Source: Arenimonas maotaiensis (GTDB lineage: Bacteria > Pseudomonadota > Gammaproteobacteria > Xanthomonadales > Xanthomonadaceae). From it: a DNA stretch of 64,000 bases. Within the stretch, counting starts at the first letter, position 1. Each line of letters starts with the position of its first letter. Location: assembly GCF_014638745.1 (NCBI RefSeq), contig NZ_BMFO01000001.1, positions 434,001-498,000 of the forward strand, in the 5' to 3' direction. The notes under the pieces are model-generated. The model was not told where the DNA came from and ran no database searches. It was given only the letters and a program-made list of their open reading frames with translations. The position numbers and the translations under genes were made by a program. This document shows positions 1 through 64,000 of the stretch, one piece after another.

Positions 1-159
1 GTGGTTGTAGACCGAGGTGGCCTCCTGGCGCGTCGAAGTGATGGTGCCCGGTAAGCTGCGTGTCGCCTGCGCGGCCATCGCCTCGCAGGTCATGGCGGAC
101 AAGATCGACAGGCAGCATGCGGCCAAGGCATGTCGAAGCAGCGGAGAAGTGGTCGGCAT
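1..159 (-). CDS. N-terminal fragment of a secreted protein, function unknown
   Basis: An open frame begins with ATG at 159 and runs off the left edge, giving 53 residues. They look like a Sec signal peptide: short n-region MPTTSPLLRH, hydrophobic core ALAACCLSILSAM, then AMA-AQ as a likely signal peptidase I site near residues 28-31. The rest (TRSLPGTITSTRQ) is too short to assign a family. The gene lies downstream of the terminator of the oligomer hydrolase on the same strand, so it is probably a separate unit. The start is the only in-frame ATG giving a signal peptide, but its ribosome binding site is weak. Nothing links it to the neighbouring 3-hydroxybutyrate locus except position. Confidence 0.45.
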   Translation of the reverse strand, partial: MPTTSPLLRHALAACCLSILSAMTCEAMAAQATRSLPGTITSTRQEATSVYNH

Positions 160-197
160 GGCGGAATCCCGTGTGTTATGGCGTGTTATCGTTCCTG

Positions 198-222
198 AAA
201 AAAGCCCCGCTGCGCAGGGCTT
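198..222 (-). terminator. Intrinsic terminator of the oligomer hydrolase gene
   Basis: On the minus strand, 15 bases past the hydrolase stop codon, AAGCCC and GGGGCT form a short GC-rich stem followed by TTTTTT. This separates the hydrolase from the partial gene at the left edge. Confidence 0.7.
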
Positions 223-236
223 CGATCGTCACCATC

Positions 237-2018
237 CTAGAGGCCTAGGCTTTCCGCCGTCAATGGCTGCAGACCGCCGGCGCCGGCTTTGCGCGGCACC
301 GGCGTAATCGTGCGGCTGTCCGGCAGCGGCTTGGACTCGGCGATCGCGGCCCAGACCGCATCCAGGCCGCGGTAGGCATAGGGCATCAACGGCACGTACT
401 GCGTGGCCAGCACCGGCTGCGCCAAGAAGGCGTCGAAATGCTGGGCGTGTTGTACCTGCCAATAGCGCACCGACGGCCGCGACTTGCCGGCCCAGGCGGC
501 ATACGCGCCGCCGCTGAAGGCTTCCGGCACCAGGCCGTCGTCCGCGCCGTGGATGACCAGCACCGGCAGGCCTTTGGCCGGTAGCTTGGCCTGGGTCGCG
601 GTAATCGATTGACGCAAAGCTTGGGCTTCAGCGTCATTGCCGGTCCACAGCGCGCGCAGGCATTTCAGTCCGGCGAACGCGGCATCGTTGCCGGTGGCTT
701 GGCCGTCGACGATGCCGACGCCGACCGAAGGCGGAATGCCGGTGCTGTCGCTCCACCACAGCGCGCGCTCGGCCTCTGCGGCCATGCGCGGTTTGCCGGC
801 GGCGTCCAGCGTGTCGAAACGGTAACCACAGGGCATGTCGTCCGGGCCGCTGCGCAGGTAGGCCGAGGCGTAGGTCACCGCCACCGCGCGCCAGAGATCG
901 AAGGCGGTGCTGACCGCACCGGCCGCCACAGCCTCACGCCGCCAACCGGCGGCGCGTAACATCGCCCAAGCCGCTTCGGCCTGCGCCTGCGGCGTGTCGG
1001 CGGCAAGCATGCCATCGGCTTTCAACGAGGCGCAGCGCAGGGTGCCGGCCGCGGACTTGACGCCGCCGGGCCGGGCATAGGCTACGGTATCGAAATCGGC
1101 CGCATTCAAGGCGCAAGGCATCAGCAACGCCGCTTCGGTGCTGTAGTCGTACAGCGGACGGCTGCCCGGCGCGTGGATGTTCGGCGACACCGCCACCACA
1201 CCGTCCAGCCAGTTGCCCGGCAATTCGGCCGCGCGCAGCACCGCGCCGGCGCCGTTGGACACGCCGACCGCCAGCGTGCGCGTGTTCTTGGTCGTGAACG
1301 GCGCCGCATGCGGGAAGCGGCTGTCGAGCGTGGCCAGCGCGTATTCGCTGGCCTGTTGCACATAGCGGCCCCAATCGGCCTCCGGGTTGTCGCCCGAGTG
1401 CGCGTGCTTGACCGCGATGCTCTTGGCGCCGGTGGGATATACAAATTCCTTCGGGGTGCCGTCGCGGCTCAGATGGCCGTCCACGGCGTAGCCTTCGCCC
1501 TCGGCGGCCAGAAATCCGGTGCCGGCGCCTTTGTCGGTATAGGCCACGGCGCAACCATGGTTCAGGCCCCAGGCGCCGGCCAACGCGATGGCGCCGTAGA
1601 TGCCGCGCGAGCCGCTGGACGCGGTGACCACCAGGCAGCGTTTGTCCAAGTCATAGTTGTCGGGAATCTGCACCATCACCCGGTGCGGTTGTGTGTTGCC
1701 TTTGAAACGCAGCAGCGCGCTGTATTCGCGGCCCGGCACCGGCGCGATGCGGCCGTACCAGTCGCCGTAGCCGCCGCCGGGAGCAAGATCGGCGATGCCG
1801 CGCCAATTGGCCCAGAGCGCACGCTGGCGCAGCAGCTCGGCGGAGGTCTCGCCGGCGGGTGCCGTCGGATTGCGCAGGCCGTCCAAACCAAGGCCGGCCG
1901 ACAGCAGATCGGCATGCGTGTGCAGGCTTTGGGCCAGCGGCACCGGACCGCGCGCAACGGCCAGTGACGCGGTGCCGGCAAGCAATATGCCGGCGATGAG
2001 GGTGTGCGTGTGACGCAT
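237..2018 (-). CDS. Secreted 3-hydroxybutyrate oligomer hydrolase
   Basis: A 593-residue protein of the D-(-)-3-hydroxybutyrate oligomer hydrolase family (3HBOH), which splits soluble oligomers of 3-hydroxybutyrate, the breakdown products of polyhydroxybutyrate, into monomers. Residues 1-22 form a signal peptide ending AVA-RG, so it acts in the periplasm or outside. The nucleophile is probably Ser254 in GVSNG, like the S-V-S-N-G box of the family; a C-terminal HGADDG segment fits an alpha/beta-hydrolase Asp loop. The start at 2018 has GGAGA seven bases upstream; a longer frame starting at 2189 would run through the promoter and palindrome and is rejected. It is divergent from 3-hydroxybutyrate dehydrogenase, the next catabolic step. 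Confidence 0.85.
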   Translation of the reverse strand: MRHTHTLIAGILLAGTASLAVARGPVPLAQSLHTHADLLSAGLGLDGLRNPTAPAGETSAELLRQRALWANWRGIADLAPGGGYGDWYGRIAPVPGREYSALLRFKGNTQPHRVMVQIPDNYDLDKRCLVVTASSGSRGIYGAIALAGAWGLNHGCAVAYTDKGAGTGFLAAEGEGYAVDGHLSRDGTPKEFVYPTGAKSIAVKHAHSGDNPEADWGRYVQQASEYALATLDSRFPHAAPFTTKNTRTLAVGVSNGAGAVLRAAELPGNWLDGVVAVSPNIHAPGSRPLYDYSTEAALLMPCALNAADFDTVAYARPGGVKSAAGTLRCASLKADGMLAADTPQAQAEAAWAMLRAAGWRREAVAAGAVSTAFDLWRAVAVTYASAYLRSGPDDMPCGYRFDTLDAAGKPRMAAEAERALWWSDSTGIPPSVGVGIVDGQATGNDAAFAGLKCLRALWTGNDAEAQALRQSITATQAKLPAKGLPVLVIHGADDGLVPEAFSGGAYAAWAGKSRPSVRYWQVQHAQHFDAFLAQPVLATQYVPLMPYAYRGLDAVWAAIAESKPLPDSRTITPVPRKAGAGGLQPLTAESLGL

Positions 2019-2081
2019 GGAAATCTCCGGGATCGGGAATGGGCTGAGCATACCGTAACAAAGCGCGCCAGGGCGGTCATG

Positions 2082-2093
2082 GTACCTTGGTAC
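2082..2093. promoter_or_regulatory. Palindromic operator, copy 1 (hydrolase/dehydrogenase)
   Basis: GTACCTTGGTAC, two GTACC arms around TT, lies between the divergent hydrolase and dehydrogenase genes. An identical site with the same AG after it occurs at 9361, between the receptor and permease genes. Candidate -10 boxes read by eye are TATGCT on the minus strand (2052-2047) and TATCGT on the plus strand (2119-2124). They place the centre of the palindrome at about -47 and -43, typical for an activator. TAC-type half-sites suit NarL/LuxR-type response regulators such as the CrbR-like protein encoded two genes away; that link is inference. Confidence 0.65.
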
Positions 2094-2155
2094 AGCTGAA
2101 TGCCGCAGGCATCCGGCGTATCGTAATCGGCAGACAATCACCGTATGGCGGCTCC

Positions 2156-2959
2156 ATGAACGACATTTTCCTCGCCGGACGCACGGCATTGGTCACCGGT
2201 GGCACTTCCGGCATCGGCTTGGCCATCGCCGAGGCCCTGGCCGCGGCCGGTTGCCGCGTCAGCATCAACGGTTTGGGCGACGCCGCCCAGATCGCCGCCG
2301 CGCTGTCGGGCATCGAAGCGCACGGCACGCAGCCGGCCCGCCATGATCCGGCCGACCTGCGCGATCCGGAAGCCATCGACGCGATGATGGCGCGCTGCGC
2401 CGCCGACGGCGGCATCGACATCCTGGTCAACTGCGCCGGCATGCAGATCGCCAAGCCGCTGGAAGCGCTGCCGGATGGCGCGTGGGAAGCGATCATCGCG
2501 GTCAACCTGAGCGCCGCATACCACAGCATGCGCCGCGCGCTGCCGGCGATGGCGGCCAAAGGCTTCGGCCGCGTGGTCAACATCGCCTCGGTGCACGGCC
2601 TGGTGGCCTCGGCCGGCAAAGCGCCGTATGTGGCCAGCAAATTCGGCCTGGTCGGCTTGAGCAAGGCCTTGGCGCTGGAATACGCCGCGGCCGGCTCGCG
2701 CGAAACCGGCGGCGTCACCGTCAACTGCATCTGCCCGGGCTGGGTGGAAACGCCGCTGATCGAGCCTCAGATCGAGGCGCGGATGAACGGCGGCAGCCGC
2801 GACGACGGCGTGCGCGCTCTGCTGCGCGAGAAGCAGCCGAGCCTGCGCATGTCCCGTCCGGAGGAAATCGCCGATTCCGTGCTCTGGCTGTGCCGGCGCG
2901 AGGCGCACAACATCACCGGCGCCACGATTGCCATCGACGGGGCGTGGACGGCACAATAA
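2156..2959 (+). CDS. bdhA: 3-hydroxybutyrate dehydrogenase (SDR family)
   Basis: A 267-residue short-chain dehydrogenase expected to oxidise (R)-3-hydroxybutyrate to acetoacetate with NAD+ in the cytoplasm. Visible motifs: nucleotide loop TGGTSGIG at residues 14-21, NCAG at 92-95, and catalytic Asn117, Ser145, Tyr158 and Lys162 (YVASK). The C-terminus NITGATIAIDGAWTAQ closely resembles the end of known 3-hydroxybutyrate dehydrogenases, which is why it is favoured over 3-oxoacyl reductases. A start at 2087 is possible in frame but would begin inside the palindrome, so 2156 is chosen. The response regulator gene follows after four bases, so the two are probably cotranscribed. Confidence 0.82.
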   Translation: MNDIFLAGRTALVTGGTSGIGLAIAEALAAAGCRVSINGLGDAAQIAAALSGIEAHGTQPARHDPADLRDPEAIDAMMARCAADGGIDILVNCAGMQIAKPLEALPDGAWEAIIAVNLSAAYHSMRRALPAMAAKGFGRVVNIASVHGLVASAGKAPYVASKFGLVGLSKALALEYAAAGSRETGGVTVNCICPGWVETPLIEPQIEARMNGGSRDDGVRALLREKQPSLRMSRPEEIADSVLWLCRREAHNITGATIAIDGAWTAQ

Positions 2960-2963
2960 GGCC

Positions 2964-3626
2964 ATGAACCATCTGCTGGTCGCCGACGACCATCCGCTGT
3001 ACCGCATGGCGCTGACCCAGGCGATTCGCGGCTTCATGCCCGACGCGCGCATCGGCGAAGCCGAGGATCACGACTCGGTGATGGCCTATCTGCAGGCCAA
3101 CCCCGATACCGACATCGTGCTGCTCGACTTGCACATGCCGGGCTGTCACGGACTGATGGGCCTGGCCTCGATCCGCGCCGAACATCCCGGCGTGGCGGTG
3201 ATCGTCATCTCCGCGCACGAAAACCCGGCCACCATCCGGCGCTCGCTGGATTACGGCGCGGTCGGTTACCTGACCAAACGCACCGGACTGGCCGACCTCA
3301 AGAACAGCCTGACCGCGGTGCTGTCCTGCCAGGAGTGGTTGCCGGCCTCGGTACGCAAGTCCGTGGCGCAGGCCGAACTCAGCGCCGACGACCACAGCCT
3401 CGACGAAAAACTGGCCTCGCTCAGTCCGCAACAGTTCAAGGTGCTGACCCGGGTCACCCGCGGCCTGCTGAACAAGCAGATCGCCGACGAGCTCGGCATC
3501 CAGGAACGCACGGTCAAGGCGCACATGAGCGCCATCTTCGAGAAGCTCGGCGTCAAGAACCGGACCCAGGCCGGCGTGCTGCTGCGCTCGCTGGAACTGG
3601 CCGACCCGAACAGCGCCCTGCCCTAG
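2964..3626 (+). CDS. crbR: CrbR/ErdR-type LuxR-family response regulator
   Basis: A 220-residue NarL/LuxR-type response regulator. The receiver domain covers residues 1-120, with acidic pocket Asp8-Asp9, phosphorylation site Asp55 in LLDLHMPG, and the conserved lysine in LTKRTG. The C-terminal LuxR helix-turn-helix (about 150-215) includes NKQIADELGIQERTVKAHMS. It is convergent with a transporter-like histidine kinase of the CrbS/MxtR type, the known partner of CrbR/ErdR. In Pseudomonas and Vibrio such pairs activate acetyl-CoA synthetase and control acetate use. Here crbR sits directly behind bdhA and probably shares its promoter, so it may respond to 3-hydroxybutyrate-derived acetyl units. 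The exact signal is not visible from sequence. Confidence 0.75.
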   Translation: MNHLLVADDHPLYRMALTQAIRGFMPDARIGEAEDHDSVMAYLQANPDTDIVLLDLHMPGCHGLMGLASIRAEHPGVAVIVISAHENPATIRRSLDYGAVGYLTKRTGLADLKNSLTAVLSCQEWLPASVRKSVAQAELSADDHSLDEKLASLSPQQFKVLTRVTRGLLNKQIADELGIQERTVKAHMSAIFEKLGVKNRTQAGVLLRSLELADPNSALP

Positions 3627-6600
3627 GCGCGGCGTTTCGGCAACAGCGCGGCCAACGCGGTCTTCAGCGCCAAGGGCTTGACCGGCTTGTGCAGGATCTG
3701 GCAACCGGCGTTGAGGATTTCGTTGCGCACCGCTTCGCTGCGGTCGGCGGTGACCACGATGCACGGCACCGGACCGATGAGCCGCTCGATGCGCGCGTGC
3801 AGGGCCACGCCGGTGGCGCCGGCATCGAGGTGGTAGTCGAGCACCAGCACGTCCGGACGCTGCGTCCGGGACAGCGCGACGGCCTGTTCGGGATCGGCCG
3901 CCGCCGTCACCTCGCAACCCCACTGGCCCAGCAGTTCCTGCATCGCGCGCAGCACGTCCGGATCGTTATCGACCGCCAACACGCACGCCGCCGGTGCCGG
4001 CACCGGTTGCGCCGCCGCCGGTTTGGGCGCTGACGGCGCCGCGTCCGCCAGCGGCACCGCCACCGCGAACATCGAACCCGCGCCGATGCGCGAATGCAGG
4101 CGGATCGGATGACCGAGCAGGCGCGCCATGCGGTCGGCGATGGCCAACCCCAGGCCCATGCCCTGCCCGGCGCGGTCGAGCCGGCGGAACTCCTCGAAGA
4201 TCATGCCGCGGTCGGCGTCGGCGATGCCCGGACCGGTGTCCCAGACCTGGATCCACAGGCGCCCGCCGGCGCGCCGGCAACCGAACAGGATGCGGCCCTG
4301 CGCGGTGTAGCGGATGGCGTTAGACAGGAAGTTCTGCAGGATGCGGCGCAGCAGCTGCGCGTCGCTCTCGACCCACAGCCGGCACGGCACCGCATGCAGC
4401 GCCAACCCCTTTTCGTGCGCCAACACCGAGAACTCGCTGGCCAGACCGGCCAGCAATTCATCGACCGGAAAGACGTTGACGTCCGGCTTCATGCCGCCGG
4501 CGTCCAGACGCGAGATGTCCAGCACGCTGGCCAGCAGGCTCTCGGCGGAATTCAGCGCGCCGTCGATGTTGGCCAGCGACGGCCGGTATTCGGCATGCTG
4601 CAGCTTCTGCTCCAGCGCGTGGCTGAACAGACGCGCGGCATGCAGGGGCTGGGCGAGGTCGTGGCTGACCGCGGCCAGGAAACGCGACTTGGCGCGGTTG
4701 GCGCGCTCGGCTTCGGCGCTGGCGGCCTGAAGCTGCGCGGTGCGTTCGGACACCCGCGCCTCCAGCGTCTCGGCGATCGATTTGAGCTTGCGTTCGCTCT
4801 CGCGGAATTCGGTGACGTCGGTGAAGGTGGCCACGAAGCCGCCGCCGGGCATCGGATTGCCCCGGATCTCGACGATGCTGTCACCGAAGCGGCGTTCGGT
4901 GATGTAGGCGGTGCCCGCTTTCATGTAGGCGATGCGCTTCTCGATGTCGGACGCACCGCGGCTGTCGCCGAGCAGGCCGCGTTCGACGTTGTAGGCGACC
5001 AGCCGCTCGACCGGCACGCCGACCTGCAGCAGGTTCTTCGGATACTGGAACAGCGACGCGTAACGCCGGTTCCAGGCCACCAGGCGCAGTTGCGCATCGA
5101 CCACGCTGATGCCCTGGCTCATGTTCTCCAGCGCCGCCTCCAGTACCTGCTGGTTGAAGCGCAACGCCTGCGAGGCCTCGCCGACGATGGCGGCGACGGT
5201 GTCCAGATCGGCGCCCTGTTCGCGGCGCGCGGCGTCGAACAGCAGACGCGCCGACGCCGCGCCCAACACCGACGACAGCTCGCGCTCGATGCGCTTCTGC
5301 AACGCCGGCAGCTGCTCGCCGTGTTCATCGAGCAGGCGCTGGACGCGCGCCGCCGGCAGGAAGCGGCCGGCGATGTTGAGCAGGCTGTCGCGGTTCAGGC
5401 CGGCGGCCGGATGGGCGGCTTGGCCCGGCTTGAAATACGCCGCGTGCAGATAGGGCAATACCGCGCCGGCCAGCAGGCTCAAGGTGACCGCGCGGCCGAG
5501 CCGGCTCCAGTCCTGCAGCCAGAACAACGAGTCCGGCGCCAGCCATTGCCAACCAAACGGCCCCTGAAGCAACCAGCCGGGATACCAGCCGAAGCCGTCG
5601 GCCAAGGCCGGCAGCAGCAGAATCCAGAGCCACAGCAGCACCGAGCCGGCCAAGCCGAACAGGACCGAGCGCGCCGGCATCTGCGGACGCCAGACCGCGA
5701 AGGCCAAGGCCGGCGCCAGGGTGCCGAGTGCGGAGAACGAGACCGCGCCGATGTCGGCCAAGGCGTCATTGTCGCCGCCGGCGCGGCTGTAGCCCCAGGC
5801 CAACAGCACCAGCACCAGGATGCCGGCGCGGCGCGCCCAGAGCAGCGGCCGGCTGAGGTCGCCGCCGGCACGCGTAGCCGCGTGCGACCAGGCGGTCTTG
5901 AGCCAGATCGGCGTCAACCAGTGGTTGGAGACCATCACCGACAGCGCCAAGGTGGCGAAGATGACCATGCCGGTGGCGGCGCTCAAGCCGCCGATGAAGG
6001 CCAGCAGGGCCATGCCGCCGTCGCCGCGCGACAGCGGCAAGGCCAGCACGAACAGGTCGGAGTCGATGCCGGCCGGCGCCAGCACCCGCTGCCCGGCCAG
6101 CGCGATCGGCAGGATCGGAATCGCGATCAGCAGCATGTACAGCGGAAACAGCCAACGCGCGGTCTGCGGGTCGCGGCCGTCGCGCAATTCGATGAAGCCG
6201 ACATGGAACTGGTGCGGCAAGGTGACCATGGCGAACACGCCGAGCAGGATCAGGGCCGGAAAGCCTTCGGCGCCGCCTTGGCGGATGGCGTCGGGCACCT
6301 CGACGGCGAGATCGAAGTTGAGCCAGACGTACAGGCCGAGCGCAAGCATGGCGCCGAGCTTCAACAGCGACTCCACCGCCATGGCCAGCACCAGCCCGCG
6401 GTTGCGTTCGCTGACCGACGCGCGCCGGGTGCCGAACAGCATGGCGAACGCCGCCATCACCAGCGCCACGTACAGCGCACTGTCCTTCCAGGCCTCGGTG
6501 GCCGGCTGGTAGGCGCCGCGCAGCATGCCGTAGCTCATGGTCACCGCCTTCAGCTGCAGCGCGATGTAAGGCACGATGCCGACCACCGCCACGGCGGTGA

Positions 6601-6952
6601 TGGCGGCGGCAAGCGTCGAATCGCGGCCGAGCCGGCTGGCGATCAGGTCGGCGATGGAGGTGGCGTTGTGCTCCTGCGCCAGCTGCTGCAGCTTGCGCAC
6701 GAAGCCGAACGCGAACAGGTAGAACAGCATGCTGCCGATGAAGGTCGGGGGAATCGGCCAACCCGAGCGCAAGGCCTGGGTCACTGTGCCGTAGAAGGTC
6801 CAGGACGTGCAGTACACCGCCAGCGACAGGCTGTAGACGTAGGGCCAATGCCGCGACAGCAGGCCCGGGCGGCGCTCGACCCACAGCGCGGTGCCGAACA
6901 GCAGGGCGATCCAGACCAGGGCGACGAGGATGAGTTGGAATTCGCTGAACAT
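3623..6952 (-). CDS. crbS: CrbS/MxtR-type hybrid sensor kinase fused to a solute symporter domain
   Basis: A 1109-residue membrane kinase. The first ~480 residues are a multi-spanning sodium:solute symporter (SLC5-like) domain; then come a linker, a PAS domain (about 590-710, with GISVVDAQLRLVAWNRRY), a coiled coil, HisKA with phospho-acceptor His764 in AVSHDLAQPLHAARLF, an HATPase domain (NFLSNAIRYT, DTGPGIADAD) and a C-terminal receiver with Asp1039 in VLDYHLDAG. This order is that of CrbS/MxtR and CbrA-like kinases. Its stop overlaps the end of crbR by four bases, tail to tail. A GTG start at 6979 would add nine residues; ATG at 6952 is preferred because the first membrane segment follows directly. 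Confidence 0.82.
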   Translation of the reverse strand: MFSEFQLILVALVWIALLFGTALWVERRPGLLSRHWPYVYSLSLAVYCTSWTFYGTVTQALRSGWPIPPTFIGSMLFYLFAFGFVRKLQQLAQEHNATSIADLIASRLGRDSTLAAAITAVAVVGIVPYIALQLKAVTMSYGMLRGAYQPATEAWKDSALYVALVMAAFAMLFGTRRASVSERNRGLVLAMAVESLLKLGAMLALGLYVWLNFDLAVEVPDAIRQGGAEGFPALILLGVFAMVTLPHQFHVGFIELRDGRDPQTARWLFPLYMLLIAIPILPIALAGQRVLAPAGIDSDLFVLALPLSRGDGGMALLAFIGGLSAATGMVIFATLALSVMVSNHWLTPIWLKTAWSHAATRAGGDLSRPLLWARRAGILVLVLLAWGYSRAGGDNDALADIGAVSFSALGTLAPALAFAVWRPQMPARSVLFGLAGSVLLWLWILLLPALADGFGWYPGWLLQGPFGWQWLAPDSLFWLQDWSRLGRAVTLSLLAGAVLPYLHAAYFKPGQAAHPAAGLNRDSLLNIAGRFLPAARVQRLLDEHGEQLPALQKRIERELSSVLGAASARLLFDAARREQGADLDTVAAIVGEASQALRFNQQVLEAALENMSQGISVVDAQLRLVAWNRRYASLFQYPKNLLQVGVPVERLVAYNVERGLLGDSRGASDIEKRIAYMKAGTAYITERRFGDSIVEIRGNPMPGGGFVATFTDVTEFRESERKLKSIAETLEARVSERTAQLQAASAEAERANRAKSRFLAAVSHDLAQPLHAARLFSHALEQKLQHAEYRPSLANIDGALNSAESLLASVLDISRLDAGGMKPDVNVFPVDELLAGLASEFSVLAHEKGLALHAVPCRLWVESDAQLLRRILQNFLSNAIRYTAQGRILFGCRRAGGRLWIQVWDTGPGIADADRGMIFEEFRRLDRAGQGMGLGLAIADRMARLLGHPIRLHSRIGAGSMFAVAVPLADAAPSAPKPAAAQPVPAPAACVLAVDNDPDVLRAMQELLGQWGCEVTAAADPEQAVALSRTQRPDVLVLDYHLDAGATGVALHARIERLIGPVPCIVVTADRSEAVRNEILNAGCQILHKPVKPLALKTALAALLPKRRA

Positions 6953-7004
6953 GGCCGGGACGCTGACGGTTCGCACCACTCTACCCGAAATGCGCAGGCC
7001 TTAC

Positions 7005-7038
7005 AAAAGGAAAGGCCGCAATCGCTTGCGGCCTTTCC
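7005..7038 (-). terminator. Strong terminator behind the TonB-dependent receptor
   Basis: A near-perfect 13-bp stem with arms GGAAAGGCCGCAA and TTGCGGCCTTTCC, followed on the minus strand by TTTT. It separates the receptor gene from crbS, which therefore needs its own promoter in 6953-7004 or depends on read-through. Confidence 0.8.
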
Positions 7039-7056
7039 GGTTCCGATCGGCGCGGA

Positions 7057-9273
7057 TCAGAAGTTGTAGCGGAGCGAGGCGTACCAGTTGCGCGGCATGC
7101 CGTAGTACGCGGTCTGGATGTTGCCGACCGAGGAAAACTCCTGGCCGTCGGTCTTGTAGACTTCGTCGGTCAGGTTGCGCACGCCGGCGCGGGCCTGCCA
7201 CTTGGCGTCGGCCGAATCCCAGACGCCGTACAGGCCGACCAGGGTGTAGGCGTCCTGCACCAGACCCGGACGGTTGTCGACCGACAGCCAGGTCTCGCTG
7301 CGGTAGGACGCGTCGGCGCCGACGCTGAAGGTGCTGCCGTTGGCCAGGCTGAAGCTGTGCTGCAGCGCGACGCGGGCGGTGAACTCCGGCGAGAACGGCA
7401 CATGGTCGTGCAGGTTGGCCAGCGCCGGGTTGAGGTCGACGCGCGGATCGACGAACTTGTCGTAGCGTGCGTCCATCCAACCCAGCTGGGTCGACAGGCG
7501 GGTGGCTTCGCCCAGCAGCGCGACGCCTTCGAACTCGATGCCGTCGATGGTCAGCTCGGCCGCGTTCAACACCGGGAAGCCGAAGCTCGGAACCGGCGCG
7601 CCCGGATTGGTGACTTCGGAGACGCGGGCCTGGAAGTCCTCGTAGCTGCTGTGGAAGGCCGCCAGACGGCCGCTCAGGCGCTTGTCGGCGGACTGCATCT
7701 TGACGCCCATTTCATAGGTCCAGACGAACTCCGGCGCGAACTCGGGGTTACTGGCCTCGAACGCCGAGTTGGCGCGGCCGTTGAAGCCGCCGGACTTGAA
7801 GCCGCGGTTGGCCGAGACGTAACCCATCACATTATCGCTGAACGCCTTCTGCAGGCTGGCGGACGGCGTGACCGCTGACCAGGATTTGTCGGTGTTGAGC
7901 GACACGGTTTCGTTCAGCACGCTGTAGAAACCGCCCCAGAAAGTGCTGGTGGTGCGGAAGTAATCCTTGTGGTCCTGGGTCCAGCGCACGCCGGCGGACA
8001 GGGTCCAGGTCGGCGCGAAATCCCAGCTGGCATGCGCGAAGGCGGCCTTGCTGTCGGTTTCCAGGTCGTCGCTGATGGTGCGCAGGAACGACACGCCGAA
8101 GAAATCATCGGCGTAGGCTTCCTGGTAGGACGGCACCTGCTCGTTCATGTAGTACAGGCCGAAGGTGGCCTTCAGGCCGGCGCCGCTGTCGTACTGCAGT
8201 TGCACTTCCTGGCTGCTCTGCTGCTGGTCGAGCGCCACCAGCACGTCGCCGAGCTCGCGCTCGGAGGCGTCGATGTCGATGAAGGACTCGGTCTGCAGCG
8301 TGCGGTGGGCGTTGATCGCCTTCAGCAGCCAGCGCTCGTTGATTTCCCAGTTGATGGCGGCGGTGACGCCCTTGTGGGTCATTTCCTGGCCTTGATCCGG
8401 CGAGAACGAGGTCCGGGTCTCGAAATCGTATTCGCCGGTCGGGGCGGCCAGCGGCGGTACGCTGGTGAGCGGCGCGGTCGGGCGGCCCAGGGTCAGGGCG
8501 TTGTCCTGGCGGGTGTAGTCGAAGGCCACGCTGATGTCGAGGCCGTCACGCGGACGCAGGGCCAGTTTGGCGCGGATGGCGCTGGTGTCCTCGTCGTTGT
8601 AATCCTGCTTGGTCACCGGATCGGTCACGTAGCCGTCGCGGGTGATCTTGGCGGCGGCCACGCTCATCGCCACCACATCGTTCAGCTTGCCGCTGGCGTA
8701 GAAGCGGCCTTCGGCGCGGCCGTAGTTGCCGGCGGTCAGCTCGACGGCGCCGCCCTCGTCATCGAACGGGTTCTTGGTGGTGATCTTGACCGCGCCGCCG
8801 GTGGAGTTCTTGCCGTACAGGGTGCCCTGCGGACCGCGCAGCACTTCCACCTGCTGCACGTCGAACAGCGAGAACAGCGCGCCGTTGATGCGCGAGTAGT
8901 ACACGTCGTCGACGTACATGCCGACGCCCGGGTCGAAGGTCTGCAACGCGTCCGGCTGGCCGATGCCGCGGATGAACACGTTGACGCTGTTCGAGGAGCC
9001 GCGGCCCTGCACGATGTTCATGTTCGGCACCGAACCCTGCAGGCCGTCGATGTTGGTCGCCTGCAGGTCCTTCATGTCGTCTTCGCTGAAGGCGCTGACC
9101 GCGACCGGCACGTCCTGGATGGACTCGGCGCGGCGGCGGGCGGTGACGGTGACGCTGTCCAGCGTCTTGGCCGCGGAGCCGTCGGCGGGCTTGGCGGTTT
9201 GGGCGTCCTGCGCCTGCGCCATGCCGGCGACGAGCGAAAGACCGATGGCCAGACTCAGATAATTCTTGTTCAT
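7057..9273 (-). CDS. TonB-dependent outer-membrane receptor, probably for 3-hydroxybutyrate oligomers
   Basis: A 738-residue receptor. Signal peptide residues 1-21 (ends AQA-QD); a TonB-box-like segment near LDSVTVTARRR; a plug domain with IRGIG, VLRGPQGTLYGKNSTGG and VKITTKNP; then a beta-barrel ending in the aromatic C-terminus ASLRYNF. It belongs to the broad iron-complex/oligosaccharide receptor group. The substrate is inferred from context: it is divergent from a GntP-type permease and shares an operator with the oligomer hydrolase and dehydrogenase genes. The start is supported by GGGAGAG just upstream. A candidate -10 (CATAGT, 9337-9332) puts the palindrome centre at about -41.5. Confidence 0.8.
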   Translation of the reverse strand: MNKNYLSLAIGLSLVAGMAQAQDAQTAKPADGSAAKTLDSVTVTARRRAESIQDVPVAVSAFSEDDMKDLQATNIDGLQGSVPNMNIVQGRGSSNSVNVFIRGIGQPDALQTFDPGVGMYVDDVYYSRINGALFSLFDVQQVEVLRGPQGTLYGKNSTGGAVKITTKNPFDDEGGAVELTAGNYGRAEGRFYASGKLNDVVAMSVAAAKITRDGYVTDPVTKQDYNDEDTSAIRAKLALRPRDGLDISVAFDYTRQDNALTLGRPTAPLTSVPPLAAPTGEYDFETRTSFSPDQGQEMTHKGVTAAINWEINERWLLKAINAHRTLQTESFIDIDASERELGDVLVALDQQQSSQEVQLQYDSGAGLKATFGLYYMNEQVPSYQEAYADDFFGVSFLRTISDDLETDSKAAFAHASWDFAPTWTLSAGVRWTQDHKDYFRTTSTFWGGFYSVLNETVSLNTDKSWSAVTPSASLQKAFSDNVMGYVSANRGFKSGGFNGRANSAFEASNPEFAPEFVWTYEMGVKMQSADKRLSGRLAAFHSSYEDFQARVSEVTNPGAPVPSFGFPVLNAAELTIDGIEFEGVALLGEATRLSTQLGWMDARYDKFVDPRVDLNPALANLHDHVPFSPEFTARVALQHSFSLANGSTFSVGADASYRSETWLSVDNRPGLVQDAYTLVGLYGVWDSADAKWQARAGVRNLTDEVYKTDGQEFSSVGNIQTAYYGMPRNWYASLRYNF

Positions 9274-9360
9274 AACTCTCCCTGGTGTTTGGGTGCTGTT
9301 GTCCGCGGCTGAAATACCGGTTGGGTAGCAGACTATGCCGTTTGCGGGGAGGCCGCAGTT

Positions 9361-9372
9361 GTACCTTGGTAC
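9361..9372. promoter_or_regulatory. Palindromic operator, copy 2 (receptor/permease)
   Basis: GTACCTTGGTAC, identical to the site at 2082 over the 12-bp core plus the following AG, between the divergent receptor and permease genes. The flanks otherwise differ, which argues for a conserved binding site rather than a duplicated region. It is centred near -41.5 for the receptor's candidate promoter. Confidence 0.65.
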
Positions 9373-9433
9373 AGTATGAGGGCGGGGGCGCTTTCACCGA
9401 CACTGCAGGCCGGTTTCCGCTTCGAGTCCCCGC

Positions 9434-10837
9434 ATGGATCTGTTGATCATCCTGGCCGCGCTGTTGTTCCTGATGTGGATCGCCTACCGCGGCCACAGCG
9501 TCATCCTGTTCGCGCCGGTGGCGGCGCTCGGCGCAGTGCTGGCCACCGACCCCTCGCTGGTGGCGCCGATGTTCACCGGTCTGTTCATGGACAAGATGGT
9601 CGGCTTCCTGAAGCTGTATTTCCCGGTATTCCTGCTCGGCGCCGTGTTCGGCAAGCTGATCGAGCTGTCGGGCTTCTCCAAATCCATCGTCGGCGCCGTG
9701 ATCCGCCTGTTCGGGCCGCAGCGCGCGATGCTGTCGATCGTGGCCGTGTGCGCCCTGCTGACCTACGGCGGCGTATCGCTGTTCGTGGTGGTGTTCGCGG
9801 TCTATCCGTTCGCGGCCGAACTGTTCCGGCAGGCCGACATCCCGAAGCGGCTGATTCCCGGCACCATCGCGCTCGGCGCGTTCACCTTCACCATGGACGC
9901 CCTGCCCGGCAGCCCGCAGATCCAGAACATCATCCCGACCTCGTTCTTCGGCACCGACACCTGGGCCTCGCCTTGGCTCGGCACCTTGGGCGGCGTGTTC
10001 ATCCTCGCCGTCGGCCTGGTGTATCTGGAATGGCGCCGACGCGCCGCCTTGGGCAAAGGCGAAGGCTACGGCGATCCGGACAGCCTGCACAACGAGCCGG
10101 CCGCGTTCGGCGGCGACCGTCTGGCGCATCCGCTGGTCGCGCTGCTGCCGCTGCTGCTGGTCGGTGTCGGCAACAAGCTGCTGAGCGGTTGGATTCCGCT
10201 CTGGTACGGCGACAGCCACAGCTTCGATCCGGCGGTGATCGGCAGCGCCGCGCCGGTGGTGCAGGAAATCCCGAAGGTAGCGGCCATCTGGTCGGTGCAG
10301 GGCGCGCTGCTGGTCGGCATCCTGAGCGTGCTGGCGCTGGCCTGGAAGCCGGTGATCGGCCGCTTCAGCGAAGGCGCGCGCGCCGCCGTCGGCGGCGCCA
10401 TGCTGGCGGCGATGAACACCGCCTCGGAATACGGTTTCGGCGCGGTGATCGCCGCCCTGCCCGGTTTCCTGCTGGTCGCCAACGCCTTGGGGGCCATCCC
10501 CAACCCGCTGATCAACGAAGCGATCACCGTCACCGCGCTGGCCGGCATCACCGGCTCGGCCTCCGGCGGCATGAGCATCGCCTTGGCCGCGATGTCGGAA
10601 ACCTTCATCGCCAACGCCAACGCGGCCGGCATCCCGATGGAGGTGCTGCACCGGGTGGCGGCGATGGCCTCCGGCGGCATGGACACCCTGCCGCACAACG
10701 GCGCGGTGATCACCCTGTTGGCGGTCACCGGCCTGACCCACCGGCAGGCCTATAAGGACATCTTCGCCATCACCCTGATCAAGACCTCGGCGGTGTTCGT
10801 CATCATCGGCCTGTATTACGCCTTCGGGCTGGTCTGA
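9434..10837 (+). CDS. GntP-family permease, probable 3-hydroxybutyrate uptake
   Basis: A 467-residue inner-membrane protein with about twelve hydrophobic segments, of the gluconate permease (GntP) superfamily, whose members carry small hydroxy acids in symport with protons. Motifs typical of the branch annotated as D-beta-hydroxybutyrate permeases are seen: TMDALPGSPQIQN near residue 155 and a glycine/serine-rich ASGGMSIALAAMSE in the second half. With the nearby oligomer hydrolase and dehydrogenase, the substrate is most likely 3-hydroxybutyrate; gluconate is less likely because no gluconate kinase lies nearby. The 3' end overlaps the convergent S41 protease gene by 22 bases. Confidence 0.75.
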   Translation: MDLLIILAALLFLMWIAYRGHSVILFAPVAALGAVLATDPSLVAPMFTGLFMDKMVGFLKLYFPVFLLGAVFGKLIELSGFSKSIVGAVIRLFGPQRAMLSIVAVCALLTYGGVSLFVVVFAVYPFAAELFRQADIPKRLIPGTIALGAFTFTMDALPGSPQIQNIIPTSFFGTDTWASPWLGTLGGVFILAVGLVYLEWRRRAALGKGEGYGDPDSLHNEPAAFGGDRLAHPLVALLPLLLVGVGNKLLSGWIPLWYGDSHSFDPAVIGSAAPVVQEIPKVAAIWSVQGALLVGILSVLALAWKPVIGRFSEGARAAVGGAMLAAMNTASEYGFGAVIAALPGFLLVANALGAIPNPLINEAITVTALAGITGSASGGMSIALAAMSETFIANANAAGIPMEVLHRVAAMASGGMDTLPHNGAVITLLAVTGLTHRQAYKDIFAITLIKTSAVFVIIGLYYAFGLV

Positions 10838-11715
10838 ACCGCGCCGGCTGCATCGCGCCGGCGCAAGGCCTCCAGCGCCTCGAGAATCAGCGAATCGGCG
10901 CCGAGCAGCGCCGGCACCTCGGCCGCGGATTCCGGCGGCCGCTGTCTGTGCAGACGCCTGGTCGACACCCGGATGTCCGGATGCAGACCGCGGCGGCCGA
11001 TGCTGGTGCCGTCGTCGAAATAGTAGCGGGCGATGGTCAGCATGACGTCCTGCGCCTCGTCGAGATGGACCTGGCTTTGCACCGAGGACTTGCCGTAGGT
11101 ATCGCGGCCGACCAACAGCGCGTCGCGCCGGTGCGCGAGGATGCCGGCCAGCAATTCGGCGGCCGAGGCCGTCATGCGGTCGACCAGTACGGTCACGCCG
11201 GCTTTCGGCAGCAAACCGGCCGGCTTGGCCAAAAACAGCATGTTGGCGATATCGGCGCGGCCGCGGGTGCCGGCCAGCACGCCGTCGTCGATGAACTCGT
11301 CGGCGACTTCGATCGCGCCGCTGATGGTTCCGCCGCGGTTGTCGCGCAGATCCATCACCAGATGGCGCACCGGCGCGCTCCGGACATGCGGCTCCAGCGC
11401 GGCGTGCACGGCACGCGCGGTGCCGGCATGGAACGACGGGATGCGCAGGTACAGCGCGCCGCCCGGCAACGGCACGGCGAACACCGGCTTATGGCCAAGG
11501 CGTTCGATTTCGGCCTGGTCGCGGGCGTCGACGAAATGGCTGTGGCCGTCCAAGCCGTCGATATGGTCGCTGCCGGACAGCGACTCCAGCCGTGCACGGT
11601 CCAGATCGTCGATGTACAGCTCATGGACCACGGATTTCAGGGACGGCTGTCCGGCAGGCGGCGGCGCATCCGCCAACGGCAACAACAGACCCAACAGGAA
11701 CGATTGATTCGGCAT
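10816..11715 (-). CDS. S41-family (C-terminal processing) serine protease
   Basis: A 299-residue protein with an S41 peptidase core. The catalytic dyad is probably Ser184 in MTASAAE and Lys209 in YGKSSVQ, 25 residues apart as in Tsp/CtpA. The carboxylate-binding strand VMDLRDNRGG is also visible. It lacks a clear PDZ domain and is short for the family. The N-terminus MPNQSFLLGLLLPLADA is hydrophobic but has no basic residue, so export is uncertain. The start at 11715 is chosen because the frame upstream continues into the divergent lipoprotein gene. Its substrate is unknown. Confidence 0.75.
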   Translation of the reverse strand: MPNQSFLLGLLLPLADAPPPAGQPSLKSVVHELYIDDLDRARLESLSGSDHIDGLDGHSHFVDARDQAEIERLGHKPVFAVPLPGGALYLRIPSFHAGTARAVHAALEPHVRSAPVRHLVMDLRDNRGGTISGAIEVADEFIDDGVLAGTRGRADIANMLFLAKPAGLLPKAGVTVLVDRMTASAAELLAGILAHRRDALLVGRDTYGKSSVQSQVHLDEAQDVMLTIARYYFDDGTSIGRRGLHPDIRVSTRRLHRQRPPESAAEVPALLGADSLILEALEALRRRDAAGAVQTSPKA

Positions 11716-11808
11716 TCGGCATTCTCGCGGGAAAGCGGCCGCCGACGCAAGCCGAACATGACGGCCCGGTGGTATTCTTTCAGGGTAACCGCAACCACGG
11801 ATGACCCG

Positions 11809-12270
11809 ATGCGATACCGCCGTTTCCTGACCGTTTCCCTGCTCGGCCTGTTGGCCGCCTGCGCCAGCACCCCTGCCGTGCGCCACTATCCGCCGCAGGC
11901 CAGCCTGCAACAGCTGCAGCGCCTGCCGGACGGCAGTTGGCAAGCCCAGGTCCGCCTGCAGAACTTCAGCACCGGACCGGTGGCGTTCCGCGATCTGGCG
12001 CTGAAAGTGCGCATCCTGGACGGCGAGTGGAGCCAACTCACGACCGCCGAGCTGCCGAAGATCGGCGCCAACGCCGCCGAGGTGGTGGATGTGCCGGCCG
12101 CGTTCACGGCGGCCACACGCGCCGAGCTCGACAATCGCTTGGATAAGTCTCAGCCCTTACGCTATCGGCTGGAAGGCAGCGTGCGCAGCGTCGACCCGAA
12201 CCGCCGTTACGAGCTGCAGTACGACGGCCGCCTGAACCCCGCACCGGGCCTTGACGGCGTTTACCGCTGA
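11809..12270 (+). CDS. Small lipoprotein, possibly of the LEA-2/WHy fold
   Basis: A 153-residue protein starting MRYRRFLTVSLLGLLAAC: a lipoprotein signal peptide with lipobox LLAAC and Cys18 as the lipidation site, so it is membrane-anchored. The remaining ~130 residues look like a single beta-sandwich (SWQAQVRLQNFSTGPVAF and a matching second half), which loosely resembles the LEA-2/WHy domain of stress proteins; this is only a pattern impression. It is divergent from the S41 protease and 31 bases ahead of an acyl-CoA dehydrogenase, with which it may be cotranscribed. Confidence 0.65.
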   Translation: MRYRRFLTVSLLGLLAACASTPAVRHYPPQASLQQLQRLPDGSWQAQVRLQNFSTGPVAFRDLALKVRILDGEWSQLTTAELPKIGANAAEVVDVPAAFTAATRAELDNRLDKSQPLRYRLEGSVRSVDPNRRYELQYDGRLNPAPGLDGVYR

Positions 12271-12301
12271 AGCCCGCCAACCCGCCACCGAAGACACCGC
12301 G

Positions 12302-14071
12302 ATGAACACCTACAAAGCCCCGCTGAAAGACATGAAATTCGTGCTGTTCGACCTGCTCAAGGCCGAACGGACCTACCGTGAGCTCGACCTCGCCGCCGCC
12401 GACCGCGAACTGTCGGACGCCGTGCTGGAGGAAGCCGCCAAGTTCGCCGAAACCGTGCTGGCGCCGATCAACGCCGACGGCGACCGCGAAGGCTGCCGTT
12501 TCGACCGCGACACCGGCGCGGTCGCCACGCCGCCGGGCTTCCGCGAGGCCTACGCGCAGTTCGTCGAGGGCGGCTGGAGCGGCCTGACCGCGCCCGAGGC
12601 ATTCGGCGGCCAAGGCCTGCCGGAAAGCCTGGCCTGCGTGTTCAAGGAAATGATCGATGCCGCCAACCTGAGCTGGGGCAATTACCCGCTGCTGTCGCAC
12701 GGCGCCACCGAGGCGCTGAAGCACCACGGCGAGGACTGGCAACGCGAGGCGTTCCTGAAACCGATCGTGGCCGGCCGTTGGACCGGCACCATGTGCCTGA
12801 CCGAACCGCATTGCGGCTCGGACCTCGGCCTGTTGAAGACCCGCGCCGTGCCCGAGGCCGACGGCAGCTACGCCGTCACTGGCACCAAGATCTTCATCAC
12901 CGGCGGCGAGCACGACCTGACCGACAACATCGTGCATCTGGTGCTGGCGCGCCTGCCGGATGCGCCGGCCGGCGTGAAGGGCATCTCGCTGTTCATCGTG
13001 CCGAAGCTGAAAACCGCGCGCGACGGCAGCACCGGTGGTCCGAATGCGGTGCGCTGCGGCTCCATCGAGCACAAGATGGGGATCCACGGCTCCGCCACCT
13101 GCGTGATGAATTTCGACGGTGCGCAAGGCTACCTGATCGGCCAGCCGAACCGCGGCTTGAACGCGATGTTCACCATGATGAACTCCGCGCGCGTGGCGGT
13201 CGGCCTGCAGGGCCTGGGCCTGATGGACCGGGCGACCCAGAACGCGCTGGCGTACGCCCGCGAGCGCCTACAGATGCGCGCCGCCGCCGGCGCCAAGTTC
13301 CCCGACAAGCCGGCCGACCCGATCATCGTGCATCCGGACGTGCGGCGCATGCTGCTGACCTGCAAGGCGCTGACCGAAGGCGCCCGCTGCCTGGCCTACC
13401 AGGCCACCGTGGAAATCGACAAGGCCGAACGCGCGGCCAGCCCGGAAGCGCGCGCCGAGGCCGAGCTGTTCCTCGGCTTCCTGACCCCGATCGTCAAGGG
13501 CGCGCTGACCGAATGGGCCAACGAATGCGCCTACCACGCGCTGCAATGCTTCGGCGGCCACGGCTACGTGCGCGAATGGGGCATGGAGCAACTGGCGCGC
13601 GACGCCCGCATCACCACCATCTACGAAGGCACCACCGGCATCCAGGCGCTCGATCTGCTCGGCCGCAAGACCCTGCACACGCAAGGCGCCGGCCTGAAGC
13701 GCTTCCTCGGCTTGATCGAGGCTTTGGTCGCGGCCGAACCGGACGGCGAGTTCAGCGCCCGGCTGAAGGACACCGCCGCGCTGTGGGCCGCGGTCACCCG
13801 TGAAATCGGCGGCGCGGCGGCGGCCGATCCGGATGCGGTCGGCGCCGCGTCGGTCGACTACCTGTTCCTGTCGGCCTACGCCTGCCTCGCCTACTGGTGG
13901 GCGGAGTCGGCGCGAGTGGCACAGGCCTCGGGCGATGCCGCCCTGGCCAAAGCCAAGCTGGAAACCGCGCGCTTCTACTTCGACCGCATCCTGCCGCGCG
14001 CGGCGCAGCATGCCGCGGCGATCCGCGGCGGTAGCGCCAGCCTGATGGCCTTGGACGCCGAACTGTTCTGA
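12302..14071 (+). CDS. Long acyl-CoA dehydrogenase (DmdC-like class)
   Basis: A 589-residue flavoprotein that introduces a trans-2 double bond into an acyl-CoA, passing electrons to ETF. The length (ordinary members are ~380-400) and a C-terminal extra domain match the class typified by 3-methylmercaptopropionyl-CoA dehydrogenase and many fatty acyl-CoA dehydrogenases of Proteobacteria. Motifs: CLTEPHCGSDLG for FAD/substrate binding, ITGGEHD, and the catalytic base probably Glu442 in TTIYEGTTGIQ. It may feed beta-oxidation and so acetyl-CoA supply, but the acyl substrate cannot be read from sequence. A terminator follows. Confidence 0.85.
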   Translation: MNTYKAPLKDMKFVLFDLLKAERTYRELDLAAADRELSDAVLEEAAKFAETVLAPINADGDREGCRFDRDTGAVATPPGFREAYAQFVEGGWSGLTAPEAFGGQGLPESLACVFKEMIDAANLSWGNYPLLSHGATEALKHHGEDWQREAFLKPIVAGRWTGTMCLTEPHCGSDLGLLKTRAVPEADGSYAVTGTKIFITGGEHDLTDNIVHLVLARLPDAPAGVKGISLFIVPKLKTARDGSTGGPNAVRCGSIEHKMGIHGSATCVMNFDGAQGYLIGQPNRGLNAMFTMMNSARVAVGLQGLGLMDRATQNALAYARERLQMRAAAGAKFPDKPADPIIVHPDVRRMLLTCKALTEGARCLAYQATVEIDKAERAASPEARAEAELFLGFLTPIVKGALTEWANECAYHALQCFGGHGYVREWGMEQLARDARITTIYEGTTGIQALDLLGRKTLHTQGAGLKRFLGLIEALVAAEPDGEFSARLKDTAALWAAVTREIGGAAAADPDAVGAASVDYLFLSAYACLAYWWAESARVAQASGDAALAKAKLETARFYFDRILPRAAQHAAAIRGGSASLMALDAELF

Positions 14072-14092
14072 ATCCGGGTTTCCGGGCGAAAA

Positions 14093-14117
14093 AAAAGAGC
14101 CGCGATGCGGCTCTTTT
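14093..14117. terminator. Bidirectional terminator between acyl-CoA dehydrogenase and tRNA-Pro
   Basis: AAAAGAGCCGC and GCGGCTCTTTT form an 11-bp stem with a very short loop. It has A/T tails on both sides, so it can end the plus-strand dehydrogenase and the minus-strand tRNA-Pro transcript. Confidence 0.75.
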
Positions 14118-14122
14118 CCGTT

Positions 14123-14203
<81 letters not shown>

Positions 14204-14210
14204 AGAAAAT

Positions 14211-14216
14211 ATTATA
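14211..14216 (-). promoter_or_regulatory. -10 box of the tRNA-Pro promoter
   Basis: A perfect TATAAT on the minus strand, 12 bases from the tRNA 5' end. No good -35 was found at normal spacing. Confidence 0.55.
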
Positions 14217-14233
14217 CCGCACCTGCCTCCGGC

Positions 14234-14587
14234 TCAGCCGAGAATGCGCAGGATTTCCTCCAGTTCGCGGCGCATGCCTTGCAGCAGCTGTGGATCGGCG
14301 CTCGGCGCCTCCGGCCGGCGGCCGCCCTCCAGACGCAGGCGCGCGCCGCCGATGGTGTAACCCTGGTGGTACAGCAGGTCGCGGATCTCGCGCACCTTCA
14401 GCACGTCGTGGTGCTGGTAATAACGGCGGTTGCCGCGGCGCTTGACCGGATTCAGGCTCTCGAACTCGGTTTCCCAGTAACGCAGCACGTGCTGCTTCAC
14501 GTCGCACAGCTCGCTGACTTCGCCGATGGTGAAGTAGCGCTTGGCGGGGATTTCAGGGAGCTCCTTGTTACTGCCCGGATCCAGCAT
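14234..14587 (-). CDS. MerR-family transcriptional regulator next to ihfA
   Basis: A 117-residue MerR-type protein: DNA-binding helix-turn-helix at residues ~17-60 ([22 protein letters not shown], wing RRGNRRYY) and a dimerisation helix at the end. No metal-binding cysteine pair is present in the C-terminal half, so it is not a classic metal sensor. Its start overlaps the ihfA stop by 20 bases, indicating cotranscription. This gene follows ihfA in many gammaproteobacteria; its target is not known to me. Confidence 0.85.
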
Positions 14588-14867
14588 AGTTCTCCACGCG
14601 CTCTTTCAGTTTCTGGCCAGGACGGAAGGTTACCACGGTGCGCGCGGTGATGGGGATCTCCTCGCCGGTCTTGGGATTGCGGCCCGGGCGCTGGTTCTTG
14701 CGGCGCAGGTCGAAGTTGCCGAAACCCGACAGCTTGACCTGACGGCCCGATTCGAGCGCGCCGCGCAAGGTGTCGAAGAACAGATCGACGAACTCTTTCG
14801 CCTCGCGTTTGTTCAATCCCACTTCCTCGAACAAACGGTCGGCCATTTCTGCTTTGGTCAATGCCAT
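14568..14867 (-). CDS. ihfA: Integration host factor subunit alpha
   Basis: A 99-residue HU/IHF-family DNA-bending protein, the alpha half of IHF. The sequence [20 protein letters not shown], the signature [22 protein letters not shown] and a C-terminal helix are all typical; the proline that intercalates at the DNA kink lies in RPGRNPKT. The track start further upstream would add 18 residues with no counterpart in the family, so 14867 is used. It lies 29 bases after pheT, the same order as in E. coli (pheST-ihfA). Confidence 0.95.
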
Positions 14868-14896
14868 GAGTAGGTTTCCGATTCCGGTATGAAAGG

Positions 14897-17269
14897 TCAG
14901 GTGCGCAATACGGCTTGGCACTCGTCGCCCAGGGCGGTCAACACGCCGGCGATCGACTGTTCGACCTCCGATTCGTTTAGAGTGCGCGAAATATCATGCA
15001 AAATCAAGCCAATAGCGAGGCTTTTGGTGTTTTCCGGCAAGCCGGCGCCGCGGTAGACGTCGAACAGCACCACGGACTGCAGGGATTCGCCCAGACGGCG
15101 GCGGACGCAGACCTCGATGCGCGACCAATCGACCGCTTCCGGCACCAACAGGGCCAGGTCGCGGCGCACGCTCGGGAAACGCGACACCGGCGCCGCCTGC
15201 GGCAGGGCGCGCGTCGGCAGGGCCGACAGGTCGATTTCGAAGCCGTACACGTCGCCCGGCAGATCCAACGTTTTGTTCAAGGCCGGATGCAGGGCGCCGA
15301 TCAGACCGACCGCTTGCCCGGCGATGCGGACTTCGGCGCTGCGGCCCGGATGCAGGTGCGGCACCGCGGCCGGCACATACTCGGCGCGGAAGCCGATGCG
15401 CGCCAGGGCCGCGTCCAGCACCGCTTTGGCGTCATAGAAATCGACCGGCGCCGACTTGCCGCTCCACTGCTCCGGCAGCGCCGGTCCGCTGAACACGGCA
15501 GCCAGGGTATTGCGTTCCGAGGGCGCGGCGTTGTCGCGGCGATGGAACACGCGGCCGATTTCGAACAGGCGCAGGCGCGTCTGCTGGCGCGCGCTGTTGG
15601 CGGTCAGCGCAGAGACCAGACCCGGCAACAGCGAGGTGCGCATCACCGCCAGTTCGGCGCTGAGCGGATTGGCCAGCGCCAAGGCATCGGCCTGCAGCTG
15701 CCAGGTATCCAGCAGCGCCGCGTCCACGAACGCGTAGTTGATGGTGTCCTGCACGTCCATCGCGATCAGCTGCGCGCGCAGCACAGCCTCGTCGATGGCC
15801 AGTTCGGAACGCGCCGCCAGCGGCACTTCGCCGCTCGGGGTGCGCACCGGGATGTGTTCGTAACCGACGATGCGGGCGACTTCCTCGATCAGGTCCTCTT
15901 CGATCGCGATGTCGAAGCGGCTGCTGGGCGCGGTCACCGACCAGCCGTCGGCCTGCGCTTCGACGCGCATGCCGAGCGCACGGAAGATGCGTTCGACGCG
16001 TTCGTCCGGCACCTGCATGCCAAGCACGCGCGCCAGGCGCGTGCGGCGCAGCATCACCGGCGCCGGTGGCGGGATGTGCGCCGACGCGTCGGCGCAGACC
16101 ACCGGACCGGCCTTGCCGCCGAGGATCTGCAGCACCAGCGCGCTGGCGCGCTCCAGCGCCAGACGCGGCAGGGCCGGATCGACGCCGCGTTCGAAACGGT
16201 GCGAGGCGTCGGTATGCAGACCGAGCTTGCGGGCGCGGCCGATGATCGAAGCCGGCGCGAAGTGCGCGCTTTCCAGGAACACGGCGGTGGTGCCCTCGCC
16301 CACGCTGCTGTCCAGTCCGCCCATCACGCCGGCGACCGCGACCGCGCAGCCGGCGTCGGTGATGACGGTGAATTCCGGCGTCAGCGCCGCTTCGCGGCCG
16401 TCGAGCAGGGTGCAGGTTTCGCCGTCGCGCGCGCGGCGCACGCCGACCGGACCGGCCAGCTTGCCGGCGTCGAAGGCGTGCATCGGCTGGCCGAGTTCCA
16501 GCATCACGTACTGGGTGATGTCGACCAGCGGCGACACCGGGCGGATGCCGGAGCGCTTCAGCGCCTCGCTCATCCACAGCGGCGTGACCGCGCGCGGATC
16601 CAGGCCTTCGATGACGCGGCCGCAATAGCGCGGGCAGTCGGCGACGGCCTCGATGTCGAGCGCGCGTACGGCGTCGGACGACACCGGCACTTCCGGGATC
16701 TCCAGCGGCAGCACCTGGGTGTCGAGCGCGGCAGCCAGATCGAAGGCGATGCCGCGGATCGAGAAGCAGTCGGCTCGGTTCGGGGTGAGTTTGAGCTCGA
16801 AACGGACGTCCGGCAGACCGAGATAGTCGGCCAAGGCGGTGCCGACCGGCGCATCGGCCGGCAGTTCCAACAGGCCGGAGGCGTCGGCATCGATGCCGAG
16901 TTCCTTGGCCGAGCACAGCATGCCGGCGGAGTCGACGCCGCGCAGCTTGGCGGCCTTGATCGCCAGCCCGCCCGGTAGCTCGCTGCCGACCTGCGCCAGC
17001 GGCGCCTTCAGGCCGGCGCGGGCGTTCGGCGCGCCGCACACGATCTGCACGCGGCTGCCGCCGACGTCGACCTGGCACACGTTCAGGCGGTCGGCTTCGG
17101 GATGTTTTTCCAGCGCGACGATTTCGGCCACGACCACGCCGGGCAAGGCGCCGCCGACCGGAGCGGCGTCCTCGACCTCGAGGCCGATGGCGGTCAGCGC
17201 CTCGGCGATGCGGGCGTCGTCGGCGTCAGTGCGCACGTGTTGTCGTAACCAGCTGACGGGGAATTTCAT
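14897..17269 (-). CDS. pheT: Phenylalanyl-tRNA synthetase beta subunit
   Basis: A 790-residue protein, normal length for PheT, the editing and tRNA-binding half of the alpha2-beta2 PheRS. Seen in order: the N-terminal region [12 protein letters not shown], an OB-fold tRNA-binding domain (about 40-150), B3/B4 editing domain (with [12 protein letters not shown] near 200 and GRVIEGLD), B5 domain, a catalytic-like core, and the C-terminal anticodon-binding FDX-ACB domain ([12 protein letters not shown] to the end). It starts 28 bases after pheS, so both are translated from one message. Confidence 0.96.
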
Positions 17270-17297
17270 GGTTCTGGGGTTCCGTTTACGCGGCCGA

Positions 17298-18389
<1,092 letters not shown>

Positions 18390-18749
18390 TCAGGCCGCGA
18401 GGGCGCTCTTGGCCTGTTCGGCGATCTTGGCGAAGGCGTTGGCATCGTGGATGGCGATGTCGGCCAGGGCCTTGCGGTCCAGCTTGATGCCGGCCTTCAG
18501 CAGGCCGTTCATGAAGCGGCTGTAGCTCAGGCCGTTGATGCGGGCCGCCGCGTTGATGCGGGCGATCCACAGGGTACGGAACTGGCGCTTGCGCTGCTTG
18601 CGGCCGATGTAGGCGTATTGGGCGGCTTTGGTGACGGCCTGCTTGGCGACGCGGAAGACTTTGCGGCGGGCGCCGTAATAGCCTTTGGCGAGTTTCAGGA
18701 CTTTCTTGTGACGTGCTCGGGCGGTGACGCCGCGTTTGATTCGTGCCAT
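18390..18749 (-). CDS. rplT: Ribosomal protein bL20
   Basis: A 119-residue 50S protein needed early in assembly of the large subunit. It starts [18 protein letters not shown] and shows the conserved [14 protein letters not shown] and [14 protein letters not shown] segments that bind 23S rRNA. In E. coli L20 also represses translation of its own operon; whether this happens here is not visible. It lies 13 bases after rpmI. Confidence 0.97.
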
Positions 18750-18762
18750 GGTTCAGTCCTCC

Positions 18763-18966
18763 TCAGAGATAGGGCAGCATGCGGTCCAGACGGCCGGAAT
18801 CCTCGGCGCGGACATGGTTGCCCTGGCGGAGGTTACGTTTGCGCTTGGTCGCTTTCTTGGTGAGGATGTGGCTACGGTTGGCGTGGCCGCACTTGTATTT
18901 GCCGGAGGCCGTCTTGCGGAAGCGCTTGGCGGCGGCCCGGTTGGTCTTGATTTTATTCTTGGCCAT
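18763..18966 (-). CDS. rpmI: Ribosomal protein bL35
   Basis: A 67-residue basic protein starting [16 protein letters not shown] and ending [10 protein letters not shown], the usual L35 pattern. AAGGAAA precedes the start at 18966; the upstream in-frame ATG at 18990 would add eight residues not found in the family. It has its own strong promoter and a leader of about 150 bases. Confidence 0.96.
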
Positions 18967-19118
18967 TGGGGTTTCCTTTTGGTTGATCAACTGGCTAGGC
19001 GGCGGCTTGCGCCGCGCTTTCCGTCCATGCCTATGCCGCGAGTGGCCCTTGCGGGGCCGGGTGTCCGATTGCGCCGCCCGAAGGCTGTCGGCCGCGCGGC
19101 CGCTTGGCGAACCAAGAG
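18967..19118 (-). other. 5' leader of rpmI-rplT with terminal UUCG hairpin
   Basis: The predicted transcript starts near 19118. Almost at once it forms CTTGG-TTCG-CCAAG (19116-19103), a stem closed by an extra-stable UUCG tetraloop, followed by the self-complementary CGGCCGCGCGGCCG (19102-19089). The remaining leader has no open frame of note. Such a structured leader could protect the 5' end or take part in L20 autoregulation; no known L20 leader motif was recognised. Confidence 0.45.
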
Positions 19119-19124
19119 CCCGCC

Positions 19125-19153
19125 ATTATGCCCGCTTTTCGGGCGCACGGCAA
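19125..19153 (-). promoter_or_regulatory. Sigma-70 promoter of rpmI-rplT
   Basis: On the minus strand TTGCCG (19153-19148) and CATAAT (19130-19125) are 17 bases apart. Together with the hairpin after infC this makes rpmI-rplT, and probably pheST, able to be transcribed separately from thrS-infC. Confidence 0.65.
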
Positions 19154-19176
19154 GCCGGATTCTGGGAAAACTGAAT

Positions 19177-19204
19177 GAAAACCGGCCGTTAGCGGCCGGT
19201 TTTC
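19177..19204 (-). terminator. Terminator after infC
   Basis: GAAAACCGGCCG and CGGCCGGTTTTC form a perfect 12-bp stem with a four-base loop, 36 bases past the infC stop codon; the U-run is part of the stem. Confidence 0.65.
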
Positions 19205-19240
19205 GGGAAAAAGCGCGGGTTTCGGCCTTCCGGCCGGGCC

Positions 19241-19768
19241 TCACTTTTTCTTCGGGGCGATCATCATCACCATCTGGCGGCCTTCCAGACGCGGCCGGGA
19301 CTCGATCACGGCCTCCTCGGCCAGGTCGGTCTCGATGCGCTTGGCCATCTCCACGCCCAGCTCCTGGTGCGACATCTCGCGGCCCTTGAAGCGGATGTTG
19401 ACCTTGACCTTGTCGCCCTCTTCCAGGAAGCGGCGCACGTTGCGCAGCTTGATGCTGTAGTCGCCGACGTCGGTGGTCGGGCGGAACTTCACTTCCTTGA
19501 TTTCGACAATCTTCTGCTTCTTCTTGGCGGCGGCGGCCTTCTTCTGCAGCTCGAAGCGGTATTTGCCGTAGTCCATCACCCGGCAGACCGGCGGGTCCTG
19601 GTTGGGCTGGATTTCGACCAGATCCATGCCGGACTCCTCGGCCAAGGCCAGCGCTTCGTCGCGCGACAGCACGCCGACCATCTCGCCGTCGGCGCCGATG
19701 ACGCGCACGCGCGGCACGCGGATTTCGTGGTTCTTGCGGTTACCTTTTTCTGAAACGGGCGTATTGAT
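19241..19768 (-). CDS. infC: Translation initiation factor IF-3, predicted AUC start
   Basis: A 175-residue factor that binds the 30S subunit and checks start-codon and initiator tRNA choice. N-domain to about residue 85 with VRVIGADGE and [13 protein letters not shown], a lysine-rich linker, and a C-domain ending [10 protein letters not shown]. No ATG, GTG or TTG opens the conserved N-terminus: the first GTG at 19717 would delete residues [17 protein letters not shown] that belong to the family. The frame reaches ATC at 19768 with AGGA seven bases upstream, so AUC is the probable start, as with the AUU of E. coli infC, which IF-3 uses to limit its own synthesis. A four-codon frame (ATG at 19782) ends in TAATC, overlapping this codon. 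Confidence 0.88.
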
Positions 19769-19802
19769 TAGTCGATCCTCATGGTGGAAATGGGCCCGCG
19801 GC

Positions 19803-21707
19803 TCAGGGCTGCGGGGTCTCTTCGCGCAGGCGCGCGACGAATGCGTCCAACGTCATCACGCCCAGGTCCTCGCCGGAACGGGTCCGGACCGACACCTGGC
19901 CGTTTTCCTTCTCACGGTCGCCGACCACCAGCAGGTACGGCACCCGTTGCAGGGTATGTTCGCGGATTTTATAGCCGATCTTCTCGTTGCGCAAATCCCT
20001 GGCGGCCCGGAAACCGGCCTTGACCAGGGCGGCGTGCGCGGTTTCGACGAAATCGGCCTGGGCGTCGGTGATGTTCATCACCACCGCCTGCACCGGCGCC
20101 AGCCAGGTCGGCAACGCGCCGGCGTGGCTTTCGATCAGGATGCCGATGAAGCGCTCCATCGAGCCGACGATGGCCCGGTGCAGCATGACCGGATGGCGCT
20201 TGCTGGAGCTTTCATCGACGTATTCCGCACCCAGGCGCTCGGGCATCATGAAGTCGACCTGCATGGTGCCGACCTGCCAGCCGCGGCCGATGGAGTCGCG
20301 CATGTGGTATTCGATCTTCGGGCCGTAGAACGCGCCCTCGCCCGGCAGCTCCTCCCAGTGCACGCCGCAGGCGGCCAAGGCGGCACGCAACGCGCCTTCG
20401 GCCTTGTCCCAGACGGCGTCGGTGCCCAGACGCTTTTCCGGGCGCAGGGCGATCTTCAGCGAGATGTCGCTGAAACCGAAGTCGGAATACACCTTCATCG
20501 CCTGGCGGTGGAACGCGGTGACCTCGGACTCGATCTGGTCTTCGGTGCAGAAGATGTGGCCGTCGTCCTGGGTGAAGCTGCGCACGCGCATGATGCCGTG
20601 CAGCGCGCCGGAGGGCTCGTTGCGGTGGCAGGAGCCGAATTCGCCGTAACGGATCGGCAGGTCGCGGTAGCTGTGCAGGCCGTGGTTGAACACCTGCACG
20701 TGACCCGGGCAGTTCATCGGCTTGACCGCGTAGGTGCGCTTCTCGGACTCGGTGAAGAACATGTTCTCCTGGTAGTTGTCCCAGTGCCCGGAGCGCTTCC
20801 ACAGCGAGACGTCCAGGATCTGCGGGCAACGCACTTCCTGATAGCCGGAGTCGCGGTAGACGCGGCGCATGTACTGCTCGACCACCTGCCACAACGCCCA
20901 GCCTTTCGGGTGCCAGAACACCATGCCCGGCGCCTCTTCCTGTTGGTGGAACAGGTCCAGCGCCTTGCCGATCTTGCGGTGGTCGCGCTTCTCGGCCTCT
21001 TCCAGCTGGAACAGATAGGCCTTCAGGTCCTTCTCGTTCAACCAGGCGGTGCCGTAGATGCGGCTGAGCATGGCGTTGTTGGAATCGCCGCGCCAATAAG
21101 CGCCGGCCACCTTCATCAACTTGACGGCGCGCAGCTTGTCGGTGCTGGGCACGTGCGGACCGCGGCACAGGTCGGTGAATTCGCCCTGGCTGTACAGCGA
21201 CAGCGCCTCGCCGGCCGGAATCGATTCGATGATCTCGGCCTTGTAGTGCTCGCCGAGGCCCTTGAAGTAGGCCACGGCCTCGTCGCGCGACTTCACGCTG
21301 CGCGACACGGCATGCGCCTCCTTGATGATCTTGGCCATCTCGGCCTCGATCAGCGGCAGGTCGTCCGGAGTGAACGGGCGCTCGTAGGCGAAGTCGTAGT
21401 AGAAGCCGTTGTCGATCACCGGGCCGATGGTGACCTGCGCACCCGGATACAGGCGCTGCACGGCCTGTGCCAGCAAGTGCGCCGAGGAATGGCGCAGGAT
21501 GTCGAGCGCGTCGGGGTGCTTGTCGGTGACGATTTCCAGCACGGCGTCGCGTTCGATGGTGAAGCCGGTGTCGACCAGCCGGCCGTCGACCTTGCCGGCC
21601 AAGGCGGCTTTGGCCAGACCGGCGCCGATGGAGGCGGCCACGTCGGCGACGGTGACGGGATGTTCGAAGGGGCGTTGCGAGCCGTCAGGCAAGGTGATGG
21701 TGATCAT
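19803..21707 (-). CDS. thrS: Threonyl-tRNA synthetase
   Basis: A 634-residue class II synthetase. Order: TGS domain (1-63), editing domain (about 65-220, with [11 protein letters not shown] and the H-x-x-x-H zinc/editing motif), catalytic core with motif 2 region [20 protein letters not shown] and motif 3 [12 protein letters not shown], and C-terminal anticodon-binding domain ([13 protein letters not shown]). It charges tRNA-Thr and hydrolyses Ser-tRNA-Thr. The start MITITLPDG is the family start; the upstream frame is not. The gene leads the infC cluster and has a leader with a terminator-like hairpin. Confidence 0.95.
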
Positions 21708-21728
21708 GGATTCGCGGGGTTCGGAAAT

Positions 21729-21749
21729 AAAAAAGGACGCCAAGCGTCC
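21729..21749 (-). terminator. Terminator-like hairpin inside the thrS leader
   Basis: GGACGC and GCGTCC form a perfect 6-bp stem with a three-base loop, followed on the minus strand by TTTTTT. It ends about 22 bases before the thrS start codon and downstream of the predicted promoter, so it could act as a transcription attenuator. Confidence 0.55.
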
Positions 21750-21840
21750 GGTATGCGCTCGGGTGGAGGTTCAGCATTGGACGATGCTAGTGGACATGTC
21801 GCACACGCGGCGCCCGGCGCCACCTCTGAATGTTAAGGAT

Positions 21841-21869
21841 ACGTTAGGCGTTTTGGGCCGAAAAGTCAA
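21841..21869 (-). promoter_or_regulatory. Probable promoter of thrS
   Basis: TTGACT (21869-21864) and TAACGT (21846-21841) are 17 bases apart on the minus strand. The -35 is strong, the -10 weak. Transcripts from here would carry a leader of about 125 bases. Confidence 0.45.
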
Positions 21870-21903
21870 TCGGAATGGGCGTTTACGCGATCCGGCGGGC
21901 GAA

Positions 21904-21931
21904 AAAAAACACCGCCGAAGCGGTGTTTTTT
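21904..21931 (-). terminator. Terminator of the subtilase gene
   Basis: AAAAAACACCGC and GCGGTGTTTTTT form a 12-bp stem with a four-base CGAA/TTCG loop, 20 bases beyond the subtilase stop. Confidence 0.85.
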
Positions 21932-21950
21932 CCGATTCAGGAAGAATCGA

Positions 21951-23321
<1,371 letters not shown>

Positions 23322-23379
23322 GATGGAAACCCCTGAGAATGTGGTGGCATGCCCGGCCCCACGCCGCGGCATGAATCTG

Positions 23380-23408
23380 AACATAAAATGAACAAACCTG
23401 AATGTCAA
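23380..23408 (-). promoter_or_regulatory. Promoter of the subtilase gene
   Basis: On the minus strand a consensus TTGACA (23408-23403) and TATGTT (23385-23380) are 17 bases apart, giving a leader of about 50 bases before the AGGGG site and ATG. Confidence 0.7.
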
Positions 23409-23622
23409 CGATTGTTACAAATCTATTTCGGTTCACCACCACCCCTCGCCCGCCTCGAATCCGGCAAGCCTTTTGCCACCGCGCACTACCAGACATTGGA
23501 TATTTAAAATCAAAGGGATAATGCGGAATTTTGCAGTCGAATCGCAAGCCAGCCAAGTCAAGTTCAGGAACGTGAACCTCACAGCGAGTGGCGGACGCCT
23601 CGCAGCGATCACTGCGCAAACG
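23409..23622. other. Intergenic stretch without recognised gene
   Basis: Between the subtilase promoter and the tRNA-Val terminator. Part of it (around 23490-23560) is richer in A+T than the surroundings. No frame with a plausible start and coding pattern and no convincing RNA was seen. Confidence 0.5.
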
Positions 23623-23648
23623 AAAAAGCCACCCTTTCGGGTGGCTTG
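23623..23648 (-). terminator. Terminator of tRNA-Val
   Basis: GCCACCC and GGGTGGC form a stem with a TTTC/GAAA loop, followed on the minus strand by TTTTT, a few bases after the encoded CCA. Confidence 0.8.
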
Positions 23649-23652
23649 GTCT

Positions 23653-23727
23653 TGGTGGGCGATACAGGGTTCGAACCTGTGACCCCTACCATGTCAAGGT
23701 AGTGCTCTACCGCTGAGCTAATCGCCC
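23653..23727 (-). tRNA. tRNA-Val (GAC)
   Basis: A 75-nt cloverleaf with encoded CCA. Acceptor GGGCGAT pairs with ATCGCCC; the anticodon loop TTGACAT gives GAC; the T-arm has GGTTCGAACC. It reads GUC and GUU valine codons. Confidence 0.95.
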
Positions 23728-23744
23728 GAAACATCGGGACGGAA

Positions 23745-23774
23745 ATTATACGCCGAAACCGGCGCCGGGCGCAA
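23745..23774 (-). promoter_or_regulatory. Promoter of tRNA-Val
   Basis: TTGCGC (23774-23769) and a perfect TATAAT (23750-23745), 18 bases apart, directly between the uvrB stop and the tRNA. Confidence 0.65.
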
Positions 23775-23778
23775 ATGC

Positions 23779-25776
<1,998 letters not shown>

Positions 25777-25891
25777 GGCGGATTCTTGGGGTCGATTGGG
25801 AATTTTCGCACAGGCGGGGCCGGCAAGCACCTAGTTTCCCGGACCGGACCCGGGCCGAAACTGGCCGCACTACCCTACACCGGAGACCGTG

Positions 25892-26428
25892 ATGAAAAAG
25901 CGCACGTACGGATTCACCCTTGCCGAACTGCTGTTCTGCCTGGCCGGCCTCGGCGTCCTCGGCGCCGTCGCGGTTCCCGGCCTGCAGGCCGGGCGGCATG
26001 CGGCCAGCTCGGCCGACGCCAAGAGCGCCCTGCTCGAGACCCTGATGAAATCCTCGCACAAGGCCGCCCTGCACGGGGCGCGCACCACCCTGTGCCCCAG
26101 CTTCAACGGTGAGCAGTGCAGCGCCGGCTTCGACTGGAGCCGCGGCTGGATCGCCTTCATCGACCGCAACGGCAGCCGCGAGCGGGAGCTGGACGAAGCC
26201 GTGATCATGGTCAAACCGGCCTTGGACGGCGCCCGCCTGCTCAGCACCAGCGGCCGCAGCCGCATCGTGTTCCAAGGCAACGGCGGCAATGCCGGCAGCA
26301 ACGTCACCTTCACCCTGTGCGACGGCCGCGGCGCCGGCAAGGCCCAGACCCTGGTGGTCAGCAATACCGGCAACCTGCGCCAAGGCGTGGCCAGCCCGGA
26401 ACAGATCGCCGCCGCCTGCACGTTCTGA
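25892..26428 (+). CDS. Orphan type IV pseudopilin (GspH/FimT type)
   Basis: A 178-residue prepilin-like protein. Class III signal peptide MKKRTYG, cleavage before Phe8, Glu12 at mature position 5 (FTLAE), then a hydrophobic helix. The C-terminal part resembles the GspH/FimT fold, with cysteines in TLCPSFNGEQC and near the end. GGAGA precedes the ATG at 25892. It is a single gene, divergent from uvrB and closed by a terminator, and lies 5.6 kb from the minor-pilin operon. The conserved Glu5 in an otherwise unusual leader suggests it is processed by PilD. Confidence 0.8.
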   Translation: MKKRTYGFTLAELLFCLAGLGVLGAVAVPGLQAGRHAASSADAKSALLETLMKSSHKAALHGARTTLCPSFNGEQCSAGFDWSRGWIAFIDRNGSRERELDEAVIMVKPALDGARLLSTSGRSRIVFQGNGGNAGSNVTFTLCDGRGAGKAQTLVVSNTGNLRQGVASPEQIAAACTF

Positions 26429-26452
26429 GGTTCGCGCCGGCTCCGGAACGCG

Positions 26453-26478
26453 AAAAACCCGCCTTTCGGCGGGTTTTT
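26453..26478. terminator. Bidirectional terminator between pseudopilin and tRNA-Asn
   Basis: AAAAACCCGCC and GGCGGGTTTTT form an 11-bp stem with a four-base loop and T-runs on both strands. Confidence 0.85.
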
Positions 26479-26485
26479 CAGCATC

Positions 26486-26562
26486 TGGCGCCCGAAGTTG
26501 GACTCGAACCAACGACCCCCTGATTAACAGTCAAGTGCTCTAACCGGCTGAGCTATTCGGGC
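26486..26562 (-). tRNA. tRNA-Asn (GTT)
   Basis: A 77-nt cloverleaf with encoded CCA. Acceptor GCCCGAA pairs with TTCGGGC; the anticodon loop CTGTTAA gives GTT; the T-arm has GGTTCGAGTCC. It reads AAC and AAU. Confidence 0.95.
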
Positions 26563-26572
26563 AAGGACGGCT

Positions 26573-26601
26573 ATTTTCGCCAAAATCGCCGCCGGCGTCA
26601 A
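26573..26601 (-). promoter_or_regulatory. Promoter of tRNA-Asn
   Basis: TTGACG (26601-26596) and GAAAAT (26578-26573) are 17 bases apart on the minus strand, just upstream of the tRNA. Confidence 0.6.
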
Positions 26602-26652
26602 CCGGTTCCGACGCCTTTTCCCGACGGCCTGCCCCACCTTGGCCGGACGACA

Positions 26653-26686
26653 CGAAAAAGAAACCCCGCCGGAGCAGGGTTTCTTT
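26653..26686 (-). terminator. Terminator of the minor-pilin operon
   Basis: AAAGAAACCC and GGGGTTTCTTT pair around a GC-rich loop, followed on the minus strand by TTTTTC, 21 bases after the last stop codon of the operon. Confidence 0.75.
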
Positions 26687-26706
26687 CAGGCGGATGACAT
26701 CTCGGC

Positions 26707-29028
26707 TCAAGGCGGACAACTTGCGCTTGTGATTGTGTAGGTCTTCTGATTGCAATTCGATGTCTTACAGACATAGGTGCACGTGTTTGCTGTCTTTGTC
26801 TCGTTCTGCAGAAACATGCCGATATTGATAGTGTTGCCGTCTGCGATTAAAGGGAAGGTAATGCTAGTCGATTCGCTGAGCGCGCCATCAGACGGAAGTG
26901 GCAAACCAATCACACCGGATTGGCTGGCTAAATCGACTCGATAGTTCTTACAGTAAGTCACTTGGTACGCATCCCTAACCCCAGGATCGTAGGACACGTT
27001 ACCATTCGGGCCACTACAGGTAATCGGATCATGGCTGGTGCGGGTGGTATCGCTGGTGTTGTAGCTACGGATGGTTAAGACAACGCCGACGCCGACAGTG
27101 GCTGTGGTGCAGGTAAACGGATTCGGGCCACCATTGGCCGGATTGTAGTTGCACGTCGCTGCCGGGTTGGCCACAAAATTCGGATAAGTAGACGCGCTGA
27201 GGCCAAACGAGTAGTTATTGACATTAACGGTATAAGTCCCGCCGCCGACCGGCGGCGTGCCGCCGCCGATGGCGAACACCTGCGTGTCTTGCAGATCCGT
27301 CTCGTCGGGATCGATCGCGCTGGAAAGCAACGCAATGCCCGAATTCGAGTTGAAAATCGAGGAATAGGCGGTCTGGTTGCTGTTATTGGTCGGGTTCGAG
27401 CCCGGCGTGACTTTACCGCGCACCGGATCGGTCTGGGTCTCGCTACTGGCGAAATCGGCGTTGGTCACCACGATTTGGGTGCCCGAGGTCGGCGACCAGC
27501 GGCTCAGCTCCGACAGATTGATGGAGGTGAACGGCACATATTTCAGCACACAGGAGCGTTGCTGCGCCGTTGTGCCGGTGCACTTGGACGTGGCGATCTT
27601 GTCGCGCGCCTCCGGCTCGAGATAATCGATGAACAGACCGCGTGAATGCAACCATTTGAAATCGTTGGAGCGTTGGATGCCGATCGAGGCGGGGGCGTTG
27701 ATGTCGCGCGCCGTCTCCAGACCGGACACCGCGGATGCTGTCAACGGCGTATTGTAGCTGGCCTGGTTGCCTTGGTTGACGATACGCGAATCCAGGTAAT
27801 CCAGTACCAGATTCTGGTAGTTGGCGATGGCGGTCGTGGTCGGCGCGAAAGCACCGGTGGTGCCGTCGTTCCGCGCCTCGAGCAGATTGAAGTAGTCGTT
27901 GTTCATGTCCGCCGCGACACGGAAGATGCCGTCCACCCGGATCAACCGGCACGACTCCAGGTAGTTGTCGTTGGTGCCGGCCGCCACCAAGGCGCCGTTG
28001 GCGATCTTGTAGTGGACATGCGAGGCACGGCGGGGGTCGAACTTGGCCCCCTCCACGCCGCTCGGATCGTGATGGTCCCGGCAACAGGTGGTGCAGTAGG
28101 TGCTCTGCGGCGGATCGTTGTTGCCGATGGTCGCCGGACCCGCCGGCGGCGCATAGGAGGCCGGCCTCGGCACCGAGTAGCGGAATCCGTTCCAGTAGGA
28201 CGGGCGGTAGGCGGTATCGGTGCTGACCGCGTTGCCGGCGTTGCAGGTGCAGCCGACCACGACCGTCTCAACCCGCGACTGGACCTGCGCCGTGGTATCG
28301 GTTATCGCGGCGTACGTCAGCACGTCGAAGCGGGTCTCGACCACATGCTGGTTGTTCTTGTTGCCGACGATTTCCGGTTTGGGGTTGGTCGCGGCCGTTT
28401 CGCTGCCGTCGCCCACGGCGATCGGAATCACGCCCTCGGTCAGGCTCGGGTCGTTGATCAGCACGCGCGGATAGCGCGGTTCCGACGTGGCGGTATTGTT
28501 CAACACCACCTTCGAGCCGTCTCCGGGCGACACCGCGCCGATGGCGTCTTCCAGGCCGATGCTTTGGGTGGCGCCGTTGGCGTCGGTCCAGCTGACGGTG
28601 ATGGCGACGCGCTTGTACTCGTTGTTCGCCGTGAAGGCGACGCCGCTGGCATTGGCCGCGGGCGTTGGGCCGGTCAATGTGGCGATGGCGGCGAACGCGC
28701 TAGTACTGGGCTGATAGCCGAAACGGGTCACCGTCCACGCACGGCTGTAATTGACGCCGCCGAGATTGCCGTTGCTGTCGTTGACGGTATCCGTGCCGGT
28801 GGTCACCGCCTGGTAGCCGGCCAGCGTGCCGAACGAGCGCAGGTCCTCAAGCTTGTCCTTGGCCAGCTGCAGTGCCACGGTCTGGGCCTTGGTCTCGGCC
28901 GAGGAACGGATCAGGCTGGTCTGCAGGGCGGCAAGCGCCATCAGGCCGAAACCGAGCACCACGACCGAAATCATGACCTCGATCATGCTGAAGCCGCGGC
29001 TATTGCGTTTCATGCGATTCGTACTCAT
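26707..29028 (-). CDS. pilV: Very large PilV-like minor pilin
   Basis: A 773-residue protein, several times the usual length of PilV. It opens with a class III signal (MSTNRMKRNSRG, cleaved before Phe13; Glu17 is mature Glu5 in FSMIE) and a pilin helix, as in PilV. A large extracellular part follows. Residues ~311-321 hold a Cys/His cluster, CTTCCRDHH, that could bind a metal. The last ~200 residues are cysteine-rich (CNYN, CTYVCKTSNC) and the DNA for them is poorer in G+C than the rest. GAGGA six bases before ATG 29028 decides the start; it begins nine bases after the pilX stop. Likely a pilus-tip adhesin or tip subunit. Confidence 0.75.
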   Translation of the reverse strand: MSTNRMKRNSRGFSMIEVMISVVVLGFGLMALAALQTSLIRSSAETKAQTVALQLAKDKLEDLRSFGTLAGYQAVTTGTDTVNDSNGNLGGVNYSRAWTVTRFGYQPSTSAFAAIATLTGPTPAANASGVAFTANNEYKRVAITVSWTDANGATQSIGLEDAIGAVSPGDGSKVVLNNTATSEPRYPRVLINDPSLTEGVIPIAVGDGSETAATNPKPEIVGNKNNQHVVETRFDVLTYAAITDTTAQVQSRVETVVVGCTCNAGNAVSTDTAYRPSYWNGFRYSVPRPASYAPPAGPATIGNNDPPQSTYCTTCCRDHHDPSGVEGAKFDPRRASHVHYKIANGALVAAGTNDNYLESCRLIRVDGIFRVAADMNNDYFNLLEARNDGTTGAFAPTTTAIANYQNLVLDYLDSRIVNQGNQASYNTPLTASAVSGLETARDINAPASIGIQRSNDFKWLHSRGLFIDYLEPEARDKIATSKCTGTTAQQRSCVLKYVPFTSINLSELSRWSPTSGTQIVVTNADFASSETQTDPVRGKVTPGSNPTNNSNQTAYSSIFNSNSGIALLSSAIDPDETDLQDTQVFAIGGGTPPVGGGTYTVNVNNYSFGLSASTYPNFVANPAATCNYNPANGGPNPFTCTTATVGVGVVLTIRSYNTSDTTRTSHDPITCSGPNGNVSYDPGVRDAYQVTYCKNYRVDLASQSGVIGLPLPSDGALSESTSITFPLIADGNTINIGMFLQNETKTANTCTYVCKTSNCNQKTYTITSASCPP

Positions 29029-29037
29029 GGCCATTCC

Positions 29038-30669
29038 TCAGAATCCTTCCGTCGCGTCCAGCCAGCTGCCCGGCACGCGCGCGAACTTGGCGTTTTTCGG
29101 CAATTGGTTGGGATCGGTGCTGACGGCGGTGTTGTCGTAGATGATGTCGATGGTGCCGGCGATGTCGATATCGCCTTCCACCACCAGGGAGCCGATGATC
29201 TTGGAGTTGCCGACGCCCTTGAACTGGGCGGTGTTGTTGTTGCTGCGCACGAACAGGAGGCCGAAGAAATCGGTGTTGTTGACGGTCGCCTCGCCTTCCA
29301 GCACGACGATCGCCGGCGCATTGGGAGAACCGACCTGCGACGGCAACGAGCAGGTCCCCTGGATGTAGTACAGGCCGGATGCACTGGCGCCCAATGCGTT
29401 GAGTTGGGCACAGGTGATGACCTCGGCGTCCAGCTCGTCGATCAGGGTGTAGCTGGCGCAGTTCTGGTTCGAGGCCGGGCCGCAGTTGGTGTTCACGGCA
29501 TTGGCGCCTTCGTCTACCACGCTGGACGCGTTGAAGATCCACTCGAACAGGGAATCGTCGGTGGTCACGTTCAGGTCGCTGAGATTGTTGCCGTTGCAGT
29601 CGAGGCCGGGGAAGAAGCCGACATCCGGCAAGGTGCCGTTGCCGCCGTCGCGGTCCAGGATGTCGAGCCCTTCCTTTTTAGTGCCTGCGGAATGGCCGGA
29701 CAGGAAATTGCTGCCCGACCCGGTGATGGCCGGGCAGCCGCAGGCGTTGTTGGTGGTCACGCAGGTGGTCTTCAGCTCGGAGACCGGCGTGTTCTTGAGG
29801 TATTCGCCGAGCTGGCAGGTGGCCACGCTGCCGACGCCTCCAGAAGCCGGGCACAATCCGCCGCCGGAACCGTCGACGCCGACGTCGTTCGGCGACCAGA
29901 TCGATGCCGGCACGCCGTAACCGCCGGCATTCGGATTGGTCACGATCTGGGCGTTGCCCAGCCCCTTTACGAAGCCCGAGCCGATAATCGGTACGGAGGA
30001 GGTCTGGCTGGCGTCCGTGTAGGAGGCCCAGGTCTCCTTGATCACCGCCGTGGTGTTTTCATTGGTCAGCGTGGCGGTGGCGATGAAGGTGACCGCGATG
30101 CGGTTGCCCTTGGCCGGTGACGAGGCGCAGGCCGGCGTGGCCAGCGACGAATCGATCCGGCACAACACCGCCTGCACGTCGACCACCGAAGGGAAGGCGG
30201 CCGCGCCGCCGACGTTGCCGATCGAGGTCGAGGGAATGAAACGGGTGGTGGCGGTGCTGGCGCCGGTGCCGTCGGTGGTATAGAACCACAATTGCGCACG
30301 ACGGGTGCCGTCCGACTCTGAGCGGCACGGATGCGGCCGGCCGTCGATGGTGGCGGTATCGGTGACGCCGGCACAGGTTTTCCAGCCGGCATTGTTGGCT
30401 GTGCTGTCCAGCCAGCCGCCGGTGATATTGCTGATGACCTTGTCGCGATTGGCCTTCAGGGCTTCGCCGGCCAGGTTGATGCCGGCCTCGGCCGCCTGCT
30501 CGGCGATGCGGGCGCGGTTCTCGTTGGTGGCGGTGCGCTGCTCGAAGAAGCCGACGCTGGTCGAGAACAGCACCACCAGGCTGAGGATGATCAGCAGCAG
30601 CATGGTGATGGCCAACGTGGACACGCCGCGTTGGCGACGGTATGAAATGGCGGAAATACTGGTGTTCAT
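29038..30669 (-). CDS. pilX: Large PilX-like minor pilin
   Basis: A 543-residue protein with a PilX-type N-terminus: RRQRGVSTLAITMLLLIIL, a cleavable leader ending in Gly15 and a membrane helix, then EQAAEAGINLAGEAL. As in PilX, the mature position 5 is not Glu (it is Ala). Usual PilX is about 170-200 residues; here a long passenger follows, with repeated short strands near the end (GSLVVEGDIDIAGTIDI) suggesting a beta-helix or stacked-strand fold. GAGAGGAA precedes the start; it is 11 bases after pilW. No pilY1 lies in the operon, so the large passenger may take over tip functions. Confidence 0.75.
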   Translation of the reverse strand: MNTSISAISYRRQRGVSTLAITMLLLIILSLVVLFSTSVGFFEQRTATNENRARIAEQAAEAGINLAGEALKANRDKVISNITGGWLDSTANNAGWKTCAGVTDTATIDGRPHPCRSESDGTRRAQLWFYTTDGTGASTATTRFIPSTSIGNVGGAAAFPSVVDVQAVLCRIDSSLATPACASSPAKGNRIAVTFIATATLTNENTTAVIKETWASYTDASQTSSVPIIGSGFVKGLGNAQIVTNPNAGGYGVPASIWSPNDVGVDGSGGGLCPASGGVGSVATCQLGEYLKNTPVSELKTTCVTTNNACGCPAITGSGSNFLSGHSAGTKKEGLDILDRDGGNGTLPDVGFFPGLDCNGNNLSDLNVTTDDSLFEWIFNASSVVDEGANAVNTNCGPASNQNCASYTLIDELDAEVITCAQLNALGASASGLYYIQGTCSLPSQVGSPNAPAIVVLEGEATVNNTDFFGLLFVRSNNNTAQFKGVGNSKIIGSLVVEGDIDIAGTIDIIYDNTAVSTDPNQLPKNAKFARVPGSWLDATEGF

Positions 30670-30680
30670 GGCGTTTCCTC

Positions 30681-31475
30681 TCAAGTCCCGGCCGGCGCAT
30701 CATCGCAAACATCGCTGGCCTCAAGACAATCAGCACGGACCTTGACGGTGCTTCGGATGCCGCGGGTGAACGTACCGTCGGTCGACTGGCGCAACTGGCC
30801 CTGCAGGTCGATGCCGATTTCGCGCATGGTGACGGCTGTAGAAGTTGCGGTTTTAGCCTGCACGATATAGCCGCTGGTGTCGAGCGTGAAACCGGTGATG
30901 TTGACTAAGCGCGGATCCGAGAGCGGACACCAACCAGCACTGGAGCAGCTGGCCGGGTAGCTAGTGTAATCCGGGGCGGCACCGCCACAAGTAGGCGTTA
31001 TACCACTGGCACTTTCAGCCACCTCCAGTACACCGACATCCACACCATCAACTTCACGCACAACACGCCGAATTGCACGGATTTCGCCGTTGGCGAGATC
31101 TATCGAGCCAAAGGTTCCGCCAGCACGATCATAGGCATAAATTACGCATCCCTCATCATCCGCACTATCGCCATCGTCAGCCGCATTATTCTCAATATAG
31201 ATGTAGGAGAAACGCGAGACGACTGGGTTATTTATTGGCGAGGCGGCGATGAAACCCGCTTGGCTCTGGTCGTAACCGGCACGGCGGAGTTCACGCGAGA
31301 CGAAATCCATCGAGTTGCGCAGCTCTTGGCTCAAGCGGGTCGATTGCACGTATTCGGAATTGGCGGTCAGGCTGGACAGCGTGAAGGCAAGCACGGCGCC
31401 GACCACGATCAGGCCGATCGCCAGCGCGATCATCAATTCGACCAGGCTCAGGCCTCGGGAATGTTTACGGTTCAT
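30681..31475 (-). CDS. pilW: Minor pilin PilW
   Basis: A 264-residue minor pilin that helps prime type IV pilus assembly. Class III signal MNRKHSRG, cleavage before Leu9, Glu13 at mature position 5 (LSLVE), a long pilin helix, and the PilW pattern SMDFVSRELRRAGY after the helix. The C-terminal half contains four cysteines. The DNA for residues ~70-200 is much poorer in G+C than the surroundings. GAGGAA upstream supports the start. Confidence 0.85.
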   Translation of the reverse strand: MNRKHSRGLSLVELMIALAIGLIVVGAVLAFTLSSLTANSEYVQSTRLSQELRNSMDFVSRELRRAGYDQSQAGFIAASPINNPVVSRFSYIYIENNAADDGDSADDEGCVIYAYDRAGGTFGSIDLANGEIRAIRRVVREVDGVDVGVLEVAESASGITPTCGGAAPDYTSYPASCSSAGWCPLSDPRLVNITGFTLDTSGYIVQAKTATSTAVTMREIGIDLQGQLRQSTDGTFTRGIRSTVKVRADCLEASDVCDDAPAGT

Positions 31476-31487
31476 GCGGCCCGTTCC

Positions 31488-32060
31488 TCAGCAGCGGCGG
31501 TTGGTGAATTGCGGGATTTTCGAGCCGGCATCGGACGGCTCGCAGGTCACGGCGCGGCCGAACACGTTGACGCGGACATCCAAGCGGTAATCCGGGCCGT
31601 CGGCCGGCGCCCGGAGCTCCCAGAAGCCGTCGTCGTTCACGGCACCGCGTTTGGGATCGATGACGATGAAGTCGTCGCCGTTGTTGCCGATGCCATCGGG
31701 CGCCCTGACCCGGCGCCACTCAGCCTGATCGGCCGGGTAAGTGGCCACATCGCAGGCATCGGCCGTGAAGCAGTCGCAGGCATCGGTGTCGCCGGTGTCA
31801 TCGGCGATGGCCGCGCCCAGGCAGAATTGGTCGCCGTCACGCACCAGACCGACCTTCACCGGCTGATTGCGCTTCAGGGCCTCGAAACGGGCGTTGGCCC
31901 AGAAACTGACCACTTGGTCGGAAGCGCCGCGCAGGGCGCTGCGCTGGCGCGTTTCGTTGAAGCTCGGGATGGCGACCATCAGGCCGATCGCCAAGACGGC
32001 CACCGCGACCATCAGTTCGATAAGAGAGAATCCCCGCATCCGGGAGCGGAATTCGTGCAC
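31488..32060 (-). CDS. fimT: Minor pilin of the FimT/GspH type
   Basis: A 190-residue first gene of the operon. The signal is MHEFRSRMRG, cleaved before Phe11; Glu15 is mature Glu5 (FSLIE). GspH/FimT domain after the helix; several cysteines (ACDCFTADAC) near residue 115. The start is taken as GTG 32060 because GGGGAAG sits just upstream; ATG 32039 would give a shorter leader without a site. It probably plays the priming role of FimU/FimT. Confidence 0.82.
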   Translation of the reverse strand: MHEFRSRMRGFSLIELMVAVAVLAIGLMVAIPSFNETRQRSALRGASDQVVSFWANARFEALKRNQPVKVGLVRDGDQFCLGAAIADDTGDTDACDCFTADACDVATYPADQAEWRRVRAPDGIGNNGDDFIVIDPKRGAVNDDGFWELRAPADGPDYRLDVRVNVFGRAVTCEPSDAGSKIPQFTNRRC

Positions 32061-32226
32061 GATGCTTCCCCAAGCCGTTTTCACACGCGTCCACTATGCC
32101 GCAAGCCGCCGCCGCCGGCAACCGCCGGCCGATGGACGGCCGATTCGGCCGATGAACTGCACGCCGACGATTGCATTCGGCAGGGGAAATTGGCATTCTG
32201 GAGGCCGGTTCAACGGGGAACAGGCC

Positions 32227-32646
32227 ATGCGCAACAAGGGATTCACACTGATCGAACTGCTCGTGGTGATCGCCATCGTCGGCATCCTGGCCGTCATCGC
32301 CATCCCCAGCTTCACTGAACAGGTGGCCAAGAGCCGGCGTGCGGAAGCCGTCCGCATCCTCGGCGACATGCAACTGCGGCAGGAGCGATGGCGCGCCAAC
32401 CACACTACATATGGCACATGCGACCAACTGGTTGCCCCGTCAACCTGCGCTACGTACAACGCGACAATACCGCATTACTCGATCAGCGTTACCGGCAACT
32501 CCACCACCGGCCATACGCTGACGGCAACCCGCAAAGGCGCGCAAAGCGGCGACCGCTGCGGCAACTTCGTACTGACGGTGAGCAACGGCGTCGCCACCAA
32601 GTCGCTCAGCGGCGGCTCGAACACCAGCAACTGCAACTGGCCGTGA
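32227..32646 (+). CDS. pilE: PilE-like minor pilin
   Basis: A 139-residue pilin. Class III signal MRNKG, cleavage before Phe6, Glu10 as mature Glu5 (FTLIELLVVIAIVGILA), then a C-terminal domain with Cys near 65, 74, 112 and at the end, suggesting a disulfide-bound D-region. GGGGAACAGG precedes the start. It is divergent from the minor-pilin operon and ends one base before the convergent ppnN gene. It resembles PilE of the minor-pilin clusters more than the major pilin PilA, judged by context. Confidence 0.82.
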   Translation: MRNKGFTLIELLVVIAIVGILAVIAIPSFTEQVAKSRRAEAVRILGDMQLRQERWRANHTTYGTCDQLVAPSTCATYNATIPHYSISVTGNSTTGHTLTATRKGAQSGDRCGNFVLTVSNGVATKSLSGGSNTSNCNWP

Positions 32647-32647
32647 G

Positions 32648-34045
32648 TCAGCGCACCACCCGGTAACAGGGCTGGTATTCGCCGGAGATCTTCATCCGGC
32701 GCTGGGCCACGAACGAGGCCAGCAGCTCGTCCAGCGCATGCATGATCTCCACGTCGCCTGAAATCGCGAACGGGCCGTCGCGCTCGATGCTCTTCATCGC
32801 ATGCTCCTTGACGTTGCCGGCGACGATGCCCGAAAAGGCCCGGCGCAGGTCGGCCGCCAATTCGTGCCGCGGCTGGTCACGGTGCAGACGCAGGCCGGCC
32901 ATCGCCTCGTGCGTCGGCTCGAACGGCTTCTGGAAGGCCAGCGGCACGCTCAGCGACCAGTTGAAGAAGAACGCGTCGCGCTCGCGGATGCGCTGCTCGC
33001 GAACGGCCTTCACGCCCTTGCTCATCAGCTTGGCCACGCGCTCGGCGTCATCGACCACGATGGTGTAGTACTTGGCCGCATCCTCGCCGAGCACCAGGCG
33101 GATGAAACGGTCCAGGTGCTCGAAATACGCGGCGGCGCACTCCGGTCCCGTCAGGATGAGCGGCAGCGAGATGCCGGCGTTGTCCGGATGCATCAGCAGG
33201 CCGAGCAGGTACAGGATCTCCTCGGCGGTGCCGACGCCGCCCGGGAAGGCGATGATGCCGTGTCCCAGGCGCACGAAGGCCTCCAAGCGCTTCTCGATGT
33301 CGGGCATGACGACCAGTTCGTTGACGATCGGGTTCGGCGACTCGGCCGCGATGATGCCCGGCTCGGTGATGCCGATGTAGCGGTTCTGGATCCGGCGCTG
33401 CTTGGCGTGGGCGATGGTGGCGCCCTTCATCGGACCCTTCATCGCGCCGGGGCCGCAGCCGGTGCAGATGTCGAGCGCGCGCAGGCCGAGCTCGTAGCCG
33501 ACCTTCTTGGTATAGAGGTATTCCTCGCGCATGATCGAGTGCCCGCCCCAGCACACCACCAGGTTCGGGTCGATGTTGGGCCGCAGCACGTTGGCGTTGC
33601 GCAGGATCTCGAACACCGCGCTGGTGATGCCGGCGTTGGTGTCGAGCCGGAACAGCTCGCTGGACTGGATCTCGTTCGAGGTGTAGGCGATGTCGCGGAC
33701 GACCGCGAACAGCAGGTCGGCCACGCCGTAGATCAGGTGGCCGTCGACGAAGGCGGTGGCCGGCGCGTTCCTGAGATCGAGCTTGATGCCGCGGTCGAGC
33801 TGCAGCACCTCGATGTCGAAATCCGGATAGCGCACCTGCGCGGCGCGCGGGTCGTCGGATTCGGTGCCGGTGGTCAGCACGGCCAGCGCGCAGCGGCGAA
33901 GCGTCTCGTGCAGGCCGCCCTTGCTGATGTCGCGCAGACGGGTCAGCTCCTCGCGCGAGAGCACGTCCATGCCGGTCGCGGCCTCGCCGTAGCGGCGGTG
34001 CGGCGGGGAGATCTGGCAGCTGATGGTGGGGCTTTTCTGGTTCAT
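32648..34045 (-). CDS. ppnN: Nucleotide 5'-monophosphate nucleosidase PpnN
   Basis: A 465-residue enzyme of the LOG/YgdH family that cleaves purine and pyrimidine nucleoside monophosphates to base and ribose 5-phosphate; in E. coli it is stimulated by (p)ppGpp. The LOG core shows CTGCGPGAMKGPMKGA and the phosphate-binding FPGGVGTAEEILYLLG. N- and C-terminal flanking domains are present, so it is full length like E. coli PpnN (454 residues), unlike the short LOG proteins. Confidence 0.88.
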   Translation of the reverse strand: MNQKSPTISCQISPPHRRYGEAATGMDVLSREELTRLRDISKGGLHETLRRCALAVLTTGTESDDPRAAQVRYPDFDIEVLQLDRGIKLDLRNAPATAFVDGHLIYGVADLLFAVVRDIAYTSNEIQSSELFRLDTNAGITSAVFEILRNANVLRPNIDPNLVVCWGGHSIMREEYLYTKKVGYELGLRALDICTGCGPGAMKGPMKGATIAHAKQRRIQNRYIGITEPGIIAAESPNPIVNELVVMPDIEKRLEAFVRLGHGIIAFPGGVGTAEEILYLLGLLMHPDNAGISLPLILTGPECAAAYFEHLDRFIRLVLGEDAAKYYTIVVDDAERVAKLMSKGVKAVREQRIRERDAFFFNWSLSVPLAFQKPFEPTHEAMAGLRLHRDQPRHELAADLRRAFSGIVAGNVKEHAMKSIERDGPFAISGDVEIMHALDELLASFVAQRRMKISGEYQPCYRVVR

Positions 34046-34104
34046 CGTTCGGTAGGTCTCGGGTGGTCCATCAGCATACGGTTTTGCCGGTGAATAGGCA
34101 AAGA

Positions 34105-34130
34105 AAAACCGGCCCGAAGGCCGGTTTTCC
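34105..34130 (-). terminator. Terminator of the Oar-like receptor gene
   Basis: AAAACCGGCC and GGCCGGTTTT form a 10-bp stem with a four-base loop; the minus strand continues TTTCTTT. It lies 22 bases after the receptor stop. Confidence 0.8.
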
Positions 34131-34151
34131 CTGGCACAAGCGCGGGTTCTA

Positions 34152-37100
34152 TCAGAACTCGTACTTGACGGTGACTTGCGCCGCCCACTGCGATTCGCCG
34201 CCGTTCTGACGGGTCACGAAGTCCTCGACGCGGCCGGTGATGCCGTAGACGTAATTGCCGTTGGCATCCAGACCCATGTAGTCGACGAAGCTGCGCGACA
34301 GGCCGCCGGCGGAGCTGAACGCGATTTCGTCGATACGGCCCCACTTCTTGTTCAGCAGGTTGCCGACGTTCAGGATGTCGAGGGTCAGCGTGGCCTTGTT
34401 GCCGTCGAAGAAGCCCGGCAGCTCCTGGCTGACGCGGACGTCGAAGGTGTTGGTCCACGGCGCGAAGGCGGCGTTGCGCGGCACGAAGGTGCCGGCGTAC
34501 TTGTCCAGGCCGTATTGCTCGGCGATGGCCCAGAACGCGGCCTCGGCCTGCACGGCGGTCGTGCTGCCCGGGCCCTTGAACACCACTTCGCCGGAACCGA
34601 CGCCGACCGGGATGTACAGCAGGTCGTTGCTGTTGCCGTCGCCGTTCAGGTCGTTGTTGTAGATCCAGCTGTACGGCTTGCCTTTGCGGCCTTCATAGAA
34701 CAGGCCGAAGCGGGTGGCGTACTCGCCGAAGAAGTTGTGCTTCCAGTTCAGCGAACCCGTGAAGCGATCCTTGACCAGATAAGCCGAGTTGGCGGCCACT
34801 TCCTCGTTGGCGTTGAACACCGAGACCGAGTTCCAGTTGGAGTTGGCGACCGAGGAGGTCAGCGGACTGACTTCGGTGGCCTTGGTGTTGGTGAAGCCCA
34901 GGCTCCAATCCAGTTCGTCGAAGGCACGGCCCGAGAAGGACACGGTGAAGGCTCCGCCGCCGCCCTTGCCGGTGCGTTCGGCCAGCAACACGTTGTTGAA
35001 GCTGCGGTTGCTCAGGGCGCGGGTACGGGACTGGCCCGACGGTGCGCCGCAGGCGCCGCTGGTGTTGGTGGACAGAGAGCCGCTGGCGTTGTAGCTGTAG
35101 CAGGCCGAGCTGTAGGCGACCGGATGGTAGAACAGGTCACGGCCATCGACGCCCTGCAAGGTCGGCGCGCCGAGGTTCAGGTGCTTGTAGAAGATGCCGT
35201 CCTCGACGATGGTGCGGACGTATTCCAGCGACATGGTGACGCCGCCGGCCAGCTCCTGCTCGAACGCCAAGTTGGCTTTCCAGACCGACGGCTGGGCCAA
35301 GTCCGGCGACAGGAAGTCGACGTTCGGCGCCGGCGGGGTACCCGCGATGCTCGGCTGGTTGCCGGTGTCCGGGCTGAAAAAGCCGTCAGTACGCGGACAG
35401 GCACTGGAGCCGGTGCCCGAGCAGCTGACGATGCCGGTGGTCACGCCGGTGTTGGAATACGGATTCGACAGCCAGACGTTGGCGGCGGCGCCTTCGAACA
35501 GGCCGAAACCGCCGCGGACCTGCATCGGGCGCTCGGAATCGAAGGTATAGTTGAAGCCGACGCGCGGCTGGAACAGGCTGTTGCCGTCCAGAGTGTGCGA
35601 GTTGTCGTAGCCGAAGCCGCCGGTGGCACGCGTGGTGGTGCCGGTCTGCGGAGTGGTCTGACCGGTCACGGAACCGGCAACCGGCGCGGCGGCGGCAGCG
35701 GCGTTGTAGGTCGGCTCGACGCCCATCGACTTGCGGTCGATGCGCGCGCCGAAGTTCAGGGTCAGATTGGTGTTGACCGCCCAAGTGTCCTGCAGGAACA
35801 GGCCGAGGTTCTGGTAATCCCAGTTGGCCACACCATCGTTCAGGTCATAACCCGGGAGGCCGATTTGCACGGCGTAGCTGAGCGGACGGCCGCGGCGGAA
35901 ATTCTCCAGCATGGCGGCGGTGTACTGGCTGCGGGTCAGGGCGCTGCAGCTGAAGTTGCCGAGGCCGGTCAGGGCGGCGTCGCTGTAGGTGAAGGTGGCG
36001 GACGCGTTGATGCAATCGAAGGTGTAGTTGCCGCGGGTATCCTGCAGGAAGGCGTTGTAGACCTCGTTGTCGTCGTAGTCGAAGCCGAACTTCAGCTGGT
36101 GGTCGCCCAGGAACCAGTTGGCGGCGCCGTAGTAGTTCCAGGTCTCGGTGGCCAGGTCGTTGAAGTGGCGGCTCCGCTCGGTGCCGAAGATCAGGCCGGC
36201 CGACGTGCTGCTGAAGGTCGGGGAACCGCTCGGCAGGGCGCCGGTGAAGTTCAGACGGATCTGCGGCAGGTCGGAGTTGTTGACCGGGGCGCTGTTGTAG
36301 TCGCGGAACGACGCCTTGAACTCGGTGGAGAAATTATCGGTCCAGTCGGAGAACAGCTGGCCGACCCAGGTTTCGATGCTCTTGGCCTGGGTGTACCAGT
36401 GCGAGCTCAGCGACATGGCGAAGCCGCCGCTGGTGAAGTTGCTCGGGTACAGCGGCTCGTTCTGCTCGGTCTTGCTCCAACGCAGGCTGGCGCGGTGCTT
36501 CTCGCCCAGGTTGGCGTCGATCTTGATCAGGGAGTCCTTGACCTTCAGTTCGGCGGCGGCGGCATCGGCGGTGCCGATGTCCATGCCCCAGGTGGCGGAG
36601 GCGATGCTAGTGGCCGCGGCGATTTCGTCGTCGGTCAGCGGCACGTTGAAGCGGTCGCTGCCGATCGGGCCGGCGGCCGGACCGCCGCGGGTGCTGGTCA
36701 GCTCTTCATAGGCGGCGAAGAAGAACAGGGTGTCCTTGACGATCGGACCGCCGAAGGTGAAGCCCTTGGTGGTTTCCTCGAACGCCGGCGGATCGATGTA
36801 GCTGTCGGTCGAGCGGATGTAGCGGTCGCCCGCGCCGTTGTCGTCGCGGTACACGTAGTAGACCGAGCCCTTGAATTCGTTGGTGCCGGACTTGGTGACG
36901 GCGTTGATGTTGGCGCCGGTGTAGCCCTTCTGGGTCACGTCGTAGTTGGAGATGTTGATCTGCACGGACTCGATGGCGTCGATCGAAATCGGCTGCTTGG
37001 CGGTCGGCAGGTTGTTGGCCTCCAGGCCGAAGGTGTCGTTGGTGGCGACCGAGTCGATGGTGATCGAGTTGAAGCGGGAGTTCTGGCCGCCGACCGAAAT

Positions 37101-37637
37101 TTCGCCGCGTTCCTTGTCGGTCTGCGACAGGCGCGGATCCAGGCGGGCGTAATCCTGCAGGTTGCGTTGGATCGAGGCGAAGGAGTTCAGCTGTTCGCCG
37201 CTGATGTTGGTGCCGGCGCCCATCTTGTCGGCGCTGAACACTTCCGAACCCACGGCCACGCCGGTCACTTTCACGGTGTCGAGCACTTTCGGACCGCCCA
37301 GCGAGGCGTCGAGCGACTTGGTCTCGGCCAGCTGCAGGTAGACGTTGTCGCGGGTCTCGGTCACGCCGTCCTTGGTGATGGTGATGGTGTACGGGCCGCC
37401 CACGCGCAGGCCGCGCGAGATATAACGGCCGCCGGCATCGGTGACCGCCGTGCTGACCGAACCGGATTCAATGTGCTTGATGGTCACGGTAGCGCCGGCC
37501 ACCGGCTTGCCTTCGGTGCCGGTGATTTGGCCGCCGAGGGCGGACGAGGTGTTCTGGGCCAGAACCGGGGAGGCCGACAAGGCCACGGCAAGAGCCATGG
37601 AAAGCTGCGAAATCCGGACGCGTTTGGAAGAATTCAT
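34152..37637 (-). CDS. Oar-like TonB-dependent outer-membrane protein
   Basis: A 1161-residue receptor of the Oar type. Signal peptide 1-27 (ends LAQ); a carboxypeptidase-regulatory-like beta-sandwich, residues ~30-110 (LGGQITGTEGKPVAGATVTI); a plug domain (ISVGGQNSRFNSITIDS, INAVTKSGTNEFKGS); and a long barrel ending QVTVKYEF. Related proteins handle peptides, chitin-related or unknown ligands; nothing around it points to a substrate. It is monocistronic with an AT-rich region upstream (37638-37768) that should hold its promoter, though no clear -35 was found. Confidence 0.85.
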   Translation of the reverse strand: MNSSKRVRISQLSMALAVALSASPVLAQNTSSALGGQITGTEGKPVAGATVTIKHIESGSVSTAVTDAGGRYISRGLRVGGPYTITITKDGVTETRDNVYLQLAETKSLDASLGGPKVLDTVKVTGVAVGSEVFSADKMGAGTNISGEQLNSFASIQRNLQDYARLDPRLSQTDKERGEISVGGQNSRFNSITIDSVATNDTFGLEANNLPTAKQPISIDAIESVQINISNYDVTQKGYTGANINAVTKSGTNEFKGSVYYVYRDDNGAGDRYIRSTDSYIDPPAFEETTKGFTFGGPIVKDTLFFFAAYEELTSTRGGPAAGPIGSDRFNVPLTDDEIAAATSIASATWGMDIGTADAAAAELKVKDSLIKIDANLGEKHRASLRWSKTEQNEPLYPSNFTSGGFAMSLSSHWYTQAKSIETWVGQLFSDWTDNFSTEFKASFRDYNSAPVNNSDLPQIRLNFTGALPSGSPTFSSTSAGLIFGTERSRHFNDLATETWNYYGAANWFLGDHQLKFGFDYDDNEVYNAFLQDTRGNYTFDCINASATFTYSDAALTGLGNFSCSALTRSQYTAAMLENFRRGRPLSYAVQIGLPGYDLNDGVANWDYQNLGLFLQDTWAVNTNLTLNFGARIDRKSMGVEPTYNAAAAAAPVAGSVTGQTTPQTGTTTRATGGFGYDNSHTLDGNSLFQPRVGFNYTFDSERPMQVRGGFGLFEGAAANVWLSNPYSNTGVTTGIVSCSGTGSSACPRTDGFFSPDTGNQPSIAGTPPAPNVDFLSPDLAQPSVWKANLAFEQELAGGVTMSLEYVRTIVEDGIFYKHLNLGAPTLQGVDGRDLFYHPVAYSSACYSYNASGSLSTNTSGACGAPSGQSRTRALSNRSFNNVLLAERTGKGGGGAFTVSFSGRAFDELDWSLGFTNTKATEVSPLTSSVANSNWNSVSVFNANEEVAANSAYLVKDRFTGSLNWKHNFFGEYATRFGLFYEGRKGKPYSWIYNNDLNGDGNSNDLLYIPVGVGSGEVVFKGPGSTTAVQAEAAFWAIAEQYGLDKYAGTFVPRNAAFAPWTNTFDVRVSQELPGFFDGNKATLTLDILNVGNLLNKKWGRIDEIAFSSAGGLSRSFVDYMGLDANGNYVYGITGRVEDFVTRQNGGESQWAAQVTVKYEF

Positions 37638-37768
37638 GAGTGATTACCCGTTTTGTAGGTGAATGGCGAATGACTGCTACAGGGAAGCTGTATGACTACC
37701 CGCTGAACTACGGCGGAATTTTACCACCGAATGTTAATTTTATGTATGTTTTATGACAGGAAAATGAC

Positions 37769-38362
37769 TTACGAGGCGCTGTTCAGGTAGGCCCTGATGC
37801 CGTCCATCAGCATCTGCACCGAAATCGCCACCAGCAACATGCCCATCAGGCGCTCCAGGGCCACCAGAACCCGGGTTCCCAACACCTTATAGAGGTAGGT
37901 CGCGGACAGCAGGATCAGCGCCGTGCCGAACCAGGCCAAGGCCAGGGCCAGAGTCCAGTCGCCCATCCGGCCGGGATCCTGGCTGCCGAACAGCATCACC
38001 GCCGCCATGGCCGAGGGGCCGGCCACCATCGGAATGGCCATCGGTACGATGAACGGCTCGCCGCCCTCGCCTTCGCCGAACATGCCTTCTGGGCTGGGGA
38101 AGATCATTTTCAGGCCGATCAGGAATAGGATGATGCCGCCGGCGATGGACACCGACTCCTGGCGCAGATGCATGGCCTCAAGCACGTATTTGCCGCCCCA
38201 GAGGAAGCCCAGCAACACGAAAAAGGCGATCAGCAGCTCGCGCACCAGCACCACGCGTTGGCGCGTTTTCGGCAAGGGCTTGAGCAGGCTCAGGAATACC
38301 GGGATATTGCCCAGCGGATCCATGATCAGGAACAGCAGCAGCGCGGCGGATACGGTTTCCAT
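37769..38362 (-). CDS. MarC/YhgN-family membrane protein
   Basis: A 197-residue inner-membrane protein with six predicted spans. Signature FLIMDPLGNIPVFLSLL at the start and AIPMVAGPSAMA in the middle are typical of the MarC family, whose transport function is still unclear. It begins three bases after the reductase stop, so the order grxD-reductase-marC is one operon. Confidence 0.85.
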   Translation of the reverse strand: METVSAALLLFLIMDPLGNIPVFLSLLKPLPKTRQRVVLVRELLIAFFVLLGFLWGGKYVLEAMHLRQESVSIAGGIILFLIGLKMIFPSPEGMFGEGEGGEPFIVPMAIPMVAGPSAMAAVMLFGSQDPGRMGDWTLALALAWFGTALILLSATYLYKVLGTRVLVALERLMGMLLVAISVQMLMDGIRAYLNSAS

Positions 38363-38365
38363 GGC

Positions 38366-39112
38366 TTATCGGATCTGGTCGGGGCGAAGGATGCGGCCGC
38401 GGTCGGCGATGCCGGCGGCGGACAGCAGATGGACGCAGGCCGGCGCGTACACCGAGGCCTCGGGGCAATCAGTGGCGGCCTCTTCGACATACGCCCGGGC
38501 GCGGATGCTGGTGCGCATCGGGCCCGGCTGCAGGGCGGCGACCCGGACCACGGAGTCCTCGGTCTCGTCGTGCAGCATCGACACCAGCCCTTCCAGGCCG
38601 GCCTTGGCGATGCCGTAGGCGCCCCAATAGGCTTTGTTGACGCGGCGCAGGTCCTCGGCCACGAACACCACCGCGGCGTCGCCGGATTGGCGCAGCACCG
38701 GCAGGCAGGCCTGGGTCAGCAGCCAGGGCGCGGTCAGGTTGACGTGGATCTGGGTGACGAACTCTTCCGGACTGGTGGTTTCCAGCGGACGCAGGCCGGA
38801 GAAATCGGCCGCGCAATGCAGGATGCCGTGCAGACCGCCCAATTCGGCCGCGATTTTGTCGGCCATGGCCTCGTAATCGGCCGGGTCGGCGCCGCGCATA
38901 TCAAGCGGATACAGGGCCGGCTCCGGGCCGATCTTCTTGATGGCGTCGTACACCCGATTGAGCTTAGGCACTTTCTTGCCGAGCAGCACCACCGTGGCGC
39001 CGGCCGCGGCGGCGGCCTTGGCTGCCGCCTCGCCCAAGCCGCCATAGGCACCCGTGACCAGGATGACCCGGCCGGCCAGGCAGTCCGGTGTGGGCGTCGG
39101 CAGCGGGCTCAT
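38366..39112 (-). CDS. YciK-like short-chain oxidoreductase
   Basis: A 248-residue SDR protein. Nucleotide-binding TGAYGGLG near residue 21; the catalytic Tyr/Lys pair is probably in YGIAKAG; the usual NNAG is replaced by HCAA and the catalytic Ser region reads VFVAEDLRR, as in the YciK branch, whose activity is not well defined. ATGA overlaps the grxD stop by four bases, so the two are translationally coupled. Confidence 0.8.
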   Translation of the reverse strand: MSPLPTPTPDCLAGRVILVTGAYGGLGEAAAKAAAAAGATVVLLGKKVPKLNRVYDAIKKIGPEPALYPLDMRGADPADYEAMADKIAAELGGLHGILHCAADFSGLRPLETTSPEEFVTQIHVNLTAPWLLTQACLPVLRQSGDAAVVFVAEDLRRVNKAYWGAYGIAKAGLEGLVSMLHDETEDSVVRVAALQPGPMRTSIRARAYVEEAATDCPEASVYAPACVHLLSAAGIADRGRILRPDQIR

Positions 39113-39438
39113 GCCGCTTTTTGCGCGTCCGCCACCATCGCGGCCAGATCGCCGCTTTCGAACAGCTCCAAGGTGATGTCGCAGCCGCCGATCAGCTCGC
39201 CGTTGATGAACAGCTGCGGGAAAGTCGGCCAGTCGGAATAGCGCGGCAGGTTGGCGCGGATTTCCGGGTCCTCCAACACGTTGACGGTGTGCATCTGGGC
39301 GCCGACGGCCTTCAGCGCCTGCACGGTGCGCGAGGAAAAGCCGCACATCGGGAACTGCGGCGTGCCTTTCATGAACAGCACGATGGGCGCGCTGGTGATT
39401 TCGGCTTTGATGCGGTCGTTGATGGGATTGGTGGACAT
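39109..39438 (-). CDS. grxD: Monothiol glutaredoxin, CGFS type
   Basis: A 109-residue Grx4-type protein that carries [2Fe-2S] clusters for delivery to target proteins. Cys32 in MCGFSSRTV is the cluster ligand; WPTFPQLFINGELIGGCDI is the glutathione-binding region. It is divergent from sodB, so an iron-sulfur and an iron-superoxide function share one intergenic region of about 100 bases. Confidence 0.93.
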   Translation of the reverse strand: MSTNPINDRIKAEITSAPIVLFMKGTPQFPMCGFSSRTVQALKAVGAQMHTVNVLEDPEIRANLPRYSDWPTFPQLFINGELIGGCDITLELFESGDLAAMVADAQKAA

Positions 39439-39536
39439 GCGGTGCTCCGAGGGTTTCGAGGGAATACATCCCGTTCACTAACGAGGTAGAATTATAAGCC
39501 CTATTGCCCCACCACGGATCAACCCGGAGAACCCCC

Positions 39537-40115
39537 ATGGCCATCGAACTGCCCGCCCTGCCCTACGACCGTACCGCGCTTGAACCGCACATCTCGGCCG
39601 AAACCATCGACTACCACTACTCCAAGCACCACCAGACCTACGTCACCAACCTGAACAACCTGATCGCCGGTACCGAATTCGAGAGCGCCGACCTGGAAAC
39701 CATCGTGCGCAAATCGCAGGGCGGCCTGTTCAACAACGCCGCCCAGGTCTGGAACCACACCTTCTACTGGAACTGCCTGAAACCGAACGGCGGCGGCGCA
39801 CCGACCGGCAAGCTGGCCGAGGCCATCGATGCCGCGTTCGGTAGCTTCGAGGCATTCAAGGCCGAATTCACCAAGACCGCCATCGGCACCTTCGGTTCCG
39901 GCTGGGCCTGGCTGGTGCAGCGCACGGACGGCAGTCTGGCCTTGGTCAGCACCTCCAACGCCGCCACCCCGCTGACCGGCGCCGATAAGCCGCTGCTGAC
40001 CTGCGACGTCTGGGAACACGCCTATTACGTGGACTACCGCAACGCCCGCCCGAAATACGTGGAAGCGTTCTGGAACCTGGTCAACTGGGATTTCGTCGCC
40101 GCCCAGATGGCGTGA
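39537..40115 (+). CDS. sodB: Iron superoxide dismutase
   Basis: A 192-residue cytoplasmic enzyme that converts superoxide to hydrogen peroxide and oxygen. Metal ligands His27, His74, Asp157 and His161 ([13 protein letters not shown]) are all present. Gln70 in NNAAQVWNH marks the iron rather than the manganese type. CGGAGA lies nine bases before the ATG. Confidence 0.94.
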
Positions 40116-40126
40116 TGCCGCGATGC

Positions 40127-40151
40127 GGGGGCGAACACATAGGTTCGCCCC
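40127..40151. repeat. REP-like palindromic element after sodB
   Basis: GGGGCGAAC and GTTCGCCCC form a perfect 9-bp stem with a six-base loop, 11 bases after the sodB stop, followed by TACAG. The GTAGGGGCGAACC pattern recalls intergenic REP elements in many proteobacteria. No second copy was noticed in this window. Confidence 0.4.
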
Positions 40152-40166
40152 TACAGCGGTTATGAC

Positions 40167-40204
40167 GAAACGAAAAACGCGCCCTCGGGCTCCTTTTTCG
40201 TTTC
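40167..40204. terminator. Bidirectional terminator between sodB and purK
   Basis: GAAACGAAAAA and TTTTTCGTTTC form a long stem capped by GCCC-TC-GGGC. It touches the purK stop codon and serves both convergent genes. Confidence 0.7.
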
Positions 40205-41342
40205 AGGCCAGGCGGACGATGACCGGCGCGACCTGTGTCTGCCGGCTGAGGGCGGCACCGACGCGCGCCAGGGATTCGGCCAAAGCCTGCGGCGAATCCG
40301 CGCGCAAGGTGGCATGCCCCACTTTACGGCCGGCGCGGGCGCGTTTGCCGTAGTCATGCCAATGGCCGCCGGCCTCCTGCAGCACCGGTTGCGCGTCCGG
40401 CATCGCGCCGATCCAGTTCAGCATGCAACTGGCGCCGAGCGAACGGGTACTGCCGAGCGGCAGGCCGAGCACGGCGCGCAGATGGTTCTGGAACTGCGAG
40501 GTTTCCGCGCCCTCGATGGTCCAATGCCCGGAGTTGTGCACGCGCGGCGCCATCTCGTTGGCCATCAGCCGGCCCTGATGCAGGAACAGCTCGAGCGCGA
40601 ACACACCGACGTAATCGAGTTTTTCCGCGACCTTGCGGGCGTAGGCCACGGCGTCGGCCTCGAACGCGGCGGTGCCGGTGGCCGGCGACAGGCTGGCCGA
40701 CAGCACGCCCTGCTCATGCCAGTTCTCGGTCAGCGCCCAATGGCGGAACTCGCCGTCGCGGCCGCGCACGGCCACTACCGAAATCTCGCGCTCGAACGGC
40801 ACGAACGCCTCCAGGATCAGGCCGACGGTAGCGGCCTGCGCGCCTAGCGCCTGCCAGGCGGCGTCGATGTCGGCATCGGAGCGGATGCGGAACTGGCCCT
40901 TGCCGTCGTAGCCCAGGCGTCGGGTCTTCAGGATGCACGGCGTGCCGAGCTCGGCGATGGCGGCGCGCAGGGCGTCGAAGCCGGTGATGTCGCGGAAGTC
41001 CGGGACGTCGATGTCCAGTTCGCGGAACAAGGTCTTCTCGGCCAGGCGGTCCTGCGACACCGCCAGGGCGTCGGGATTGGGGAACACCGGAATGCGGGCA
41101 TTCAACCAGCGCGCGCTTTCGGCCGGCACGTTCTCGAAGTCGAAGGTGGCGACGTCGACCTTGGCCGCGAACTCGGCCAGGATGGCTTCATCGCGGTAAT
41201 CGCCGACCAGCATCGGCGCGAACTGGCCGGCGCAGGCATCGGTGACGTTGTCCAGCAACAGGAAGCGCAGGCCCAGCGGCGCGCCGGAAAGCGCCATCAT
41301 GCGGGCCAGCTGTCCGCCGCCGAGGATGCCGACCGTGGTCAT
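40203..41342 (-). CDS. purK: N5-carboxyaminoimidazole ribonucleotide synthase
   Basis: A 379-residue ATP-grasp enzyme that joins AIR and bicarbonate to N5-CAIR in purine synthesis. N-terminal [15 protein letters not shown]-grasp loop [10 protein letters not shown], metal-binding ELFL...[17 protein letters not shown]. It overlaps purE by four bases (ATGA), the usual purEK order. Confidence 0.95.
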
Positions 41343-41842
41343 GGCAGACGCGGATCGGGCGCGGCCAGCACGGCGTCGGTCTGTTGCCGACGGAAAGCGG
41401 CGAGCTTGGCGGCCACGTCCGGGAACTCGGCGGCCAGCATGGCGGCCGCGAACAGCGCGGCATTGGCGGCGCCGGCCTGGCCGATGGCGAAGGTGGCGAC
41501 CGGAACGCCGGCCGGCATCTGCACGATCGACAGCAGGGAATCCTGGCCGCTGAGCGCCTTGCTCTGCACCGGAACGCCCAGCACCGGCACGGCGGTCTTG
41601 GCGGCCAGCATGCCCGGCAGATGCGCGGCGCCACCGGCGCCGGCGATGATCGCGCGCAGGCCGCGCGTCTGGGCGTTTTCGGCGTAGGAGAACAGCAGAT
41701 CGGGGGTGCGGTGGGCGGAGACCACCTGCACGTCGTGCGCGATGCCGAACGCTTCGAGGTGCTTCACCGCGTGCTGCATGGTGTCCCAATCGCTGCGGGA
41801 ACCCATCACCACGCCAACCAGTACCGGACTTGAATCAGCCAT
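41339..41842 (-). CDS. purE: N5-CAIR mutase
   Basis: A 167-residue class I PurE that moves the carboxylate of N5-CAIR to give [14 protein letters not shown] at the N-terminus, SAHRTPD near residue 43 with the catalytic histidine, and [11 protein letters not shown] are all present. Translated ahead of and coupled to purK. Confidence 0.96.
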
Positions 41843-41901
41843 AGCGCTAACCCCATCTAAAGGCGTATTCTATGCGCTTATCGCTGAAACTTCCACGGCC
41901 C

Positions 41902-42168
41902 ATGGACAAAAAACTGCTCGACATCCTGTGCTGCCCCGCCAGCAAACAGCCGCTGCTCATACTGCCCGCCGACGCCCTGAAACGGCTCAACGCCGCGGTC
42001 GCGGCCGGCGCCGTGGCCGATGTCGATGGCCGCACGGTGAGCGCGCCCTATGCCGAGGCCCTGATCACCGCCGACGGCAAGCTGATCTACCGCATCGACG
42101 ACGGCATTCCGGTGCTGTTGGCCGACGAAGCCGTCGCCGCCACCGCGATCGACGGCCGCGATGCCTGA
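41902..42168 (+). CDS. Trm112/YcaR-family small protein
   Basis: An 88-residue protein starting MDKKLLDILCCPASKQPL and including a YRIDDGIPVLL strand, the Trm112/YcaR fold. The usual four-cysteine zinc site is reduced to the CC of LLDILCCP. It is often found near lipid A or capsule genes elsewhere; here it overlaps nadC by eight bases. A start at 41872 would add ten residues; 41902 matches the family. Confidence 0.8.
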   Translation: MDKKLLDILCCPASKQPLLILPADALKRLNAAVAAGAVADVDGRTVSAPYAEALITADGKLIYRIDDGIPVLLADEAVAATAIDGRDA

Positions 42169-43018
42169 TATGCGCGGCGTTCCCGCGCCGCCGCAGGCGG
42201 TGGTCGAGGCCGATGCCGCACGCAGCCTGGCCGAGGACATCCAAGGCGGCGACGTCACCGCCGAACTGCTCGAGGACGCCATCGAATCCGGCTATGTCGT
42301 CGCCAAGGAAGCCGCGTGGGTCTGCGGCCGGCCGTGGTTCGACGCCTGTTTCCGGCAACTGGACCCGGATGTCGAACTGCATTGGCTGGTCGCCGAAGGC
42401 GACGAGGTCGCCGCCGGCACGGTGCTGGTCCGCTTCCGCGGCCGCGTGCGCGCCTTGGTCGGCGCCGAGCGCAGCGCGCTGAACTTCCTGCAGACCCTAT
42501 CGGCCACCGCCACCCAGACCGCGGCCTATGCCAAAGCCCTGGCCGGCACCGGCACGCGCGTACTCGACACCCGCAAGACCCTGCCCGGCCTGCGCCAGGC
42601 CCAGAAATACGCGGTGCGCGTCGGCGGCGGCATCAATCACCGCATGGGCCTGTTCGATGCGGTCATGCTCAAGGAAAACCACATCCATGCCGCCGGCTCC
42701 ATCGCCGCGGCGGTTGCCGAGTCGCGTAGCCGGCATCCGGACATCCCGGTCATCGTCGAGGTCGAAACGCTCGACGAGCTGCGCGAGGCGCTGGCCACCG
42801 ACTGCACCCGCATCCTCATCGACGACTTCAGCGATGCCGACATGCATGAGGCGGTGCGCCTGGCCGGCGGCCGCAAGCCGCTGGAGGTTTCCGGCGGCGT
42901 CACATGGGAGCGGCTGGCCGCCATCGCCGCGGCCGGCGTCGATTTCGTCTCGGTCGGCGCGCTGACCAAACACATCCGCGCCGTCGATTTCTCGATGCGT
43001 CTGGGCGACCCGCCGTGA
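42161..43018 (+). CDS. nadC: Quinolinate phosphoribosyltransferase
   Basis: A 285-residue enzyme that turns quinolinate and PRPP into nicotinate mononucleotide, in NAD synthesis. Motifs: EDIQGGDVTAEL near the start, RSALNFLQTLSATAT, DTRKTLPGLRQAQKYAVRVGG and MLKENHI in the alpha/beta barrel with substrate-binding Arg/Lys/His, and SGGVTWERL at the end. Both neighbours overlap it by a few bases. Confidence 0.95.
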   Translation: MPDMRGVPAPPQAVVEADAARSLAEDIQGGDVTAELLEDAIESGYVVAKEAAWVCGRPWFDACFRQLDPDVELHWLVAEGDEVAAGTVLVRFRGRVRALVGAERSALNFLQTLSATATQTAAYAKALAGTGTRVLDTRKTLPGLRQAQKYAVRVGGGINHRMGLFDAVMLKENHIHAAGSIAAAVAESRSRHPDIPVIVEVETLDELREALATDCTRILIDDFSDADMHEAVRLAGGRKPLEVSGGVTWERLAAIAAAGVDFVSVGALTKHIRAVDFSMRLGDPP

Positions 43019-43335
43019 ATGCGGTCTGGTTCATCCTGCTGGCGTTTCCGCTGTGGGCGTTCTGGTCGGCGGGACGCGCCGCGGCCGAAGAGGCCGCGCG
43101 CTTCAGCCGGCAGCTGTGCATCCGCGCCGGCGTGCAGTGGCTGGATGACAGCGTGCACCAAGTGCGTCTCGGCATCACGCGCGAATCCGGCCGTCTGCGC
43201 TGGCGCCGGACCTACCGGTTCGAATACTCGCACGACGGCCACGACCGTTACGCCGGCAGCGTAACCCTGCTCGGCGACCGCGCGGTGAGCTGGAGCGAAC
43301 CGGTGGCGCGCACGGCGCCGGACCGGCTTATTTGA
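43015..43335 (+). CDS. DUF3301 family protein with one membrane segment
   Basis: A 106-residue protein with an N-terminal hydrophobic segment (NAVWFILLAFPLWAFWSAGR) and a small soluble part matching the DUF3301 pattern (AARFSRQLCIRAGVQWLDDSV). The start is GTG 43015, overlapping the nadC stop as GTGA. Function unknown. Its end overlaps the convergent sspB gene by eight bases. Confidence 0.78.
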   Translation: MNAVWFILLAFPLWAFWSAGRAAAEEAARFSRQLCIRAGVQWLDDSVHQVRLGITRESGRLRWRRTYRFEYSHDGHDRYAGSVTLLGDRAVSWSEPVARTAPDRLI

Positions 43336-43780
43336 CGATGCGCAGATGCCCGCCCTTCGGGGGCGGCGGCGTCCGGTCATCACCGGCCTCTTCCGCCTCG
43401 GCATCGGCGGCGGCCTGCTCGGCCGAAACCGCATCGACGTCTTCCGACGCGCCCTCGTCCGGCGGCAACATCATGCCCTGCCCGGTTTCATGGGCGTAAA
43501 TGGCGATCACCGCCGCCACCGGCACGTACAGGAATTGGCTGACGCCGCCGAAGCGGGCCTTGAAGCTCAGGCCGTCGTTGCCCAGATCCAGGGCCTCGAC
43601 CGCGCGCATGGCGATGTTCAGCACCACCTTGCCGTCCTTGACCGCCGAAGCCGGAACCTGCACGTCCGGTTGCCGGGCGTCGACCAGGATGTAGGGCGTC
43701 AGGTCGTTGTCGTTGATCCACTCGTACAGCGCCCGCAGCAGGTACGGACGGTTGGAGCTCATGCGCGGCGCGTCGGCCAT
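43328..43780 (-). CDS. sspB: ClpXP specificity-enhancing factor SspB
   Basis: A 150-residue adaptor that delivers ssrA-tagged proteins to ClpXP. The folded domain (RPYLLRALYEWINDN... to about residue 105) has ARFGGVSQ and VPVAAVIAIYAHETGQGM; then an acidic flexible tail and the ClpX-binding end GGHLRIVK. The start is taken as ATG 43780, which overlaps the sspA stop as TGATG. Confidence 0.92.
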   Translation of the reverse strand: MADAPRMSSNRPYLLRALYEWINDNDLTPYILVDARQPDVQVPASAVKDGKVVLNIAMRAVEALDLGNDGLSFKARFGGVSQFLYVPVAAVIAIYAHETGQGMMLPPDEGASEDVDAVSAEQAAADAEAEEAGDDRTPPPPKGGHLRIVK

Positions 43781-44418
43781 CAGCTGAACGCCATGTCGCG
43801 CAGGGCCTTTTCCTCGGCGGTCATGCTGCGGGTGAAGGCCGGATTGCGGAAGATGCGCAGGCCGTAGTCCTCGACGCATTTGGCGTCCTTCGGCAGCACC
43901 ACGCCGAGCGCCGGCAGGCGCCAGATGATGGGGGTGATGGCGCAGTCGACCAGACTCATGTCGTTGCCGAAGAAGAACCGGTTGCCCTTGAAGAACGGCA
44001 GCGACTCGAGGATGAGTTCGCGCAGGCGCTTGCGCGCGGGCTCGACGCCCTTGCCGCCGGCCATGATGGCCTGCACCTGCGGCACCCAGTCCTGCTCGAC
44101 CTGGCGCACGGCGATGCGGTGCATGGCGCGGAAGATCGGTTCGGCCGGCATCAGCGCCGGGTGCGGGTAGCGCTCGTCCAGGTATTCGGCGATGACGTTG
44201 GAGATGTAGATGGCGTTGTCGCGCTCGACCAGGGTCGGCACCGAATGGTAATGCGGCGCCAACAGCAGCAGGTCTTCGGGCGGATTGGCGGTATCGACGG
44301 GAATCAGGTCGTAGGTCAGGCCCTTGGCGGCCATCACCATCCGGACTTTATGGCAGACCACGCAGTTTTTCGCGGAATAAAGGGTCAGGGTATTGCGGGA
44401 GCGCGGCGCTGTTGCCAT
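43780..44418 (-). CDS. sspA: Stringent starvation protein A
   Basis: A 212-residue protein of the glutathione S-transferase fold that binds RNA polymerase during starvation and acid stress. Thioredoxin-like N-domain (LTLYSAKNCVVCHKVRMVM, SVPTLVERDNAIYIS) and an all-helical C-domain. It is not an active GST. Translated just ahead of sspB, the conserved pair. Confidence 0.93.
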   Translation of the reverse strand: MATAPRSRNTLTLYSAKNCVVCHKVRMVMAAKGLTYDLIPVDTANPPEDLLLLAPHYHSVPTLVERDNAIYISNVIAEYLDERYPHPALMPAEPIFRAMHRIAVRQVEQDWVPQVQAIMAGGKGVEPARKRLRELILESLPFFKGNRFFFGNDMSLVDCAITPIIWRLPALGVVLPKDAKCVEDYGLRIFRNPAFTRSMTAEEKALRDMAFS

Positions 44419-44504
44419 TCCATTGTACCTATCGAAGTCGAGGGTGATTTGCGTCCATTCATCTTAAAATCGCCAATTTCACCGCATTTTGCAATGCCTG
44501 GCAT

Positions 44505-44532
44505 GAAAAAAGGCCGCTTGCGCGGCCTTTTT
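44505..44532. terminator. Terminator after petABC
   Basis: AAAAAAGGCCGC and GCGGCCTTTTTT form a 12-bp stem with a four-base loop, 18 bases beyond the cytochrome c1 stop codon, with T-runs on both strands. Confidence 0.85.
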
Positions 44533-44549
44533 CCTGCGATTCCAACGAC

Positions 44550-45332
44550 TTAGTGGATATCGCGCCAGTATTCCTTGTTCAGGAAGTAGGCCAACAGGGT
44601 GAACAGGGCCAGGAACAGCACGGCCCAGACGCCGATCGACTCGCGCTTGGCGGCCGACGGCTCGCCGACATAGGCCAGGAACGCGGTGATGTCGCGGGCG
44701 ACCTGGTCGTACTCTTCGGCGCTGAGGCTGCCTTTCTTGTGCTCGGGGATGCTGAAGCCGGTCAGGCACTGGCCGTTGACTTCCCCCTTCGGGCAATGGC
44801 CGCCTTCGGGCTTGGCTTCGGTCAGCGGATGTTGGCTGCCCTGCAGTTCCCACAGCACATGCGGCATCGAGGCGTTCGGGAACACCGTGTTGTTCCAGCC
44901 CATCGGACGCGATTCGTCGACGTAGAAGGACTTCAGGTAGTTGTACACCCAGTCGGCGCCCTCGGCCTTGCGGCGGGCGATCAGGCTGAGATCCGGCGGC
45001 GCTTTGCCCAACCAGGCGGTAGCCTGGACCGGGTCGAGGCCGGTATTCATCGCCTCGCCGAACTTGGCGCCTTCCGGCATCAGGTACTTGGTCACCTGCT
45101 CATCGGTCAGGCCGAGGTCCTCGGCCATGCGCGAGTAGCGCTGGTAGCCCAGCGAATGGCAGGAGGCGCAGTAGTTCATGTACAGGGCCGCACCGCGCTG
45201 CAGGGACCCCTTGTTGCCGAGGTCGACCTGGGCCGACTCCATTTCGATGCCGGCACCGGCGGCCGAAACGGAACCCGAAATCAGGACGGCGGCGGCCATC
45301 AGACCGCGGAAAAACGAAACAGGCTTAGTCAT
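44550..45332 (-). CDS. petC: Cytochrome c1 of the bc1 complex
   Basis: A 260-residue membrane cytochrome. Signal/anchor region 1-25, heme c motif C55ASCH59, a methionine region later (MGWNNTVFPNASMPHV), and one C-terminal membrane span (IGVWAVLFLALFTLLAYFL). It passes electrons from the Rieske protein to soluble cytochrome c. It overlaps petB by eight bases. Confidence 0.95.
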   Translation of the reverse strand: MTKPVSFFRGLMAAAVLISGSVSAAGAGIEMESAQVDLGNKGSLQRGAALYMNYCASCHSLGYQRYSRMAEDLGLTDEQVTKYLMPEGAKFGEAMNTGLDPVQATAWLGKAPPDLSLIARRKAEGADWVYNYLKSFYVDESRPMGWNNTVFPNASMPHVLWELQGSQHPLTEAKPEGGHCPKGEVNGQCLTGFSIPEHKKGSLSAEEYDQVARDITAFLAYVGEPSAAKRESIGVWAVLFLALFTLLAYFLNKEYWRDIH

Positions 45333-46566
45333 GGTCGGGGATCCGGGCTGGCACGTCTTTGGTCTGGCCCATGGCCGACCAAATTGGCATGGTAAGGAAG
45401 AAGGCGAAGTAGAACACGGTCAGGATGCGCGCGGTCCAGGTCTGGGCCGGGCTGCCGGCCTGCATGCCGAGGTAGGCCAGCACCACGAAGGCGACGGCGA
45501 ACAGGGCGATCAGCACCTTGTGCAGCGTCGGACGGTAGCGGATGGACTTGACCTTGCAGCGGTCGAACCAGGGCAGACCGAACAGGATGATCACCGCGCC
45601 GCCCATGGTCATCACGCCGAACAGCTTGTCGGGCACCGCGCGCAGCATGGCGTAGAACGGGGTGAAGTACCAGACCGGCTTGATGTGCGCCGGGGTCACC
45701 AGCGGGTCGGCCGGGATGAAGTTGTCGTACTCCAGGAACAGGCCGCCGAAGGTCGGCACGAAGAACAGGATGAAGGCGGCGATGGTCAGGAAGAAGCCGA
45801 TGCCGAACAGGTCGTGCACGGTGTAGTACGGGTGGAACGGGATGCCGTCCAGCGGCTTGCCGTTGTCGCCCTTCACCTTCTTGATGTCGATGCCTTCCGG
45901 GTTGTTCGAGCCCACTTCGTGCAGGGCGCCCAGGTGCAGCACCACCAGCAGCAGGATGACCAGCGGCAGCGCGATCACGTGCAGGGCGAAGAAGCGGTTC
46001 AGGGTGGCGTCGGAGACCAGGTAGTCGCCGCGGATCCACTCGGTCAGCTCGGGGCCGATCACCGGCACCGCGCCGAACAGGTTGATGATCACCTGCGCAC
46101 CCCAGTACGACATCTGGCCCCAGGGCAGCACGTAGCCGAGGAAAGCTTCGGCCATCAGCACGAGGAAGATCAGCATGCCGAGGATCCAGACCAGCTCGCG
46201 CGGCTTCTGGTACGAGCCGTAGATCAGGCCGCGGAACATGTGCAGGTACACCACCACGAAGAACAGCGAGGCGCCGGTCGAGTGCATGTAGCGGATGATC
46301 CAGCCGCCGGCGACGTCGCGCATGATGTACTCGACCGAGGCGAAAGCCTCCATCGCGCTCGGCTTGTAGTGCATGGTCAGGAAGATGCCGGTGACGATCT
46401 GGTTGACCAGCACCACCATGGCCAGCACGCCGAAGTAGTACAGGAAGTTGAAGTTCTTCGGCGCGTAGTACTCCGTCATGTGCTTCTTGTAGAACGGCAG
46501 GAAGCCCGGCGCGCGCTGGTTGAACCAGTCGGTGGCGTTGTTAACGACGCGTTCGATGGCGTTCAT
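45325..46566 (-). CDS. petB: Cytochrome b of the bc1 complex
   Basis: A 413-residue cytochrome b with eight spans. Heme-ligand histidines occur in ILTMHYKPS/RYMHSTGASLFF and FALHVIALP/VVLHLGALHEV. The Qo-site loop reads PVIGPELTEWIRG. Start and petA stop overlap as TGATG. Confidence 0.95.
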   Translation of the reverse strand: MNAIERVVNNATDWFNQRAPGFLPFYKKHMTEYYAPKNFNFLYYFGVLAMVVLVNQIVTGIFLTMHYKPSAMEAFASVEYIMRDVAGGWIIRYMHSTGASLFFVVVYLHMFRGLIYGSYQKPRELVWILGMLIFLVLMAEAFLGYVLPWGQMSYWGAQVIINLFGAVPVIGPELTEWIRGDYLVSDATLNRFFALHVIALPLVILLLVVLHLGALHEVGSNNPEGIDIKKVKGDNGKPLDGIPFHPYYTVHDLFGIGFFLTIAAFILFFVPTFGGLFLEYDNFIPADPLVTPAHIKPVWYFTPFYAMLRAVPDKLFGVMTMGGAVIILFGLPWFDRCKVKSIRYRPTLHKVLIALFAVAFVVLAYLGMQAGSPAQTWTARILTVFYFAFFLTMPIWSAMGQTKDVPARIPDHD

Positions 46567-47177
46567 CAGGCGGCTCCTTCAGGGGCGACGCCGATCACGA
46601 CGGTGTTGTCGTCGGCGAAATGGTACGGGGGCACTTCCAGGTTGGACGGCGCCGGGACGCCCTGGTAGACGCGGCCGGCCAGGTCGAAGCGCGATTGGTG
46701 GCAGGGGCAGTAGAAGCCGCCCTTCCATTCGGCGTCGAACGGCTGCGGCAGCATCTCCGGCACGAAGGTCGGCGAGCAGCCCAAGTGGGTGCAGATGCCG
46801 ACGATGACGGCGATGTTTTCCTTGCCCTTGATGGTGCGGGCCTCGTTCTTGGCGAAGGCCGGGGTCTGGTCGGGATTGTCCGATTTCGGGTCGCGCAGAC
46901 TGCCGTCGAGCGACGGCAGGGCCGCCAGCTGCTCGGGGGTGCGCTTGAATACCCAGACCGGCTTGCCGCGCCACTGCTGGATGATGCGCATGCCCGGCTC
47001 GTTGTCGATCTTGGCGATGTTGACGCTGACCGGGGCGCCGGCGGTCTGCGCGCGGGCCGAGGGTTTGAAGGACGTGATGAACGGAACGGCGGCGAAGCCC
47101 GCTCCGATGGCGCCGACCGCGGCGGTGGTGGCGGTCAGGAACCGGCGGCGGCCGGTGTTAACTTCATGGTTAGCCAT
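46566..47177 (-). CDS. petA: Rieske iron-sulfur protein of the bc1 complex
   Basis: A 203-residue protein. A twin-arginine-type N-terminus (TGRRRFLTATTAAVGAIG) serves as signal anchor; the [2Fe-2S] cluster ligands are in CTHLGC and CPCHQSRFD. GGAGAG lies upstream of ATG 47177; the longer frame has no such site. First gene of petABC. Confidence 0.95.
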   Translation of the reverse strand: MANHEVNTGRRRFLTATTAAVGAIGAGFAAVPFITSFKPSARAQTAGAPVSVNIAKIDNEPGMRIIQQWRGKPVWVFKRTPEQLAALPSLDGSLRDPKSDNPDQTPAFAKNEARTIKGKENIAVIVGICTHLGCSPTFVPEMLPQPFDAEWKGGFYCPCHQSRFDLAGRVYQGVPAPSNLEVPPYHFADDNTVVIGVAPEGAA

Positions 47178-47237
47178 TCGGCTCTCCAACACAGTGAAAT
47201 GAAAGGGCCCTCCGGACGGTTCCGGAGATAACGCCGT

Positions 47238-47267
47238 ATTGTAATGGATTAAGCCCCCGTTAAACAA
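47238..47267 (-). promoter_or_regulatory. Possible promoter of petABC
   Basis: TTGTTT (47267-47262) and TACAAT (47243-47238) are 18 bases apart. The -35 overlaps a small hairpin (CCCGTT/AACGGG, 47256-47271) that may end the upstream transglycosylase transcript. Confidence 0.4.
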
Positions 47268-47285
47268 CGGGCAGGCCGGGGCCGC

Positions 47286-48134
47286 TCAACCGGACTTCAG
47301 GGCCTTGCGGTAGCGCTCCGCCAACTGCCCCACCCGGGCCACGTATTGCCGGGTTTCCCGGTACGGCGGCACGCCCTTGTAGCGGTCCACGGCGCCTTCA
47401 CCGGCGTTGTAGCCGGCGGCGGCCATGGTCAGGTCGCCGTTGTAGCGCTTCAACAGCCACGCCAGGTACTTCACCCCGCCCTCGATGTTCTGGGCCGGAT
47501 CGAAGGCGTCGCGGACCCCGAACCGGCGCGCGGTGGCCGGAATCAGCTGCATCAGGCCTTGGGCGTTTTTGGGCGAGACCACATGCGGCCGGAACGCCGA
47601 CTCGGCGTGGATGATGGCGCGCACGATGGCTTCATCGACCCCGTGCCGCTGCGCGGCCGCCTGCACCTCGCCGCGGAAAGCCTGCAGGTTCAGGCGCACA
47701 TTGCCGAAATCGACGTTCGGCGCGGCGCCGCAGGCATAACAGCCGGGAATCGAGAAGATCGGGTAACTGGTGCGCTTGACCTGGATGTTGGCGACCCCTG
47801 ACGGCCGGCGGTTGGCGAAATGGCGTACGCCGTCGCGGTCCAACCAGACATACGTAGTGGAGTGGCCCATGCGCAGGAACTTCGGCTCGGCCGGCGCTTT
47901 GGCCGCAGCCGGCAAGGCGGTCGGCGTGACCGATGGCGGCGCAACTCCCGCCTCCGGAGCGACGGGAGCCGGAGCGGCGGTGGCAAATTGCGCCACCACC
48001 TTGCATTGATGTCCCTTCAGGCGGGTCTCGACGAAATGCACGTCGCCGGCACGATCCACGCAACGGTACACCGTGCCGGCCCAGGCAACGGGCGCGGCCA
48101 GCGACAGCAGCAGGACGGAAAACGCGTGACGCAT
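47286..48134 (-). CDS. Periplasmic lytic transglycosylase with DUF4124 domain
   Basis: A 282-residue protein. Signal peptide 1-19 (ends AWA-GT), a DUF4124-like segment (VYRCVDRAGDVHFVET), a proline/alanine-rich linker (~50-85), and a C-terminal SLT domain with catalytic Glu178 in IIHAESAFRPHVVSPKNAQG and MQLIPATA. It cleaves peptidoglycan. A CGSH-like cysteine pair CYAC lies before the domain. ATG 48134 is chosen because the signal peptide begins there. Confidence 0.85.
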   Translation of the reverse strand: MRHAFSVLLLSLAAPVAWAGTVYRCVDRAGDVHFVETRLKGHQCKVVAQFATAAPAPVAPEAGVAPPSVTPTALPAAAKAPAEPKFLRMGHSTTYVWLDRDGVRHFANRRPSGVANIQVKRTSYPIFSIPGCYACGAAPNVDFGNVRLNLQAFRGEVQAAAQRHGVDEAIVRAIIHAESAFRPHVVSPKNAQGLMQLIPATARRFGVRDAFDPAQNIEGGVKYLAWLLKRYNGDLTMAAAGYNAGEGAVDRYKGVPPYRETRQYVARVGQLAERYRKALKSG

Positions 48135-48185
48135 GGGAAGCGGCCCGGAAACGGAGGGAATCCGAGCCGAATTTACCACAGCGCG

Positions 48186-48857
48186 CTACAGGCTGAACAC
48201 CACTTCCACCAAGGCCTCGCCGCCGACCGGCTGGCCCTGCACCAGGCCCGGATTGATCTTCCACTTCTTGACGCCGGCCAAGGCCGCGCGGTCGAGATCA
48301 GTGTTACGGCTGCTGCGGTGGATGCGGGTGTCGGTGACCGTGCCGCTGGCGTCATAGCGCGCCGCGACCCACACGCTGCCGGTAACCAAGGCGCGCAAGG
48401 CCGCCGGCGGATAGCGGATCGGATACTGCGCGCGGGTGCTGGCGTCGACGTCGCCGCCGGCTACGGTCTCGAACGAATCACTGACCGTGCCCTGCCCGCC
48501 GGACACCTGGGTATCCAGCGGTCCGGGTTCGGCGGTGGTGGCCTCGCCGGCCGGAACCGTATCGACCTGCGGCTTGGCGGGAATCGAAGGCGGCACCGTG
48601 CTGCGCGGCAGCGCCGGCGGCGGCGTCAACGGCCGCAACACCGCTGGTTCGGGCGGCTTCGGCGGATCGGGCACGGTGAAGGTGATTTCGGTACGGGTTT
48701 CGGCGGCATCCAGCCAATCCGGCAGCGACACCGGCATCAACAGGAAACCGAAGGCGACGAGATGGATGCTGACCGTGGCGCTGATGGCCGCGATGCGCGG
48801 CAGACTCAGGCTTTCCCAAACGGCGACGGACGGGGACGTACGGGCGGTGACCGACAT
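48186..48857 (-). CDS. tonB: TonB-family energy transducer
   Basis: A 223-residue protein: one N-terminal membrane segment (about 22-45), a proline-rich periplasmic stretch ([24 protein letters not shown]), and a C-terminal TonB domain ([26 protein letters not shown] to the end). It powers TonB-dependent receptors, several of which are in this window. GGAGGAGT before the start is a strong site. No exbB/exbD lies beside it. Confidence 0.88.
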
Positions 48858-49020
48858 GACTCCTCCTAGCGTGGTTGGACGCACCTCCATCCTTGCGCGC
48901 ACACCAGCGCAACGCCAGCCCCCGGCGGCATTCGGTTTAGCGGCGATTCACGCGCCGCGCCGGCGCCGCCTGCGGCAAACATTGTTACAATGGCCGCCCC
49001 TCCCGACCGGAATAAGCGCC

Positions 49021-50367
49021 ATGACCGGGAAATCCCCCGCCAAGAAGCTGTACATCAAAACCCACGGCTGCCAGATGAACGAGTACGACTCGGACAAGAT
49101 GGCCGACGTGCTCAACGCCGGCCACGGCCTGGAACTGACCCAGGACGAAACCGAAGCCGACGTCATCCTGATCAACACCTGCTCGATTCGCGAGAAGGCG
49201 CAGGAGAAGGTGTTCTCGCAGCTCGGCCGTTGGCGGCTGCTGAAGGAAAAGAACCCCAACCTGGTCATCGGCGTCGGCGGCTGCGTGGCCTCGCAGGAAG
49301 GCGAGGCCATCCTCAAGCGCGCACCGTTCGTCGACCTGGTGTTCGGTCCGCAGACCCTGCACCGCCTGCCCGAGATGATCGACGCCAAGCGCGGCAGCGG
49401 CCAGGCCCAGGTCGACATCCGCTTCCCCGAGATCGAGAAGTTCGACCACCTGCCGGCGCCGCGCGCCGAAGGCCCGACCGCATTCGTCTCGATCATGGAA
49501 GGCTGCTCGAAATACTGCAGCTTCTGCGTGGTGCCCTACACCCGCGGCGAGGAAGTGTCCCGGCCGTTCGACGACGTGCTGCTGGAAGTGGCGCAATTGG
49601 CGGCCCAGGGTGTGCGCGAGGTCAACCTGCTCGGCCAGAACGTCAACGCCTACCGCGGCGCCATCGACGGCAGCGACGAGAGCGCCGACCTGGCGCTGCT
49701 GATCCGTGCCATCGCCGAGATCGAGGGCATCGGCCGCATCCGCTATACCACCTCGCATCCATTGGAGTTCTCGGATTCGCTGATCGAGGCGCACCGCGAT
49801 GTGCCCAAGCTGGCGGCGTTCCTGCACCTGCCGGTGCAGTCCGGCTCGGACCGCATCCTGTCGGCGATGAAGCGCAACCACACCGCGCTCGAGTATAAGG
49901 CCAAAATCCGCAAGCTGAAGGCCGCCAAGCCCGGCATCGTGATCAGCTCCGATTTCATCGTCGGTTTCCCGGGCGAGACCGAGAAGGACTTCGAGGCCAC
50001 GCTCAAGCTGGTCGAGGACGTCGGGTTCGACCAGAGCTTCTCCTTCATCTACTCCCGCCGGCCGGGCACACCGGCCGCCAACCTGGCCGACGACGTGCCG
50101 GAAGCGGTGAAGGGCGAGCGCCTGCGCCGCCTGCAGGACCTGATCAACCGGCAGGCCTACGCCATCTCCGACGCCATGGTCGGCAGCGTGCAGCGCGTGC
50201 TGGTGGAACGCCCGAGCACGCGCAACGCCGAGGAACTGACCGGCCGCACCGAAAACATGCGCTACGTGAACTTCCCGGGCAACCCGCGCCTGATCGGCCA
50301 GTTCGTCGACGTGCGCATCACCGAAGTGCGCACCAACACCCTGCGCGGCGAGGTGGTGACGGCATGA
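49021..50367 (+). CDS. miaB: tRNA-2-methylthio-N6-dimethylallyladenosine synthase
   Basis: A 448-residue radical-SAM methylthiotransferase that modifies A37 of tRNAs reading U-starting codons. The N-terminal cluster cysteines are in [22 protein letters not shown] and GGCVASQEG; the radical-SAM cluster is Cys162, Cys166 and Cys169 (CSKYCSFC); a TRAM domain ends the protein. First gene of miaB-ybeY. Confidence 0.95.
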
Positions 50368-50831
50368 CCCGCGGCCCGATCCAATGCGACGTCGGCGTCA
50401 GCTACGGCCTGCCGCGCAAGGGCGTGCCGGCGCCGGCCAGCTTCAAACGCTGGGCCGAAGCCGCCTGCCGCGGCCGCATCAAGCGCGCCGACATCGCCAT
50501 CCGGGTGGTGGACGAGCGCGAGGGCCGCCGCCTGAACCACCACTACCGCGGCAAGGACTACGCCACCAACGTGCTGAGTTTTCCGGCCGAGCTGCCCGAG
50601 GGCGTCACCCTGCCCCTGCTGGGCGATCTGGTGATCTGCGCGCCGGTGGTGGCGCGCGAAGCAGCCGAACAGGGCAAGCCGCTGAACGCGCACTACGCGC
50701 ACCTGACCGTGCACGGCGTGCTGCACCTGCTGGGCCTGGACCACGAGGACGAGCGCGAGGCCGAGGCCATGGAGGCCATCGAACGCGCCATCCTGGCCGA
50801 GCTGGGCCACGCCGACCCGTATTCGGACTGA
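50364..50831 (+). CDS. ybeY: Endoribonuclease YbeY
   Basis: A 155-residue metalloprotein used in 16S rRNA maturation and ribosome quality control. Zinc ligands His117, His121 and His127 lie in [11 protein letters not shown]. The conserved arginine region [17 protein letters not shown] is present. Overlaps miaB by four bases (ATGA). Confidence 0.94.
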
Positions 50832-50885
50832 GGCCGGATTTGCGATAAACTAAGGACCCGCCCGCTGGGCGCCGTTTGCGACACC

Positions 50886-51728
50886 ATGTCAGACGATCCG
50901 GACAGTACCACCCCAAAACGCTCCTGGCTGGAAAAACTCAGCCATGCCCTCTCCGGCGAACCCGAGTCCCTCGACGATCTGCGGGAAATCCTCGGTTCAG
51001 CCGCCAAACACGGCGTCATCGACGCCGACACCCTGAAACGCCTCGACGGCGCGCTGTCGGTCTCGGAGATGACCGTCTCCGACGTGATGGTGCCGCGCGG
51101 CCAGATGGTCTCGCTGGCGGCCGGCAGCGGCTTCCTGGAGCTGATGAAGGACGTGGTCGAATCCGGCCACTCGCGCTTCCCGGTGCATGGCGAGGACAAG
51201 GACGAGATCCTCGGCATCCTGCTGGCCAAGGACCTGCTGCGCGGCGTCACCATCGACAACGGACCGCAGGACATCCACGGCCTGATCCGGCCGGCGGTGC
51301 TGATCCCCGAATCCAAGAAGCTGAGCGTGCTGCTGAAGGAATTCCGCCAGTCGCGCAACCACATGGCGATCGTGGTCGATGAGCACGGCGGCGTGTCCGG
51401 CCTGATCACCATCGAGGACGTGCTGGAGGTGATCGTCGGCGAGATCGACGACGAGCACGACGACGCCAACCAGGCGGTGATGATCGCGGCCCAGGCCGAC
51501 GGCCAGTTCGTGGTCGACGCGCTGACCCCGATCGCCGAGTTCAACCAGCAGTTCGGCGCCGACTTCCCGGACGACGAATACGACACCATCGCCGGCTACA
51601 TCGCCGCCGCCATCGGCCATCTGCCGGAAACCGGCGAGGAACTGACCCTCGGCCGCTTCCACTTCCGGGTCGGGCACGCCGATTCGCGCCGCATCCACCG
51701 CTTCCTCGTCAACATCCATGGCCAATAA
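50886..51728 (+). CDS. corC: CorC/YbeX-type CBS-domain protein
   Basis: A 280-residue cytoplasmic protein with an N-terminal linker, a CBS pair (about 65-190, starting VSDVMVPRGQMV) and a CorC/HlyC C-terminal domain (about 200-278). It is associated with magnesium/cobalt efflux and ribosome-related functions; ybeY-ybeX is the conserved order. Confidence 0.9.
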   Translation: MSDDPDSTTPKRSWLEKLSHALSGEPESLDDLREILGSAAKHGVIDADTLKRLDGALSVSEMTVSDVMVPRGQMVSLAAGSGFLELMKDVVESGHSRFPVHGEDKDEILGILLAKDLLRGVTIDNGPQDIHGLIRPAVLIPESKKLSVLLKEFRQSRNHMAIVVDEHGGVSGLITIEDVLEVIVGEIDDEHDDANQAVMIAAQADGQFVVDALTPIAEFNQQFGADFPDDEYDTIAGYIAAAIGHLPETGEELTLGRFHFRVGHADSRRIHRFLVNIHGQ

Positions 51729-52899
51729 GGTCCTGCGCCGGCTGCTGGCGCTGTGCCTGCTGGCCGCCTCCGCGCTCGGCCCGGCCGCGGCCGCCGAGCC
51801 GCGCATCGGGGTGATGACCATGCAGCCCGGCGAAGTATTCTGGGAACGCTTCGGGCACAACGCCATCGTGGTCGACGACGGCGTGCGGGCGCTGTCCTAC
51901 AACTTCGGCTTCTTCGACATGGCCGAGCCCGGCTTCACCGGCAATTTCATCAAAGGCCGGATGAACTACCTGATGCTGGCGTTGCCGCTGGAACAGGACC
52001 TGGGCTACTACCGGCAGGTCGGGCGTGGCGTCGACATCCAGTGGCTGGCGCTGAGTCCGGAGCAGAGCCGCCGGCTGCGCGCGCGCCTGGCGTTCCTGGC
52101 CCGGCCGGAAAACGCCCGCTACCGCTACGATTATTTCCGCAACAACTGCGCGACCCGCGTCCGCGACGTGCTGGACGAAGCGCTGGGCGGCGAACTGCAC
52201 CGGCAGCTGACCGCCAGCTCGTTGGGCAACAGCTACCGCTCGGAGTCGGTGCGGCTGGCCTGGCCGGCGAAATGGATGGCGCTCGGCTTCGACCTGGGCA
52301 TGAACGCCGACGGCGACAAGGCGCTGAGCCGTTGGGACGAGGCCTTCATCCCGATGCGCCTGCAGGACAGCCTGCGCGGCGTTCGGCTGAGCGATGGCCG
52401 CCCGCTGGTGCGCGAAGAACAGACGATCCTGCCGTCGAAACTGCCACCGCCGCCGGCCGAACTGCCGCAATGGCCGCTGACCGCCGCCGCCATCGGTCTG
52501 GGCTTGGCCGGCCTGCTGTTCGCCGCGCGCCGCCGCAGCCAGCGCCTGTTCAACGCCGGCATGCTGGCGTTCTGGCTGGTCTCCGGCCTGATCGGCAGCG
52601 TGTTGCTGGCGGCCTGGCTCGGCACCGAGCACCGGTTCCTGCACGCCAACGCCAATCTGCTGCTGTTCCCGCCGTTGGCTTGGCTGGCGGTGGTTTTGCA
52701 TGCGCTGCGCCGGCGCTCGCCCGCGTTGCGCGCCGCTTATCTGCTGACGGTGAAGGCCATCGCGGCGCTGGCGGTGGCGGCCGTGCTGCTGAAGTTCGCG
52801 CAGACCGGCGGCCAAAGCAATCTGAACTGGATCCTGATGGCGCTGCCGGCGCACTGGCTGATCACCCGGCAGGTATTGGCCGACAACAACCCGGAATGA
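51718..52899 (+). CDS. DUF4105 membrane protein
   Basis: A 393-residue protein. Signal peptide 1-26 (ends AAA-AE), a soluble domain (about 27-230) with the DUF4105 pattern GEVFWERFGHNAIVV, RYRYDYFRNNCATRVRDVL, whose Cys/His residues hint at a papain-like fold, and four hydrophobic spans at the C-terminus. Function unknown. Overlaps corC by 11 bases. Confidence 0.8.
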   Translation: MANKVLRRLLALCLLAASALGPAAAAEPRIGVMTMQPGEVFWERFGHNAIVVDDGVRALSYNFGFFDMAEPGFTGNFIKGRMNYLMLALPLEQDLGYYRQVGRGVDIQWLALSPEQSRRLRARLAFLARPENARYRYDYFRNNCATRVRDVLDEALGGELHRQLTASSLGNSYRSESVRLAWPAKWMALGFDLGMNADGDKALSRWDEAFIPMRLQDSLRGVRLSDGRPLVREEQTILPSKLPPPPAELPQWPLTAAAIGLGLAGLLFAARRRSQRLFNAGMLAFWLVSGLIGSVLLAAWLGTEHRFLHANANLLLFPPLAWLAVVLHALRRRSPALRAAYLLTVKAIAALAVAAVLLKFAQTGGQSNLNWILMALPAHWLITRQVLADNNPE

Positions 52900-52935
52900 C
52901 TTGCGCCGGCCGGCCGGCTGGCCGATGATGTCGGC

Positions 52936-53940
52936 ATGGACCAGCCGATACGCCTTGAAAGCCGCAGTGAGCGGATCCGCTTCATCGCCCGCTACGACCG
53001 CGACGGCCGCGCCCACGAACTGAGCCTGGACCGCATCTCCGACGCCTTGGCCACGGCCGACGGCAGTATCGTCTGGGTCGGCCTGTTCGAGCCCGACGAG
53101 CCGCTACTGTTCAAGATGCAGGTCGAATTCGACCTGCATCCGCTGGCGGTCGAGGACGCGCACAAGGCGCACCAGCGCTCCAAAATCGAACGCTTCGGCG
53201 ACACCCTGTTCATCGTGGCCAACACCGCGCAGATGGTGGACGGCGCGATCCAATACGGCGAGACCCACCTGTTCCTCGGCCGCCGCTTCATCCTCGGCGT
53301 GCGCCACGGCGGCTCGCTGTCGTACGCGGCGGCGCGCGAACGCTGCGAACGCAACCCCGAATACCTGATGCACGGCACCTCGATGGCGCTGTACACCGTG
53401 CTCGACCTGATCGTCGACAACTTCCTGCCGATCGTCGACCACTACGAAGGCGTGCTGGACGGGCTGGAGGAGGACATCCTGTCCTCGCGCTACCGGCGCG
53501 ACACCGTGATCCGGCTGTACCGCCTGCGCCTGGACCTGACCCGGCTGCGGCTGGCGGTGGCGCCGCTGGAGGACATCCTCAACACCCTGATGGAATTCCA
53601 CGGCGACCTGGTCAAGGACGACGTGCGCGTCTACCTGCGCGACGTGCACGACCACGTGGTGCGCCTGAAGGAATCGGTCGACACCATGCGCGACAACATC
53701 GGCTCGGCGATGACCACCAACCTGTCGCTGGTCACCGTCAGCCAGGGCGACACCATGAAGCGCCTGGCCGGCTGGGCCGGGCTGCTGGCGGTGCCGACCC
53801 TGATCACCGGCTGGTACGGGATGAACTTCGCGCACATGCCGGAACTCGCCTGGGCCGGCGGCTATCCGCTTATAATCGCGCTGACCGCGACGGTCTGCGT
53901 CGTGCTGTACAGGGGACTGAAGAAGGCGGGCTGGCTCTGA
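52936..53940 (+). CDS. corA: CorA-type magnesium/cobalt channel
   Basis: A 334-residue protein with a large cytoplasmic domain, a long helix around 200-270 and two C-terminal spans. The selectivity signature GMN is at 295-297 in ITGWYGMNFAHMPE. Length and motif are typical. It is the last gene before the cbb3 cluster; a T-run just past its stop is not preceded by a convincing stem. Confidence 0.92.
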   Translation: MDQPIRLESRSERIRFIARYDRDGRAHELSLDRISDALATADGSIVWVGLFEPDEPLLFKMQVEFDLHPLAVEDAHKAHQRSKIERFGDTLFIVANTAQMVDGAIQYGETHLFLGRRFILGVRHGGSLSYAAARERCERNPEYLMHGTSMALYTVLDLIVDNFLPIVDHYEGVLDGLEEDILSSRYRRDTVIRLYRLRLDLTRLRLAVAPLEDILNTLMEFHGDLVKDDVRVYLRDVHDHVVRLKESVDTMRDNIGSAMTTNLSLVTVSQGDTMKRLAGWAGLLAVPTLITGWYGMNFAHMPELAWAGGYPLIIALTATVCVVLYRGLKKAGWL

Positions 53941-53952
53941 GGCCGGGCCTTT

Positions 53953-53966
53953 TTGATTCAGGTCAA
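53953..53966 (+). promoter_or_regulatory. FNR/ANR box upstream of ccoN
   Basis: TTGAT-TCAG-GTCAA matches the FNR consensus TTGAT-N4-ATCAA in nine of ten defined positions. A TATAAA-like -10 lies at 53992-53997, which puts the box at roughly -42 to -44, an activating position. An fnr gene with all cluster cysteines closes the same gene block. Confidence 0.75.
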
Positions 53967-54021
53967 ACAAACCGTGCCGGGCTTCAGGCACTATAAACGC
54001 GGATTCCACTCTGGAGGCTTT

Positions 54022-55458
54022 ATGGCTTCACTCGAAAAAACAGACACCTATAACGACAAGGTGGTCAAGCAGTTCACGGTCATGACCGTGATCTGGGGGA
54101 TCGTCGGCATGCTGGTCGGCGTCATCATCGCATCCCAGCTGTACTGGCCGGCGCTCAATTTCGGCCTCGAATGGCTCAGCTTCGGGCGCCTGCGTCCGCT
54201 GCACACCAACGCGGTCATCTTCGCCTTCGGCGGCAGCGCACTTCTGGGCACCAGCCTGTTCGTGGTGCAGCGCACCTGCCATGTCCGGCTGATCTCCGAC
54301 AAGCTGGCCGCCTTCGTGTTCTGGGGCTACCAGGCGGTGATCGTGCTGGCAGCCGTCACCCTGCCGCTGGGCCTGACCCAGAGCAAGGAATACGCCGAGC
54401 TGATCTGGCCGATTGACGTGCTGCTGGCCGTGGTCTGGGTCGCCTATGCGGTGCTGTTCTTCGGCACCATCGTGAAGCGCAAGATCCCGCACATCTACGT
54501 TGCCAACTGGTTCTACGGCGCCTTCATAATCGCAGTGGCGCTGCTGCACATCGTCAACTCGCTGGCTATTCCGACCAGCCTGACCCACAGCTATCCGATC
54601 TATTCGGGTGCGGTCGACGCCATGGTGCAGTGGTGGTACGGCCACAACGCGGTCGGCTTCTTCCTGACCGCCGGCTTCCTGGGCATGATGTACTACTTCG
54701 TGCCGCGCCAGGCCGGCCGCCCGGTGTATTCCTATCGCCTGTCGATCGTGCACTTCTGGGCCCTGATCGCCATCTACATGTGGGCCGGCCCGCACCATCT
54801 GCACTACACCGCGATCCCGGACTGGGCGCAGTCGGTCGGCATGGTGTTCTCGCTGGTACTGCTGGCCCCGAGCTGGGGCGGCATGATCAACGGCATGATG
54901 ACCCTGTCGGGCGCCTGGCACAAGCTGCGCACCGACCCGATCCTGAAGTTCCTGATCGTGTCGCTGTCGTTCTACGGCATGTCGACCTTCGAAGGCCCGA
55001 TGATGTCGATCAAGACAGTCAACGCGCTTTCCCACTACACCGACTGGACCATCGGCCACGTGCATTCCGGCGCGCTGGGCTGGGTCGCCATGGTCTCGAT
55101 CGGCGCCGTGTACATGCTGATCCCGCGCGTCGTCGGCCTGAAGGAGATGTTCTCCACCAAGCTGATCGACACCCACTTCTGGGTGCACACCATCGGCGTC
55201 GTGCTGTACACGGTCTCGATGTGGATCTCCGGCATCGGCCAGGGCCTGATGAGCCGCGCCACCAACGCCGACGGCACCCTGACCTACGCGTTCGTGGAAA
55301 TCGTCAAGTTCACCTACCCGTACTACCTGGTGCGCCTGCTGGGCGGCCTGCTGGTGCTGGCCGGCATGTTCATCATGCTCTACAACATGGTCAAGACGCT
55401 GCAGCAGGCGAAAGGCGAATTCGCCGCGCCCGTCCTTCCCGTCGCGAACCAACACTGA
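54022..55458 (+). CDS. ccoN: cbb3 oxidase catalytic subunit CcoN
   Basis: A 478-residue heme-copper oxidase subunit with twelve spans. It holds the low-spin heme b and the b3-CuB site; histidine motifs are visible in [39 protein letters not shown] and [12 protein letters not shown]. It reduces oxygen to water at very low oxygen. GGAGG is eight bases before ATG 54022. Confidence 0.95.
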
Positions 55459-55473
55459 GCCGAGGTAGATCCC

Positions 55474-56079
55474 ATGAGCCACGAAAAACTTGAAACCAAC
55501 GTCGGCCTGATGGCCATCGGCATCGCCATCGTGATCGCCATCGGCGGCCTGGCCGAGATCGTCCCGCTGATGTACCAGGCCGAGACCATCAAGCCGCTGC
55601 CGGGCGTCAAGCCCTACCCGGCGCTGGAACTGGCCGGCCGCGACATCTACGTCCGCGAAGGCTGCTACAACTGCCACTCGCAGATGGTGCGCACCCTGCG
55701 CTTCGAGACCCAGCGTTACGGCAGCTACTCGCACGCCGGCGAATCGGTGTACGACCGCCCGTTCCAGTGGGGCAGCAAGCGCACCGGTCCGGACCTGGCC
55801 CGCGTCGGCGGCCGCTACTCCGACGACTGGCACCGCGCGCACCTGGTCAACCCGCGCGACCTGGTGCCGGAATCGAACATGCCGACCTACCCGTTCCTGG
55901 CCGAGCGCGCGCTGGACCCGGCCCAGGTGCAGGCCAACATGCGCGCCTTGAAGACCATCGGCGACCCGTACACCGACGCCGACATCGAGGCCGCGCCGGC
56001 CGCGCTGGAAGGCAAGACCGAAATGGACGCCCTGATCGCCTACCTGCAGCAGCTCGGCAAGCACCGGCCGAAAGGATAA
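55474..56079 (+). CDS. ccoO: cbb3 oxidase mono-heme subunit CcoO
   Basis: A 201-residue membrane cytochrome c: one N-terminal span (about 12-33) and heme motif C64YNCH68; the methionine ligand is probably in [11 protein letters not shown]. It takes electrons from CcoP to CcoN. 15 bases after ccoN. Confidence 0.95.
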
Positions 56080-56082
56080 GCC

Positions 56083-56223
56083 ATGATTTCAGGAATCGTC
56101 ACCACCATCCTTCTGATCCTGTTCGTGGCCGGTAGCGTCTGGGTGTTCAGTCCGAAGCGCAAAGCCGCTTTCGACGACGCCGCCCGCCTGGCCCTGGACG
56201 ACACCCCGGAGAAATCCCAATGA
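56083..56223 (+). CDS. ccoQ: cbb3 oxidase small subunit CcoQ
   Basis: A 46-residue protein with one membrane helix (IVTTILLILFVAGSVWVFS) and a charged tail ending in EKSQ, typical of CcoQ, which stabilises the complex. It starts three bases after ccoO and overlaps ccoP by four bases (ATGA). Confidence 0.88.
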   Translation: MISGIVTTILLILFVAGSVWVFSPKRKAAFDDAARLALDDTPEKSQ

Positions 56224-57143
56224 CAAACTTCTGGTCCTATTACGTCTGGTTCATGAGCGCGCTGATGATCGTCGGCTCGATCTGGCTGCTGTGGTTCACC
56301 TCCCGCAAACGCGGCAGCGGCGACACCGCGGACAGCGTGGAAACCACCGGCCACGTCTGGGACGGCGACCTCAGCGAATACAACAAGCCGTTGCCGCGCT
56401 GGTGGATCAACCTGTTCTACCTGACCATCGTGTTCGCCATCGGTTACCTGATCTGGTATCCGAGCGCCGACAAGGTCGACGGCATCGGCGGCTGGAGCTC
56501 GAAAGGCCAGCATGACGCCGAGAAGGCCAAGGCCGACGCCAAGCTGAAGGCCCTGTTCGCCCGCTTCGACGGCAAAGGCATCGACGCCATGGCCATGGAC
56601 GCCGAGGCGCTGACCACCGGCAAGCAGGTGTACGCCAACAACTGCGCGGTCTGCCACGGCTCCGACGCCAAGGGCGGCAAGGGCTTCCCGAACCTGAGCG
56701 ACGCCGTCTGGAAGTTCGACGGCTCGCCGGACGGCGTGCTGGCCACGGTCAAGGGCGGCGTCAACGTCGAAGGCGGCCGCGTCGCGGCGATGCCCGGCAT
56801 GGCCGCCGTGCTCGGCAGCGAACAGGCCGTGACCGAATCCGCGGTATACGTGCAGAGCCTGTCCGGCATGAAGGTCGACGACGCCCTGGCCGCCGCCGGC
56901 GCCAAGAGCTTCGCCACCGTCTGCGCGGCCTGCCACGGTGCCGACGGCAAGGGCAACCCCGCCCTGGGCGCGCCCAACCTGACTGACGCCGACTGGCTGT
57001 ACGGCAGCACGCTGGAGGATATCAAGTACACTATCGTCAATGGCCGCGCCGGTCAGATGCCGGCCCAGGAGCCGCTGATCGGGGAAACCCAGGCGCGCCT
57101 GGCCGCCGCCTACGTGTACTCGCTGTCGCAACCGAAGAAGTGA
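56220..57143 (+). CDS. ccoP: cbb3 oxidase di-heme subunit CcoP
   Basis: A 307-residue subunit. An N-terminal span (WSYYVWFMSALMIVGSIWLLWF), a second one near 65, then two cytochrome c domains with heme motifs Cys142-His146 (CAVCH) and Cys235-His239 (CAACH). It receives electrons from soluble cytochrome c. Confidence 0.95.
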   Translation: MTNFWSYYVWFMSALMIVGSIWLLWFTSRKRGSGDTADSVETTGHVWDGDLSEYNKPLPRWWINLFYLTIVFAIGYLIWYPSADKVDGIGGWSSKGQHDAEKAKADAKLKALFARFDGKGIDAMAMDAEALTTGKQVYANNCAVCHGSDAKGGKGFPNLSDAVWKFDGSPDGVLATVKGGVNVEGGRVAAMPGMAAVLGSEQAVTESAVYVQSLSGMKVDDALAAAGAKSFATVCAACHGADGKGNPALGAPNLTDADWLYGSTLEDIKYTIVNGRAGQMPAQEPLIGETQARLAAAYVYSLSQPKK

Positions 57144-57436
57144 TGAAAGTCAGAGCCGAAACGCCGTTCGACCATCCGCCGCGCCCACTCGCCCAGAAGG
57201 TGGGCGCGGTCCTTTGGCCCTCGTTCTTCGCCGCCTGCGTGGCGACCATGGTGTTCTTCGCGTTCGTCGATCCGCTGCAGCTGCGCGACATCACCTTCCC
57301 CGGCGTCGAGATCAGCCGCGAAGCCGGCTACAGCATCGCCTTCTTCATGTTCTGGCTGGCCACCGCCGGCAGCAGCCTGTTCACCTGGATCCTGCTGCGT
57401 CCGTCCAGCCGCTTCAACAAACCGCCCACCGATTAA
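57143..57436 (+). CDS. Small two-span membrane protein between ccoP and ccoG
   Basis: A 97-residue protein with two hydrophobic segments (about 22-43 and 64-84) and a basic N-terminus. Its start overlaps the ccoP stop as TGATG, so it is translated with the oxidase. I do not recognise a named family. It contains no cysteine pair for heme or copper binding apart from a single Cys in the first span, so a structural or assembly role is inferred from context only. Confidence 0.75.
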   Translation: MKVRAETPFDHPPRPLAQKVGAVLWPSFFAACVATMVFFAFVDPLQLRDITFPGVEISREAGYSIAFFMFWLATAGSSLFTWILLRPSSRFNKPPTD

Positions 57437-57451
57437 GCAAGGCCGTATCCC

Positions 57452-59017
57452 ATGGGTCAGAAGATTCCGAGCGAGGTCGTCGAAGACGGTGCGATGTACG
57501 TTTCCGAGCGCAAGGTCTACCCGCGCGAGATCGAGGGTCTGTTCCAGAAGCTCCGGCACGCCGCGGTGTACGTCCTGCTCGGCCTCTACTATGTGATGCC
57601 CTGGCTGCAGGTCGAAGGCCGCCAGGCGGTGCTGTTCGACCTGCCGGCGCGCAAGTTCTACATCCTGTGGCTGACGTTCTGGCCGCAGGATTTCTTCTTC
57701 CTGGCGCTGCTGCTGATCATGGCGGCGCTGTCGCTGTTCTTCTTCACCGCCGTGGCCGGCCGCCTGTGGTGCGGCTACGCCTGCCCGCAGACGGTGTGGA
57801 CCGAAGTGTTCATGTGGATGGAGCGCTGGACCGAAGGCAACCGCGCCCAGCGCATGAAGCTGGACGCCGCACCCTGGAGCGCCGACAAGCTGCGCCGCAA
57901 AGGCTCGAAATACCTGCTCTGGGTGCTGTTCGCGCTGTGGACCGGCCTGACCTTCGTCGGCTTCTTCACCCCGATCCGCGAATTGTGCGCCGACCTGCTG
58001 GCCGGCACCGCCTCCGGCTGGGCCGTGTTCTGGCTGATCTTCTATTCGGTCGCCACCTGGGGCAACGCCGGCGTGCTGCGCGAGCAGGTCTGCAAGTACA
58101 TGTGCCCGTACGCGCGCTTCCAGAGCGCGATGTTCGACCGCAACACCCTGATCATCAGCTACGACGCCAAGCGCGGCGAACCGCGCGGCGCACGCAAGAA
58201 AGGCAGCCTGACCAGCGTGCTGCAACGCGAGCGCGGCCTGATTTCCGAGGACCTGGCCAACCAGTACGTCATCGCCAACGCCAAGACCAAGCACAGCGGC
58301 GACGCCGCGATCTCGACCGGCCTGATCATCGACCACGCCGGTGAGCTGATCGACATCAAGGTCGCCGATTCCGCCGAGCTCGGCGACTGCATCGACTGCA
58401 CCATCTGCGTGCAGGTCTGCCCGACCGGCATCGACATCCGCAACGGCCTGCAGTACGAGTGCATCGCCTGCGGCGCCTGCATCGACGCCTGCGACGAAGT
58501 GATGGACAAGCTCGGCTACCCGAAGGGCCTGGTGCGCTACACCACCCACAACGCGCTGATGGGCCACAAAGTGCGCCTGTTGCGTCCGCGCGTGGTCATC
58601 TACGGTCTGCTGCTGGTGGCGTTGCTGGTCGGCACGGTGGCCGGCATCGCGTTGCGCAAGCCGCTGCTGGTCGACGTGATCCGCGACCAACAGCTGTACC
58701 GCACCGCCGAAGACGGCGCCATCGAGAACGCCTACACCCTGCGCCTAATCAACAAGACCGGCAAGAACTTCGACGTCGACCTGCACGTCGAGGTCGGCGA
58801 CGTCGACGCCGAACTGGTCATCAACGAACTGCCGATCCATCTCGCCCCGGAAAGCGTGCTGACCCTGCCGGTCACGGTGCGTACGCCGGCCGACTGCATC
58901 CGCGGCATGAAGGAAATCGAATTCAAGCTGACCGACAAGAAATCGGACCTGAAGGTCAAGGAAGAATCCCGCTTCTTCGGCCCGAGCGACGCCACCGGCG
59001 GCGGTTGCCATGACTGA
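57452..59017 (+). CDS. ccoG: cbb3 assembly protein CcoG (RdxA/FixG) with an insertion
   Basis: A 521-residue membrane iron-sulfur protein needed for copper delivery to CcoN. Five spans in the first half, with CGYACPQTVW and QVCKYMCPYARFQSAM; then two [4Fe-4S] motifs starting at Cys313 (CIDCTICVQVCPTG, CIACGACIDACD), and a C-terminal Ig-like domain. Between residue 251 and Cys313 lie about 60 residues (including SLTSVLQRERGLISEDLANQ) where the family usually has about 15, an apparent insertion. Confidence 0.92.
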   Translation: MGQKIPSEVVEDGAMYVSERKVYPREIEGLFQKLRHAAVYVLLGLYYVMPWLQVEGRQAVLFDLPARKFYILWLTFWPQDFFFLALLLIMAALSLFFFTAVAGRLWCGYACPQTVWTEVFMWMERWTEGNRAQRMKLDAAPWSADKLRRKGSKYLLWVLFALWTGLTFVGFFTPIRELCADLLAGTASGWAVFWLIFYSVATWGNAGVLREQVCKYMCPYARFQSAMFDRNTLIISYDAKRGEPRGARKKGSLTSVLQRERGLISEDLANQYVIANAKTKHSGDAAISTGLIIDHAGELIDIKVADSAELGDCIDCTICVQVCPTGIDIRNGLQYECIACGACIDACDEVMDKLGYPKGLVRYTTHNALMGHKVRLLRPRVVIYGLLLVALLVGTVAGIALRKPLLVDVIRDQQLYRTAEDGAIENAYTLRLINKTGKNFDVDLHVEVGDVDAELVINELPIHLAPESVLTLPVTVRTPADCIRGMKEIEFKLTDKKSDLKVKEESRFFGPSDATGGGCHD

Positions 59018-59504
59018 ACAACGCAAAGCCTGGCAGGAACCGATGGTCTGGCTGATGGCGGGCATCCCGCTGGCCACCATCGTCGCCGGCATCGCCACCT
59101 TGGTCATCGCCCTGCGCTCCGGCCCGCTGGACGGCGTACCGGCCTCGGTGCAGCGGGTGTCGCAGATCCAGACGCTCGACAGCGCCGCGGATCTAGCCGC
59201 GACCCGACTCGATTACCACGGCTATCTGCTGGTCGAACGTGGCGCATCCGGTTGGCGTCTGGAGCTGAAAACCGCGCCACCAAGCTTGATGCAGGCGCCT
59301 GTTCAGGTGGTGTTCGTGCATCCCAATAGCGCTCGGATGGACGTGCGTGTGGCCTTGGTCGAAGGCCGTGCCGTATTGGCGCAGGCGCCCGCGTTCGTGC
59401 CCTCGCAGGTGGTGGTCACCGATGACGCCGGCAGCTGGCGCTTGGTCGGCGACTACAGCGATTCCGGCACCCTGACCCTGACGCCCGCCGTCCAGGCGCG
59501 CTGA
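59010..59504 (+). CDS. fixH: FixH-family protein
   Basis: A 164-residue protein with one N-terminal span (MVWLMAGIPLATIVAGIATLVIAL) and a periplasmic domain, as in FixH/CcoH, which helps cbb3 assembly. Overlaps ccoG by eight bases. Confidence 0.85.
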   Translation: MTEQRKAWQEPMVWLMAGIPLATIVAGIATLVIALRSGPLDGVPASVQRVSQIQTLDSAADLAATRLDYHGYLLVERGASGWRLELKTAPPSLMQAPVQVVFVHPNSARMDVRVALVEGRAVLAQAPAFVPSQVVVTDDAGSWRLVGDYSDSGTLTLTPAVQAR

Positions 59505-59511
59505 TTCGCGT

Positions 59512-61878
59512 ATGCAGGACGCGGCGACCTGCTTCCATTGCCAGGCGGCCTTGGGCCATGCGCCGGTCGAGGCCGTGATCGACGGCGAAAACCGCCGTTT
59601 TTGTTGCCGCGGCTGCGCCGGTGCCGCGCAATGGATCGTGGCCGAAGGCCTCGATGATTACTATCGGCTGCGCCGCAACCAAGGCGGCAAGGTCGACGAA
59701 GCCGCGCTCGATTATTCGGCCTGGGACCGCGATGAAGTGCGCGACGCGCACTGCCGACCCTGTCCGGAAGGCCGGCAGGTGACGCTGCTGACCGACGGCA
59801 TGCATTGCGCCGCCTGCGCCTGGCTGATCCAGAACGCGCTGGCCAAGGATCCGGCGGTGGCGGCGGTGAACGCCAACGCCATCACCGGCCGCGTCGAGAT
59901 CCGCTGGAACCCGGGCAAGACCCGGCTGTCGGCGCTGTGCGCGCGCCTGGCCGGACTCGGCTACAAACCGTACCTGTCGGTGAATGAGGACTACGAACGC
60001 GCCAAGCGCCGCGAGCGCAACAGCCTGTTGCTGAAACTCGGCCTGGCGGCGTTGGTCACCACCCAGACCATGATGTTCTCCGAGGCGCTGTATCTGGATA
60101 CCGCGCGCGAAATGTCGGTCGCCACCCGCGACTTCTTCCGCTGGCTGACCTTCCTGCTGTGCTCGCCGGTGGTGTTCTACTCCGGCAGCGAATTCATCCG
60201 CGGCATGTGGCGCGAGCTGCGCCACCGGCAGCCGGGCATGGACACCCTGGCCGCCAGCAGCATCCTGCTGGCCTACTTCGCCAGCCTGTACCAGACACTC
60301 GTCGGCGGCGACCACATCTGGTTCGACGCCTCGGCCATGTTCGTGTTCTTCCTGCTGTCGGCGCGCATCCTGGAGCGCTTCGCGCGCAACCGTGCGCGGG
60401 CGCAGGTCGACCTGTTGGCGCGCGCGCAGCCGGCCTTCGCCTGGCGCCTGAACGGCGGCGTGCGCGAGCAATGCCCGATCGGCCAGGTGCGCGCAGGCGA
60501 CGTACTGTTCCTGCCGTCGGGCGAAGCGGTACCGGCCGACGGCGAGCTGGTGAGCGAGGCGGTCGAGGTCGATGAAGCCCTGCTCACCGGCGAGTCGGCG
60601 CTGCAGACCCGCCGGCGCGGCGACACCCTGTTGGCCGGCAGCACGCTCGGCGCCGTCGCCGGCGAGATCCGCGTCGTGCACACCGGGCAGGCCACCCAGC
60701 TGTCGCACATCCTGCGCTTGGTGGAACAGGCACAGAACGCTCGGCCGGTGCAGAACGTCTGGGCCGAACGGCTGGCCTCGCGCTTCGTGACCGTGATGTT
60801 CCTGGTCACCGCCGTCGCCTTCGCCGTCTGGTGGCGGATCGATTCCGACCGCGCGTTCTCGGTGGCCTTGGCGGTGCTGGTCGCGGCCTGCCCGTGCGCG
60901 CTGTCGCTGGCGGTGCCGGCGGCGGTATCCTCGGCCTTCGACGCATTGGCGCGCTTGGGTGTGTTGGTGCTGAAGCCCGACGCACTGTCCAAGCTGGCCA
61001 ACGTCACCGACGTGGTGTTCGACAAAACCGGCACGCTGACCGGCGGCCAAGCCCGCGTGCAGTCGATGGCCGTATTCGGCTCCTGCACCGAAAGCGAAGC
61101 GTTGCGCTTGGCCTATAGCCTGGAAGCCGGCTCGAAGCATCCGCTGGCGGCCGCGTTCAACGGCTTCGAGGGTCCGCCGGCCGCGTTCGAGGATCTGCGC
61201 GCGGTACCCGGCCATGGCGTATCCGGCCGCTTGGACGGCGTCGAATACCGCATCGGCAAAGCCGATTTCGCGGCGCCCGGGCAACCCGACGACGGCGTCT
61301 GGCTCGGCCGTGACGGCCGGCCGCTGGCGCAGTTCCAGCTGTACGACCCGATCAAACCCGACGCCGCGGCCGACCTAGCCTGGCTGGGCAAGCGCGGCCT
61401 GCGCAGCCATCTGCTCAGCGGCGACAGCAACGAGCGCGTGCGCGAGACCGGCGCCGCGCTCGGCATCGGCGCGCTGCGCGCGCGCGCCACGCCGCAGGAC
61501 AAGCTCGATTACCTGAAAGGATTACAGGCCGCCGGCGGACGGGTTCTGATGGTCGGCGACGGCATCAACGACGCGCCGGTGATGGCGCAGGCCGACGTCT
61601 CGATGGCGATGGGCTCGGGCGCCTGGCTGGCGCAGGCCAACGCCGACATCCTGCTGATGAACTCGCGCCTGCGGCAGATTCCGCAGGTATTCGCGGTGGG
61701 CGCGCACATGCAGCGTTTGATGCGCCAGAACCTGCGCTGGGCCATCGCCTATAATGTGGTGGCGGTCGCCATCGCGCTGTCCGGCGTGGTGCATCCGGGT
61801 TATGCCTCGCTCGGCATGGCCGGCTCCTCGCTGCTGGTCACGCTCAACGCCCTGCGCATCCATTCGGTGAAACCATGA
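59512..61878 (+). CDS. ccoI: Copper-exporting P-type ATPase for cbb3 assembly (CcoI/FixI)
   Basis: A 788-residue P1B ATPase that moves copper to the periplasm for insertion into CcoN. N-terminal cysteines (CFHCQ, FCCRGC), a heavy-metal domain with GMHCAAC, A-domain TGES, ion-path Cys460-Pro-Cys462, phosphorylated Asp504 in DKTGTLTGG, and GDGINDAP. The N-terminal Cys cluster marks the FixI type rather than CopA. Confidence 0.94.
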   Translation: MQDAATCFHCQAALGHAPVEAVIDGENRRFCCRGCAGAAQWIVAEGLDDYYRLRRNQGGKVDEAALDYSAWDRDEVRDAHCRPCPEGRQVTLLTDGMHCAACAWLIQNALAKDPAVAAVNANAITGRVEIRWNPGKTRLSALCARLAGLGYKPYLSVNEDYERAKRRERNSLLLKLGLAALVTTQTMMFSEALYLDTAREMSVATRDFFRWLTFLLCSPVVFYSGSEFIRGMWRELRHRQPGMDTLAASSILLAYFASLYQTLVGGDHIWFDASAMFVFFLLSARILERFARNRARAQVDLLARAQPAFAWRLNGGVREQCPIGQVRAGDVLFLPSGEAVPADGELVSEAVEVDEALLTGESALQTRRRGDTLLAGSTLGAVAGEIRVVHTGQATQLSHILRLVEQAQNARPVQNVWAERLASRFVTVMFLVTAVAFAVWWRIDSDRAFSVALAVLVAACPCALSLAVPAAVSSAFDALARLGVLVLKPDALSKLANVTDVVFDKTGTLTGGQARVQSMAVFGSCTESEALRLAYSLEAGSKHPLAAAFNGFEGPPAAFEDLRAVPGHGVSGRLDGVEYRIGKADFAAPGQPDDGVWLGRDGRPLAQFQLYDPIKPDAAADLAWLGKRGLRSHLLSGDSNERVRETGAALGIGALRARATPQDKLDYLKGLQAAGGRVLMVGDGINDAPVMAQADVSMAMGSGAWLAQANADILLMNSRLRQIPQVFAVGAHMQRLMRQNLRWAIAYNVVAVAIALSGVVHPGYASLGMAGSSLLVTLNALRIHSVKP

Positions 61879-62054
61879 ACATCCTGCTGGCGCTGATTCC
61901 GATTTCCCTGGTGCTGCTGGCGTTGGCCGTGGCGGCGTTCTTCTGGGCGGTGCGCAAGGGCCAGTTCGAGAACCTCGACGCCGCCGCGCTCGATATTCTG
62001 ACCGACGACAGCAAACCGCGCCAGGACAAGACGGAATCCGGCGATGCCGGTTGA
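61875..62054 (+). CDS. ccoS: cbb3 maturation protein CcoS
   Basis: A 59-residue protein starting MNILLALIPISLVLLALAV, one membrane span, then FFWAVRKGQFENLDAAALDIL, the CcoS pattern (residues GQFDDLD in relatives). It is needed for heme and copper insertion. Overlaps ccoI by four bases and the next gene by 11. Confidence 0.9.
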   Translation: MNILLALIPISLVLLALAVAAFFWAVRKGQFENLDAAALDILTDDSKPRQDKTESGDAG

Positions 62055-62760
62055 TTTCCTGGTGCTGTCGGCCGCGTTGCTGGCCGGACTGACCGGCGGC
62101 GCGCACTGCGCGTTGATGTGCGGCGGCATCGCCGCCTCGCTCAACGGCCACGGCAAGGAATCGGCGCTGCCGCATGCGTTGGCGCTGAACCTCGGCCGCA
62201 TCGGCAGCTACACCCTGGCCGGACTATTGGCCGGCACGCTCGGCGCCGCTTTCGTCGGCCTGGTGCGGATTCCCGACCTGGCGCTCTGGCTACGCAGCGT
62301 GATGGGTCTGCTGTTGATGCTGATTGCCTTGCGCATGCTGTTCCCGCGCCGCTTCGCCTTCGCCAACGCGCTGGCTTCGCCGCTCTGGCGTCTGGTGTCG
62401 AAGGCCAAGGCGACGCTGCCGGCCTCAGGCCTGTGGCGCTCGCTGGGCTTGGGCGCGATCTGGGGCTGGCTACCCTGCGGCCTGAGCACCAGCGTGCTGT
62501 TGGCTGCCTGGATGGAGGCCAGCCCGCTGCATAGCAGCCTGATGATGGCCGCTTTCGGATTGGGCACCTTGCCGTTGATGACCGCGATGAGCTATTCCGG
62601 CGCCCGTCTGCAGGGCCTGCTCGACAACCGCCGGCTGCGCGCCGGCATGGCCCTGCTGGTGCTGTTGGCTGGTGCGCTGACGGCCGCCGCGCCGTGGTTG
62701 ATGCGGGTGCCGGAGATGCACGGCGCGCTGGCCGCGCTCGGCTGCCGCAGTCTGGCTTAA
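62044..62760 (+). CDS. TauE/DsbD-like membrane protein of the cbb3 cluster
   Basis: A 238-residue protein with six spans. GGAHCALMCGGIAAS near the start and WGWLPCGLSTS in the middle are typical of the DsbD-like/TauE-type family found behind ccoS in many gammaproteobacteria; a role in copper or redox handling is likely but unproved. Its stop codon overlaps that of the convergent fnr (TTAA). Confidence 0.82.
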   Translation: MPVDFLVLSAALLAGLTGGAHCALMCGGIAASLNGHGKESALPHALALNLGRIGSYTLAGLLAGTLGAAFVGLVRIPDLALWLRSVMGLLLMLIALRMLFPRRFAFANALASPLWRLVSKAKATLPASGLWRSLGLGAIWGWLPCGLSTSVLLAAWMEASPLHSSLMMAAFGLGTLPLMTAMSYSGARLQGLLDNRRLRAGMALLVLLAGALTAAAPWLMRVPEMHGALAALGCRSLA

Positions 62761-63509
62761 GCGCTCTTGCGCGGCGCCGTTTCGTGCGCCAACACGTGCA
62801 GTCTACCCAGATCGCGGATGATGACCTCGCGGCCGTTGACCTCGATCAGGCCGTCTTCCTGCATCTTGCTGAGCGTACGGCTGACGGTCTCGATCACCAG
62901 ACCCAGATGGCTGCCGATATCCTCGCGCGACATCGGGATCATGAAGCGCTCGCCCGAGCGGCCGAGCTGGCGGTAACGCTCCGACAGCTGGTGCAGGAAG
63001 ATCGACATGCGCTCGTGCGCGTTCTTCTTGGACAGGATCTCGATGTGCTTCTGGTCGCGGTTGATGGTCTGGCCGATGATCTTCAGCAGCTGGTGCTGCA
63101 GGCTCGGCACCTGCGCCGCCACTTTTTCCAGGTCGCCGAGCGGGATTTCGCAGACGTCGGCCGTGGTCAGGGCCACCGAATCGCAGGTGTGTTTCGAGGT
63201 GCCCAAGGCATCAAGGCCGAGGATCTCCCCCGGCAGGTGGAAGCCGGTGACCTGGCTGTCGCCTTCGGTGTTGTACACCACCGACTTGAACGCGCCTTCG
63301 CGGGCGACGTAGAGGTGCTCCAGCTTCTGGCCGCTGGCGAACAGCACGTCGCCGCGCTTGAGCGGGCGGCGCTTCTGCACGATGGTGTTCAGCCGCTCGA
63401 AATCGTCCGGGTTGATGGTGGCCGGCAAGCACAGCACCTGGATCGAGCATTTGGCGCAGTCGTTGCGGCTGCCTTTCAGGCCTTTGAACGGCTCGACGAC
63501 GTCGCTCAC
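62757..63509 (-). CDS. fnr: Oxygen-sensing transcriptional regulator FNR/ANR
   Basis: A 250-residue CRP/FNR protein. Cluster ligands Cys18, Cys21, Cys27 and Cys109 hold the oxygen-labile [4Fe-4S]. The cyclic-nucleotide-type fold is at 35-145 and the helix-turn-helix near 190-225 has ETVSR, which matches the Glu-Ser-Arg residues FNR uses to read TTGAT. It is the expected binder of the box at 53953. The start is GTG, overlapping the S9 peptidase stop as GTGA, and the gene points toward the cbb3 cluster. Confidence 0.92.
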   Translation of the reverse strand: MSDVVEPFKGLKGSRNDCAKCSIQVLCLPATINPDDFERLNTIVQKRRPLKRGDVLFASGQKLEHLYVAREGAFKSVVYNTEGDSQVTGFHLPGEILGLDALGTSKHTCDSVALTTADVCEIPLGDLEKVAAQVPSLQHQLLKIIGQTINRDQKHIEILSKKNAHERMSIFLHQLSERYRQLGRSGERFMIPMSREDIGSHLGLVIETVSRTLSKMQEDGLIEVNGREVIIRDLGRLHVLAHETAPRKSA

Positions 63510-64000
63510 GGCGCGTCACCGCCGCCGATGTGCCGGCGCAGCCAGGCGTTGACGGTGTCGTGCCAGCGGATGCTGTTCTGGGTCTTCAACACCCAGTGGT
63601 TCTCGTCCGGGAACACCAGCAGCCGGCTTTCGATGCCTTGGCGCTGCAGCGCGGTGAAAGTGGCCAGGCCCTGTTCGGTCGGGATGCGGTAGTCGAGCTC
63701 GCCCTGCACCACCAGCATCGGCACCCGCCATTTCGCGACATGGTTGACCGGATTGAACTTCTCGTAGTTGCCGGGCACCGCGAACGGCGTGCCGCCGTTC
63801 TCCCATTCGGTGAACCACAGCTCTTCGGTGGCGTAGCCCATCATGCGGTTGTCGAACACGCCGTCGTGGTTGACCAGGCATTTCCAGGGCTCCGGCCAGT
63901 TGCCGGCGATCCAGTTGACCATATAGCCGCCGTAGCTGGCGCCCAACGCGCAGGCGCGGCTTTCGTCAAGGAAATCGTACTTGGCCAGCGCCGCGGCATA
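63506..64000 (-). CDS. S9-family (prolyl oligopeptidase-like) peptidase, C-terminal part
   Basis: The last 165 residues of a serine peptidase; the rest lies beyond the right edge. Nucleophile Ser in GASYGGYMVNW, acid Asp probably in VQGELDYRIP, and His in DENHWVLK, all in the order of the S9 alpha/beta-hydrolase domain. Such enzymes degrade peptides or acyl-peptides, often in the periplasm. Its end overlaps the fnr start, so the two may be cotranscribed. Confidence 0.85.
   Translation of the reverse strand, partial: YAAALAKYDFLDESRACALGASYGGYMVNWIAGNWPEPWKCLVNHDGVFDNRMMGYATEELWFTEWENGGTPFAVPGNYEKFNPVNHVAKWRVPMLVVQGELDYRIPTEQGLATFTALQRQGIESRLLVFPDENHWVLKTQNSIRWHDTVNAWLRRHIGGGDAP

Follow-up and report, generated by a model that had tools for sequence, protein, structure and literature searches.

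Two exact copies of a palindrome at divergent promoters of a 3-hydroxybutyrate locus in Arenimonas maotaiensis as candidate operators of a CrbR-like regulator

In Pseudomonas fluorescens, CrbR-dependent activation requires the ACTU motif, an imperfect inverted repeat with the core ACYNNNGT that lies at positions -52 to -36 of acs, centred near -44 and upstream of an RpoD promoter (PMC5715377, in excerpt). The CrbS/R (MxtR/ErdR) system of Pseudomonas resembles a 3-hydroxybutyrate locus of Arenimonas maotaiensis in combining an SLC5-type hybrid kinase with a LuxR-type regulator, and the two copies of a palindrome at this locus, which we call S1 and S2, share with the ACTU motif of Pseudomonas acs both the core ACYNNNGT and a centre near -44, the transcription starts being predicted here (PMC5715377, in excerpt). 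The differences lie in the proposed targets, which here are 3-hydroxybutyrate and PHB-oligomer genes and in this genome do not include acs; in the half-sites, both of which read GTACC here whereas those at six acs loci of relatives are AGACC-like; and in the regulator, which falls in a clade separate from the acs-linked sequences and scores under the ErdR cut-off. The RpuS/R pyruvate system of Sinorhizobium fredii also has an SLC5/STAC kinase, a LuxR-type regulator and a role in the uptake of a small organic acid, but its substrate and lineage are different (PMC9100948, in excerpt), and neither 'inverted repeat' nor 'hydroxybut' appears in its text. CbrA/B of Pseudomonas, which serves histidine use (PMC9100948, in excerpt), has the SLC5-type sensor part in common (10ED; PMC13022988, in excerpt). 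Judged by titles and abstract openings, none of the published work found is about this regulon, the search having covered mostly papers free of subscription, so that absence is not proven; 'hydroxybut' is also absent from the texts of PMC8402216 and PMC5436829.

We refer to the whole 64-kb stretch of DNA that was analysed as the window. The features of the locus, by position in the window, are as follows.

237..2018, minus strand: 3-hydroxybutyrate-oligomer hydrolase (PF10605, E 2.1e-117), with N terminus MRHTHTLIAGILLAGTASLAVARG, signal-peptide-like by eye
2052..2057, minus strand: -10 hexamer TACGGT predicted for the hydrolase gene, 24 bp from S1; 41/52 distinct sites have TANNNT at 24-26 bp
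2082..2093, plus strand: candidate operator S1, GTACCTTGGTAC, exact match, common to the divergent hydrolase and bdhA-crbR promoters
2119..2124, plus strand: predicted -10 TATCGT of bdhA-crbR, 25 bp from S1; TANNNT at 24-26 bp in 40/52 distinct sites
2156..2959, plus strand: 3-hydroxybutyrate dehydrogenase, bdhA (NF009093)
2964..3626, plus strand: CrbR-like LuxR-type response regulator (Response_reg and GerE), proposed binder of S1 and S2
3623..6952, minus strand: CrbS-like hybrid histidine kinase with SLC5-type N-terminal part (PAS, HisKA, HATPase, REC)
7057..9273, minus strand: TonB-dependent receptor (plug and beta-barrel domains)
9330..9335, minus strand: -10 hexamer TAGTCT predicted for the TonB receptor gene, 25 bp from S2; 28/29 sites have TANNNT at 25-26 bp
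9361..9372, plus strand: candidate operator S2, GTACCTTGGTAC, exact match, kept in relatives, common to the divergent TonB receptor and GntP-type permease promoters
9399..9404, plus strand: -10 hexamer GACACT, atypical, predicted for the permease gene at 26 bp from S2; G/T-ANNNT, a class chosen after looking at the data, at 25-26 bp in 22/30
9434..10837, plus strand: GntP-type permease (after named plasmid-borne homologues), likely for 3-hydroxybutyrate

The palindrome GTACCTTGGTAC is present at S1 and S2 and nowhere else in the window, as the earlier note had recorded, and the genome-wide search proposed there yields no further exact copy in 2.16 Mb; the backwards-read control pattern has none. 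Under a Markov-1 model 0.018 copies are expected genome-wide, and the expectation for the two intergenic regions is about 2e-6. The looser GTACNTTNGTMC occurs genome-wide in the same two places only (control, 2). Matches with up to three mismatches number 14 in the window, no excess over shuffles (mean 19), so that only the near-exact form is meaningful. The sequence common to both copies extends over 14 nt, GTACCTTGGTACAG, and because the flanks beyond it differ a recent duplication is unlikely, as had already been argued. A general TACCNNGGTA regulon is unsupported, the genome containing eight such places against ten for the control; five of the six palindromes of this kind other than S1 and S2 lie inside long open frames and the sixth in a stretch that we take to resemble 16S rRNA. 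Location in an open frame is weak evidence, because S1 and S2 themselves fall in mechanical open frames.

Across 52 distinct S1 and 30 distinct S2 sites, which are distinct by their flanks, related by descent, found with a loose pattern and drawn from genomes that may overlap, most sites have, on each side, a -10-like hexamer 24-26 bp away; the sets retain L038, which is a tandem copy, L186, which is reversed, and L163, which neighbours a different receptor gene. Because of this spacing we place the operator centre near -43.5. The value of -41.5 given previously for the receptor site is thereby revised to nearer -43.5, and the range of -43 to -47 given for the other promoters becomes about -42.5 to -44.5, both reckoned from the conserved -10 positions and thus from predicted starts. 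The proposal of an activator arrangement gains support from the fixed spacing to -10-like elements and from the retention of both sites in place. Conservation is high over the 12-mer and in a few bases next to it, with the GTACC half-sites 2 bp apart. On the bdhA or permease strand the central dinucleotide is TT in 50 of the 52 S1 sites and all 30 S2 sites (the pattern permitted only TT or TA), and the permease-side hexamer is GACACT in 17 of the 22 sequences of the G/T-ANNNT class.

The pattern GTACYTTGGTAC has 32 matches in 27 genomes of the genus, and all 32 are at S1 or S2 (control, 2). Each of the 19 genomes with a CrbR match contains at least one exact GTACYTTGGTAC and the eight without a CrbR match contain none, a co-occurrence that is partly trivial because the sites lie within the crbR locus. 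Beyond the genus, 18 matches in 34 genomes do not rise above the control (17): seven are at S1 or S2 (two in G030, one each in G031, G036, G044, G049 and G058), two at PhaZ7-like depolymerase genes (G047, G049), one in a mercury-resistance-like locus (G044) and eight at unrelated genes (two in G039, one each in G030, G038, G042, G045, G050 and G051). Seven of these last eight fall within mechanical open frames, a weak indication, the exception (L159, in G039) being between frames. The worry raised in the earlier note, that the site might be common in unrelated intergenic regions, does not apply in this genome or the genus; the further worry that it might not be conserved in relatives is not borne out, both sites being kept in place.

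A loose form of the site is found in 42 of 45 orthologous S1 regions (resampled mean 0.055), the pattern having been widened after inspection of these same regions; strict GTACYTTGGTAC is found in 21 of the 45. The loose site is absent from L020, L022 and L051, of which L022 has a one-mismatch copy on the opposite strand, and from three of six further S1 regions (L184, L187 and L188). The S1 and S2 sites are kept in register across many genera, and in four genomes of other genera (G030, G044, G049 and G058) S2 and crbR are on separate contigs, S2 in G049 being at least 171 kb from crbR. The suggestion that phaZ genes of relatives might carry the site holds for the two PhaZ7-like depolymerase genes that lie behind the same operator and fails for the remaining close homologues (two of seven overall), so that these genes are unsupported as a general target; an eighth, weak PhaZ7-like match (G031) has no operator.

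The dehydrogenase scores 258.6 bits against NF009093, passing the cut-off of 258, and 267.3 bits against TIGR01963, under the cut-off of 307.05. The crbR gene starts 4 bp past bdhA, downstream of S1, and crbR and crbS are adjacent and convergent. A PhaC_N search at E 1e-10 finds nothing in this genome or in the 26 other genomes of the genus, which fits scavenging. Residues 2-458 of CrbS match PDB 10ED, the CbrA SLC5-STAC structure (E 5.7e-49), and the alignment stops at residue 458, STAC being expected between SLC5 and PAS; CrbS has no Pfam SSF match even at E 5. The kinase carries HisKA and HATPase, and also PAS and REC. In the CbrA/B system, CbrB is not known to be LuxR-type.

Both REC and GerE domains are found in the CrbR-like protein. 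NarL operators consist of two heptamers in a 7-2-7 arrangement, and the half-sites of NarL and NarP contain TAC. The CrbR-like protein belongs to the same regulator family (PDB 1a04, E 9.6e-24), and the NarL-type likeness proposed previously holds loosely at that level, but the 12-bp element of S1 and S2 is shorter than the NarL pair and lacks its two-heptamer form. Against the NF041830 ErdR profile the regulator scores 203 bits, under the curated cut-off of 390, and the acs-linked proteins of G036, G084 and G097 (248-252 bits) likewise fall under it.

In a tree with long branches, from which three of 80 rows were omitted at the outset (one a duplicate of the window protein, the other two incomplete) and from which Pseudomonas CrbR is missing because a class-wide profile search of 114 genomes found no ErdR above the cut-off, 61 locus-type CrbR-like sequences make up one side of a branch with support 98/99, and 10 acs-linked paralogues lie outside. 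The recognition helix has QER in 59 of the 61 and SEA in all 10. The operators read GTACC at 3-hydroxybutyrate loci versus AGACC, AGACG or CGACC at acs of relatives, the latter from six loci only, the pattern having overlooked those of L172 and L174, which were read by eye. These two operator types are not wholly separate, because TACC is present on one side of the acs site published for P. fluorescens (PMC5715377, in excerpt). A second CrbR (42-47% identity) is present in 11 of 26 other genomes of the genus and is acs-linked in those opened. Upstream of acs in this genome neither of the two patterns tried finds an ACTU-like site, so that the idea that acs may carry the site does not hold here and acs is rejected as a target; an acs-type operator regulon is also unsupported in this genome (AGACCNNNGTCT, 8 matches against 20 for the control).

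From these comparisons we consider it highly probable that S1 and S2 are operators of the locus-encoded CrbR-like regulator, through which genes for scavenging 3-hydroxybutyrate and PHB oligomers would be activated. The SLC5-type kinase CrbS would sense 3-hydroxybutyrate or a related signal, which is our guess from the gene content, and phosphorylate CrbR, which would bind the GTACC-TT-GGTAC inverted repeat just upstream of -35 and activate both sides, so that the promoters of the oligomer hydrolase, of bdhA-crbR, of the TonB receptor and of the GntP-type permease would all four rise together. The earlier note's suggestion that one regulator may control uptake, cleavage and oxidation genes is supported by the conserved placement of the sites and their fixed spacing to the -10 elements. 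CrbR would raise its own level through the bdhA-crbR promoter, and such autoregulatory feedback is plausible given that crbR follows bdhA behind S1. The system would represent a branch of the CrbS/R family that is related to the acs-linked one, has its own operator and has been rededicated to foreign PHB oligomers. Evenly balanced, in our judgement, is the wider proposal that a separate CrbS/R branch was rededicated from acetate to foreign PHB, that its transporter-like kinase senses 3-hydroxybutyrate or oligomers, that an operator half-site change (AGACC versus GTACC), matched with a change in the recognition helix (SEA versus QER), insulates its regulator from the acetate paralogue, and that receptors and, in some lineages, depolymerases have been exchanged under a conserved operator.

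CrbR is favoured as the binder because of the likeness to ACTU and because the operators at 3-hydroxybutyrate loci differ from those at paralogue-linked acs. We regard it as improbable that the palindrome instead serves as operator for a different regulator, for example of the MerR kind, whose gene lies elsewhere and which has crbR as just one target. That alternative would accommodate an operator not identical to ACTU, a CrbR-like protein below the ErdR cut-off and, in G044, an exact GTACCTTGGTAC between genes read by eye as merR and mercury transport/reductase, so that this 12-mer can also occur in operators of the MerR type. Such operators are placed between -35 and -10, however, whereas S1 and S2 are predicted to lie upstream of -35. 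In addition, the core and position agree with those of the CrbR-dependent ACTU (PMC5715377, in excerpt), and the operator of the paralogous branch at acs is related yet distinct. We see a similarly small chance that CrbR binds chiefly as a repressor, or that it serves just one promoter of each divergent pair: the sites leave the predicted -10 elements free of overlap, and 24-26 bp kept on both sides of both sites is activator geometry, although the polarity of the site, with its near-constant TT orientation, and the atypical permease-side -10 would suit such a role.

A stronger rival, if still an unlikely one, is that acetate or some other downstream product is the signal for the kinase even though the targets are 3-hydroxybutyrate genes. 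The kinship of the regulator and kinase with the acs-linked CrbS/R would be expected on that reading, but acs in this genome is without the site, the genome has no further exact copy, and the second CrbR present in 11 other genomes of the genus is, in those opened, linked to acs. Chance recurrence of a short palindrome, which would sit well with the unremarkable number of three-mismatch matches and with exact matches outside the genus being no commoner than the control, has a negligible probability given the genome-wide count against expectation and the register of the sites over many genera, and we regard it as ruled out. The favoured interpretation, that CrbR acts at S1 and S2, predicts a compact regulon, shared by several families, through which a common natural polyester is used and in which regulator, operator and promoter geometry are directly testable. 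It would also supply an example from nature in which two related signalling systems, often encoded together in a genome, have different DNA sites, and the DNA-level insulation of paralogous two-component systems could be tested with a few base and residue exchanges in reporters.

At E 0.001 neither Pfam nor NCBIfam gives a match for the permease; its plasmid-borne homologues (71-73% identity) include six named GntP family permease among the 12 listed of 104 records. Its substrate is likely 3-hydroxybutyrate. Two regions with a permease homologue gene were opened: in that of Klebsiella the gene adjoins one for 3-hydroxybutyrate dehydrogenase, and in that of Azospirillum such a gene lies two genes from it. 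The predicted structure of the permease, from an alignment of 16 sequences, has a mean pLDDT of 72.

The locus is very probably, to judge from its sequence, a CrbS/R-type system specialised for the use of 3-hydroxybutyrate (3HB) and oligomers of polyhydroxybutyrate (PHB), in which a single proposed operator, present at two places, would serve a pair of promoters at each. This operator is GTACCTTGGTAC, an inverted repeat of GTACC and GGTAC about a central TT, and a sequence search of the window places its two copies as follows.

S1, 2082-2093, palindromic, GTACCTTGGTAC, between the 3HB-oligomer hydrolase gene (PF10605) and bdhA-crbR (3HB dehydrogenase and LuxR-type response regulator)
S2, 9361-9372, palindromic, GTACCTTGGTAC, between the TonB-dependent receptor gene and the GntP-type permease gene

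The 12-mer occurs nowhere else in the genome (2,160,901 bases, 16 contigs), where 0.018 copies are expected (first-order Markov estimate, window composition, 66% GC), and the looser GTACNTTNGTMC is found at the same two places only, with two matches for its control. The near-exact form alone carries meaning, since the 14 matches in the window with up to three mismatches are not above shuffles (mean 19).

The crbR gene starts 4 bp after bdhA and would thus lie inside its own regulon. The kinase gene crbS is convergent with crbR and shares its strand with the receptor gene, which lies upstream of it. Between receptor gene and crbS, however, inspection by eye shows a terminator-like hairpin with a run of T (7005-7038), so that crbS is perhaps not transcribed from S2; a possible separate crbS promoter is seen by eye beyond it. 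The CrbS-like kinase combines PAS, HisKA, HATPase and REC domains, and PDB 10ED, described in a preprint as the CbrA SLC5-STAC structure (PMC13022988), matches it over residues 2-458; that it responds to a 3HB-related signal is guessed from gene content. Pfam and NCBIfam give the permease no match at E 0.001 and a single meaningless one at E 5; plasmid-borne homologues (71-73% identity) are called "GntP family permease" wherever named among the matches listed, and in the two regions opened a 3HB dehydrogenase gene adjoins the homologue (Klebsiella) or lies two genes off (Azospirillum).

We counted TANNNT at each distance from 5 to 59 bp from the 12-mer in the distinct sequences collected for S1 (52) and S2 (30). 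The peak lies at 24-26 bp towards bdhA (40 of 52 sites; 47 occurrences over all distances) and towards the hydrolase gene (41 of 52; 48 occurrences), and at 25-26 bp towards the receptor gene (28 of 29 sites; 28 occurrences). Towards the permease gene TANNNT appears just once in 30 sequences; G/T-ANNNT, a class chosen after looking, is found there at 25-26 bp in 22 of the 30 (39 occurrences over all distances), with GACACT accounting for 17 of the 22.

Candidate -10 hexamers in the window and their gap to the 12-mer
bdhA side: TATCGT, gap 25
hydrolase side: TACGGT, gap 24
receptor side: TAGTCT, gap 25
permease side: GACACT, gap 26

If the hexamer is numbered -12 to -7, the centre of the operator falls at -42.5 to -44.5 from the predicted starts, next to the -35 element, as would be expected of an activator site. 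This agrees with the ACTU motif, the CrbR-dependent site before Pseudomonas fluorescens acs, which the published study places at -52 to -36 from a start mapped by 5' RACE (PMC5715377).

A CrbR protein scan yielded 80 loci, of which 57 (L003-L059) span Arenimonas, Rehaibacterium, Silanimonas, Luteimonas, Wenzhouxiangella, Alkalisalibacterium and Dokdonella, among others, and 45 of these have an excisable divergent hydrolase-bdhA or hydrolase-crbR region. The loose site [GT][GT]ACNT[TA]NGT[AC]C, on either strand, is present in 42 of the 45 (resampled regions: mean 0.055, maximum 1) and the strict GTACYTTGGTAC in 21; the loose pattern was widened after inspecting the regions, which leaves the strict count as the more independent of the two. 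The exceptions to the loose site are L020, L051 and L022, the last with a copy on the opposite strand that has one mismatch. At the S1 place Silanimonas has CATCGTACTTTCGTCCA or CATCGTACGTTCGTCCA and Wenzhouxiangella GGACTTTGGTACAG, and six further S1 regions are evenly divided between presence (L180, L185, L186) and absence (L184, L187, L188). In four Wenzhouxiangella-type loci (L038, L040, L047, L048) the intergenic region holds another motif that resembles a copy, sometimes on the opposite strand, and a contig labelled Rhizobium MAG (L010), probably mis-binned, bears an Arenimonas-like version of the locus.

Across 61 genomes, including the window's own, GTACYTTGGTAC matches 32 times in the 27 of the same genus, always at S1 or S2, against 2 for the reversed control (the pattern read backwards), and 18 against 17 in the 34 others, no real excess. 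Numerical enrichment thus holds for the genus alone, and outside it the position is what informs, with 7 of the 18 at S1 or S2, 2 at PhaZ7-like genes, 1 at a mercury-resistance-like locus and 8 elsewhere. In G044 exact GTACCTTGGTAC lies at about 4015 of L161 (contig C10), between genes resembling merR and mercury transport/reductase genes (by eye), so this 12-mer can also form part of MerR-type operators. Of the 27 same-genus genomes, 19 encode a close CrbR and have one or two GTACYTTGGTAC matches each, and the remaining 8 have neither a CrbR match at E 1e-35 nor a site. This co-occurrence is partly trivial because the sites sit in the crbR locus itself; more telling is that S2 and crbR are on different contigs in G030, G044, G049 and G058; in G049 the contig ends imply a separation of at least 171 kb (the other contigs are too short for a distance). 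The architecture of the proposed regulon is well supported, and the CrbR-like protein of the locus is the likely binder of S1 and S2. The receptor under the conserved S2 (window 7057-9273; L147-L153, L183) is about 63-71% or just about 31-39% identical to the window's, within the genus as well, a pattern that suggests replacement of receptors behind a retained promoter.

The operator also stands before a gene for a secreted lipase-like protein in G047 and G049; both products are PF01674, and that of G047 matches the PHB depolymerase PhaZ7 (4bym, E 2.5e-12). These are the only two of seven close PhaZ7-like homologues in the 61 genomes with an exact site. Across the operator in G049 are 5-oxoprolinase-subunit-like genes (L164, 3738-6427; by eye). 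A PhaC_N search at E 1e-10 has matches in just 2 of the 61 genomes and in none of the 27 of the genus, the window's own included, so the PHB that the locus serves is most likely foreign; class III synthases might escape this model.

The window's CrbR scores 203 bits against the model for ErdR, a CrbR synonym (NF041830, cut-off 390). In a tree of 77 sequences, for which the program warns of long branches, the 61 of 3HB-locus type lie on one side of a branch (support 98/99), with 10 acs-linked and 6 other sequences outside; the grouping of the 10 together has weak support (37/67). An acs match adjoins each of the 10 genes (C-terminal end only in L176). Two Dokdonella regulators, L025 and L043, fall inside the 3HB clade, with no hydrolase seen in their loci. 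The recognition helix starts with QER in 59 of 61 3HB-clade sequences (TER in L022, GER in L051) and SEA in all 10 acs-linked ones. The half-sites of the two branches also appear to be related yet distinct, because the operators before acs in six acs-linked loci differ from S1 and S2: TAGACCAATGTCTAAT in L173 and L177, AAGACCATGGTCTAAG in L175, CGACCAAGGTCTAAG in L178 and, seen by eye where the pattern missed them, AGACGATGGTCTAA in L172 and AGACGAAGGTCTAA in L174. The difference is qualified by one published Pseudomonas acs site with TACC on one side (PMC5715377). The difference in helix may be causally tied to that in operator. That this CrbS/R branch was rededicated from acetate to foreign PHB, insulated by the change of half-site and helix, strikes us as an evenly balanced proposition; the outside-genus control count, the mercury-locus look-alike and the TACC half keep both this and our reading of the locus from being put more strongly. 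The window's genome (G000), which is smaller, has the 3HB-type CrbR only, and two patterns find no ACTU-like site before its acs; a second CrbR (42-47% identity), acs-linked in those opened, is present in 11 of the 26 other genomes of the genus.
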